NCBI GenBank assembly: GCA_903845065.1
Contig: CAIMWH010000076.1
Span: forward strand, 1-39,433
DNA from: an uncultured Rhodospirillales bacterium
Lineage (GTDB): Bacteria > Pseudomonadota > Alphaproteobacteria > Acetobacterales > Acetobacteraceae
Length of the DNA stretch: 39,433 nucleotides
Direction of reading: 5' to 3'
In this document: piece after piece, positions 1 to 39,433 of the stretch
Numbering within the stretch: position 1 is the stretch's first letter
How the letters are laid out: every line of letters starts with the position of its first letter
Notes under the pieces: model-generated
Databases searched by the model: none
What the model saw: only the letters and a program-made list of their open reading frames with translations
Told to the model about the DNA's origin: nothing
Translations under genes and position numbers: made by a program

Positions 1-1058
1 GGGATGGTGAGGGAGGTCTCCTTGACGGCGGCGACGATGCCGGTGGCGATGACGTTGCAGTCCATGATGCCGCCAAAGATGTTCACCATGATTCCCTTCA
101 CGTTCTTGTCGGTGAGGATGATTTTGAAGGCCGCGGCGACCTGATCCTTGGAGGCGCCGCCGCCGACATCGAGGAAGTTGGCGGGGGCCGCGCCGTACAA
201 CTTGATGATGTCCATCGTGGCCATCGCCAGGCCGGCGCCGTTAACCATGCAGCCGATGGTACCGTCCAGCGCCACGTAGTTCAGGCTGTGCTTGGCGGCT
301 TCGAGTTCCTTGGGGTCCTCTTCCGCCTCGTCGCGCAGCTTCTCGATGTCCGGGTGCCGATACAGCGCGTTGTCGTCGAAGCTCACCTTGGCGTCGAGCG
401 CCACGATATCCCCGGCCCCCGTCACCACCAGCGGATTGATCTCCACGATGGCGCAGTCGAGCTTGAGGAATGCCTCGTACATGGCAGTCACGAACTTGCC
501 GAACGAGCCCACCTGCTTGCCGGTCAACCCCAGCGCATAGGCCAGCTTACGGCAATGGAACGGCCAGATGCCGGCGGCCGGATCAACCGCCACCCGCAGG
601 ATCTTCTCGGGATGATGCTCGGCCACCTCCTCGATCTCCATCCCGCCCTCGGTCGAGGCCATGATGGTCACGCAGGCGGTGGCACGATCCACCAGCAGCG
701 AAAGATAAAGCTCACGCGCGATATCGCAGCCCGCCTCGACATAAACCCGGTTCACCCGGCGCCCCTGCGGACCCGTCTGCTTGGTGACCAGCGTATGCCC
801 GATCATCGCCTCGGCCGCCGCGCGAACCTCCTCGGCGGATTTGGCGATACGAACACCGCCCTTGCCGTTGAGATCGTCCGCGAAGCGTCCGGCACCACGC
901 CCACCGGCATGGATCTGCGACTTCACCACGTAGATCGGCCCCGGCAGCTTCCCAGCCGCCGCGGCCGCCTCGTCGGGTGTCCAGGCCACATGACCCTCGA
1001 GCACCGCGACTCCGTAACCCTTCAGCAGTTCCTTCGCCTGGTACTCGTGGATATTCAT
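1..1058 (-). CDS. sucC: Succinyl-CoA synthetase (ADP-forming) beta subunit, 3' end missing
   Basis: SucC is the beta subunit of succinate-CoA ligase, which converts succinyl-CoA, ADP and phosphate to succinate, CoA and ATP in the TCA cycle. Translating the minus strand from the ATG at 1058 gives [17 protein letters not shown], the classic SucC N-terminus, followed by an ATP-grasp domain ([16 protein letters not shown], then EINPLVV near residue 205). The C-terminal ligase domain follows, with the phosphate-loop stretch FLDVGGGA and [10 protein letters not shown] near the window edge. About 352 codons are present; the family is normally close to 390-400 residues, so roughly 40-50 residues lie outside the window. 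The start lies only 4 bases after the mdh stop, so the two genes are probably cotranscribed. sucD would be expected next, beyond the left edge (inference). Confidence 0.95.
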
Positions 1059-1062
1059 GCGG

Positions 1063-2064
<1,002 letters not shown>

Positions 2065-2249
2065 TTATCGCATGGCGAGCGCGGGCGCCACGTAGCACCA
2101 CACCCTTCGCACGCCCGGCCGCCCGAAAGGCGCCCGGTCACTAGCCCAATCCCCAACAAGCGGCAAGACTCGGCGCTATGCATGCTCATGCGTGCTGCCT
2201 ATGGGGGTTGAGAGGTAAAAAAATCGTTGTGGCCGCTTTGTGCCGCCCA

Positions 2250-3416
2250 TCACGTCAAATGTGCCAGCGCCAGATACTCCTGGCTCTGCATTTCCTCCAG
2301 CCTGGACGCCGTGCGCTCGAACATCTTCGCATTCTCGCCACGCTGATAAAGCTGGTCCGGCATGGCATCCGCCGAAGCCACCAGCTTCACCCGATGGTCA
2401 TACAACGTGTCGATCAACACGATGAACCGCCGCGCCTCGTCGAAATTATCCGGCGACAACCGCGGAATCCCGTCCAGCACCAGGCAATGATAATGCGTCG
2501 CCAGCGCCAAATAGTCCCCCGCCCCATGCGCCTGCCCGCACAGCGCCGCGAAATCGAACCGCGCCACCCCCTCGGCCGAAAGCGGCACCTTCACCGTGCG
2601 CCCCATCACCAGCAACTTCGCCTCTTTCGCCTCGGCATGCCCGGTCAGCTCCTCGAACGCACTGTCCAGCGCCCGCTCCGCCCGCCCATCCGCCGGCACA
2701 TGCCACGTCGGCATCCCACGCAGCCGTGCCCGCCGAAAATCCCGCCCCGCATCCATCACCAGCACATCCAGATGCCGCTTGATCAACGCGATGAACGGCA
2801 AAAACGCATCCCGCCCCGGCTGCCCGCGAAACAAATCGTCCGGATTGGTGTTCGATGTCGCCACCACCACCACCGCCCGATCGAACAACGCCTGGAACAG
2901 CCGCCCCAGAATCATCGCGTCCGCGATGTCATTCACCTGGAACTCGTCGAAGCACAGCAGCGCCGCCTCCGCCGCGATCGCATCGGCCAGCGGCGGAATC
3001 GGGTCCTCCCCGTCCGGATTGGCCCGCTTCCACGCATGCAGCCGCGCATGGGCGTCCTGCATGAACCGATGAAAATGAATCCGCCGCCGCCGCTGCACAT
3101 CCGCCGCGGCGAAAAACAAATCCATCAGCATGGATTTGCCGCGCCCCACCGCGCCGATCAGATACAGCCCGTTCGGCCGCGCCTCGTTGGCGCCCTCGGC
3201 ATGCTTGCGGCGGAAAAACCGCGCCAGCAACCCCGATCGCGCCTCCGCCGGCCGCGGGTCCGGATCATAGCCGCGCAGCTTCAGCCACAACTCCTGCAGC
3301 CGCTCGGCCGCCATCTGCTGCGAGGGATCAGCCGCAAGCTCGCCCCGCGCCACCCGGGCACGGTAGGCAGGCAAAGGGCCGGCGGATAGGTCTTCGTGTT
3401 CGATCGGCGCGTCCAT
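2250..3416 (-). CDS. zapE: AFG1/ZapE-family cell division ATPase
   Basis: ZapE (AFG1-like) is a P-loop ATPase that associates with the division ring in E. coli; mitochondrial relatives act in protein quality control. The 388-residue protein shows a Walker A motif GAVGRGKS at residues 88-95 and a Walker B CFDEF at 155-159. The family signature FHRFMQDAH lies between them, and a sensor-type asparagine stretch ATSNTNPDDL follows. The start at 3416 (MDAPIEHEDL) begins right at the divergent intergenic region shared with the plus-strand gene at 3488. Its position upstream of mdh-sucC is the usual one in alphaproteobacteria. The function in this organism is inferred from the family only. Confidence 0.93.
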   Translation of the reverse strand: MDAPIEHEDLSAGPLPAYRARVARGELAADPSQQMAAERLQELWLKLRGYDPDPRPAEARSGLLARFFRRKHAEGANEARPNGLYLIGAVGRGKSMLMDLFFAAADVQRRRRIHFHRFMQDAHARLHAWKRANPDGEDPIPPLADAIAAEAALLCFDEFQVNDIADAMILGRLFQALFDRAVVVVATSNTNPDDLFRGQPGRDAFLPFIALIKRHLDVLVMDAGRDFRRARLRGMPTWHVPADGRAERALDSAFEELTGHAEAKEAKLLVMGRTVKVPLSAEGVARFDFAALCGQAHGAGDYLALATHYHCLVLDGIPRLSPDNFDEARRFIVLIDTLYDHRVKLVASADAMPDQLYQRGENAKMFERTASRLEEMQSQEYLALAHLT

Positions 3417-3487
3417 GGTGCAGCGCGCAATACCCGGAATCGGCCCGGGTTGGTATAGTCCCCACCCGACATTCGAGCAGGACCACC

Positions 3488-3904
3488 ATGACCGACGCCG
3501 AAGCCACCGTCCGCGCCTACTACGCCGCCTTCAACGCCGGCGACACCGAAGCCTTCCTCGCCCTCCTCACCGATGACGTCATCCACGACATCAGCCAAGG
3601 CAGCCGCGAAACCGGCAAAGCAGCCTTCCGCACCTTCGTCGCCCACATGGACCGCTGCTACAAGGAAACCATCACCGACCTCGTCGTGATGACCAACCCC
3701 GACGGAACCCGAGCCGCCGCCGAATTCACCGTCCACGGCACCTACATCGCCACCGACCCAGGCGTCCCACCAGCAACCGCCCCGGCCAAAGGCCAAACCT
3801 ACAACCTCCCCGCCGGAGCCTTCTTCACCCTGAAAAACAACAAAGTCGCCCGCATCTCCAACCACTACAACCTCGGCGAATGGATCGCCCAGGTCAACGC
3901 ATGA
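3488..3904 (+). CDS. NTF2/SnoaL-like fold protein (ketosteroid-isomerase-related)
   Basis: A small 138-residue protein of the NTF2-like cone fold. The opening helix pattern VRAYYAAFNAGDTEAFLALL and the following DDVIHDI are typical of SnoaL and ketosteroid-isomerase relatives. The later GAFFTLKNNKVARISNHYN gives the characteristic strand with an NHYN end. The family includes isomerases, cyclases and non-enzymatic ligand-binding proteins, so no substrate can be assigned. The gene is a single unit, divergent from zapE, with a possible -10 element TATAGT at 3454-3459 and no convincing -35. It ends directly at a large hairpin element (3905-4064) that separates it from the convergent nitroreductase gene. 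Confidence 0.85.
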   Translation: MTDAEATVRAYYAAFNAGDTEAFLALLTDDVIHDISQGSRETGKAAFRTFVAHMDRCYKETITDLVVMTNPDGTRAAAEFTVHGTYIATDPGVPPATAPAKGQTYNLPAGAFFTLKNNKVARISNHYNLGEWIAQVNA

Positions 3905-4064
3905 GGGGTGTGGAGAGGTAAGTAAGGCCAGGGCTCTGCCCTGGACCCGCTGGGGGATGATCCCCCAGACCCCATCCGTTTAAGTAAGAGGCTGAGGTCC
4001 AGGGGCTCGGCCCCTGGTGGGGTCGAGGGGCAAAGCCCCCGCCTTGCTTACCTCTCCACACCCC
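3905..4064. repeat. Composite inverted-repeat element with four internal hairpins
   Basis: The space between two convergent genes is almost entirely folded. A 24-base outer arm at 3905-3928 pairs with 4041-4064 with one mismatch. Inside are four further perfect hairpins: 3928-3944 (loop TCT), 3950-3968 (loop TGA), 3999-4017 (loop TCG) and 4027-4039 (loop AAA). There is no protein-coding potential. The position suggests a bidirectional terminator or a REP/BIME-like mobile intergenic repeat. From memory, hairpin strings of this flavour are frequent between genes in Acetobacteraceae, but no second full copy lies in this window. Confidence 0.75.
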
Positions 4065-4071
4065 CCACGCG

Positions 4072-4656
4072 TCAGGCCAGGACGGTCGCTTCGTCGAAGG
4101 TGAACCGGGGGCCGCGGGGGTGGAGGGCGGCGGGGTCGCCGTGGCCGAGGTTGATGAGGAAGTTGGATTTCCAGCCGCGGTCCCACAGGAAGGCGCTATC
4201 CACCTTGGATTTGTCGAAGCCCGACATCGGGCCGCAGTCGAGCCCGAGGGCGCGGGCGGCCATGATGAAGTAGGCGCCTTGGAGGGAGCCGTTGCGGAAC
4301 GCGGTTTCCTCGGCCAGCGTGTAGTTGCTGGTGAACCAGGATTTCGCATCCGTGTGGGGGAACAGCTTGTAGAGGTGGTCGTAGAAGTGCGGATCGTGCG
4401 CCACGATCACGTTGACGGGCGCCGCCATGGTCTTCGCCAGGTTGCCCGAGGAGAGCGCCGGCTTCAGCTTCTCCTTGCCCTCGGGGGTGCGGATGAACAC
4501 GAAGCGGGCCGGCGCGCAGTTGGCGGAGGTGGGCGCCATCTTCATCAGGTCGAACACCGCGCGCAGGTCGTCATCGGTGACGGCCTGGTCGGTCCAGGCG
4601 TTATGCGTGCGGGCTTCGCGAAACAGGGCGTCGAGTGCGGCGTCGTCGACAGGCAT
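4072..4656 (-). CDS. Nitroreductase-family protein, RutE/malonic-semialdehyde-reductase-like
   Basis: A 194-residue flavin (FMN) nitroreductase-fold protein of the RutE subgroup, which reduces 3-oxopropanoate (malonic semialdehyde) in the Rut pyrimidine pathway. Visible family features are the N-terminal [12 protein letters not shown], the FMN-site stretch [15 protein letters not shown], and [14 protein letters not shown] in the C-terminal half. No other rut gene is nearby, so a role in pyrimidine breakdown is not supported by context; a general short-chain aldehyde or nitro-group reductase is equally possible. The start ATG (4656-4654) overlaps the stop of the upstream Nfu gene as TGATG, so translation is probably coupled to it. 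Confidence 0.88.
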
Positions 4657-5213
4657 CAGAACATCACCTGCTGCACGCTGCGAACTTCCGGCACGTAGTG
4701 CTTCAGCATGTTCTCGATGCCATGCTTGAGCGTGGCCGACGAGGACGGGCAGCCCGAGCAGGCCCCCTGCATGTGCAGCCGCACGATGCCGTCGCGGAAG
4801 CCGCGGAACACGATATCCCCGCCATCGCCGGCCACTGCCGGGCGCACGCGGGTATCGAGCAGTTCCTTGATTTGCGCCACGATTTCGGCGTCCTCCGGGA
4901 GGGTATCTTCCTCGGCCTCGGCATCCTCGCCCAGGATCACCGGCCGCCCGGCGACGAAATGTTCCATGATGGCGCCCAGCACCTGGGGCTTCAGCCCCTG
5001 CCAGGTGGCCGCGTCGGATTTGGTCACGGTGATGAAATCGCCGCCCAGGAACACCCGGGTCACGCCCGGCAGGGCAAAGATATCGGCCGCCAGCGGGCTG
5101 CGATCGGCGGCCATGGCGGTGGCAAAATCGGCGGTGCCGGCGCCCATCACGTCCCGGCCCGGCAGGAACTTCAGGGTGGCGGGGTTCGGCGTGCTCTCGG
5201 TTTCGATGAACAT
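4656..5213 (-). CDS. NifU-family Fe-S cluster carrier (Nfu type)
   Basis: The 185-residue protein has two parts: an N-terminal Nfu domain ([19 protein letters not shown]) and a C-terminal NifU-like domain with the cluster-binding CxxC in [10 protein letters not shown]. Proteins of this build bind a [4Fe-4S] cluster at a dimer interface and deliver it to apo-enzymes in the cytoplasm. I chose the ATG at 5213 because the family consensus starts precisely at MFIETE; the frame stays open far upstream but that part reads as noise. Between the domains is an acidic linker ([16 protein letters not shown]). The stop overlaps the start of the RutE-like gene. The gene is divergent from the 5'-nucleotidase. 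Confidence 0.94.
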
Positions 5214-5340
5214 TTTATGTGCCTTCGAGGTGCATATGGGGGGTTCAAAGGGGACTGATACGGTCCGGATGCTACATCGTCTCTTCCGCCACCGATGGCA
5301 AGGGGCCATGATCGATGCGGAACAGGGACTGGATACGCGC

Positions 5341-6921
5341 ATGAAGCTGCAACGCCGCCTGCTGCTCGCAAGCTTGGCAGCCATACCGATGCAGCGCATC
5401 GCCCACGGCGCCACCTCCCGCCGCCTGACCATCCTGCACATGAACGATTTCCACTCCCGCCACGAACCGGTGGACGCCCGCGCTCTGTCCTGTAGCGCCG
5501 ACCTGGCGCGCGACGGCTGCTTCGGCGGCGTCGCCCGCCTCGCCACCGCCCTCGCCACCGAACGCGCCGCCGCCGAAGCCGCCGGGCGCACCGTCGTCCT
5601 CCTCGATGCCGGGGACCAGTTCCAGGGCAGCCTGTTCTTCACCGCCTGGCACGGCGAGGCCGAACTCGCCGTGATGCACGAACTCGGCACCGAGGCGATG
5701 ACCGTCGGGAACCATGAATTCGATCGCGGCCCCGCCACCCTGGCCAGTTTCGCCGCCGCCGCCCGCTTCCCGGTGCTGTCGGCCAACGTGGACGCCTCGG
5801 CCGAACCCAGCCTCGCCGGCAAGCTGCGCCCGCATGTGATAATCGAAAAAGCCGGCCTGCGCATCGGCGTCGTCGGCCTCACCACGCTGGAGGCCATCTC
5901 CGGCTCATCCCCCGGCCCGCTGGTGAAATTCAACCCGCCCGGCCCGGCGCTGGCCACCGCCGCCGCCGAACTGCGCGCCCAGGGCGCCCATCTCGTCATC
6001 GCCCTGTCCCACCTCGGCGTCGGCATCGACTACGCCCTGGCCGGCAACGTCCCCGGGGTGGACGCCTTCGTCGGCGGCCACTCCCACACCCTGCTCTCCG
6101 ACCGCGAAAAAGGCGCCGCCGGCCCCGCCCACCAGGCCCTCACCGGCACCGCCGGTACCGCCGTGGTGGTCCAGGCCGCCTGCTTCGGCCGCTATTTCGG
6201 AAGGCTCGACCTCGATCTCGACGAATCCGGCCGCCCGGTCGCGTACGGCGGCGATTGCCGCCACATCGGGCTCGACCTCCCCGAGGAACCCCGCGTCAAA
6301 GCCATTGTCGCCGCCTACGCCGCCCAGCTCGACGGCGTGCGCAAGCGCGTCATCGGCCAAACCCCCGCCCCCATCGGCAACGGCGAATGCCGCACCGGCG
6401 AATGCCCACTCGGCAACTTCATCGCCGACGCCATGCTCGCCACCATGCATGACGGCGATATCGCCATCATCAACGCCGGCGGCATCCGCACCGGCCTGCC
6501 CGGCGGCACCATCACCCTGGGGGACGTGCTGACCATGCTCCCCTTCAGCAACACCGTCGCCGCCGTCACCCTCACCGGCACCGATGTCATCGCCGCCCTC
6601 ACCAACGGCCTCGGCCGCACCGGCGCCGGCGGCTTCCCCCAAATCGCCGGCGCCCGCATGGCCTGGAACCCAACCACCAAAACCGTCACCACCCTCGAAT
6701 TCCGCCAGCCCGACGGCAGCTACACCCCGCTCGACCCCACCCGCCGCTACCGCGTCGCCACCAACAACTTCATGCGCGCCGGCGGTGACGGCTACGTCGT
6801 GATGCGTGACCACGCCATCGACCCCTATGACACCGGCCCCTCCCTGGAAGACGCCGTCACCGCCGCCTTCGCCCGCGGCATCATCCCGGGTGGCACGGAT
6901 GGGCGGATGATCAAGCAGTAG
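5341..6921 (+). CDS. Secreted bifunctional metallophosphatase / 5'-nucleotidase
   Basis: This is a 5'-nucleotidase/UshA-type enzyme that would hydrolyse nucleotides or related phosphoesters in the periplasm. The N-terminus MKLQRRLLLASLAAIP is an export signal with a twin-arginine-like RR, ending near AHGA. The metallophosphatase domain shows LHMNDFHSR, GDQFQGS, GNHEFD and GGHSHT, which supply the two-metal ligands. The C-terminal 5'-nucleotidase domain shows NAGGIRTGLPGG, LPFSN and NNFMRAGGDGY. The product is 526 residues from 5341. An in-frame ATG at 5308 would add 11 residues ahead of the arginines and is less likely. The 3' end runs straight into a long inverted repeat. Confidence 0.92.
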   Translation: MKLQRRLLLASLAAIPMQRIAHGATSRRLTILHMNDFHSRHEPVDARALSCSADLARDGCFGGVARLATALATERAAAEAAGRTVVLLDAGDQFQGSLFFTAWHGEAELAVMHELGTEAMTVGNHEFDRGPATLASFAAAARFPVLSANVDASAEPSLAGKLRPHVIIEKAGLRIGVVGLTTLEAISGSSPGPLVKFNPPGPALATAAAELRAQGAHLVIALSHLGVGIDYALAGNVPGVDAFVGGHSHTLLSDREKGAAGPAHQALTGTAGTAVVVQAACFGRYFGRLDLDLDESGRPVAYGGDCRHIGLDLPEEPRVKAIVAAYAAQLDGVRKRVIGQTPAPIGNGECRTGECPLGNFIADAMLATMHDGDIAIINAGGIRTGLPGGTITLGDVLTMLPFSNTVAAVTLTGTDVIAALTNGLGRTGAGGFPQIAGARMAWNPTTKTVTTLEFRQPDGSYTPLDPTRRYRVATNNFMRAGGDGYVVMRDHAIDPYDTGPSLEDAVTAAFARGIIPGGTDGRMIKQ

Positions 6922-7165
6922 AAGCAAGGCTCCGCCGGCCAAGGGCCGCAGGCCCTTGGAACCCATTACCACTCGCGGCTGGGGCGATGGCCTTCAGGTG
7001 ATAATCCCGTCCTTGCGGGCGCCGCAGGCAATCAACCAACGCAGTCATGCCGAGCACCCGGAACCCATAGGCTTCGCCCGTCCCCACACCCGAAGGCCAT
7101 AGCCCCAGCCGCGAGCAGTAATGGGTTCCAAGGGGCGAGCCCCTTGGCCGGCGGAGCCTTGCTTC
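6921..7165. repeat. Long imperfect inverted repeat between convergent genes
   Basis: The left arm (6921-7000) and right arm (7087-7165) are reverse complements over about 79 bases, with roughly eight differences and one indel; the first 25 bases match perfectly. Each arm also folds on itself: CCAAGGGCC/GGCCCTTGG at 6939-6959 and CCAAGGGG/CCCCTTGG at 7128-7147. The 86-base centre shows no gene. The element starts on the last base of the nucleotidase stop codon and ends 5 bases before the transporter stop, so it can act as a shared transcription terminator. It could also be a mobile intergenic repeat. Confidence 0.8.
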
Positions 7166-7169
7166 CCCC

Positions 7170-8318
7170 CTACCGCCGCAACGGCAACAAACACCCGAAC
7201 GCCGCCAACCCCAACGCCCCGATCGCCGCGAACGTCCAAACCGCCGGCGCCCCGTCGATCAGCGGCGCCAGCAGCGTCGGCGCCGCCGCCTGCGCGATCA
7301 GGCTCGGCAGCGCCAGCCGCCCCAGCAGCGTCGCATACCCCGCCGGCCCGAACACATGCATCGGCAGCGTCCCCCGGCTGATGGTGAAAATGCCATTGCT
7401 CATCCCGTAGCTCAGCGCGAACACGAACCCCGGCGCCCCCAGCAACGTCGCCACGATCCCCACCGGCAGGAGCACCGCCCCCACCTGCGCTGACGTCACC
7501 GGGCTCAGATTGCGCCCGAGGAAATAGTCCACCACCCGCGACCCCACCTGCGCCGCCCCGATGATCGAGGCCGTCGCCACCGCCGCATCGAGCGACAGCC
7601 CGAGTCCTTGCAGCAACACCAGGGCGTGCACCGAGATCACCGCCCCGATCCCCGCCCGGCTGGTGAAGAACACCGCGAGCAGCAGAAACTCCCCCCGCCC
7701 CGGCAACCGCCCGCCTTCCGGCGCCACCCGCGCCGGCCCCACCGCCGGCGTGCCTGGCGAGGCCGGGATGAACACCAGGATCACCGGCAGGATCACCAGT
7801 ATCTGCAACGCGGCGTAGAGAAACACCGAATCCCGCCACCCGAAGTGGCCCACCAGCCAGGTCCCGGAGGGAAACCCAACCGAACTGGCGAACCCCGCCA
7901 TCAGCGTCACCCCGATAATCGCCGGCCGCGCATCCCGCCCCAGAATCCGCCCGATGGTCGCGAACGCCGTGTCGTACAGCCCGAGCGACATCCCCACGCC
8001 CAGCACCGTCCACGCCAGAAACCACTGCAACAGCGACTGGGACAACGCCAGCGCCGTCAGCCCCACCGCCGTCACCAGCGCCCCGCCGATCAGGATCGGC
8101 TTTCCCCCGCGCGCATCGATAAACCGCCCGATCCGCGGCGCACACGCAGCCGAAACCAGCAGCGACCACGAGAACGCGGCGAGCAACGTCGTCCGCGACG
8201 TCCCCAGTTCCGCCGCCGCCGCCCCCATCATGGTCGCCGGAATATAGAACGTCGTCGCCCAGGCCAGGGTCTGCGTCGTCCCCAGCGCGAGCGCGAGGCG
8301 CCGGGGGGTTGCGTTCAC
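7170..8318 (-). CDS. MFS transporter
   Basis: A 382-residue integral membrane protein of the major facilitator superfamily. About twelve hydrophobic segments alternate with short polar loops. A basic, glycine-containing loop between early helices (RIGRFIDARGGKP) resembles the MFS A-motif. The N-terminus reads TTQTLAWATTFYIPA, seen in several unassigned proton-linked MFS subfamilies, so the substrate is unknown. Translation starts with GTG at 8318, which overlaps the TGA stop of the upstream phosphatase gene as GTGA, implying coupling. The C-terminus is short (LLPLRR) and followed directly by the long inverted repeat. Confidence 0.87.
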   Translation of the reverse strand: MNATPRRLALALGTTQTLAWATTFYIPATMMGAAAAELGTSRTTLLAAFSWSLLVSAACAPRIGRFIDARGGKPILIGGALVTAVGLTALALSQSLLQWFLAWTVLGVGMSLGLYDTAFATIGRILGRDARPAIIGVTLMAGFASSVGFPSGTWLVGHFGWRDSVFLYAALQILVILPVILVFIPASPGTPAVGPARVAPEGGRLPGRGEFLLLAVFFTSRAGIGAVISVHALVLLQGLGLSLDAAVATASIIGAAQVGSRVVDYFLGRNLSPVTSAQVGAVLLPVGIVATLLGAPGFVFALSYGMSNGIFTISRGTLPMHVFGPAGYATLLGRLALPSLIAQAAAPTLLAPLIDGAPAVWTFAAIGALGLAAFGCLLPLRR

Positions 8319-9106
8319 GATGCGGGGAAGCCGGTCGCCTCACGCAGCGCCGCCGCAATCCCCGGCGCCGCGGCAAAGATCGGATTGCCCGAATTCAACC
8401 CATCCCCCTCCATGAACGGCGAAACCTCCGCCCCCGCCTCGGTCAGGATGGAAATCGCCGCCGCCACGTCCCAGAGATTGATGTGCAGTTCGAGATACGC
8501 GTCGATCCGCCCCGCCGCCACATCCGCCAGCCCCAGCGCCCCCGAGCCCCCGGCCCGCAGCGCCGCCCCGGCCCCCATCGCGCCCTGCACAATCCGGTAG
8601 AACCCATCGTTAGACCGCCGGTGGGACCAGCCGCACTCCACCATCGCCCGCGAAAGCTGCGTCGTCTCTGCCGCCCGGATCGCCACGCCGTTCAGCGTCG
8701 CCCCGCCCCCCCGTCGCGCCGCGAACGTCTCCCCCAAGGCCGGCGCCACCAGCACCCCCGCGAGAGACGTGCGCCCCTCGATCAACCCCAGCGAAACGCA
8801 AAACCGCGCACTCCCCCGCGCGTAGTTGGACGTCCCGTCGATCGGGTCCACCACCCAGCGCAGCGTCCCCGAGCGCCCCTTACCGGTCTCCTCGCCCTGG
8901 AACCCATCCTCGGGAAACAGCACCGCCAGCCGCTCCGACAGGAACGCCTCCACCGCGCCATCCGCCTCGGTCAGCCAATCCTGCGTCCCCTTCCACGTCG
9001 CCGCCGGCGCGCCAGGCGGCGGACGCAGCCGCAAAGCGAGGGCCCCGGCCTCGGTGGCAAGGGCGGTGGCAGCTTCCAGGCGGCGTTGCAGGGCGGCATC
9101 GGACAT
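8315..9106 (-). CDS. Inositol-monophosphatase-family phosphatase
   Basis: The 263-residue protein belongs to the Mg-dependent, Li-sensitive phosphatase superfamily (SuhB, HisN, CysQ). Metal-binding motifs are clear: GEETGKG (residues near 72), WVVDPIDGTSNYARG (the DPxDGT core) and LWDVAAAISILTEAGA (the WDxAA motif). Members dephosphorylate inositol phosphate, histidinol phosphate or related sugars; this sequence looks closer to SuhB-type than to CysQ, but the substrate cannot be decided. The start at 9106 has a good ribosome binding site, GAGGAG, 8 bases upstream. It overlaps and probably drives the downstream MFS gene. No inositol or histidine genes are adjacent. Confidence 0.87.
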   Translation of the reverse strand: MSDAALQRRLEAATALATEAGALALRLRPPPGAPAATWKGTQDWLTEADGAVEAFLSERLAVLFPEDGFQGEETGKGRSGTLRWVVDPIDGTSNYARGSARFCVSLGLIEGRTSLAGVLVAPALGETFAARRGGGATLNGVAIRAAETTQLSRAMVECGWSHRRSNDGFYRIVQGAMGAGAALRAGGSGALGLADVAAGRIDAYLELHINLWDVAAAISILTEAGAEVSPFMEGDGLNSGNPIFAAAPGIAAALREATGFPAS

Positions 9107-9168
9107 CGTCGGTCTCCTCGATCGGAAACCCGGCTTACACCAACAATCCGCCCTTGTGACCTCGCCCC

Positions 9169-9936
9169 CTACCCGTGGCGAACGACGGTGGTCGCCTCGG
9201 CGGGTGGCGCCGGACGGCTGTGCAGCCGCATCCCCTTCGCCACCAGCTTCAGCGCCTCCCAGTGAATGCCCCCCACCACCTTCAGCATCAACAACGGATG
9301 CCGCAGGAAGGTGCCCAGCAACGCGCCGTCGCTGATTTCCCGCCGCGTCCCGGTGAACGTCGCGGTGATCATCGTCCCCACCGCATCGCTCCCCCGCACC
9401 GTCAGCGCCACCTCATCCCCCGGCGGCCGCACGCTGAAATCGTACGCCATATCCATCGCCATGAACGGCGAGACATAGAACGCCTTGTCGCAATGCTGCC
9501 GGATTGGCCGCGCGTCCGGGTCCACCACCGGGATCAGATACGAATGCCGCTGCCCGAAGGTGTTGTTCACCTCGTACAAAATCGCCGCCAGCACCCCATC
9601 CGCGCGATGGCAGAAATACGTGCTGATCGGATTGAACACCAACCCCAGCACCCGCGGATAACACAGCAGCCGCATCGGCCCATCCGCCACAATCCCCGCC
9701 GCCGCCAGCCGCCCGGCGATCTGCTCCCGCAGCGGCACGCCGGATCCATCGCCATGGTCCCGCTCATGGAAGGACAACAGATTGAACCCATCGACCGAAA
9801 AAAACCGGAACCGCCGCCCCAGCTCCGGCAATTCATCCAGGTCGAACAGCATGTTATAAACCCGATACGCCAGCGCATGCCGCCGCGGCCGCACCCGCGC
9901 ATGGGTCACCAGCCCGGGATAAATCCCCGAGATCAC
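9169..9936 (-). CDS. DUF1365 family protein
   Basis: A 255-residue DUF1365 protein: YPGLVTHARVRPRRHALAYR near the N-terminus, RLLCYPRVLGLVFNPISTYF mid-protein and KAFYVSPFMAMDMAY are the family's conserved blocks. No biochemical activity is firmly established for the family. It is repeatedly found next to flavin amine-oxidase-like enzymes and cyclopropane-synthase-family methyltransferases, as here. The start is a GTG at 9936 overlapping the stop of the upstream flavoprotein gene (GTGA), so the two are probably translated in concert. Together they form the minus-strand arm of the rpoE-chrR locus. A role in membrane fatty-acid modification is an inference from this association. Confidence 0.9.
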   Translation of the reverse strand: MISGIYPGLVTHARVRPRRHALAYRVYNMLFDLDELPELGRRFRFFSVDGFNLLSFHERDHGDGSGVPLREQIAGRLAAAGIVADGPMRLLCYPRVLGLVFNPISTYFCHRADGVLAAILYEVNNTFGQRHSYLIPVVDPDARPIRQHCDKAFYVSPFMAMDMAYDFSVRPPGDEVALTVRGSDAVGTMITATFTGTRREISDGALLGTFLRHPLLMLKVVGGIHWEALKLVAKGMRLHSRPAPPAEATTVVRHG

Positions 9937-11297
9937 GCGACCGTCTCATGCGCGCGCCGATGCGCCAGCGGCGGCAAATGAATCCGCCCGGACTCATCGG
10001 GCACCGACCACGGCCGCCTTACCCCGCCGATCGCCTCCGCCACCGCGAGCCCGGACTGCAACCCGTCCTCATGAAACCCGGCGCCAAACCACGCCCCGGC
10101 AAACCAGGTCCGCCGCACCCCCTGCAAGGACCACAACTGCCGCTGCGCCCGGATGGAGCCGGTATCGAACACCGGATGATTGAAGTTCCCCTCGAACAGC
10201 ACCGTCTCCGCCCGCGGCTCGATCGTCGGGTTCAGCGTCACGAACAAATCCGGCCCCGGCAGCCCTTGCAACTCATTCATCCAATACGTCACGCACGGCA
10301 TCCCCGGATCGGCCGAGTCCGTCGAGGACCCGATATAGTTCCAGCTCGCCCACGCCCGCCGCCGTCGCGGCATCAACTTGGCATCCCCGTGCAGAATTGC
10401 CCGATTACGGCTCGGCCGGAACGCGCCCAGCAGCGCCGCCTCCTGCGCATCCGGGTCCGCCAGCATCCCCAGCGCCTGGTCCGCATGCGCCGCCACCACC
10501 ACCTGGTCGAACCGACGGACATCGCCGGTCCCATCCAGCACCGACACCCCGCCAGCATCGCGCTTGATCCCGCGCACCCGCCGCCCGGTCAAAATCCGCC
10601 CCTCCAGCGGCGCCGCCAGATGCCGCACATACTCGCGCGAGCCCCCCAGCACCGTGCGCCACTCGGGCCGCCCATCCACCTGCAACAACCCATGATTGTC
10701 GCAGAACCGCAGGAACGCCGCCGCCGGATGCGCCCGCATCTCGGCGCACGGCGTCGACCAGATGGCAGCCGCCATCGGCAACAAATGATCCTGCTGGAAC
10801 GCCCGGCTATAGCCGTTGCGATCCAAATACGCCCCCAGCGGCTCCAGCGTATCCCACAACTCGGCGATATGCCCGGGCGCCGTGCGATAGAACCGCAGGA
10901 TATCCCGCACCATCCGCAAAAACCGCGGCCTGAACAAATTCCGCTTCTGCGCGAACAACCCGCGCAGATCCGTCCCGTTATACTCCAGCCGCCCCTCATC
11001 CAGGGACACCGCGAAGGACATCTCGGTCGCCCGGCTCGCCACCCCAAGATGGCGGAACATCGCGGTCAGGTTGGGATAATTCGCCTCGTTATAAACGATG
11101 AACCCCACATCCACCGGCACGCCCGTGGGCGAGGTCAGCGTGCACGAATGCCCGCCCACCCGGTCCTCCGCCTCATAGACGGTCACATCATGCCGCCCGG
11201 ACAACAGCCACGCCGCCGACAGCCCCGATATCCCGGTGCCGATCACCGCGATGCGCTGCGGCGTCGCCAAGTCCCGATCGTATCCGTCCAGAGCCAT
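9933..11297 (-). CDS. FAD-dependent amine-oxidase-like oxidoreductase of the RpoE/ChrR locus
   Basis: A 454-residue flavoprotein with an N-terminal dinucleotide fold: IGTGISGLSAAW (residues 19-30) and the ribose-binding acidic strand VYEAEDRVGGHSC (about 40-52). The C-terminal FAD contact WFAGAWFGAGFHEDGLQSG is present. This clade travels with DUF1365 and cyclopropane-synthase-like genes and belongs to the singlet-oxygen sigma-E regulon in Rhodobacter-type bacteria. Relatives have been linked to desaturation or oxidation steps on methylated fatty acids, but which step cannot be fixed here. The start at 11297 follows AGAGG at 11305-11301 on this strand. It is preceded by a promoter-like site matching that of rpoE, so induction with rpoE is predicted. 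Confidence 0.9.
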   Translation of the reverse strand: MALDGYDRDLATPQRIAVIGTGISGLSAAWLLSGRHDVTVYEAEDRVGGHSCTLTSPTGVPVDVGFIVYNEANYPNLTAMFRHLGVASRATEMSFAVSLDEGRLEYNGTDLRGLFAQKRNLFRPRFLRMVRDILRFYRTAPGHIAELWDTLEPLGAYLDRNGYSRAFQQDHLLPMAAAIWSTPCAEMRAHPAAAFLRFCDNHGLLQVDGRPEWRTVLGGSREYVRHLAAPLEGRILTGRRVRGIKRDAGGVSVLDGTGDVRRFDQVVVAAHADQALGMLADPDAQEAALLGAFRPSRNRAILHGDAKLMPRRRRAWASWNYIGSSTDSADPGMPCVTYWMNELQGLPGPDLFVTLNPTIEPRAETVLFEGNFNHPVFDTGSIRAQRQLWSLQGVRRTWFAGAWFGAGFHEDGLQSGLAVAEAIGGVRRPWSVPDESGRIHLPPLAHRRAHETVA

Positions 11298-11329
11298 GCA
11301 AACCTCTTGTCGCGCGTTCGTGCTGTGCT

Positions 11330-11359
11330 CCTATACGCAAGCCGCATCGCGTTGGATGA
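11330..11359 (-). promoter_or_regulatory. Predicted RpoE-dependent promoter for the flavoprotein-DUF1365 arm
   Basis: Reading the minus strand, TCATCC (11359-11354) is followed after exactly 18 bases by TATAGG (11335-11330). This matches the form of the rpoE-side site and resembles the TGATCC-type -35 known for Rhodobacter sphaeroides sigma-E. Transcription would start near 11324, leaving a leader of about 25 bases before the ATG at 11297. The sequence match is seen directly; its function is inferred. Confidence 0.7.
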
Positions 11360-11384
11360 CGCCGGCAAAAGTTTTCGCACCCGG

Positions 11385-11414
11385 TGATCCACCCGGCCCC
11401 ATCGCGCGTATCGG
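11385..11414 (+). promoter_or_regulatory. Predicted RpoE-dependent promoter of the rpoE-chrR operon
   Basis: TGATCC at 11385-11390 is the -35 hexamer described for the Rhodobacter singlet-oxygen sigma-E. After 18 bases comes TATCGG at 11409-11414. A transcript would begin near 11420-11422, which excludes the ATG at 11419 as a start and supports the ATG at 11485. The site faces away from a same-pattern site at 11330-11359, and only 25 bases separate the two -35 hexamers. Confidence 0.72.
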
Positions 11415-11484
11415 AAGCATGCATGAGAGTTTCGTCCGCCATCTCGCGCCGCCACCGCCCCCCGCCTGCCCCGCCAGGCGGCCG

Positions 11485-12051
11485 ATGAGCGTGCCCGACG
11501 ATGCCATCACCCCCGAACACCTCGCGGCCCTGCTCGCCGCGGTGGCGAACCTGCGCAGCCGCCAGGCCTTCGCCGCCCTGTTCGCCCATTTCGCGCCCCG
11601 GGTGAAAACCTACATGCTCCGCCTCGGCGCCCCCTCCGCCCAGGCCGAAGACCTCGCCCAGGAAACCATGCTCACCGTCTGGCGCAAGGCCGAACGCTTC
11701 GATCCCGCCATGGCCGGCGCCGCCACCTGGGTGTTCACCATCGCCCGCAACCTGCGCATCGACGCCCTGCGCCGCGAACGCCCGGTCGCCTCGGTGGACG
11801 AACTCGCCGACACCCCGGCCGATGGCCCAGGCGCCGAAACCATGCTCGAAACCGCCCAGGCCGAACGCAGCCTGCGCGCCGCCCTCGCCGGACTGCCCGA
11901 TGAACAAGCCATGCTGCTCCGCCTGTCCTTCTTCGAGGACCATGCCCACGGCGACATCAGCCGCAAGCTCGGCATGCCGCTCGGCACCGTGAAATCGAAG
12001 CTCCGCCGCGCCCTCACCCGGCTGCGCGCGGCGCTGGAGGACAGACCATGA
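11485..12051 (+). CDS. rpoE: ECF RNA polymerase sigma factor RpoE (singlet-oxygen type)
   Basis: A 188-residue ECF sigma factor. Region 2 includes FAPRVKTYMLRLGAPSAQAE and the core-binding and -10 recognition stretch DLAQETMLTVWRKAERFD. Region 4 holds the helix-turn-helix around HGDISRKLGMPLGTVKSKL, which reads the -35 element. The pairing with a ChrR anti-sigma marks it as the ECF group that answers singlet oxygen in Rhodobacter. The frame is open upstream with an ATG at 11419 (22 extra proline-rich residues), but the predicted promoter lies directly in front of it, so 11485 is chosen. Its stop overlaps the chrR start (ATGA). It is predicted to activate its own operon and the divergent arm. 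Confidence 0.93.
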   Translation: MSVPDDAITPEHLAALLAAVANLRSRQAFAALFAHFAPRVKTYMLRLGAPSAQAEDLAQETMLTVWRKAERFDPAMAGAATWVFTIARNLRIDALRRERPVASVDELADTPADGPGAETMLETAQAERSLRAALAGLPDEQAMLLRLSFFEDHAHGDISRKLGMPLGTVKSKLRRALTRLRAALEDRP

Positions 12052-12680
12052 GCGACCACCACCACCCCTCGGAGGAAACCCTGCTCGCCCACGCCAGCGG
12101 CGGCCTCGACGAGGCGCACCGCGTGGTGATCGCCACCCATCTCGCCGGCTGCCCCGCCTGCCGCCAGTCCGTCCGCCGCGCCGAACGCCTCGGCGGCACC
12201 ATGCTGGCCGCCCTGCCCGCCGCCGAAATGTCCAAAGGCGCCCTCGAAGCCGCCCTCGCCCGCCTCGACGAGCCGGTCCCCGCCCTCCCGCCACCGCCGC
12301 CACTCCCGGCCGGCCTACCCGCCAGCCTGGCCGCGTACCGCATCGGCCGCTGGCGCCGCCCCGCCCCCGGCCTCGGCCTCATCACCATCCTGCCCCCCAC
12401 CGCCCAGCGCGCCGGCCTGCATCTGCTCCGCGTCGCCCCCGGCATGGCCATGCCCGCCCACGGCCACAGCGGCCTCGAACTCACCGCCGTCCTCTCCGGC
12501 GCCTTCGCCGACGATGACGGCATTTTCCACGCTGGTGACGTGTCCGAATGCACCGAGGACGCCCACCACACCCCCATCGCCCACGGCGCCGAGCCCTGCA
12601 TCTGCCTCACCGCCGTCGCCGGCCGCCTGCGCTTCGATCACTGGCTGGCGCGGCTGGTGCAGCCGCTGTTCGGCATCTGA
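12048..12680 (+). CDS. chrR: Anti-sigma factor ChrR (ZAS zinc domain plus cupin)
   Basis: The 210-residue partner that holds RpoE inactive until singlet oxygen appears. The N-terminal zinc anti-sigma domain has H6, H31, C35 and C38 (HLAGCPAC), the same numbering as reported for Rhodobacter ChrR. A proline-rich hinge (LPPPPPLP, about 80-87) leads to a C-terminal cupin. Its candidate metal ligands are H138, H140, E144 and H174 (PAHGHSGLELTAVLSG), with a CxC pair at C184/C186. All of these are offset by three from the Rhodobacter positions as I recall them. The start overlaps the rpoE stop and the stop overlaps the next start (TGATG). All ligand residues are intact, so a working sensor is expected. 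Confidence 0.93.
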   Translation: MSDHHHPSEETLLAHASGGLDEAHRVVIATHLAGCPACRQSVRRAERLGGTMLAALPAAEMSKGALEAALARLDEPVPALPPPPPLPAGLPASLAAYRIGRWRRPAPGLGLITILPPTAQRAGLHLLRVAPGMAMPAHGHSGLELTAVLSGAFADDDGIFHAGDVSECTEDAHHTPIAHGAEPCICLTAVAGRLRFDHWLARLVQPLFGI

Positions 12681-13507
12681 TGAGCCTCACCATGCAACCA
12701 GCCCCGCCCCGCCTGCGCGTCCCCAGCGCGGTGGACGTCATCAACGCCCTCGCACCCCGCCGCAAAGTCCGCTTCGTCAGCGGCCATCGCTACGGCCCCC
12801 ACCCCCGCCACACGCTTGACGTCTACTTCCCCGTCGACGCGCAAGGCCCCGTCCCGGTCGTGGTGTTCTACTACGGCGGCGGCTGGGAGGAGGGCCAACG
12901 CCGCGACTACCGCTTCGTCGGCGCCGCCCTCGCCGCCCGCGGCGTGATGGTCATCCTGCCCGACTACCGCCTCCACCCCGAAGTCACCCACACCGGCTTC
13001 CTCGATGACGCCGCCGCCGCCCTCGCCTGGGCCCGCGCCTTCGCGCCCGATGCCGGCGGCGACCCCAACCGCATCTTCCTCATGGGCCACTCCGCCGGCG
13101 CCTACATCGCCGCCATGCTCGCCCTCGCCCCGCCCTGGCGCAGCGCCCCCCTCGCCGGGGTGATCGGCCTCGCCGGCCCCTACGACTTCCTCCCCGACAC
13201 CCCCGCACGCGAGGCGATGTTCCCCACCGGCGCCGACCTCCCCGCCGCCATGCCGGTCAACCACGCCTTCACCAGCGCCCCCCCGATGCTGCTCGCCACC
13301 GGCAAAGGCGACCGCACCGTGCTGCCCCGCAACACCATCCGCCTCGCCGCCTCGCTGCGCGCCCACGGCACCCCGATCACCGAACGCCACTACCGCGCCA
13401 TCGGCCACAAGCTTGTCCTCGGCGCCATCGCCCGCCCGCTCCAGGTCGCCGCCCCCGTCCTGGCCGACTGCCTCCGCTTCATCGCCGACCCGGCCGCCAT
13501 GTCATGA
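12680..13507 (+). CDS. Alpha/beta-hydrolase-fold esterase in the rpoE-chrR operon
   Basis: A 275-residue alpha/beta hydrolase of the esterase/lipase (BD-FAE or HSL-like) type. The oxyanion-hole motif reads YYGGGWEEG, where most relatives have HGGGW. The nucleophile elbow is GHSAGAY. Candidate acid and histidine residues lie in ATGKGDRTVLP and YRAIGHKL. The N-terminus shows no signal peptide, so it should be cytoplasmic. I chose the ATG at 12680, which overlaps the chrR stop as TGATG; an ATG at 12692 is a second possibility. Its stop overlaps the DUF1295 start. Placement suggests it acts on lipids, perhaps releasing or recycling acyl chains, but this is inference only. Confidence 0.86.
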   Translation: MSLTMQPAPPRLRVPSAVDVINALAPRRKVRFVSGHRYGPHPRHTLDVYFPVDAQGPVPVVVFYYGGGWEEGQRRDYRFVGAALAARGVMVILPDYRLHPEVTHTGFLDDAAAALAWARAFAPDAGGDPNRIFLMGHSAGAYIAAMLALAPPWRSAPLAGVIGLAGPYDFLPDTPAREAMFPTGADLPAAMPVNHAFTSAPPMLLATGKGDRTVLPRNTIRLAASLRAHGTPITERHYRAIGHKLVLGAIARPLQVAAPVLADCLRFIADPAAMS

Positions 13508-14307
13508 CCCTCACCACCATCACCCTCGCAGCCGCCCTCGAACTCCTGGCCGCGATGTCCCTCGCCTGGCTCGCCCAGTACCGCACCGGCAACTGCGGCT
13601 GGGTCGATGTCGCCTGGAGCTTCGGCACCGGCCTCGCCGGCATCACCCTCGCCCTCGCCCCCCTCGACGGCCACACGCCCGACTGGCGCCAATGGGCCGT
13701 CGCCGCCCTGATCGCCGCCTGGTCCCTCCGCCTCGGCCTGCACATCGCCGCCCGCGCCGCCCAAGGCATCGATGACCCGCGCTACGCCGCCCTGCGCGTC
13801 GAATGGGCCGCCGCCTTCCAGTGGCGCCTTGCCGTCTTTCTGCTCATCCAGGCCTCCGTCGCCCTCGGCCTCGCCGCCTCCATGGCCCTCGCCGCCCGCA
13901 ACCCCCAGGGCGGCGGCCCGCTCGATATCCTCGGCATCGCCGTCCTCATCATCGGCATCACCGGCGAAGGCGCCGCCGACCGCACCCTGCGCCGCTTCAA
14001 GGCCAACCCCGCCAATCGCGGCCGCATCTGCGACATTGGCCTCTGGGCTTGGTCCCGCCACCCCAACTACTTCTTCGAATGGTTCGGCTGGCTCGCCTAC
14101 CCGCTGCTGGCGATCTCCAGCGGCTGGCCCTGGGGCTGGCTCGCCCTCTCCGGCCCCGCCTTGATGTTCTGGGCCCTCCGCCACGCCTCCGGCGTCCCCC
14201 CGCTCGAAGCCCACATGGCCGGCCGCTACGGCCCCGCCTGGGCCGCCTACACCGCCCGCGTCAGCATCTTCTTCCCCCGCCCTCCCACCCGCGAGGCAAC
14301 CCCATGA
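13504..14307 (+). CDS. DUF1295 membrane protein (steroid 5-alpha-reductase-like fold)
   Basis: A 267-residue polytopic membrane protein with about seven hydrophobic segments. The DUF1295 signature RICDIGLWAWSRHPNYFFEW near residues 175-195 is clear; this region corresponds to the cofactor-binding end of the isoprenylcysteine-methyltransferase/steroid-reductase superfamily. The N-terminal YRTGNCGWVDVAWSF is also typical. Members are found with cyclopropane-synthase-family genes in singlet-oxygen loci and are thought to act on lipids, but the reaction is not established for this clade. It overlaps both neighbours by ATGA, so it is translationally coupled to the esterase and the methyltransferase. 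Confidence 0.9.
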   Translation: MTLTTITLAAALELLAAMSLAWLAQYRTGNCGWVDVAWSFGTGLAGITLALAPLDGHTPDWRQWAVAALIAAWSLRLGLHIAARAAQGIDDPRYAALRVEWAAAFQWRLAVFLLIQASVALGLAASMALAARNPQGGGPLDILGIAVLIIGITGEGAADRTLRRFKANPANRGRICDIGLWAWSRHPNYFFEWFGWLAYPLLAISSGWPWGWLALSGPALMFWALRHASGVPPLEAHMAGRYGPAWAAYTARVSIFFPRPPTREATP

Positions 14308-15326
14308 GCATGATCGCCAAAGCCACCATCCTGGCCGAACGCCTCCCTTTGCCGGACAGCCTCACCGAATGGGGCATCTCCCGCCTCGTCGGCCAACGCC
14401 GCCGCTCCCTGGTGGACGCCGCCGCCGCCGAACGCAGCTTCGCCGCCGGCATGGACAGCCGCGCCATCGCCGAATTCACCGCCGACGCCAACGCCCAGCA
14501 CTACGAAGTCCCCGCCGCCTTCTTCGATATCGTGCTCGGCCCGCGCAAGAAATACTCCTGCTGCCTCTACCCCACCCCCGCCACCACGCTGGCACAAGCC
14601 GAGGAACTGGCGCTCGACGCAACCTGCACCCGCGCCGACCTCGCCGACGGCCAGGACATCCTCGAACTCGGCTGTGGCTGGGGCTCCCTCTCGCTGTGGA
14701 TGGCCGAACGCTACCCCGCCGCCCGCATCACCTCGGTCTCCAACTCCCACTCCCAGCGCGCCTGGATCACCGCCGAAGCCGCCGCCCGCGGCCTGCGCAA
14801 CCTCACCGTCATCACCGCCGACATGAACGAGTTCGCCACCACCGGCCGGTTCGACCGCGTGGTCTCGGTCGAGATGTTCGAACACATGTCCAACTGGCGC
14901 AGCCTCCTCGGCCGCATCCAGGCCTGGCTCCGCCCCGACGGCCGCCTCTTCCTCCACGTCTTCAGCCACCGCAGCCAGCCCTACCGGTTCGACCCCGCCG
15001 ACAAGGACGACTGGATCGCCCAGCATTTCTTCACCGGCGGCGTCATGCCCAGCCACGGCCTCATCCGCCAGTTCGCCGATATCTTCACCGTCGAGGCCGA
15101 ATGGCAGTGGAACGGCGTCCACTATGAACGCACCGCGCGGGACTGGCTCACCAACATGGACCGTCATGCCGACGAGGTCGCCGCCATCATGCGCCAGGTC
15201 TACGGCCGTGACGCCGCGGTCTGGACCCGCCGCTGGCGCCTGTTCTTCCTCGCCACCGCCGGCCTGTTCGGCCACGCCAACGGCCATGAATGGGGCATCA
15301 GCCACTGGCGGCTGGCTCCCGCGTGA
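14304..15326 (+). CDS. Cyclopropane-fatty-acid-synthase-family SAM methyltransferase
   Basis: A 340-residue SAM-dependent methyltransferase that would add a methyl or methylene carbon to unsaturated acyl chains of membrane phospholipids. Visible blocks are HYEVPAAFFDIVLGPRKKYS (66-85), the SAM site ILELGCGWGSLSLWMAE (119-135) and SVEMFEHM. Residues matching the E. coli bicarbonate-site Cys, Glu, His and Tyr appear in YSCCLY, MFEHM, FLHVFSH and GVHYERT. It is shorter than housekeeping Cfa (about 380 residues) and has a reduced N-terminal domain. In Rhodobacter, related regulon enzymes make methylated precursors of furan fatty acids. It overlaps both neighbours (ATGA, GTGA). Whether the product is cyclopropane or methylated is undecided. 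Confidence 0.92.
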   Translation: MSMIAKATILAERLPLPDSLTEWGISRLVGQRRRSLVDAAAAERSFAAGMDSRAIAEFTADANAQHYEVPAAFFDIVLGPRKKYSCCLYPTPATTLAQAEELALDATCTRADLADGQDILELGCGWGSLSLWMAERYPAARITSVSNSHSQRAWITAEAAARGLRNLTVITADMNEFATTGRFDRVVSVEMFEHMSNWRSLLGRIQAWLRPDGRLFLHVFSHRSQPYRFDPADKDDWIAQHFFTGGVMPSHGLIRQFADIFTVEAEWQWNGVHYERTARDWLTNMDRHADEVAAIMRQVYGRDAAVWTRRWRLFFLATAGLFGHANGHEWGISHWRLAPA

Positions 15327-15859
15327 AGCGCCTCCTCACCCATGATGACCCGCTGGTGGCCGCCGCCGCGTTCCTCGCCGTCCTCCTGGCGTCCAACCAG
15401 CCGGTCTACCCGCTCTACGTCTGGCTGATCGCGGGCGAAGGCGCCGGCCGCGCCGCCATCGTGCTGGCCGCCGTCCCGGTCTTCCTCGCCGTGCCCCTGG
15501 TGGCGCGCGCCTCGGGAAAAGCTGCCCGCGCCCTGCTCCCCATCGCCGGCATCCTCAATACGCTGCTCGCCTCCTGGGTGATGGGCCCCGAAGCCGGCCT
15601 CGCCGCCTTCTTCATCCCCTGCGCCGCCCTCGGCGCCGTCCTATTCCGCCGCACCGAACGCCGCGCGATGATCGCTATCGTCGCCGTTTCCGCCGCCGCC
15701 TGGCTCCTGTCCGAAACCTTCGCCCCCGGCCCCTTCAGCCCCGAGGCCTACGCCAGCCTGCGCCGCATGAACGCCCTCAGCGCCATCGCCCTCTGCGGCC
15801 TGATCGGCTGGCTCACCCCTCCGGAGCCGCTTCCGGCACCGCTTCCGCCGCCTGCTTGA
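15323..15859 (+). CDS. Small polytopic membrane protein, last gene of the rpoE-chrR operon
   Basis: I do not recognise this 178-residue protein. It begins at a GTG at 15323 that overlaps the methyltransferase stop (GTGA), giving the N-terminus MKRLLTHDDPLVAAAAFLAVL. It has about six hydrophobic segments of 16-22 residues with short loops, and one basic cytoplasmic patch, FRRTERRAM. One conserved-looking stretch after the first helix reads ASNQPVYPLYVWLIAG. The C-terminus is proline-rich (PPEPLPAPLPPPA), and its last 47 bases overlap pssA on the other strand. Coupling to the lipid-modifying genes implies a membrane-lipid role, by inference. Confidence 0.78.
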   Translation: MKRLLTHDDPLVAAAAFLAVLLASNQPVYPLYVWLIAGEGAGRAAIVLAAVPVFLAVPLVARASGKAARALLPIAGILNTLLASWVMGPEAGLAAFFIPCAALGAVLFRRTERRAMIAIVAVSAAAWLLSETFAPGPFSPEAYASLRRMNALSAIALCGLIGWLTPPEPLPAPLPPPA

Positions 15860-16634
15860 GCATCCGATAGCTCCGCGCGCTGAACGGCAGCATACCGATA
15901 TAAATCAACCCGCCGATCGCCAGCGCCCCCCAGGGATCGGCCACCAGCAGCGCCGCATACAACCCGATCCCCAGCATCGTCGGCAGCACCATGCTGGCCC
16001 GCATCTTGAAGTTCTTGAAATTCCACACCGGCAACGTGGACACCAGCAGCAGCGCCGTACCCACCAGCATCACCGCACAGAACAACGGTGCATGGACAAT
16101 CCGCAGCAACCAGTCCCACCCCAGCGCCTTCGCCTCCAGCCCGGCGAACAACGGGAACAACACCAGCCCGGCCCCCGCCGGCGCCGGCACCCCGGTGAAG
16201 AAATTATACGTATACGCCGGATGCGGCGCATCAAGCGCCGCATTGAACCGCGCCAGCCGCAGCGCCATGCACACCGCGAACATCAGGCACGGCACGAACC
16301 CGAACCCCCCAGCCGACTGCAACGTCCACAAATACAAAATGAACGCCGGCGCCACGCCGAAGCACAAGAAGTCCGCCAGGCTGTCGAACTCCGCCCCGAA
16401 CCGGGACGTCGCCTTCAACAGCCGCGCGATCCGCCCATCCAGCCCGTCGATCGCCGCCGACACCACAATCGCCACCGCCGCCGCGCCAAACCGCCCCTCC
16501 AGCGCGAACCGCATCCCGGTCAGCCCCGAGCACAGCCCCAGCATCGTCAGGATATTGGGGATCATCCGGTTGAACGACGGCCCCTGGAACCGCGGCCGCA
16601 ACCGTGGCCGCAACCGTGTGCGCAGCTTGCGCAT
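15813..16634 (-). CDS. pssA: CDP-diacylglycerol-serine O-phosphatidyltransferase
   Basis: PssA makes phosphatidylserine from CDP-diacylglycerol and serine at the inner membrane, the step before phosphatidylethanolamine. The CDP-alcohol phosphotransferase signature DGxxAR...G...D...D is clear in DGLDGRIARLLKATSRFG followed by AEFDSLAD. Several hydrophobic helices follow. The start at 16634 is chosen because GGAGG sits 5 bases upstream; this gives 273 residues. A GTG at 16679 overlapping the psd stop, or an ATG at 16655, would add 15 or 7 residues. The N-terminus is very basic and repetitive (TRLRPRLRPRF), from a 12-base tandem repeat at 16591-16626. The 3' end overlaps the RpoE operon by 47 bases. 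Confidence 0.93.
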   Translation of the reverse strand: MRKLRTRLRPRLRPRFQGPSFNRMIPNILTMLGLCSGLTGMRFALEGRFGAAAVAIVVSAAIDGLDGRIARLLKATSRFGAEFDSLADFLCFGVAPAFILYLWTLQSAGGFGFVPCLMFAVCMALRLARFNAALDAPHPAYTYNFFTGVPAPAGAGLVLFPLFAGLEAKALGWDWLLRIVHAPLFCAVMLVGTALLLVSTLPVWNFKNFKMRASMVLPTMLGIGLYAALLVADPWGALAIGGLIYIGMLPFSARSYRMLKQAAEAVPEAAPEG

Positions 16635-16675
16635 CGAAGCCTCCACCAACGGCATCGGACGCGGACGGCTGCCGC

Positions 16676-17347
16676 TCACCGGTCCAGCTCCGCGATCACC
16701 GTCTCGCCCCCGATCATCGTCTGGCCCACGCTCACCAGCGGCAACACCCCGTGCGGCAGATACAAATCCGTCCGGCTGCCGAAGCGGATGATGCCGAACC
16801 GCCCGCCCGTCTCCACCGTCTCGCCCTCGCGCACATCGCACAGAATGCGCCGCGCGATCAGCCCGGCAATCTGCACCACGGCGATATCCCGCCCATCCTC
16901 CAGCCGGATCGCCAGCGCATTGCGCTCGTTATCGGTGCTCGCCTTGTCCATGTTGGCGCTGAGGAACTTGCCATGCCGATACGCAATCCGCGTCACCGTG
17001 CCGGCAATCGGCGCCCGGTTGACGTGCACATCCAGCACCGAGAGGAAAATCGCCACCCGCCAGCGCGGCTCGGCCCCCAGGTCAAGCTCCTCGGGCGGCA
17101 CCGCCAGCATCACCGAGACGATATGCCCATCCGCCGGCGCCACCAGCACCCCCGCCCGCTCCGGCACGCTGCGCTCCGGATCGCGGAAGAAATACAGGCA
17201 GAACAGCACGAACAACCCGCCCAGCCAGATCAGCCACTGGCCGAGGAACACCCCGATCAGCGCGGCAACCGCGCCGCCGATGATGAACGGCCGGCCGGCG
17301 GGATGCGGCGGGGCAAGCACAAGTCGGAGGGAAGCGGCGAGCGCCAT
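16676..17347 (-). CDS. psd: Phosphatidylserine decarboxylase (short, PSD-A type)
   Basis: Psd decarboxylates phosphatidylserine to phosphatidylethanolamine at the membrane, using a pyruvoyl group made by self-cleavage. The 223-residue length fits the short alphaproteobacterial form. The cleavage site is the Gly-Ser in RFGIIRFGSRTDLYLPHG near the C-terminus. An N-terminal hydrophobic pair (FIIGGAVAALIGVFLGQWL and the next segment) anchors it, followed by VLVAPADGHIV, a family landmark. The start at 17347 gives MALAASLRLVL. pssA lies immediately downstream, so one transcript supplies both steps. It is divergent from the unknown gene at 17432. Confidence 0.94.
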   Translation of the reverse strand: MALAASLRLVLAPPHPAGRPFIIGGAVAALIGVFLGQWLIWLGGLFVLFCLYFFRDPERSVPERAGVLVAPADGHIVSVMLAVPPEELDLGAEPRWRVAIFLSVLDVHVNRAPIAGTVTRIAYRHGKFLSANMDKASTDNERNALAIRLEDGRDIAVVQIAGLIARRILCDVREGETVETGGRFGIIRFGSRTDLYLPHGVLPLVSVGQTMIGGETVIAELDR

Positions 17348-17431
17348 GACAGTCTCTGAAAATTGCAGCCCCGTTTATGGATGCTTCACCCCCAGGGTTC
17401 AAGTTGAACCGCTTTCAACCCGGGAACCCCC

Positions 17432-17896
17432 ATGCCATTCGACACCCCATTTCGCCTCGGCCCCTTCCTGGTTGACGAAGCCGGGGGCCTGATGCCGCCG
17501 CCCGACCGCGATGCCCGCTTCACCCTGCGCTGGCGCGGCTGCCGGGTGAACGCCGCCCTGCGCCCCACCGGCGCCAACCCCACCGCCCCCGACAGCATCG
17601 CATTGCGCCTGCAGGCCATCCTCGGCCGCGTGCCCTCCAGCGCCGAGGCCGGCGCCCCCCAGCGCGGCGCCCTCCTCGCGGCCCTGCACGAAATCACCCA
17701 CCACTTACAGCCCGGCCTGTCCTGCGGCCTCAGCGCCGATCACCGGGTGATCCTGCATGGCGAAACCCCGATGGCCCTGCCGCTCACCAGCCGCACCCTG
17801 GTCACCCAGGTCACCCGCTTCCTGCTGGACGTCGCGCCCTATCTGGATTTGACGGTGGAATCCGGCGCCACCCCGGTGGGCACGGTGAACACCTGA
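17432..17896 (+). CDS. Small protein of unknown function
   Basis: A 154-residue protein I cannot place in a family. It starts MPFDTPFRLGPFLVDEAGGL. It has no signal peptide or membrane segment, and one cysteine pair that is not motif-like (C33 in WRGCR, C98 in LSCGLS). The central part, QRGALLAALHEITHHLQPG, contains an HEITHH run reminiscent of a zinc-protease HExxH motif; this may be coincidence, since the rest does not look like a protease. Codon bias matches neighbouring genes, which supports it being real. It is divergent from psd, and its last 58 bases overlap the LysM gene on the opposite strand. Confidence 0.7.
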   Translation: MPFDTPFRLGPFLVDEAGGLMPPPDRDARFTLRWRGCRVNAALRPTGANPTAPDSIALRLQAILGRVPSSAEAGAPQRGALLAALHEITHHLQPGLSCGLSADHRVILHGETPMALPLTSRTLVTQVTRFLLDVAPYLDLTVESGATPVGTVNT

Positions 17897-18996
17897 CCGG
17901 GAAAAATCAGGTTCGGATCACGGATCTGGTCGCGATTGGCCTCATAGATCTCGGTATACCGCACGCCCTGCCCATACGCCGCCCGCGCAATCCGCCACAG
18001 ACTCTCCCGCGGCTGCACCACCACCCGCCCGTTCGCCACTTCCTGCGGTGACATCTGGGCCCGGGTGAACGGCAACGCCAAGCGCGTCGTCACCTTGCCG
18101 TCCGCGGTGATCTGGTCGATCCGCAACCGATGGTCCCCCGGCGCGATATCCTTGGCCGGCTCCAGCACCCAATGCCCGGTCGCATCGGCCACCGCATCGC
18201 CGATCGGCAGGTCATCCACATAGATCCGCGCCGTCACCCCGGCCGGCGCCGAACCGGCAAAGCGGATATGCCCGGCGTCGTCATAGTCCACCACATTGAT
18301 CCCAAGCCGCCCCGCCGGCGCCGACGGCCCCTGCAACACCCGCGCAGCCCCGGTGGGCGGCACCAGCACCGCCAGCGGAGCCACCGCGGCGGGCGCCACC
18401 ACCGGCGCCGCACCCGCCACCGGAGCAGCCGCCGAAGCCGGCGCCGCCGGCCGCAATATCAATACCGGCGCCTCGGCGGCATGCGCCACCCCATCCGCGC
18501 CCCGCGCCGAAAGCTGCAATTCCTGGTTCCCCGCCGGCAGCGCCGCCCCCGGCAGCACCACCCACTGCCCGCTGCTGTCCGCCGTGGCCCGCCCGATCTC
18601 CTGCCCCCCCGCCGTCACGCTCACCGTCGCGCCAGGCTCGGCCCGCCCCGCCAGCACCGCATCCCCCGCCGGATTCACCCGCACGATATCGAAACTCGGC
18701 GCCGCAACCGGCGGCACAACAGGCGCCGGAGCGGCAGCCTGCGGCGCAACAGCCAGAGGCACCGCCTGCGGAACCACCGCCGGCGCCACCCCGCGAACCG
18801 TCGGCACCGGAGACGTCACCACCGGCCCAGGCCCCACTGGCGACGACCCCACCGGCGACGGTGAAACCACCACCCCCGGCGCCCCGCCCCGCAGCGCATA
18901 CCACCCACCGCCGATCGCCACGCCGAGCACCACCACGCCCAACGCAACCGCGCGCGGCGACATCCCTCTCGACAGGTTCGGACTAACCTCCGTCAT
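17839..18996 (-). CDS. Membrane-anchored Ig-like / LysM cell-envelope protein
   Basis: A 385-residue envelope protein from the ATG at 18996. A GTG at 19032 would add 12 residues; neither start has a strong ribosome binding site. An N-terminal transmembrane anchor (AVALGVVVLGVAIGGGWYAL) precedes a long Pro/Val/Ala linker. Two Ig-like modules of similar build follow: one with AGRAEPGATVSVTAGG and DSSGQWVVLPG, the other with AGSAPAGVTARIYVDD and DATGHWVLEPA. The C-terminus is a LysM domain (ESLWRIARAAYGQG ... IRDPNLIFPGQVFTVP), which binds peptidoglycan. The protein therefore probably tethers the inner membrane to the cell wall. Similar genes are often found near LOG-family genes in alphaproteobacteria, as here. 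Confidence 0.87.
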   Translation of the reverse strand: MTEVSPNLSRGMSPRAVALGVVVLGVAIGGGWYALRGGAPGVVVSPSPVGSSPVGPGPVVTSPVPTVRGVAPAVVPQAVPLAVAPQAAAPAPVVPPVAAPSFDIVRVNPAGDAVLAGRAEPGATVSVTAGGQEIGRATADSSGQWVVLPGAALPAGNQELQLSARGADGVAHAAEAPVLILRPAAPASAAAPVAGAAPVVAPAAVAPLAVLVPPTGAARVLQGPSAPAGRLGINVVDYDDAGHIRFAGSAPAGVTARIYVDDLPIGDAVADATGHWVLEPAKDIAPGDHRLRIDQITADGKVTTRLALPFTRAQMSPQEVANGRVVVQPRESLWRIARAAYGQGVRYTEIYEANRDQIRDPNLIFPGQVFTVPTGVAPDSTVKSR

Positions 18997-19149
18997 GCCG
19001 GCGAAGGTAAGCGGCGCGTTCCCCGTTGTCACATGGAAAGATGTTCACCATCCGATGCGGAATACCGGCGCACCGGTTCCGGTCTACCACTCGCCCACCA
19101 AGGCCAACTCCGGCCATACTGCCCCCAACCCGCCCTCACGGAGAACACC

Positions 19150-19830
19150 ATGGCCTCCAAGCCCACCACCGCCGGCATCAAGCTGCCCATGCCCATCTGG
19201 GACCTCCCGGTGCGCCTGTTCCACTGGCTGCTGCCCATCCTGATGATCACCAGCTACGTCAGCGTGAAATCCGACCGCATGGATATCCACGTCCTCAGCG
19301 GCTACGCGGTCGCCACCCTGCTGATTTTCCGCATCGTCTGGGGCTTCATCGGCAGCGACACCGCCCGCTTCACCTTCTTCCTCAAAAGCCCCCTCGCCGC
19401 CCTCCGCCACCTCGCCCACTTCCCCCGCCGCGAGCCTGATACCCAGGTTGGCCACAACGAAGCCGGCGGTTGGATGGTCCTCGGCCTCCTCGGCCTCCTC
19501 GTCATCCAGGCCGCCACCGGCCTGTGCGCCAATGATGACGGCGAGACCGAAGGCCCCCTGGTCAAGTTCGTCGGCAAATCCCTCTCCGACCAGCTCTCCA
19601 AAATCCACGACATCAACTTCAAGCTGGTGATGATCGCCGTCACCCTGCACATCCTCGCCGTCATCGCCTACGCCGTGGTGAAACGGCATGATCTCGTGCG
19701 CCCCATGGTCACCGGCCGCAAACGCCTCCCCGCCGCCACCCCGGCGCCGCGCATGGTCCATCCCATCCTCGGCCTCATCGTGCTCGCCGCCGCCGCCGCC
19801 ATCATGTTCGTGGTGGTGAAAATCCTCTGA
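19150..19830 (+). CDS. Cytochrome b561 / cytochrome b-type membrane protein
   Basis: A 226-residue membrane protein of the b561-type dihaem cytochrome family. Four or more helices carry candidate haem histidines in VRLFHWLLPILM, DIHVLSGYAVATLL, KIHDINFKLVM and VTLHILAVIAY. A C-terminal hydrophobic tail (VLAAAAAIMFVVVKIL) follows a basic loop. Such proteins pass electrons across or within the inner membrane, often from quinol or to a partner cytochrome. The ATG at 19150 is chosen because GGAG sits 7 bases upstream; the longer open frame has no family similarity. It lies 52 bases before the LOG gene. The electron partner is unknown. Confidence 0.88.
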   Translation: MASKPTTAGIKLPMPIWDLPVRLFHWLLPILMITSYVSVKSDRMDIHVLSGYAVATLLIFRIVWGFIGSDTARFTFFLKSPLAALRHLAHFPRREPDTQVGHNEAGGWMVLGLLGLLVIQAATGLCANDDGETEGPLVKFVGKSLSDQLSKIHDINFKLVMIAVTLHILAVIAYAVVKRHDLVRPMVTGRKRLPAATPAPRMVHPILGLIVLAAAAAIMFVVVKIL

Positions 19831-19882
19831 TCGCTTGCCCGCCCCACCCCAAGCAGGCACACAGCGGCGAAGGAGAACCGAA

Positions 19883-20464
19883 ATGACCGACGTGCATTCA
19901 GTCTGCGTATTCTGCGGCGCCAGCCCCGGCACCAACCCCGCCTACATGGCCGCCGCCGACGCCTTCGGCCGCGCCCTCGCCCGCGCCGGCATGCGGCTGA
20001 TCTACGGCGGCGGCCGCGTCGGCATGATGGGCGCCGTGGCGGACGGCGCGCTGGCCGAAGGCGGCACCGTCATCGGCATCATCCCCGAATTCCTCCGCCG
20101 CCTCGAAGTCGCGCATGACGGGGTTGCCGAAATGGTGATCACCGACTCCATGCACACCCGTAAGCGCCGCATGTTCGATCTCGCGGACGCCTTCGTCTCC
20201 CTCCCCGGCGGCCTCGGCACCTTCGACGAAACCATCGAGATCATCACCTGGCGCCAACTCCGCCTGCACGACAAACCCATCCTGCTCTGCGACATCGCCG
20301 GCGCCTTCGGCCCCCTCGTCGCCACCATCGAGGCCGCCATCGCCCAGGGCTTCGCCCGCTCCGAAGCCCGCAGCCTGTTCGAAGTCGTCCAGGGGGTGGA
20401 TGCCACCATCGAACGCGTCCGCCACCTCGCCACCGCCCGCGGCGGCGCGTCCTCGCTGCTCTAA
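19883..20464 (+). CDS. LOG-family protein (TIGR00730-type nucleotide phosphoribohydrolase)
   Basis: A 193-residue LOG-family protein. The signature PGGxGTxxE appears as LPGGLGTFDE, with GGGRVGMMG earlier forming the nucleotide loop. Members with these motifs cleave AMP-type nucleoside 5'-monophosphates to free base and ribose phosphate; plant relatives activate cytokinins, while bacterial roles are mostly housekeeping. The N-terminus MTDVHSVCVFCGASPGTNP is typical. The start at 19883 has AAGGAG at 19870-19875, spaced 7 bases. Downstream, an imperfect hairpin (20473-20505) lies between the stop and the tRNA gene but has no T-run. Confidence 0.92.
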   Translation: MTDVHSVCVFCGASPGTNPAYMAAADAFGRALARAGMRLIYGGGRVGMMGAVADGALAEGGTVIGIIPEFLRRLEVAHDGVAEMVITDSMHTRKRRMFDLADAFVSLPGGLGTFDETIEIITWRQLRLHDKPILLCDIAGAFGPLVATIEAAIAQGFARSEARSLFEVVQGVDATIERVRHLATARGGASSLL

Positions 20465-20488
20465 ATGACATTCCTTGCACAGGGTGGG

Positions 20489-20517
20489 TTGCCCTCCCCG
20501 CAAGGTGCGTCTATATG
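20489..20517 (+). promoter_or_regulatory. Probable housekeeping promoter of tRNA-Pro
   Basis: TTGCCC (20489-20494) and TATATG (20512-20517) are spaced by 17 bases, a good fit to a sigma-70-type promoter. A start near 20524 would place the tRNA 5' end only a few bases into the transcript. A TTGCAC at 20475 is too far from the -10 to serve. Confidence 0.6.
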
Positions 20518-20529
20518 CCGCCCCTCGGC

Positions 20530-20606
20530 CGGAGTGTAGCTCAGCCTGGTAGAGCACTGTGTTCGGGACGCAGGGGCCGGAGGTTCGAATCCTCTCACTC
20601 CGACCA
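20530..20606 (+). tRNA. tRNA-Pro (anticodon CGG)
   Basis: A complete cloverleaf. The acceptor stem CGGAGTG (20530-20536) pairs perfectly with CACTCCG (20596-20602). The D-arm TAGCTCAGCCTGGTAGAGCA and the T-arm GGAGGTTCGAATCCTC are canonical. The anticodon loop is TTCGGGA, giving anticodon CGG, which reads the proline codon CCG. The genome encodes the terminal CCA (discriminator A, then CCA at 20604-20606). A short promoter lies upstream and a strong terminator downstream, so this is a stand-alone tRNA transcript. Confidence 0.97.
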
Positions 20607-20660
20607 ACTATTCCCGAGGCTTAGCCCTCCGCGACAGCGGGCGGCAGGCCAGACGAACGA

Positions 20661-20691
20661 AAGGCCCAGGGATACGTCCCCGGGCCTTTTT
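20661..20691 (+). terminator. Rho-independent terminator after tRNA-Pro
   Basis: AAGGCCC (20661-20667) pairs with GGGCCTT (20682-20688). After one A/C mismatch the stem continues with GGGA/TCCC around a TACG tetraloop, followed by a run of five T (20687-20691). It lies about 55 bases after the tRNA. The receiver-like gene converges from the other side and ends at 20718. Confidence 0.9.
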
Positions 20692-20717
20692 CGTTACAGC
20701 TTCCCGCGCCGATCCTT

Positions 20718-21095
20718 TCAGATCATCCCCGCGCCCACCAGCGGCGCCGCCACCTCCAGGATGGCGGCAGACATCTCTGTCAGGGTGAACGGGATGCGCA
20801 GCAGTGTCGTCGGCGCGCATATCTCCTCGGGAATTTCCGTCGCGCACCCCGCGCTGATCAGCAACGCCGGCAAACGCGGCCAGAAATTCCGTATCCACTC
20901 CGCAATCGCCAACCCGCAGCCCGGCTTGCCCAATTCCGTATTGGCGATCAGCAACTCCGGCGGCGCCACATTCGGCACCACCGCCCGCGCCCGGGCCGCC
21001 GAACCCATGACCGTGACCGTATGGCCGCAATGCCTGAGCGAGATCGCAAGCGCATTGCACAGCGCCGGTTCCTCATTGATGAGCAAGACGTGCAA
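20718..21095 (-). CDS. Stand-alone degenerate receiver domain (CheY-like)
   Basis: The 125-residue product begins at a TTG (21095). I prefer it because a strong GGGAGG lies 5-6 bases upstream and the protein then starts exactly at the first receiver strand, MHVLLINEEPALCNALAISL. An ATG at 21113 would add six residues. The fold follows a receiver: acidic pocket E8/E9 (usually D-D), phospho-site position in PELLIANTELG, and conserved Ser81 in ALLISAG. However, the phosphoacceptor Asp is Asn52 and the conserved Lys before Pro-Phe is Ile101 (LRIPF). Normal phosphotransfer is therefore unlikely. It has no output domain and no histidine kinase nearby. It may be an adaptor or a decaying gene. Confidence 0.75.
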   Translation of the reverse strand: MHVLLINEEPALCNALAISLRHCGHTVTVMGSAARARAVVPNVAPPELLIANTELGKPGCGLAIAEWIRNFWPRLPALLISAGCATEIPEEICAPTTLLRIPFTLTEMSAAILEVAAPLVGAGMI

Positions 21096-21230
21096 TCGTC
21101 CCTCCCACAACATGTCTGCCAAAAGCAACCGTATGGCCCGACGTTTTACTCGCCGATTACGCAACCATCAAGGAAAATCGCCAGTTTCGCTGCAAGGTAT
21201 CAACGACTATTCACATAAAGCCGCCCAGGC

Positions 21231-21266
21231 AAAAAAAAGGCCGGCCGCCCCAGGGCAGCCGGCCTT
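21231..21266 (-). terminator. Strong rho-independent terminator after the SapC-family gene
   Basis: On the minus strand a 13-base stem (21266-21254 with 21249-21237, one G-T pair) closes a short loop and is followed by a run of eight T (plus-strand A at 21231-21238, the last two of which pair in the stem). It lies 20 bases downstream of the stop at 21286 and ends the SapC transcript before the receiver-like gene. Confidence 0.92.
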
Positions 21267-21285
21267 CCCATCGACAGCCGAACCC

Positions 21286-22059
21286 TCAGCGCCCGGCGGC
21301 AGCCAGTTCGATCAGCTTGCCCCAGCGCGCCGCCGAATGCAGATGCGCATACAACGGCCCCAGCCAGCCCCGCCGGCGCCAGTCGATGAACGTCTCATCG
21401 CTCACCTGGTCCAACCGGTCCGCCCGCAGGATCTTGAAGCCACGAATGCGCGTCCCGCCCCCGGCCGAGAAATTCACCGTCGCCTCCTCCTCCTCCAGCA
21501 GCCCCGCCGCATCCAGCGCGCGGGCGAAGGTGTTGGCGGCATTGAGGTTATCGCGGAACGCCACGCAGAAATTGATCGACTCGCTCAGCGCCGGCGTCGG
21601 CTTGCCGTCCTCGAACATCGCCAGCCCGCTATCCTCGCGGATGCACTCGGCATCCGCCTCCATCCCCACATAAACCGTCTGCGAGTTCGGCTCCTCCACG
21701 AAGATGAACGGAAACGCCCGCACATACGCCGGCACATACGAATCCTTGCGCCACGTGCCGTCCGGCTCAACGAACAGGTTGCTCCCCTCGCCCAGCCCGA
21801 GCAGCGCCAGCGGAGTCGGCGTCGGCCCGGAGGCGAACACGATCGGGTAGTGCTGGCAGACCACATCGAACTCGCCGAGCCCGATCGGCACCGACTGCGC
21901 CTTGCGGCTGAACCCGAAGCCGACATCGCGGTCGATCTTCTTGCTGCCATGGATCGCCGGGTTGACGCCGACGACGCGGCTGAAGAACAGCGGCATCGCC
22001 TGCACCGCCGGGGCGGGCACAGCCTCCATCACGGCGGAGGGAATGGTGGACTCAGACAT
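21286..22059 (-). CDS. SapC family protein
   Basis: A 257-residue SapC-family protein, named after a Campylobacter S-layer-locus protein; its biochemical role is unknown. Family landmarks are the N-terminal MPLFFSRVVGVNPAIHGSKK, the YPIVFASG strand, VPAYVRAFPFIFV and the C-terminal GWLGPLYAHLHSAARWGKL. There is no signal peptide. The start at 22059 is chosen because GGAGAGC lies about 5 bases upstream; a longer open frame runs to 22116 through a hairpin-rich leader. The gene stands alone, 84 bases after the FkbM gene, and ends in a strong terminator. No S-layer gene is nearby. Confidence 0.88.
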   Translation of the reverse strand: MSESTIPSAVMEAVPAPAVQAMPLFFSRVVGVNPAIHGSKKIDRDVGFGFSRKAQSVPIGLGEFDVVCQHYPIVFASGPTPTPLALLGLGEGSNLFVEPDGTWRKDSYVPAYVRAFPFIFVEEPNSQTVYVGMEADAECIREDSGLAMFEDGKPTPALSESINFCVAFRDNLNAANTFARALDAAGLLEEEEATVNFSAGGGTRIRGFKILRADRLDQVSDETFIDWRRRGWLGPLYAHLHSAARWGKLIELAAAGR

Positions 22060-22143
22060 GTCAGCTCTCCCGCTTGCGGTCCGGCGCCGCACTGCCGGCG
22101 CCCGACTGATAGTCACGTCCTCTGAACGATCCAGCCGCCCAAA

Positions 22144-22860
22144 TCAACCGGCAACTGCCATAAGCTCCGCCACCCGCTCCGGCGGCACGAAATAGAAGAT
22201 GAACACATAAGGATCTGACGCCGCATAGTTGGCGGGCGATGGCGAGGCCACCTGCATCCGCCCCGCATCGAATGTCACGATATCGTGCCACCCCCCATCG
22301 AGCGCGAAAAACCCCCGCAGCCCCAGCGCGCCCAGCAACGCCGGCACATCGCGCGTCGATCCCCGCCGGTGCCGCTCCTCGATCTCCACCGTCATCACCG
22401 GCCGGCACGCCCGAATGGTCGCCGCCCCGCCGCGGATCACCTCCTCCTCCGCCCCCTCCACATCCAGCTTGATCGCGGTCACATCGCCCAGCCCGAACCC
22501 ATCCAGCCGCCGCTGCCGCACCGGGATACGCGCAATCCCGTCCACCCGCGGATCATCGCGCTGGATCGCCGCGTAGTCCTTCGCCACCGAAGCCCACTGC
22601 TCCTGCGCCACCCCGCCCACGGAGGGCACCTCCAACACGATCTCCCCGTCCACCGCTCCCAGCGCGCAGTCATGCAGCGCCACATCCCGCGCCCCCACCG
22701 CTGCCCGCAACCGCGCGAACGCCACCGGCAACGGCTCGAACGCCTGCACCCGCGCCCCCGGCAACGCCGCCAGCGGCAGCGTCAGAAGCCCGTCATGCGC
22801 CCCGATATCCAGGATCGTGCCGGGCCGGAACAGCGCCCGATGAAACGTGATCTCATCCAA
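22144..22860 (-). CDS. FkbM-family SAM methyltransferase
   Basis: A 238-residue class I methyltransferase of the FkbM family, which methylates hydroxyl groups on sugars or small molecules. The SAM loop is TILDIGAHDGLLTLPLA (residues 15-31), followed by the acidic strand VQAFEPLP. The family motif AIKLDVEGAEEEVIRGG lies near residues 129-145. The start is the TTG at 22860, inside the end of the CinA-like gene. No in-frame ATG or GTG gives a full-length protein, and upstream GGAG is rather distant, so the exact start is uncertain. It follows maeB and the cinA-like gene closely and is probably cotranscribed. The substrate is unknown. Confidence 0.85.
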   Translation of the reverse strand: MDEITFHRALFRPGTILDIGAHDGLLTLPLAALPGARVQAFEPLPVAFARLRAAVGARDVALHDCALGAVDGEIVLEVPSVGGVAQEQWASVAKDYAAIQRDDPRVDGIARIPVRQRRLDGFGLGDVTAIKLDVEGAEEEVIRGGAATIRACRPVMTVEIEERHRRGSTRDVPALLGALGLRGFFALDGGWHDIVTFDAGRMQVASPSPANYAASDPYVFIFYFVPPERVAELMAVAG

Positions 22861-23335
22861 CCAGGCAGCGCTCCAGCAACCCCAGCGCCGCCGCCGCGAA
22901 CGCCCGCATATTGCCCTCCCGGTCCCCGCTCGCCGTCTCCAGAGTCAACCCGGCCTCGGCGAGCCCCGCCACCGCGATCGCCGCATGCCCGGCCGCATCG
23001 CCATACCGGTTGCCCGTCGGCCCCGTCGCGCCCGATTCCGCGATCGCCCAATCCGTCCCGAACCGCGCACACGCCGCCCGCGCCATCATCATCGAATACG
23101 CCTCGGTGGAAGCCCGGATGCCCGCCATGTCCTCGTCCGACAACCCCAGCAGCACCCGCCGCGCCACCCGCGTATAAACCACCGCACCACCGAGGAAATA
23201 AGCCGACGCCCCCGGCACCGCCAGCATCGCCGCCGAAACCAGCCCGCCGGCCGAGCCCTCCGCCACGCACAACGTCTGCTTGCGCGCCTTCAGCAACTCC
23301 GCAATCCGATGGGCAACAGGAAGCAAGGTCTGCAT
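22853..23335 (-). CDS. CinA-family (PncC-like) protein with altered active-site motif
   Basis: A 160-residue stand-alone C-terminal CinA domain. Canonical relatives deamidate nicotinamide mononucleotide in NAD recycling. Family features are ASAYFLGGAVVYT, the glycine motif ESGATGPTGNRYGD and the hydrophobic AIAVAGLAE. The catalytic loop normally reads AES(C/S)(T/S)GG; here it reads AEGSAGG, so the usual Ser position is Gly and a Ser sits one residue later. Activity may be changed or lost. The start at 23335 has AAGGAG 7 bases upstream, 12 bases after the maeB stop, consistent with one operon. Confidence 0.85.
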   Translation of the reverse strand: MQTLLPVAHRIAELLKARKQTLCVAEGSAGGLVSAAMLAVPGASAYFLGGAVVYTRVARRVLLGLSDEDMAGIRASTEAYSMMMARAACARFGTDWAIAESGATGPTGNRYGDAAGHAAIAVAGLAEAGLTLETASGDREGNMRAFAAAALGLLERCLVG

Positions 23336-23347
23336 CGCAACTCTCCT

Positions 23348-25630
23348 TCAGGCGCGAACCGTCTGGTGCGCCGCCAACGTGGCCATATCGACAATCTGGT
23401 TCACCGAGGCGTCCATCGGCAACAGTTGCACCGCATGCGTCAACCCGATCAGCAACGGCCCGATCGTGCTCCCGCCGCCCAGCCGTGGCGCCAGGCGCGA
23501 GGTGATATGGGCCGAATGCAGCCCCGGCATCACCAGCACATTGGCCGGCCCGGTCAGCCGGCAGAACGGATACAGCGCCCGGAATGACGGATCGAGCGCC
23601 ACATCCGGGCTCATCTCCCCATCATATTCGAAATCGACATGCCGCGCGTCCAACAGCGCCACCGCCTGCCGCATCAGGTCGGACGTCGCATGCTGCGGAT
23701 TGCCGAACGTCGAATGCGACAGCAGCGCCACCCGCGGCTCATGCCCCAGCCGCCGCGCCGCCGCCGCCGCCCCCACCACGATATCCGCCATCTCCTGCGG
23801 GGACGGGCGGAAATGGATCAGCGTATCGGCGATGAAGATCGTCCGCCCCCGCTCCCCCAGCATCAGCGTCAGCCCGAAACTCGTCCCGCCCGGCGCCGTA
23901 TCGATCACATGCCCGATATCCTCCAGGCACACCGCGGCCGACCGCGTCAGCCCGGTCACCATCGCATCCGCGTCCCCCGTCGCCACCATGCAGGCGGCGA
24001 ACACATTGCGATCCTGGTTCACCATCCGCTGGCAATCCCGCAGCAGGTAGCCCTTGCGCTGCAACCGCCCATACAGGAAATCGGCATAGGCCCGGTTATG
24101 GGTCGAAAGCCGCGCGTTGTGGATCTCGATCCCCTCGCCCAGACCCAGCCCCAGGCTCGCCATCGTCGCCAGCACCCGGTCCTCGCGCCCGATCAGCACC
24201 GGCGTGCCATAGCCGCCATTGCGGAACTGCACGGCGGCGCGAACCATCTTCTCCTCCTCGCCCTCCGCGAACACCACCCGCTTGGGCTGCGTGCGCACCC
24301 GCTCGCCGATCGCGTCGAGCGCATTGGCGGTGAAATCGAGCCGCGCCGACAACTCCCGCTCATACCGCCGCAAATCCGCCAGCGGCTTGCGCGCCACCCC
24401 GCTATCCATCGCCGCCTTCGCCACCGCCGGCGGCAGCCGCGAAATCAGCCGCGGATCGAACGCATTCGGAATGATATACTCCGGCCCGAACTGCAACCGC
24501 TTCCCCCCGCCGGCCGCGTTCACCTCATCGGGCACATCCTCCCGCGCCAACTGCGCCAGCGCCTCGGCCGCCGCGATCTTCATCGCCTCATTGATGGTGG
24601 AGGCCCGCACATCCAGCGCGCCGCGGAAAATATACGGGAACCCCAGCACGTTATTCACCTGGTTCGGATAATCGCTCCGCCCCGTCGCGATGATCGCCGT
24701 CGGCGAAGCCGCCCGCGCCTCCTCGGGCGTGATCTCCGGATCAGGATTGGCCATGGCGAAAATAATCGGGTTCGCCGCCATCTTCGCCACCATCGGCCCG
24801 GTCAACGCCCCCTTGGCCGACAGCCCGAAGAACACGTCCGCCCCTTCCAGCGCCTCGGTCAGCGTCCGCGCATTCGTCGCGATCGCGTGCCCCGATTTCC
24901 ACTGGTTCATCCCCTCCGTGCGGCCCTGGTAGACCACCCCCTTGGTGTCGCACAGCGTGATGTGCTCCGGCCGCATCCCCATCGCCTTGAGCAGTTCGAC
25001 GCACGCAATTGCCGCCGCCCCCGCCCCGTTCACCACCAGCTTCGTGCTGCGCAGATCGCGCCCGGTCAGATGGCACGCATTGATCAACCCCGCCGCCGCC
25101 ACAATCGCGGTGCCGTGCTGGTCGTCATGGAACACCGGGATATCCATCAACTCGCGCAGCCGCTGCTCGATGATGAAGCACTCCGGCGCCTTGATATCCT
25201 CGAGGTTGATCCCCCCGAAGGACGGCCCGAGATACCGCACGCAATTCACCAGCGCGTCCACGTCCTCGGTATCGACGCACAAATCGATCCCGTCCACATC
25301 GGCGAAGCGCTTGAACAGCGCAACCTTGCCCTCCATCACCGGCTTGCCCGCCAGCGCGCCGAGGTTGCCCAGCCCCAGCACCGCCGTCCCGTTCGAAACC
25401 ACCGCCACCATGTTGCCCTTGGACGTATAGTCATACGCCAGCGAAGGGTCCTTCGCGATGTGCAGGCACGGCTCCGCCACCCCCGGCGAATACGCCAGCG
25501 ACAAATCCCGCGCCGTCGCCAGGGACTTCGTGAGCCGCGTCGCCAGCTTCCCCGGCGGATACGCCGCATGCATCGCCAGGGCTTCCTCGCCCGAAATCCG
25601 GGCAGTCCGCGAGTCGTTTCCGTCGGCCAT
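23348..25630 (-). CDS. maeB: NADP-dependent malic enzyme fused to a phosphotransacetylase-like domain
   Basis: A 760-residue MaeB-type hybrid. The first 430 residues are malic enzyme, converting malate to pyruvate, CO2 and NADPH: SLAYSPGVAEPC, the metal site VFHDDQHGTAIV, the nucleotide loop VVNGAGAAAIAC and IFAMANPDPEI. The C-terminal 320 residues resemble phosphate acetyltransferase (VFAEGEEEKMVRAA ... TRSAAVCLEDIGHVI). In this family that domain is usually regulatory, binding acetyl-CoA, rather than catalytic. The start at 25630 follows GAGGGG. It heads the maeB-cinA-like-fkbM set and is divergent from mutS. Together with mdh it links the TCA cycle to NADPH and pyruvate supply. Confidence 0.95.
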   Translation of the reverse strand: MADGNDSRTARISGEEALAMHAAYPPGKLATRLTKSLATARDLSLAYSPGVAEPCLHIAKDPSLAYDYTSKGNMVAVVSNGTAVLGLGNLGALAGKPVMEGKVALFKRFADVDGIDLCVDTEDVDALVNCVRYLGPSFGGINLEDIKAPECFIIEQRLRELMDIPVFHDDQHGTAIVAAAGLINACHLTGRDLRSTKLVVNGAGAAAIACVELLKAMGMRPEHITLCDTKGVVYQGRTEGMNQWKSGHAIATNARTLTEALEGADVFFGLSAKGALTGPMVAKMAANPIIFAMANPDPEITPEEARAASPTAIIATGRSDYPNQVNNVLGFPYIFRGALDVRASTINEAMKIAAAEALAQLAREDVPDEVNAAGGGKRLQFGPEYIIPNAFDPRLISRLPPAVAKAAMDSGVARKPLADLRRYERELSARLDFTANALDAIGERVRTQPKRVVFAEGEEEKMVRAAVQFRNGGYGTPVLIGREDRVLATMASLGLGLGEGIEIHNARLSTHNRAYADFLYGRLQRKGYLLRDCQRMVNQDRNVFAACMVATGDADAMVTGLTRSAAVCLEDIGHVIDTAPGGTSFGLTLMLGERGRTIFIADTLIHFRPSPQEMADIVVGAAAAARRLGHEPRVALLSHSTFGNPQHATSDLMRQAVALLDARHVDFEYDGEMSPDVALDPSFRALYPFCRLTGPANVLVMPGLHSAHITSRLAPRLGGGSTIGPLLIGLTHAVQLLPMDASVNQIVDMATLAAHQTVRA

Positions 25631-25750
25631 GGCGTTGTTTCCCCTCGGAGCAGCAGTATTGGTCGGGCATCATGGCTGGTTGCCGGCATGAGGGAAAGCC
25701 GTTCGCAATCGCAGGGTGACGGCGGCGGCGGCGCAAGGGATGATAGGGCC

Positions 25751-28387
25751 ATGGATCGAGCACGCGCCGCAGCCCTCAGCATAGACCTCACCCCGCCACC
25801 CTCCGATGGCGCCACCCCCGCCATGGCGCAGTGGTTCGCCGCCAAGCAGATCCACCCCGACGCCCTGCTGTTCTTCCGCATGGGCGATTTCTACGAGATG
25901 TTCTTCGCCGACGCCGAAGCCGCCGCCGCAGCCCTCGATATCGCCCTCACCCATCGCGGCACCCATCTCGGCCAGCCCATCGCCATGTGCGGCGTCCCCG
26001 TCCACGCCGCCGAGGCCTACCTCTCCCGCCTCATCCGCCGCGGCTTCCGCGTCGCCGTCGGCGAGCAGATGGAAGACCCCAAATCCCGCATCGGCAAAGC
26101 CCCCATCCGCCGCGAAGTCGTCCGCCTCATCACCCCAGGCACCCTCACCGAGGATGCCCTGCTCGACTCCTCCCGCCCCAACCTCCTCCTCGCCCTCGCT
26201 TGCATCGGCACCAGCATCGGCGCCGCCTGGCTCGACGTCTCCACCGGCCTGTTCGAAACCCAATCCCTCACCGAAACCGCCCTCCCCGCCCTCCTCGGTC
26301 GCCTGGACCCCGCCGAAATCCTCGCCGCCGAGGACCTCCCCCTCGCCGACTTCACCCCCCGCCGCTCCCCCACCCCGCCCGCCCCCGCCAACCCCCGCCC
26401 CCTCCTCGCCGCCGCCTTCGGAGTGGCCAGCCTGGACGCCTACGGCACCTTCACCGATGCCGAAGCCACCGCCGCCGCCATCGCGCTCGACACCGTGCGC
26501 GCCCCCCCCGCCGGCAAACTCCCCCGCCTCTCCCACCCCGTCCCGGTCGGCGAAACCGGCCGCATGGAACTCGACGCCGCCACCCGCGCCAGCCTCGAAA
26601 TCACCCGCGCCCGCGATGGCGGAACTGCCCACACCCTCCTCGCCGCCGTCGCCCGCACCCTCACCGCCGCCGGCGCCCGCATGCTGGCCGAATGGCTCTC
26701 AGGCCCCCTGACCGACCCCGCCGCCATCGCCGCCCGCCAGGAAGCCTGGTGCTGGCTGCGCGACACGCCCCGCGAAGCCGCCGCCATCCGCGCAGCGTTA
26801 CGCGGCGCCCCCGACATCGCCCGCGCCCTCGCCCGCCTCTCGCTCAACCGCGGCGGCCCGCGCGATCTCGCCGCCATCCGTGACGGCCTCGCCGCCGCCG
26901 CCACCGCCGCCGCCACCCTGCAAGGCCCCGTCCCCAGCCTCCTCGCCCATCTCCGCGCCACCCTCGATCTCCCCCCCGCCCTCCACACCCTCCTCGCCGC
27001 CGCCCTGGCCGACCCCGCCCCCCTCCGCCTCGATCCCACCGCCGCCGCCATCGCCCCCGGCTTCGACGGCGAACTCGACGCCGAGCGTTCCCTGCGCGAC
27101 GACAGCAAGCGCGTCATCGCCGCGATGCAACTCGATTTCGCCCAGAAATACGGCGTCGCCAGCCTCAAGATCAAACACCACCAGCAACTCGGCTACGTCA
27201 TCGAGGCCCCCGCCGTCGCGGTCGAAAAACTGCGCGAAAACCCCGAACTCGTGCTCCGCCAGGGCATGGCCAACGGCGCCCGCTTCACCCACCCGGACCT
27301 CTCCGAACTCGATCGCCGCATCAGCGAAGCCGGCGATCGCGCCACCGCCCGCGAACGCCTGGTCTTCGCCCATCTGCTCGACCAGACCCTCCGCCAGTCC
27401 GACCCCCTTGCCGAAGCCGCCGCCGCCCTGGCCACCCTCGATGTCGCCCAATCCGCCGCCCGCCTCGCCGAACCCGGCACCTGGTGTCGCCCAGACATCA
27501 CCGAAGGCGTCGACTTCCTCGTCCGCGAAGCCCGCCACCCCGTCGTCGAAGCCGCTCTCGCCGGTCAGGCCGTCTTCGTCCCCAATGACTGCGACCTCTC
27601 GCCCGACCGCCGCGTCCTACTGCTCACCGGCCCCAACATGGCCGGCAAATCCACCTTCCTGCGCCAGAACGCCCTCATCGCCATCCTCGCCCAGGCCGGC
27701 CTCCCCGTCCCCGCCCGCACCGCCCGCATCGGCATCGTCGATCGCCTGTTCTCCCGCGTCGGCGCGGCGGACGATCTCGCCCGCGGCCGCTCCACCTTCA
27801 TGGTCGAAATGGTCGAAACGGCGGCCATCCTCCACCAGGCCGGCCCGAAATCCCTCGTCGTGGTGGACGAAATCGGCCGCGGCACCGCCACGCTGGATGG
27901 CCTCGCCATCGCCTGGGCCGTGCTGGAAGCGCTGCACAACGTCCAGCGCTGCCGCGTCATCTTCGCCACCCATTTCCACGAACTCTCGCAACTCACCGGC
28001 GAACTCCCCCGCCTCAAGCCCCACACCATGCGGGTGAAGGAATGGAAGCAGGACGTGGTGTTCCTCCACGAAGTCGCCGAAGGCTCCGGCGGCCGCTCCT
28101 GGGGCGTCCACGTCGCCCGCCTCGCCGGCGTCCCCGCCGCCACCGTCCGCCGCGCCGGCACCCTGCTGCGCGATCTCGAAGGCCGCGCCGGCCGCCTCAC
28201 CGATGCCGCCGCCCTGCCCCTCTTCGCCCAGGCCGCCCCCACGCCCACCCCCGAACCCATCGAGGAAACCCCGGATCCGTTACGGGAAGCACTCGCAACG
28301 ATCGACCCCGACACCCTCTCCCCGCGCGAGGCGCAGGCCACCCTCTACAGATTGCGGGGATTGCTGCTTGGCGAGGCGAGCGAATAG
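25751..28387 (+). CDS. mutS: DNA mismatch repair protein MutS
   Basis: MutS recognises base mismatches and small loops and starts mismatch repair. The 878-residue product has the mismatch-reading motif FRMGDFYEMFF (Phe-x-Glu, near residue 45), the connector and lever domains, and the clamp. The ATPase follows with Walker A TGPNMAGKSTF and Walker B LVVVDEIGRGTATLDG, then FATHFHEL. The C-terminal part (EAQATLYRLRGLL) is the dimerising helix region. The ATG at 25751 matches the usual N-terminus; the open frame continues upstream across maeB on the opposite strand but reads as compositional noise. It is followed by glnD after 17 bases, a common alphaproteobacterial order. Confidence 0.96.
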   Translation: MDRARAAALSIDLTPPPSDGATPAMAQWFAAKQIHPDALLFFRMGDFYEMFFADAEAAAAALDIALTHRGTHLGQPIAMCGVPVHAAEAYLSRLIRRGFRVAVGEQMEDPKSRIGKAPIRREVVRLITPGTLTEDALLDSSRPNLLLALACIGTSIGAAWLDVSTGLFETQSLTETALPALLGRLDPAEILAAEDLPLADFTPRRSPTPPAPANPRPLLAAAFGVASLDAYGTFTDAEATAAAIALDTVRAPPAGKLPRLSHPVPVGETGRMELDAATRASLEITRARDGGTAHTLLAAVARTLTAAGARMLAEWLSGPLTDPAAIAARQEAWCWLRDTPREAAAIRAALRGAPDIARALARLSLNRGGPRDLAAIRDGLAAAATAAATLQGPVPSLLAHLRATLDLPPALHTLLAAALADPAPLRLDPTAAAIAPGFDGELDAERSLRDDSKRVIAAMQLDFAQKYGVASLKIKHHQQLGYVIEAPAVAVEKLRENPELVLRQGMANGARFTHPDLSELDRRISEAGDRATARERLVFAHLLDQTLRQSDPLAEAAAALATLDVAQSAARLAEPGTWCRPDITEGVDFLVREARHPVVEAALAGQAVFVPNDCDLSPDRRVLLLTGPNMAGKSTFLRQNALIAILAQAGLPVPARTARIGIVDRLFSRVGAADDLARGRSTFMVEMVETAAILHQAGPKSLVVVDEIGRGTATLDGLAIAWAVLEALHNVQRCRVIFATHFHELSQLTGELPRLKPHTMRVKEWKQDVVFLHEVAEGSGGRSWGVHVARLAGVPAATVRRAGTLLRDLEGRAGRLTDAAALPLFAQAAPTPTPEPIEETPDPLREALATIDPDTLSPREAQATLYRLRGLLLGEASE

Positions 28388-28404
28388 CCCCTAACATCAC
28401 GATA

Positions 28405-31224
28405 ATGCTAGCACCCACGCCCCTCCCCGCTGACCCCGTCCTCGCCACCGCACAACTCCGCGCGGCGCTCAACAACCTCGTGCAAGGCCCCACCTCGGGC
28501 GATGACGGCCCGATCCCGCGCGAGGACGCCCTCGGCGCCTTCCGCCGCCACCTCGCCCGCATCCAGGCCCATGTCCGCGAGGCCTTCGAACTCGGCACCC
28601 TGCCCGGCCTCAAGGCCGCCCGCCTCCTCGCCACCCTGATGGATGGGTTGATGGGCGAACTCTTCATCTACGCCACCAACACCGGCGGCGGCGCCATCAA
28701 GCTCTCCATGGCCGCCACCGGCGGCTACGGCCGCGGCGTCCTCGCCCCGTTCTCCGATATCGACCTGCTCTTCATCACCGCCGAAGCCGCCTCCCCGGCC
28801 GACCTGCGGGTGATCGAGTTCATCCTCTATTTCCTCTGGGACCTCGGCCTCAAGGTCGGCCACGCCACCCGCTCCGTGGCGGACTGCCTGGTCCAGGCCC
28901 GCGGCGACGCCACCATCCGCACCTCCCTGCTCGATGCCCGCCCGCTGGCCGGGAACACCGAGCTCTTCGCCGAATTCGCCACCAGCTTCCGCGAGGCCTG
29001 CCGCGAGGCCGGCGCCGCCGGCTACCTCGCCGCCAAGCGCGCCGAACGCGAAGTCCGGCATCGCCGCTTCGGCGACAGCCCCTTCGTCGTCGAACCCAAC
29101 ATCAAGGAAGGCCGCGGCGCGCTGCGCGACCTGCAAACCCTCTACTGGATCGCCCGCTACATCTTCGGCACCTCCACCCTGATGGAACTCGCCGACCCCG
29201 CCGGCCCCGCCGGTGGCATCATCACCCAGCACGAAGCCCGCCTCGCCGTCCGCTCGTGGGATTTCCTCTGGACGCTGCGCTTCCACCTCCATTACGTCGC
29301 CGGCCGCGCCGAGGAACGCCTCACCTTCGACCTGCAACCCGTCGTCGGCGCCCGCATGGGCTACACCCGCCACGGCCGCCAGGACGGCGTGGAGCGCTTC
29401 ATGCGCCACTACTTCCTCACCGCCCGCGAAGTCATCCGCCTCGCCCAGGTCCTCGAACCCGCCCTCGAACGCGCCGCCCTCGGCCCCCCCGCCCGCGCCG
29501 CCGAAACCGACGCCGCCCTCGTCAAGGCCGGTTTCCTCCTGCTTGACGGCAAGCTGATGCCCGCCGCGTCGCAGAACTTCGACGACGAACCCATCCGCAT
29601 GCTGCGCCTCCTGCAAATCGCGCGCGATCGCGGCCTGAAACTACACCCCCTCGCCGTCCGCGCCCTCATCCGCAACGAGCGCCGCGCCGTCGATCTGCGC
29701 GGCAACCCCGAAGCCGCCGCCCTTTTCCTCGACCTGCTCTGCGGACGTGACACCGAGCACAACCGCATCGACGGCGCGCAGTGGATGAAAATCCTCAACG
29801 AGAGCGGCATCCTCGGCCGCATGCTGCCCGACTGGGCCCGCATCGTCGGCCAGATGCAGTTCGACACCTACCACATCTTCACCGTCGACGAGCACACCAT
29901 CGAGGCCATCCGCGTCCTCAACACCCTCGAACGCGGCGAACTCGCCGAAGTCGCCCCCGTCGCCTCCAGCCTGGTCGATCACCTGCAATCCCGCCGCGCC
30001 CTCTATGTCGCCATGCTCCTGCATGACATCTGCAAAGGCCGCGGCGGCGACCATTCCGAACTCGGCGCCGAACTCGCCCTCGAAATCGGCCCCACCCTCG
30101 GCCTCTCCGCCGAGGAGACCGAAATGGCCTCCTGGCTCGTCCTCCACCACCTCCTGCTCAGCACCACCGCCTTCAAGCGCGACATCGACGACCCCAAAAC
30201 CATCCTCGACCTCTCCGAGGTCATCCAATCCCCCGAACGCCTCCGCCTCCTCCTGGTCCTCACCGTCGCCGACATGCGCGCCGTCTCGCCCAAGGTGTGG
30301 AACGGCTGGAAAGCCACCCTGCTGCGCGAACTCTACGCCCGCGTCGCCGAAGTCCTCGCCGGCGGCCTCTCCACCACCGAGCGCGACACCCGCGTCGCCC
30401 GCGCCCGCGATGCCGCCGCCGCCATGCTCGATGGCTGGACCAAGGACGAGGTGGATCACTTCCTCGGCCTCGGCTACCCCGGCTACTGGCTCTCCTTCGA
30501 TCCCGAATCCCACGTCCGCCACGCCCGCATGATCCGCGACGCCGAGCGCCGCAACGCGCCCCTCACCGTCGTCACCCAGCCGCTCCCCGCCCGCGCCGTC
30601 ACCGAGGTCACCGTCTACGCCGCCGACCATGCCGGCCTGTTCAGCCGCATCGCCGGTGCGCTGGCCGTAGCCGGCGCCTCCATCGTCGATGCCCGCATCC
30701 ACACCCTCACCAACGGCATGGCGCTCGACACCTTCTGGGTGCAGGACGCCGCCGGCGGCGCCTTCGACCAGCCCCACCGCCTGGCCCGCCTCTACGTGCT
30801 GATCGAACAGGCCCTCTCCGGCCGCATCCGCCTCGCCGCCGAAATCAAGAAAGCCTCCAAAACCCTGCTCGGCCGCCGCATCCGCGCCATGAACGTGCCG
30901 CCCCGCGTGGTCATCGATAACCACGCCTCCAACACCTACACCGTGCTCGAAGTGAACGGCCGCGACCGTCCGGGCCTCCTGCATGACGTCACCGCCGCCA
31001 TCTCCGACCAGGGCCTACAAATCGCCTCCGCCCACGTCACCACCTACGGCGTCCGCGCGGTGGACGTGTTTTACGTCAAGGACGTCTTCGGCCTGAAAGT
31101 GGAGAACGAGCGCAAACTCGCCCAACTCCGCGCAGCCCTGCTCGCCGCCCTCGAAAGCCCCGAGGAGCCCGCCCCCGCCCCGGTGCCCGAACGCGCCCGC
31201 CGGCGACGCGCCGCGGCCGCATGA
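28405..31224 (+). CDS. glnD: [Protein-PII] uridylyltransferase / uridylyl-removing enzyme
   Basis: GlnD senses glutamine and adds or removes UMP on PII proteins, setting nitrogen status. The 939-residue protein has a nucleotidyltransferase core GGYGRGVLAPFSDIDLLF near residues 110-127. The PII-uridylyltransferase linker region follows (KEGRGALRDLQTLYWIA). An HD hydrolase motif sits in MLLHDICKGRGGDHSELG, and two ACT domains lie at the end (VYAADHAGLFSRIAGAL and EVNGRDRPGLLHDVTAAI). The start at 28405 lacks an obvious ribosome binding site, so expression may depend on translation of mutS just upstream. Its stop overlaps the start of the next gene (ATGA). Confidence 0.95.
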   Translation: MLAPTPLPADPVLATAQLRAALNNLVQGPTSGDDGPIPREDALGAFRRHLARIQAHVREAFELGTLPGLKAARLLATLMDGLMGELFIYATNTGGGAIKLSMAATGGYGRGVLAPFSDIDLLFITAEAASPADLRVIEFILYFLWDLGLKVGHATRSVADCLVQARGDATIRTSLLDARPLAGNTELFAEFATSFREACREAGAAGYLAAKRAEREVRHRRFGDSPFVVEPNIKEGRGALRDLQTLYWIARYIFGTSTLMELADPAGPAGGIITQHEARLAVRSWDFLWTLRFHLHYVAGRAEERLTFDLQPVVGARMGYTRHGRQDGVERFMRHYFLTAREVIRLAQVLEPALERAALGPPARAAETDAALVKAGFLLLDGKLMPAASQNFDDEPIRMLRLLQIARDRGLKLHPLAVRALIRNERRAVDLRGNPEAAALFLDLLCGRDTEHNRIDGAQWMKILNESGILGRMLPDWARIVGQMQFDTYHIFTVDEHTIEAIRVLNTLERGELAEVAPVASSLVDHLQSRRALYVAMLLHDICKGRGGDHSELGAELALEIGPTLGLSAEETEMASWLVLHHLLLSTTAFKRDIDDPKTILDLSEVIQSPERLRLLLVLTVADMRAVSPKVWNGWKATLLRELYARVAEVLAGGLSTTERDTRVARARDAAAAMLDGWTKDEVDHFLGLGYPGYWLSFDPESHVRHARMIRDAERRNAPLTVVTQPLPARAVTEVTVYAADHAGLFSRIAGALAVAGASIVDARIHTLTNGMALDTFWVQDAAGGAFDQPHRLARLYVLIEQALSGRIRLAAEIKKASKTLLGRRIRAMNVPPRVVIDNHASNTYTVLEVNGRDRPGLLHDVTAAISDQGLQIASAHVTTYGVRAVDVFYVKDVFGLKVENERKLAQLRAALLAALESPEEPAPAPVPERARRRRAAAA

Positions 31225-31910
31225 TCGTCCCCCGCCTCCTGCTCGCGGCAACCCTCGCCGCCGCCCCGCTCGCCACGGCGGCAGCCCAGGGCCTGTCGTC
31301 CGGCATGCTGAGCGCCTCCCCGACCGCCGACCCCACCGCGCCACCACCCCCGCCACCGCCCGCCGCGCCAACACCAGTGCCCGTCGCACCCCCACCCACC
31401 GCCATCGCCAAACCCCCCGCCCCTCCGCCGCCCCGCGCCGCGCCGCAACGCGCCGCCCGCGTCGGCTGGAACGTCGCGCTGTTCCAGGTCGATCCCCTCG
31501 GCACCCTCATCGGCAGCCCCATCGAATTCCCCTGCACCGCCTCCGGTTGCGAGCAGGCCCTGCGCCTCGATATCGCGGGCAAGCCCTACTCCTTCCTGAT
31601 CGAACTCACCTTCGTGCCCAAGGGCGCCTATTTCGCCCTCCAGCCAATGCAGAAGGAAATCTCCAAGGTGGTCGATTTCGAGGCCGCCGCCGTCGGCCCC
31701 ACCTTCCTCAAGCTCCGCCCCAACACCCGCTTCAACACCACCCTTCGCTTCACCCTCACCGGCTCCGCCCTGCCGGATGCCGAGCAGCAGCCCGGCCAAC
31801 TCCTCACCAACAGCCACAGCCTGGTATTTCACCGCAAACTGAAGCCCGACGTCATCCTCAAGTTCTCCATCTCCCCCCAGAGCGAGGCGGAGCGGAAGGT
31901 CGTCGAATAA
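31221..31910 (+). CDS. Proline-rich exported protein, possibly IalB-like
   Basis: A 229-residue protein with a clear signal peptide (MIVPRLLLAATLAAAPLATAAAQG). A 50-residue Pro/Ala-rich spacer leads to a compact C-terminal domain. That domain has two close cysteines (EFPCTASGCEQA), fitting a periplasmic disulfide. The pattern of VGWNVALFQ, the cysteine pair and VPKGAYFALQPMQ is loosely like invasion-associated locus B proteins, but I cannot confirm it. The start overlaps the glnD stop by ATGA, so the gene is coupled to glnD despite no obvious functional link. The stop is one base from that of the convergent GH42-like gene. Confidence 0.75.
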   Translation: MIVPRLLLAATLAAAPLATAAAQGLSSGMLSASPTADPTAPPPPPPPAAPTPVPVAPPPTAIAKPPAPPPPRAAPQRAARVGWNVALFQVDPLGTLIGSPIEFPCTASGCEQALRLDIAGKPYSFLIELTFVPKGAYFALQPMQKEISKVVDFEAAAVGPTFLKLRPNTRFNTTLRFTLTGSALPDAEQQPGQLLTNSHSLVFHRKLKPDVILKFSISPQSEAERKVVE

Positions 31911-31911
31911 C

Positions 31912-34326
31912 CTACGGCACCACCCGAATTGCGCGTGACACCACGGCCCCGCCCAGCACATCGCGCACCGTGACGGTCCAAACCCCCGCCGGATCATTGA
32001 GCGCGAACGGCACCGCCCACGCCTCCGCCACCCCGCGCAGCAGCGCATTACCCGAATAAAGCGCCACCGCCCGCCCGGCCGGATCGCGCACTGCCACATT
32101 GAACACGCTCACCGCCGCCGGCGTCGGCCCCTCCAGGCCCAGCCGCAGCCGCGCCGTCTCGCCCAACCGCACCGTCTCCGGCGCCTCCAGCGTCGGCCCA
32201 GGGGGAATTTCGGGCGCGATAGCGAACACCGCGGGCCCATCGCCATCGAGCGGAAACACCAGCCGATCCGCCCGCTGCCACGGCCCCGCCCCACGGATAT
32301 CGCGCACGAACGCCGCCGCCGGCAGCACCATTTCGCGCGCCCCGCCCAGCACCCGGGGATTGCCCTCCCCGTTCGCCAATGCCACCAGCGCCACCCGCCC
32401 GTTCATCCGATGCGCCACCACCGGCGCCGCCAGCGCATTCACCGCAACCGGCGTCGGATGCCCCGCCGCGCCCTCGAACGCCGCCGCCAGCACCGCCCGC
32501 CGCCCCTGCGCCGGCAACGCCCGCACCACCCCTTCCGCCAGCGCCGGCCCCACCCGCCGCCGCAAATCGCCGTCGAAAACCCCGACCGCCCCATCCGCCA
32601 CCACCGCCCCGCCGCCCTGGGCAAACCGCGTGATCGCCCCCGCCGCCGCATCCCCCAACGCCGGTACCAGCGGCAGCACCAACATCCGCACGCCCTGCCC
32701 CGCCAGCCCGCCCGCCGCGATCTCCTCCTCCGTCACCCAGCGCGGCGACAGCCCCAGCGCAGCCAGGTCCGCCGCCGCCGCCCGCATCGCCACCCGCACC
32801 GGCGTATCCCCGTTCTCGGTCTCCGCCGTCCGCCGCGTCCAGGCGTCCCCCTCCGCCCGATGCGCCAGCAGCCAGTCGATGCGAAAACTCGCCGGCGAAT
32901 ACAACACCGCCACCTCGGCCGGCGCCGGCGGGCTGGCGATCAGCAACGCCCCAAGCCCATCGCGCAACGCCCCGAACAGCGCGCCATTCGCCACGGCCCA
33001 CGGCCCCGGCGCCCCATCGGCGCCCACCATCCCGCCCGCCTCGTCCCACAGCAGCGCCGCACGGCTGCCCTTCAACACCGCCCGCCACAACTGCCGCTGC
33101 TCCAGCGGCCCACCCCCGCCCAGCGTCAGCAGCGTGACCAGCCCCGGGTTCACCGCCTGCGCGATCTCCACATTCGGCCCGTTCTCATAGATCTCCATGA
33201 GATCCACCGCCGGCGCCAGCAGCGCGTAATCCCAGCCGCCCCACCCCGCCACCTGCCCGCCCTCGATCCCCGCCAGCGCCGCCGGGTCCACCCGATGCAC
33301 CGCATCCCGCCCCGCCGCGATCGCCCGCGCGAAACTGAAATCCATGAACCGCTTATGATCATTCCACGCGGCATAGTTCCCATCCGTGCGCGCCATCGCC
33401 GCCGTGGTGCCCTCCGGCTCCACGGCATCCCAATCGGCGAACCCGCTCCCCCACGCCGCATTCAGCGCCGCCACCGAGGCATAGCGCCCGCGCAACCACT
33501 CACGGAACGCCGCCAGCGCCACCGGCGCCCGATCGAAATCCCAATTCGCCGCCAGGTCCGCGATCCCCACCTCGTCGCCGAGCGAATAGTACAGCGGCCG
33601 ATAATCCGCATGCGCCCGCACGGTATCCTCCAACCGCCCGACGACCCGCCCCAGCCACACCGGGTCCTCCAGGCTCGGCTCCCGGATAAACACCGTCGGA
33701 TCGGCCGGATTGGCCTGGTGCAACCGCTGCGCCTCGATGAAGCGGAAATGCACCTCCACCGGATGCTCCGGCGTCCAGATGTGGTAGGCCGAATAGAAAT
33801 CCGTCGCGATATTCTCCACATACCAGCGCTGGTCCGCCGCCAGGTACGGCGCGATCCGCCCCGCCACATCGGCCCGCGTGAACGGCACACGGAACCCCAG
33901 CACCTTCATCGCGTCCACGCCCATGCCGCGCAGCACCGCCAGCCGCGCCCCGGCGTGCTCCTGGTACATGATGACGTGGAAATCGTCCCAATACCCCAGC
34001 CCCGGCCGCGCCACGAAATTGCCGCTCGCCCCCGCCGCCCCCAGCGTCACCCGCACCGTGTTCAGCATCGCCCGCGCCCGCCCGGCCTCCAGCCGCACCG
34101 GCAGCGCCGACACCCCATCGAGCACCACCTCCCCCGACGTCCGACTCACCAGCCGCCCGAGACTATCCGTCCATTCAACCGTGAAATTCTCCCGCCCACC
34201 CCGCGCGGGTTCGATGACATAGCGCCCCTCGACGCTCCCGGCCCGCTCCACCGCAGCCGGCAACTCCAGCCGGTCCGCCCGCGCCGCCCCCGCCACCAGC
34301 ACCAAAGCCGCGACGAGTGCGCGCAT
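31912..34326 (-). CDS. Exported GH42-like (beta-galactosidase-type) protein, possibly inactive
   Basis: An 804-residue exported protein with a signal peptide MRALVAALVLVAGAARA. The TIM-barrel region resembles GH42 beta-galactosidases: YYSLGDEVG (E252 in the acid/base position, where GH42 usually has N-E), FREWLRGRYASVAALNAAWG and the AVDLMEIYENGPN strand. Where GH42 enzymes usually carry the nucleophile Glu, this sequence reads LVTLLTLGGGGPLE, with no Glu in register by eye. A glutamine-amidotransferase-like middle domain and a C-terminal beta-sandwich follow. The start lies 2 bases after the hpnN stop, so it is cotranscribed with that hopanoid transporter. A role on hopanoid- or envelope-linked sugars is inference. 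Confidence 0.78.
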   Translation of the reverse strand: MRALVAALVLVAGAARADRLELPAAVERAGSVEGRYVIEPARGGRENFTVEWTDSLGRLVSRTSGEVVLDGVSALPVRLEAGRARAMLNTVRVTLGAAGASGNFVARPGLGYWDDFHVIMYQEHAGARLAVLRGMGVDAMKVLGFRVPFTRADVAGRIAPYLAADQRWYVENIATDFYSAYHIWTPEHPVEVHFRFIEAQRLHQANPADPTVFIREPSLEDPVWLGRVVGRLEDTVRAHADYRPLYYSLGDEVGIADLAANWDFDRAPVALAAFREWLRGRYASVAALNAAWGSGFADWDAVEPEGTTAAMARTDGNYAAWNDHKRFMDFSFARAIAAGRDAVHRVDPAALAGIEGGQVAGWGGWDYALLAPAVDLMEIYENGPNVEIAQAVNPGLVTLLTLGGGGPLEQRQLWRAVLKGSRAALLWDEAGGMVGADGAPGPWAVANGALFGALRDGLGALLIASPPAPAEVAVLYSPASFRIDWLLAHRAEGDAWTRRTAETENGDTPVRVAMRAAAADLAALGLSPRWVTEEEIAAGGLAGQGVRMLVLPLVPALGDAAAGAITRFAQGGGAVVADGAVGVFDGDLRRRVGPALAEGVVRALPAQGRRAVLAAAFEGAAGHPTPVAVNALAAPVVAHRMNGRVALVALANGEGNPRVLGGAREMVLPAAAFVRDIRGAGPWQRADRLVFPLDGDGPAVFAIAPEIPPGPTLEAPETVRLGETARLRLGLEGPTPAAVSVFNVAVRDPAGRAVALYSGNALLRGVAEAWAVPFALNDPAGVWTVTVRDVLGGAVVSRAIRVVP

Positions 34327-34328
34327 AT

Positions 34329-36908
34329 TCAGGTCTCCCGCATCAATGTTCGCAACAGCGTCGGCAGAAACAGCAGCGTCACCGTCAAAGTGGCGCCCAG
34401 GCTCAGCAGCAGCAACGCCCCCATGCTCGCCGTGCCCGGATGATGGCTCAACGCGAGGGACCCGAACGCCGTGGCCGTGGTCAACGCCGAGAACAATATC
34501 GCCCGCGCCGTCGCCGTGCCCAGGAACCGCGGATGCCCGGAACGCCAGTTCATCACGAAATAGATATTGAACGACACCCCAACGCCCTGCAACAACGGCA
34601 GCGCGATGATGTTGGCGAAGTTCAATGACATCCCCAGCAGCACCGCCACCATCACCGCCAGCAGCGCCGACAGCGCCAGCGCCAGCAGCACGATCAGCAC
34701 ATCCAGCGTCCGCCGCAGGATCACCGCCAGCAGGATCGTGATCGCGATCACCGCCCCCAGCGCCGCATTGCGAAACGCCCGCACGATGGTATCCGCCGTC
34801 GCCACGATCTGCACCGCGGACCCGCCGGCCTCCGGCGCCACCGCCTGCACATCGGCCACAAACGCATGCAGCCCCTCCGTCCCCACCACATCGGCGGCCG
34901 GCGAAACCAGCACCCGCACCCGCCCATCCGGCAGCTTCCAGTCCCGCGCGATCTCCGCCGGCACCGCCGACGCCGCCACCGGCCCCGCCGCCAGGCCGGT
35001 GCGCAACCGATCGAGCTGCAACGGCAAAAACCGCGTCAGCGCCGCATTGGCCGCCATCAGTACCCCATCCGGCGCCACCGCCAGCGCCTTCAAATCCCCG
35101 GCGATGTCCAGCAGCGGATCGCCCGGCTTGATCTTCGGCGCCGCATGCTCGATCTGCTTGAGCGCCGCCGTCGCCGCCAGCCGCAAATCCCCCGGCGTCA
35201 CCGGCGCCGCCGGCGTGCGCGGCGTCAACGAGGCCCGCAACAGCCCCGCCGCATCGGCAATCGCCTCCAGCTTGCCCGCCTGACCCTCCGGCACAAAGCT
35301 CGACAGCGTCACCACCTCGCCCACCGTCTTCAGCTTGCCGATCCGCTCCGCCAACGCATCCGCCGCCGCCTGCGAGGGCGCCACGATATCGATGCTGTAC
35401 GGATTGGTCAGCGGCGAGGCCGCCAGGTCCGCCAGCGTCGTCATCGCCTCCGTCGTCGGGTCCTTGGTGTGCAGCGGATCGCTGTCGAACCGCAGCCGCG
35501 GCACCATCGCCCCCGCCACCACCAGCAACACCGCGAAGCCACCCAGCACCGCCCAGCGCCGCCGATACAGCCGGCTCTCCAGCCACGCCCCCGCCGCCAG
35601 CCCGATCGGCGCCCGATCCGCGCGCGGATGCGTCAACGCCAGCAGCGCCGGCAAAAACGTCAACGTGCACACCAGCGCCACGATCATGCCGAACCCGGCG
35701 ATCAGCCCCAGCTCCGCCACCCCGCGAAAATCCGTCGGCGCGAATGCCAGGAACCCCGCCGCCGCCGCCGTCGCCGAAACCAGGATCGGCGGCCCCGCCT
35801 TCGCCGCCGTCGCCGCGATCGCCTCCGCGATATCCCCCGCCTGCCGCTGCTCCCGCGCCCGCACGCAGAACTGGATCGCCAGGTCCACCGCGATCCCCAC
35901 GAACAGCACCGCGAAGGCCACCGAAATCAAATTCAACGTCCCGATCGCCAGCGCCGCGAACCCGGTCGTCACACTCAGCCCCAGCCCCAGCGTGGCGATA
36001 ATCGGCACGATCAACCGCCAGCTTCGCACCGCCAGCACCAGCCACAGCACCACCAGCAGCACGCTCGCCACCGCCCCCGCCAGCGCCCCCTCGGCCACCG
36101 TCGCGAACTCCTCGTCCTGCAACGCCACCGCGCCCGTCAGCCGCACATGCGCGCTGCCATCCCTCACGAACTCCAGCCCCGCCGCCGCCCGCCTCACCGC
36201 CTCGCCCGCCGCCGCCCCCGGCTCCAGTGCCGTCAAATCGAGCTTCGCCTGCGCCAGCACAAAGCGGAACTTCCCAGCCTTCTCCGCCAATCCGCCGCCC
36301 AGCAGGGACTGCCAGGACAACGGCCGCGCCCGCCCCGCCGCCGCATCCGCCAACGCCACATGAAAACGCCGCATCGGCCCGGCGAACGGCGCCAGGTCCG
36401 CGTCATGCTCCGCCCCCATCGCCAACAGCGACAGCGCCGCGAACAACCCCCGCGCCGAAGGATCGGCCACCAGCTGCCCGAGGAACGGCTGCGCATCGAT
36501 GGTATGATCGAGCAAATCCTGCAACTCGCGCTGATCGAGAAACAGCAGCCCATTGGCCTCCAGATACGGCGCGGCATCCGGCCGCCGCACATAGGCGAAA
36601 TGCGCCGTATCCTTCGCCATCGCCGCCTCCAGCCCCGCCGCCGTCGCATCCGCCGCCTCCGGCGTATCGGCATCCACCACCGCCACCAGCATGTCGCGAA
36701 ACTGCGGAAAATCCCGGTCGAACGCCACCGCCCGCTGCCGCCACGGCAAGTCGGCGGCAAACAGCGCATCGGTATCGGTGGTCACCCCAAGCCGGAACCA
36801 GGCCAACCCGGCGGACAACATCGCCAGCAACACCCCGGCCAGCACCACGCGCGTGGCGTGCCGGCGGCACCAGTCGGCCACGGAGGCGAGCAGATATGAG
36901 AGAGTCAT
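34329..36908 (-). CDS. hpnN: Hopanoid-associated RND transporter HpnN
   Basis: HpnN is an inner-membrane RND-family (MMPL-like) transporter needed to move hopanoids to the outer membrane in hopanoid-making bacteria. The 859-residue length fits. Twelve helices fall into two groups of six (one begins VLLVVLWLVLAVRS, the other LGAVIAITILLAVIL), each preceded by a large periplasmic loop. The N-terminus MTLSYLLASVADWCRRHATR and LGVTTDTDALFAADLPWRQR match the family. No other hopanoid gene lies in the window, so the gene is separate from any main hpn cluster. The GH42-like gene follows after 2 bases. Confidence 0.9.
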   Translation of the reverse strand: MTLSYLLASVADWCRRHATRVVLAGVLLAMLSAGLAWFRLGVTTDTDALFAADLPWRQRAVAFDRDFPQFRDMLVAVVDADTPEAADATAAGLEAAMAKDTAHFAYVRRPDAAPYLEANGLLFLDQRELQDLLDHTIDAQPFLGQLVADPSARGLFAALSLLAMGAEHDADLAPFAGPMRRFHVALADAAAGRARPLSWQSLLGGGLAEKAGKFRFVLAQAKLDLTALEPGAAAGEAVRRAAAGLEFVRDGSAHVRLTGAVALQDEEFATVAEGALAGAVASVLLVVLWLVLAVRSWRLIVPIIATLGLGLSVTTGFAALAIGTLNLISVAFAVLFVGIAVDLAIQFCVRAREQRQAGDIAEAIAATAAKAGPPILVSATAAAAGFLAFAPTDFRGVAELGLIAGFGMIVALVCTLTFLPALLALTHPRADRAPIGLAAGAWLESRLYRRRWAVLGGFAVLLVVAGAMVPRLRFDSDPLHTKDPTTEAMTTLADLAASPLTNPYSIDIVAPSQAAADALAERIGKLKTVGEVVTLSSFVPEGQAGKLEAIADAAGLLRASLTPRTPAAPVTPGDLRLAATAALKQIEHAAPKIKPGDPLLDIAGDLKALAVAPDGVLMAANAALTRFLPLQLDRLRTGLAAGPVAASAVPAEIARDWKLPDGRVRVLVSPAADVVGTEGLHAFVADVQAVAPEAGGSAVQIVATADTIVRAFRNAALGAVIAITILLAVILRRTLDVLIVLLALALSALLAVMVAVLLGMSLNFANIIALPLLQGVGVSFNIYFVMNWRSGHPRFLGTATARAILFSALTTATAFGSLALSHHPGTASMGALLLLSLGATLTVTLLFLPTLLRTLMRET

Positions 36909-37022
36909 ACGCCCCGATTACTCCCCCCCCGCCGCGTCGTCCAATAACCTCGCGGTAATCCGCCAGGCTTTGACGAAACCCCGTCCCCGCGCCAAAACCC
37001 CACCAACCCCGGAGAGCACACC

Positions 37023-38138
37023 ATGCCCCAACGCACCCGCCCCCCCTTCCGCGCCGACCACGTCGGCTCCCTCCTGCGCCCCGTCGCCCTCCGCGAGGCC
37101 CGCGCCGCCCACGCCACCGGCGCCCTCCCCGCCGACGCCTTGCGCGCCATCGAGGACACCCACATCGCCGCCGCCATCGCCAAACAGGAAAGCATCGGCC
37201 TGCGCGCCGCCACCGACGGCGAATACCGCCGTGCCTACTGGCACTACGATTTCGTCGCCGGCCTCGAAGGCGCCGAGCTCTACGTCCCCGAAAACAAGGT
37301 CGAATTCAAAGGCGGCGTCCTGCTGCAACACCGCCTGCGCGTGAACGGCCGCATCGCCTGGAAACAGCCGGTCTTCATCGAGGACTACAAATACACCGCC
37401 TCGAAAGTCACCACCGCCGTCGCCAAGCAGACCATCCCGAGCCCCTCCGTCCTGCACTTCCGCGGCGGCCGCTCCTCCATCGACCGCACCGTCTACCCGG
37501 ACCTCGGCCAGTTCTTTGACGACCTCGGCACAGCCTACCACCACGCCGTGCAGTCCTTCGCCACCGCCGGCTGCCGCTACCTCCAGCTCGACGAAGTCAA
37601 CATCGCCTACCTCTGCGACCCCGAACAAATCGCCGCCCTCAAGGAACGCGGTGACTACGTCGACGGGCTGCTCGACATCTATGCCACCCTCATCAACCGC
37701 GCCATTGACGGCCGCCCCGCCGACATGGCCGTCTCCATGCACCTCTGCCGCGGCAACTTCCGCTCCACCTTCGTCGCCTCCGGCGGCTACGAACCGGTCG
37801 CCGAAACCCTGTTCAACCGCATCAACGTCGATGCCTACTTCATGGAATGGGACAACGAACGCGCCGGCGGCTTCGAGCCCCTCCGCTTCGTCCCCAAAGG
37901 CCACAAACTCGTCGTCCTCGGCCTGGTCACCAGCAAAACCGGCCAACTCGAAACCAAAGACACCCTCAAACGCCGCATCGACGAAGCCGCCAAATACGTC
38001 CCCCTCGAACAACTCGCCCTCAGCCCCCAATGCGGCTTCGCCAGCACCGAAGAAGGCAACCTCCTCACCGAAGATGACCAGTGGCGCAAACTGGAACTCT
38101 GCGTAGAAGTCGCAAGAGAAGTCTGGGGCAGCGTCTAA
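37023..38138 (+). CDS. Cobalamin-independent methionine synthase-like protein (MetE C-terminal family)
   Basis: A 371-residue single-domain relative of the MetE catalytic barrel (YxjG/YxjH-like), about half the size of full MetE. The zinc-thiolate set is complete: His and Cys in SMHLCRGNF, Glu in AYFMEWD and Cys in LSPQCGFAS. Other family marks are FRADHVGSLLRP at the N-terminus and YLQLDEVN. Such proteins transfer a methyl group to homocysteine or related thiols; the methyl donor may differ from the folate used by MetE. The start has GGAGAG about 7 bases upstream. It stands alone, with no visible SAM or cobalamin riboswitch in the 114-base upstream gap. Confidence 0.9.
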   Translation: MPQRTRPPFRADHVGSLLRPVALREARAAHATGALPADALRAIEDTHIAAAIAKQESIGLRAATDGEYRRAYWHYDFVAGLEGAELYVPENKVEFKGGVLLQHRLRVNGRIAWKQPVFIEDYKYTASKVTTAVAKQTIPSPSVLHFRGGRSSIDRTVYPDLGQFFDDLGTAYHHAVQSFATAGCRYLQLDEVNIAYLCDPEQIAALKERGDYVDGLLDIYATLINRAIDGRPADMAVSMHLCRGNFRSTFVASGGYEPVAETLFNRINVDAYFMEWDNERAGGFEPLRFVPKGHKLVVLGLVTSKTGQLETKDTLKRRIDEAAKYVPLEQLALSPQCGFASTEEGNLLTEDDQWRKLELCVEVAREVWGSV

Positions 38139-38146
38139 CCCACTCC

Positions 38147-38172
38147 CCCCCTCCCGGCCTTCCGGGAGGGGG
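38147..38172. terminator. GC-rich hairpin between convergent genes
   Basis: CCCCCTCCCGG (38147-38157) pairs perfectly with CCGGGAGGGGG (38162-38172) around a CCTT loop. It lies 8 bases after the methionine-synthase-like stop and 32 bases from the convergent pobA stop. There is no T-run on either strand, so it may work as a bidirectional stem with help from Rho or as an RNA 3'-end stabiliser. Confidence 0.55.
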
Positions 38173-38204
38173 CCGGGGGGCGGGCGCTTCCACCGCACAA
38201 TCCC

Positions 38205-39395
38205 TCAAAGCAACGGCAACCCCACATACTGCTCCGCGATCGTCGTCATCCCCGCCCGCGATGACGTCAAATAATCCAACTCCGCCGTCTGCATCCGCGC
38301 CTCGAACGCCGAATGGCTATCAAACCGATGCATCAGCGTCGTCAGCCACCACGAGAACCGCTCGGCCTTCCACACCCGCCGCAACGCCGTCGCCGAATAC
38401 GCATCGAGCCCCACCATGCTCCCCCGCCGGTACCATTCCACCAGCCCGCCGGCCAAAACATGCACATCGGCGAACGCGAGGTTCAGCCCCTTCGCCCCGG
38501 TCGGCGGCACGATATGCGCGGCGTCGCCTGCCAGAAACAGCCGCCCATGCCGCATCGGCTCGGCCACGAAACTCCTGAGCGGCGTCACCCCCTTCTGGAA
38601 AATCGGCCCCCGCGTCAGCGCAAACCCCGCATCATCCGCCAGCCGCGTCTCCAACTCCCCCCAGATCCGCGCATCCGGCCAGGCCGCCACATCCTCATCC
38701 GGCGCACACTGCAAATACAGCCGGCTCACCGTCGGCGAGCGCATGCTCAGCAGCGCGAACCCATTGGCATGGCTCGCATAAACCAACTCATGGCTGGCCG
38801 GCGCCGCCTCCGCCAATATCCCCAGCCACCCAAACGGATACACCCGCTCGAACACCCGCATCACGTCGGCCGGCATGCTCGCCCGGCTGATCCCATGAAA
38901 CCCGTCGCACCCCGCGACAAAATCGCACGCGATGCTCTTCTCCACCCCCGCATGGCGAAACCGTATCACCGGCCGCGCCCCGTCGATCCCCTCGATCGCC
39001 GAGGCCTGCGCCCCGAAATACAGCGGCAACCCATCCGCCACCCGCGCCGCGATCAAGTCCTTCACCACCTCCTGCTGCCCGTAAACCCGAACCTGCCGCC
39101 CGCCCGACAACTCCGTCAGCGGAATCCGATGACTGCGCCCATCGAACCGCAACACGATCCCCTCGTGCAGCAGTCCCTCGCGATCCATCCGCGCCCCCAC
39201 CCCGGCATCGCGCATCTGCTGGCAGGCATCGTGCTCCATCAGCCCCGCCCGCACCCGCTGCTCCACGTATGCGCGGGATTGCGCCTCGATCACCACGCTG
39301 TCGATGCCCTGCAACTGCAACACCCGCGCCAGCAACAACCCCGCCGGCCCGGCCCCGATAATCCCCACCTGGGTGCGCAAATCAGCCTCGGACAT
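38205..39395 (-). CDS. pobA: 4-hydroxybenzoate 3-monooxygenase
   Basis: PobA hydroxylates 4-hydroxybenzoate to protocatechuate using FAD, NAD(P)H and oxygen, at the entry to the beta-ketoadipate route. The 396-residue length fits the family (about 390). Visible motifs are the FAD loop VGIIGAGPAGLLLARVL, QRVRAGLMEHDACQQM with the substrate/cofactor loop, the DG motif GCDGFHGISR and the second FAD motif LFLAGDAAHIVPPTGAKGLN. I chose the ATG at 39395 (MSEADLRTQ), which has GGGGGAA about 6 bases upstream; the upstream in-frame start adds ten basic residues unlike the family. No pobR regulator or protocatechuate genes are in view. Confidence 0.95.
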   Translation of the reverse strand: MSEADLRTQVGIIGAGPAGLLLARVLQLQGIDSVVIEAQSRAYVEQRVRAGLMEHDACQQMRDAGVGARMDREGLLHEGIVLRFDGRSHRIPLTELSGGRQVRVYGQQEVVKDLIAARVADGLPLYFGAQASAIEGIDGARPVIRFRHAGVEKSIACDFVAGCDGFHGISRASMPADVMRVFERVYPFGWLGILAEAAPASHELVYASHANGFALLSMRSPTVSRLYLQCAPDEDVAAWPDARIWGELETRLADDAGFALTRGPIFQKGVTPLRSFVAEPMRHGRLFLAGDAAHIVPPTGAKGLNLAFADVHVLAGGLVEWYRRGSMVGLDAYSATALRRVWKAERFSWWLTTLMHRFDSHSAFEARMQTAELDYLTSSRAGMTTIAEQYVGLPLL

Positions 39396-39433
39396 GAAAT
39401 TCCCCCGCGTCGTTCTTCTTGCCATCCTTAAAA

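Follow-up and report, generated by a model that had tools for sequence, protein, structure and literature searches.

The window, the whole 39,433-nucleotide stretch of DNA that was analyzed, contains a divergent eight-gene unit (9169 to 15,859) that probably (about 0.8) belongs to the furan-fatty-acid response to singlet oxygen, under RpoE/ChrR (ECF11) control. This reading rests on gene content, promoter match, clades, diagnostic residues and conserved neighborhood, and the four reactions and the trigger proposed below are drawn from published work on homologs. The unit is real: all eight genes listed in the first-pass annotation are present, each encodes a protein with a Pfam match over the cut-off, and neighboring genes overlap throughout both arms, by 4 bases except at chrR/hydrolase, where the overlap is 1 base (TGATG). 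Because the arrangement recurs in relatives, it is not attributable to chance. The membrane-lipid role that had been suggested for it is supported.

Divergent promoters and the RpoE/ChrR pair

The right arm opens with a gene for an rpoE-type ECF sigma factor (11419 or 11485 to 12051, + strand; Pfam Sigma70_r2 and r4). The start at 11419 would give a nearly leaderless transcript, and 11485 is the alternative. The gene overlaps chrR (12048 to 12680, +), whose product, a zinc- and cupin-domain anti-sigma factor, is over the cut-off of TIGR02451 (175.3 bits against 124.5), under that of the narrower NF051881 (170.3 against 300), and matches the solved ChrR structure 2z2s at 2e-34. Residues H6, H31, C35, C38, H138, H140 and E144 are kept in 27/27 aligned rows and H174 in 26/27, columns that we take to be the N-terminal zinc ligands and the C-terminal cupin ligands. 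An exact match to the ECF11 promoter TGATCC-N16-CGTA, a consensus stated in three papers, lies at 11385 to 11410 (+), and a one-base variant, TCATCC-N16-CGTA, at 11334 to 11359 (− strand) faces the left arm. By the ligand columns and the promoter match we assign the two regulators to the ECF11 type with confidence, and the RpoE/ChrR control first proposed for the unit is upheld.

Across relatives, rpoE heads the right arm at 25 of the 36 loci of the window-like group, vs 0/17 in the other family group. The two-way promoter motif was found at 18/25 loci with rpoE in that position, at 1/10 loci of the same group that lack rpoE, and at none of the 17 loci of the other group; the motif density was 38 locus-sides in 8.8 kb of gap vs 13 hits in 756 kb elsewhere. 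At the left-arm position most of the rpoE-bearing relatives listed have TGATCC, where the window has TCATCC. By the counting rule, 7 of the 25 rpoE-bearing loci are without the two-way motif; for L052, which is among these seven, a separate site listing gives both sites.

Genome-wide, the exact motif occurs four times, including the window site. The other three sites (L233, L234 and L235) are located within long open frames or antisense to them, and a genome-wide regulon was rejected as a candidate. A genome scan with a widened pattern gave 13 occurrences, of which 9 (one being the window's own) are TCATCC, vs 3 control hits.

Predicted furan-fatty-acid enzymes and the identity of the methyltransferase

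The left arm (−) encodes an FAD oxidoreductase (9933 to 11297; Pfam Amino_oxidase) and a DUF1365 protein (9169 to 9936; Pfam DUF1365, 260.7 bits, cut-off 25). That these are of the UfaD and UfaO types, as the first-pass annotation proposed, agrees with their homology to, and position relative to, Rhodopseudomonas genes. The FAD protein, which adjoins UfaO, was compared with Rhodopseudomonas proteins: it is 46 to 47% identical to the UfaD-position gene product of six genomes, and its FAD-motif glycines 20, 22 and 25 are kept in 60/60 rows. For the DUF1365 protein the identity is likewise 46 to 47%, measured against the product of the gene that six named Rhodopseudomonas genomes carry between those for UfaD and the UfaM-position protein. 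By homology, the UfaD-type protein would be a desaturase of the methylated chain and the UfaO-type protein a furan-forming oxygenase.

The Cfa-family methyltransferase (14304 to 15326, +; Pfam CMAS) had been associated with the UfaM step, and this claim fell. Membership of the CMAS family and adjacency to UfaD and UfaO would suit a UfaM carrying out the first step on 18:1; however, the protein lies outside the UfaM clade and lacks both UfaM residues, and a separate UfaM-type protein is encoded on contig C314, so that we give this identity almost no credence. It groups instead with FufM-position genes: 47 "M" proteins, including that of the window and six from Rhodopseudomonas, form one clade (SH-aLRT 100). 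The window protein is 59 to 62% identical to the product of the Rhodopseudomonas fufM-position gene behind DUF1295, which is equated with RPA0924 (fufM) by position and published identity rather than by accession, from six Rhodopseudomonas genomes other than CGA009. The Rhodopseudomonas M proteins share 28 to 33% identity with the UfaM-position proteins encoded in the same six genomes; for FufM vs R. sphaeroides UfaM, the JBC paper gives 26%. FufM, as reported, methylates furan in vitro and in vivo, activity being shown for one protein, and is 38% identical to an Arabidopsis protein (PMC10940516). The accessions listed in that paper are Q6NBA4 for FufM, Q3J4I7 for UfaM, Q3IYV7 for UfaD and Q3IYV8 for UfaO.

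Diagnostic residues point the same way. In each of the 51 UfaM-position proteins, the second Glu of EM.E is followed by A, and Q takes the place of the E. coli Cfa His; in the window protein both positions are H (EMFEH, H). The rule of EM.EA plus Q for UfaM was devised in this analysis; these two positions, A or H at the end of EM.E[AH] and Q or H where Cfa has its His, separate the methylase groups in all rows, 51 and 47. The Cys site does not tell the groups apart. UfaM proteins have S or A there and the window protein C, yet S is also present in 19/47 M proteins.

The window protein shares the Cys, Glu and His of E. coli Cfa, residues that we presume to be functional in that enzyme, as would be expected of an ordinary cyclopropane synthase in a unit making cyclopropane fatty acids. 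However, the Cfa match of this 340-residue protein begins only at about residue 61, the N-terminal Cfa domain being absent, and its best solved relatives are coclaurine-type N-methyltransferases (8.5e-63, far better than E. coli Cfa at 1.9e-25). A distinct Cfa-type protein with the Cfa residues is moreover encoded on C32 of the genome. On the solved-relative scores, the residues and this separate Cfa, a cyclopropane synthase identity was rejected, and a cyclopropane-making unit is highly improbable.

Another hypothesis is that the methylase and DUF1295 belong to a separate pathway, directed to some other methylated membrane lipid, with only the promoter in common. DUF1295 adjoins the fufM-type gene at 42 of the 47 loci read; UfaD is found at 36/47 and is absent from 11, some of which are cut by contig ends; and in Rhodopseudomonas the DUF1295-methylase pair is distant from ufaD-ufaO-ufaM. 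However, the Rhodopseudomonas member is by position FufM, a reported furan methylase, and we consider a separate pathway improbable. The window methyltransferase is best described as fufM-type, predicted by homology to convert mono- to dimethyl-furan fatty acid. A Cfa-like gene beside ufaD-ufaO, by way of caution, need not be UfaM.

We confidently assign the genome's own UfaM to the C314 protein, outside the window: it falls in the UfaM clade (support 98) and has the UfaM diagnostic residues, and its gene lies behind a photolyase gene, the same placement as in R. sphaeroides RSP2143-2144 (photolyase, ufaM). A motif scan of this photolyase-ufaM (phr-ufaM) locus found neither an exact nor a TCATCC promoter, and UfaM may therefore not be co-induced with the rest.

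Accessory genes and a proposed mechanism

The DUF1295 gene (13504 to 14307, +) encodes a steroid 5-alpha-reductase-related membrane protein (Pfam DUF1295, 191.7 bits) that also scores above the Steroid_dh cut-off (30 bits against 22.6) and belongs to an alignment in which RHPNY 185-189 is kept in 47/47 rows. The DUF1295/ICMT superfamily includes both methyltransferases and reductases, and a weak, sub-threshold ICMT hit (E 0.002) would fit a second, ICMT-like methyltransferase or a biosynthetic reductase instead of a processor of oxidized lipid. Against this stand the Steroid_dh score and the report that FufM and UfaM/UfaD/UfaO are sufficient; we hold either of these roles to be possible, at less than even odds. 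According to the JBC paper, UfaM, UfaD and UfaO are enough to make the furan, and FufM is enough to add the second methyl group, in tests made in R. sphaeroides. Given this sufficiency, we propose that DUF1295 and the hydrolase have a later role. In 6/6 Rhodopseudomonas genomes DUF1295 immediately precedes M, and the cloning table of the JBC paper places RPA0923 before RPA0924; the equation of RPA0923 with DUF1295 rests on the six other Rhodopseudomonas genomes. The available text of the source reports no phenotype for the RPA0923 deletion.

The alpha/beta hydrolase (esterase/lipase; 12680 to 13507, +; Pfam BD-FAE and Abhydrolase_3) keeps a presumed active triad, set by motif: S138 (GHSAG) in 22/22 rows, and D211 and H243 in 21/22 each. 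Since its gene occurs in 22/36 clusters and tblastn found no relative in three Rhizobiaceae loci, we regard it as optional.

The last gene (15323 to 15859, +; GTG start) encodes the protein described in the first-pass annotation as a six-helix protein with no known place. The protein exists and matches Pfam MASE7 (PF20967; 1.6e-7, 31.7 bits, cut-off 26.2); the absence of a known place did not stand, as the gene occupies a conserved slot, directly after the fufM-type gene at 18/47 loci and in the three Rhizobiaceae plasmids opened. The window protein and ten aligned relatives, 11/11 rows, all match MASE7 with an E value of 1 or lower (9e-10 at best); of the three Rhizobiaceae relatives, one exceeds the cut-off, another falls short of it and the third has no match. 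MASE domains are usually attached to an output domain, and the window protein ends after the domain with no output domain attached. Two single-sequence structure models (mean pLDDT 51 and 55) were too poor for use, and we found no literature on MASE7.

In the mechanism that we propose, ChrR would hold the sigma factor until singlet oxygen or organic peroxides free it, and the freed factor would fire the divergent promoter pair. The left arm would then yield UfaD and UfaO, and the right arm more RpoE and ChrR together with the hydrolase, DUF1295, the FufM-type methylase and the MASE7-like protein. By analogy with the homologs, UfaM from the distant photolyase-ufaM locus would methylate an 18:1 chain, UfaD would desaturate the methylated chain, UfaO would close the furan ring and FufM would add the second methyl group. 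DUF1295 and the hydrolase may act later on oxidized furan chains, by enedione reduction and chain release, and the MASE7-like protein may support this processing in the membrane. Furan fatty acids are regarded as singlet-oxygen scavengers that also send a signal to ChrR. We speculate further that DUF1295 could be an NADPH-dependent membrane reductase that disarms the enedione chains resulting from destruction of the furan ring by singlet oxygen, that the hydrolase could excise chains, that the MASE7-like protein could sense or present them, and that the kit could be common to bacteria and green algae, a proposal that we consider unlikely in its entirety. If it were true, Cfa-type and coclaurine-type methylases, DUF1365, DUF1295 and DUF2177 would make up a singlet-oxygen membrane kit across both. 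The conserved DUF1295-fufM pair and its MASE7-like neighbor are concrete candidates for handling oxidized furan chains.

Comparison with known systems

The R. sphaeroides regulon, in which RSP1091-1087 include ufaD and ufaO and RSP2143-2144 are photolyase and ufaM, resembles the window in its sigma/anti-sigma pair, promoter consensus, UfaD and UfaO, and separate photolyase-ufaM locus. It differs in that the window has rpoE-chrR inside a divergent unit with fufM-type, DUF1295, hydrolase and MASE7-like genes. R. palustris (RPA2571-2569, ufaD-ufaO-ufaM; RPA0924, fufM) has all four furan enzymes, with DUF1295, by position, directly before fufM. In the six Rhodopseudomonas genomes these form two loci apart, whereas in the window ufaD-ufaO faces DUF1295-fufM around rpoE-chrR, with ufaM elsewhere.

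Sensor and lipid enzymes do share one operon here, as first noted; this is not special to the genome, since relatives and Shinella, in which the window's arrangement is present, are built likewise. The plasmids NZ_CP132313.1 of Shinella zoogloeoides and pRtrCIAT899a of Rhizobium tropici CIAT 899 carry UfaD, UfaO, rpoE-chrR, DUF1295, FufM-type and MASE7-like genes plus a UfaM-type gene within 10 kb. They differ from the window in having this UfaM-type gene in the cluster, in the addition of DUF2177 and DUF2147, and in that no hydrolase relative was found. DUF2177 is absent from the window's genome, though present in the three Rhizobiaceae loci. For a possible parallel, a Mycobacterium sigK cluster with similar lipid families, no paper was found under the terms searched.

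In Chlamydomonas, singlet oxygen induces CFA1, CFA2, DUF1365, DUF1295 and DUF2177 in a SAK1-dependent manner, CFA2 being also listed as CPLD27, a coclaurine N-methyltransferase (PMC4067076). Several families are common to this set and the window, a likeness at the level of family; Chlamydomonas is eukaryotic and uses a different regulator, and its list also includes many unrelated genes.

A conserved two-armed unit with a matching promoter

The eight genes placed at 9169-15859 by the first-pass annotation were borne out, with an overlap at each junction within the arms, and their names were backed by Pfam and NCBIfam (DUF1365, FAD amine-oxidase type, ECF sigma factor, ChrR, alpha/beta hydrolase, DUF1295 and CMAS-type methyltransferase). 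Pfam assigns the eighth gene to MASE7 at 31.7 bits (cut-off 26.2), and all 11 rows formed by the window protein and ten aligned relatives match that family at E up to 1. Two promoter motifs lie between the arms: TGATCC-N16-CGTA for the right arm (11385-11410, plus strand) and TCATCC-N16-CGTA for the left (11359-11334, minus strand). The former is given as the consensus for a Pseudomonas syringae ECF11 sigma factor (PMC5507510, excerpt) and for Rhodobacter sphaeroides Pos19 (PMC5036791, excerpt), and appears among listed sites for Shewanella rpoE2 (PMC4336711, excerpt). In-frame ATG 11419 lies 9 bases 3' of the end of the -10 element (window 11385-11421), and a start there would leave rpoE nearly leaderless; an alternative start lies at 11485.

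Strong UfaD matches (>300 bits) were found in 52 of 150 Acetobacteraceae genomes; at E up to 0.001 the number is 114, those beyond the strong 52 being short and weak. Neighborhoods were read at 53 family loci (L037-L089). L080, which lacks UfaD, was excluded from the cluster count, and the remaining loci were divided by UfaD score into the 36 most window-like (window included) and 17 others, which carry the Cfa-ufaO-ufaD side only, or less. Within the 36, where loci cut by a contig end were scored as lacking the gene and the near-copies L057 and L058 were both counted, 31 have DUF1295 in the right arm, 29 a fufM-type gene, 22 the hydrolase and 17 a MASE7-like gene, and 12 show the complete order rpoE-chrR-hydrolase-DUF1295-fufM-MASE7. 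L057 (G133:C127) and L058 (G147:C94) have 11599 of 11932 31-mers in common, and as their genomes carry different genus labels, this points to contamination or a recent transfer.

Scanning with T[GC]ATCC-N16-CGTA covered 25 loci whose right arm begins with rpoE: 18 have the motif in both directions and 20 in at least one, L052 being scored as a miss with both sites present at greater distance. The motif was found in 1/10 window-like loci without rpoE and in none of the 17 loci of the second UfaD group; L071, whose rpoE gene is at the arm's distal end, was left out of both rpoE classes. Its density was 38 locus-sides in 8.8 kb versus 13 matches in 756 kb elsewhere in the same loci. Genome-wide, the exact motif occurs four times (control 0) and the widened motif 13 times (control 3). 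The unit is real and conserved, with a matching promoter. Convergent to it are pssA- and psd-type genes (phosphatidylserine synthase and decarboxylase by Pfam; 15816-17347, minus strand), which among 35 family loci scanned (L037-L071) adjoin the unit only in the congener L037.

Identity of the methyltransferase and location of UfaM

Six named Rhodopseudomonas genomes, found via a marker peptide, all encode a ufaD-ufaO-Cfa cluster arranged like RPA2571-2569; the products of RPA2571-2569 are reported to be both necessary and sufficient to form the monomethyl furan (PMC7380195, excerpt). All six have a second locus, in which DUF1295 precedes a protein 59-62% identical to the window methyltransferase (14304-15326), and in four a third, lone Cfa-type gene was detected. 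The same excerpt describes R. palustris CGA009 RPA0924 as fufM, 26% identical to R. sphaeroides UfaM and preceded by RPA0923, and RPA3082 as a further Cfa-type gene (38% to that UfaM) with no phenotype (PMC7380195). Based on this description and on 28-33% identity to UfaM-position proteins, we infer from genomes other than CGA009 that the DUF1295-preceded gene is fufM.

In a tree of 104 proteins built by a quick method, all 47 fufM-type proteins, the window's included, form one clade (support 100). The UfaM clade (98) comprises 51 genes adjoining ufaO plus a protein from contig C314 of the window's genome, and the C32 protein of that genome groups with four lone Cfa-type genes (96). Long branches join the fufM-type and Cfa/UfaM sides, and membership within each side is independent of that join. 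Residue patterns agree with the clades: EM.EH + H in 47/47 fufM-type proteins, EM.EA + Q in 51/51 UfaM-position proteins and GMFEH + H in Cfa-type proteins, the C314 protein having the UfaM set and the C32 protein the Cfa set; a Cys site did not separate the fufM-type and UfaM groups. The nearest solved structures to the window methyltransferase are coclaurine-type N-methyltransferases (8.5e-63), with 6bqc, which we take to be E. coli Cfa, more distant (1.9e-25). FufM is reported to be 38% identical to Arabidopsis AT4G33110 (PMC10940516, excerpt). The pathway first proposed for the unit stands in outline, but not with its methylase as UfaM, as that protein falls in the fufM-type clade, outside the UfaM clade, and lacks the UfaM residues.

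The left arm carries a second, full-length Cfa-type gene 3' of ufaO in 30/36 loci, but not in the window or its congeners L037 and L038. The UfaM of the window's genome is on C314, where a LuxR-type gene, a photolyase and the ufaM-type gene stand in a row (L091:5287-8670); the congeners' copies, likewise outside the cluster, are 83% and 80% identical to it. In all three genomes UfaM lies directly 3' of a photolyase-like frame (FAD_binding_7, 1.7e-84, for the window genome's), resembling R. sphaeroides RSP_2143/RSP_2144, listed as photolyase/Cfa (PMC5507510, excerpt). No ECF11 motif, exact or TCATCC, occurs on C314, and the first pathway step may therefore be under other control.

Distribution beyond the family

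A fufM-type protein (E up to 1e-40) was detected in 12 of 337 class genomes sampled, own included, with at most six candidates scored per genome; the gene is therefore sporadic in the class. DUF1295 adjoins it in 42 of 47 loci read, and a MASE7-like gene in 18. Relatives at the same threshold occur in 44 plasmid records, mostly Rhizobium, Shinella, Acinetobacter and Ensifer; an annotated DUF1295 lies under the match in 20/44 rows, the annotation being incomplete, and rows below about 50% identity (Acinetobacter, Burkholderiaceae) may be another group. Three of the 44 were opened. Shinella and R. tropici plasmids unite UfaD, UfaO, a UfaM-type gene, rpoE-chrR, DUF1295, fufM-type and MASE7-like genes; the displayed stretch of the R. 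leguminosarum plasmid has this set except for UfaO and the second Cfa. The 'hypothetical' gene 3' of the methyltransferase in these Rhizobiaceae plasmids is 34-39% identical to the window's last gene, with Pfam MASE7 above cut-off in Shinella alone. DUF2177 and DUF2147 genes accompany all three clusters (L257:9599-10502, Shinella; L258:2754-3568, R. tropici; L259:4684-5501, R. leguminosarum); DUF2177 is absent from the window's genome. No relative of the window hydrolase was found in the three plasmid loci; two genes annotated as alpha/beta hydrolases lie some kilobases past the cluster in R. tropici. As R. tropici pRtrCIAT899a, which carries the furan-lipid and RpoE/ChrR cluster, is typed conjugative, the kit may be mobile.

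Proposed mechanism and accessory genes

By homology to characterized systems, RpoE would be freed from ChrR, and UfaM, UfaD, UfaO and FufM would perform four lipid steps. The match of DUF1295 to steroid 5-alpha-reductases is over the cut-off; these enzymes reduce a double bond adjoining a ketone, and by general furan chemistry the singlet-oxygen products of furan chains would be enediones. Given this resemblance and the hydrolase's retained presumed triad, we propose that DUF1295 and the hydrolase could clear oxidised furan chains; the optional occurrence of the hydrolase fits an accessory role. Furan chains are reported to be destroyed by singlet oxygen, with products that may signal to ChrR (PMC6852236, excerpt). 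Since UfaM, UfaD and UfaO are reportedly enough to form the monomethyl furan in R. sphaeroides, and FufM with SAM to add the second methyl (PMC7380195), DUF1295, the hydrolase and the MASE7-like protein are probably dispensable for synthesis, unless R. sphaeroides has its own counterparts. Among the papers listed by our literature searches, of which some were opened, we noticed none connecting DUF1295 with the furan pathway.

An esterase is among the P. syringae genes with a TGATCC-N16-CGTA promoter (PMC5507510). In Chlamydomonas, singlet-oxygen genes with SAK1-dependent induction include, in the excerpt available, CFA1, CFA2, DUF1365, DUF1295 and DUF2177, and another table gives the CFA2 gene as CPLD27, coclaurine N-methyltransferase (PMC4067076). 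The list contains many other genes unrelated to the bacterial cluster, but the two have these families in common, a likeness at the family level only.
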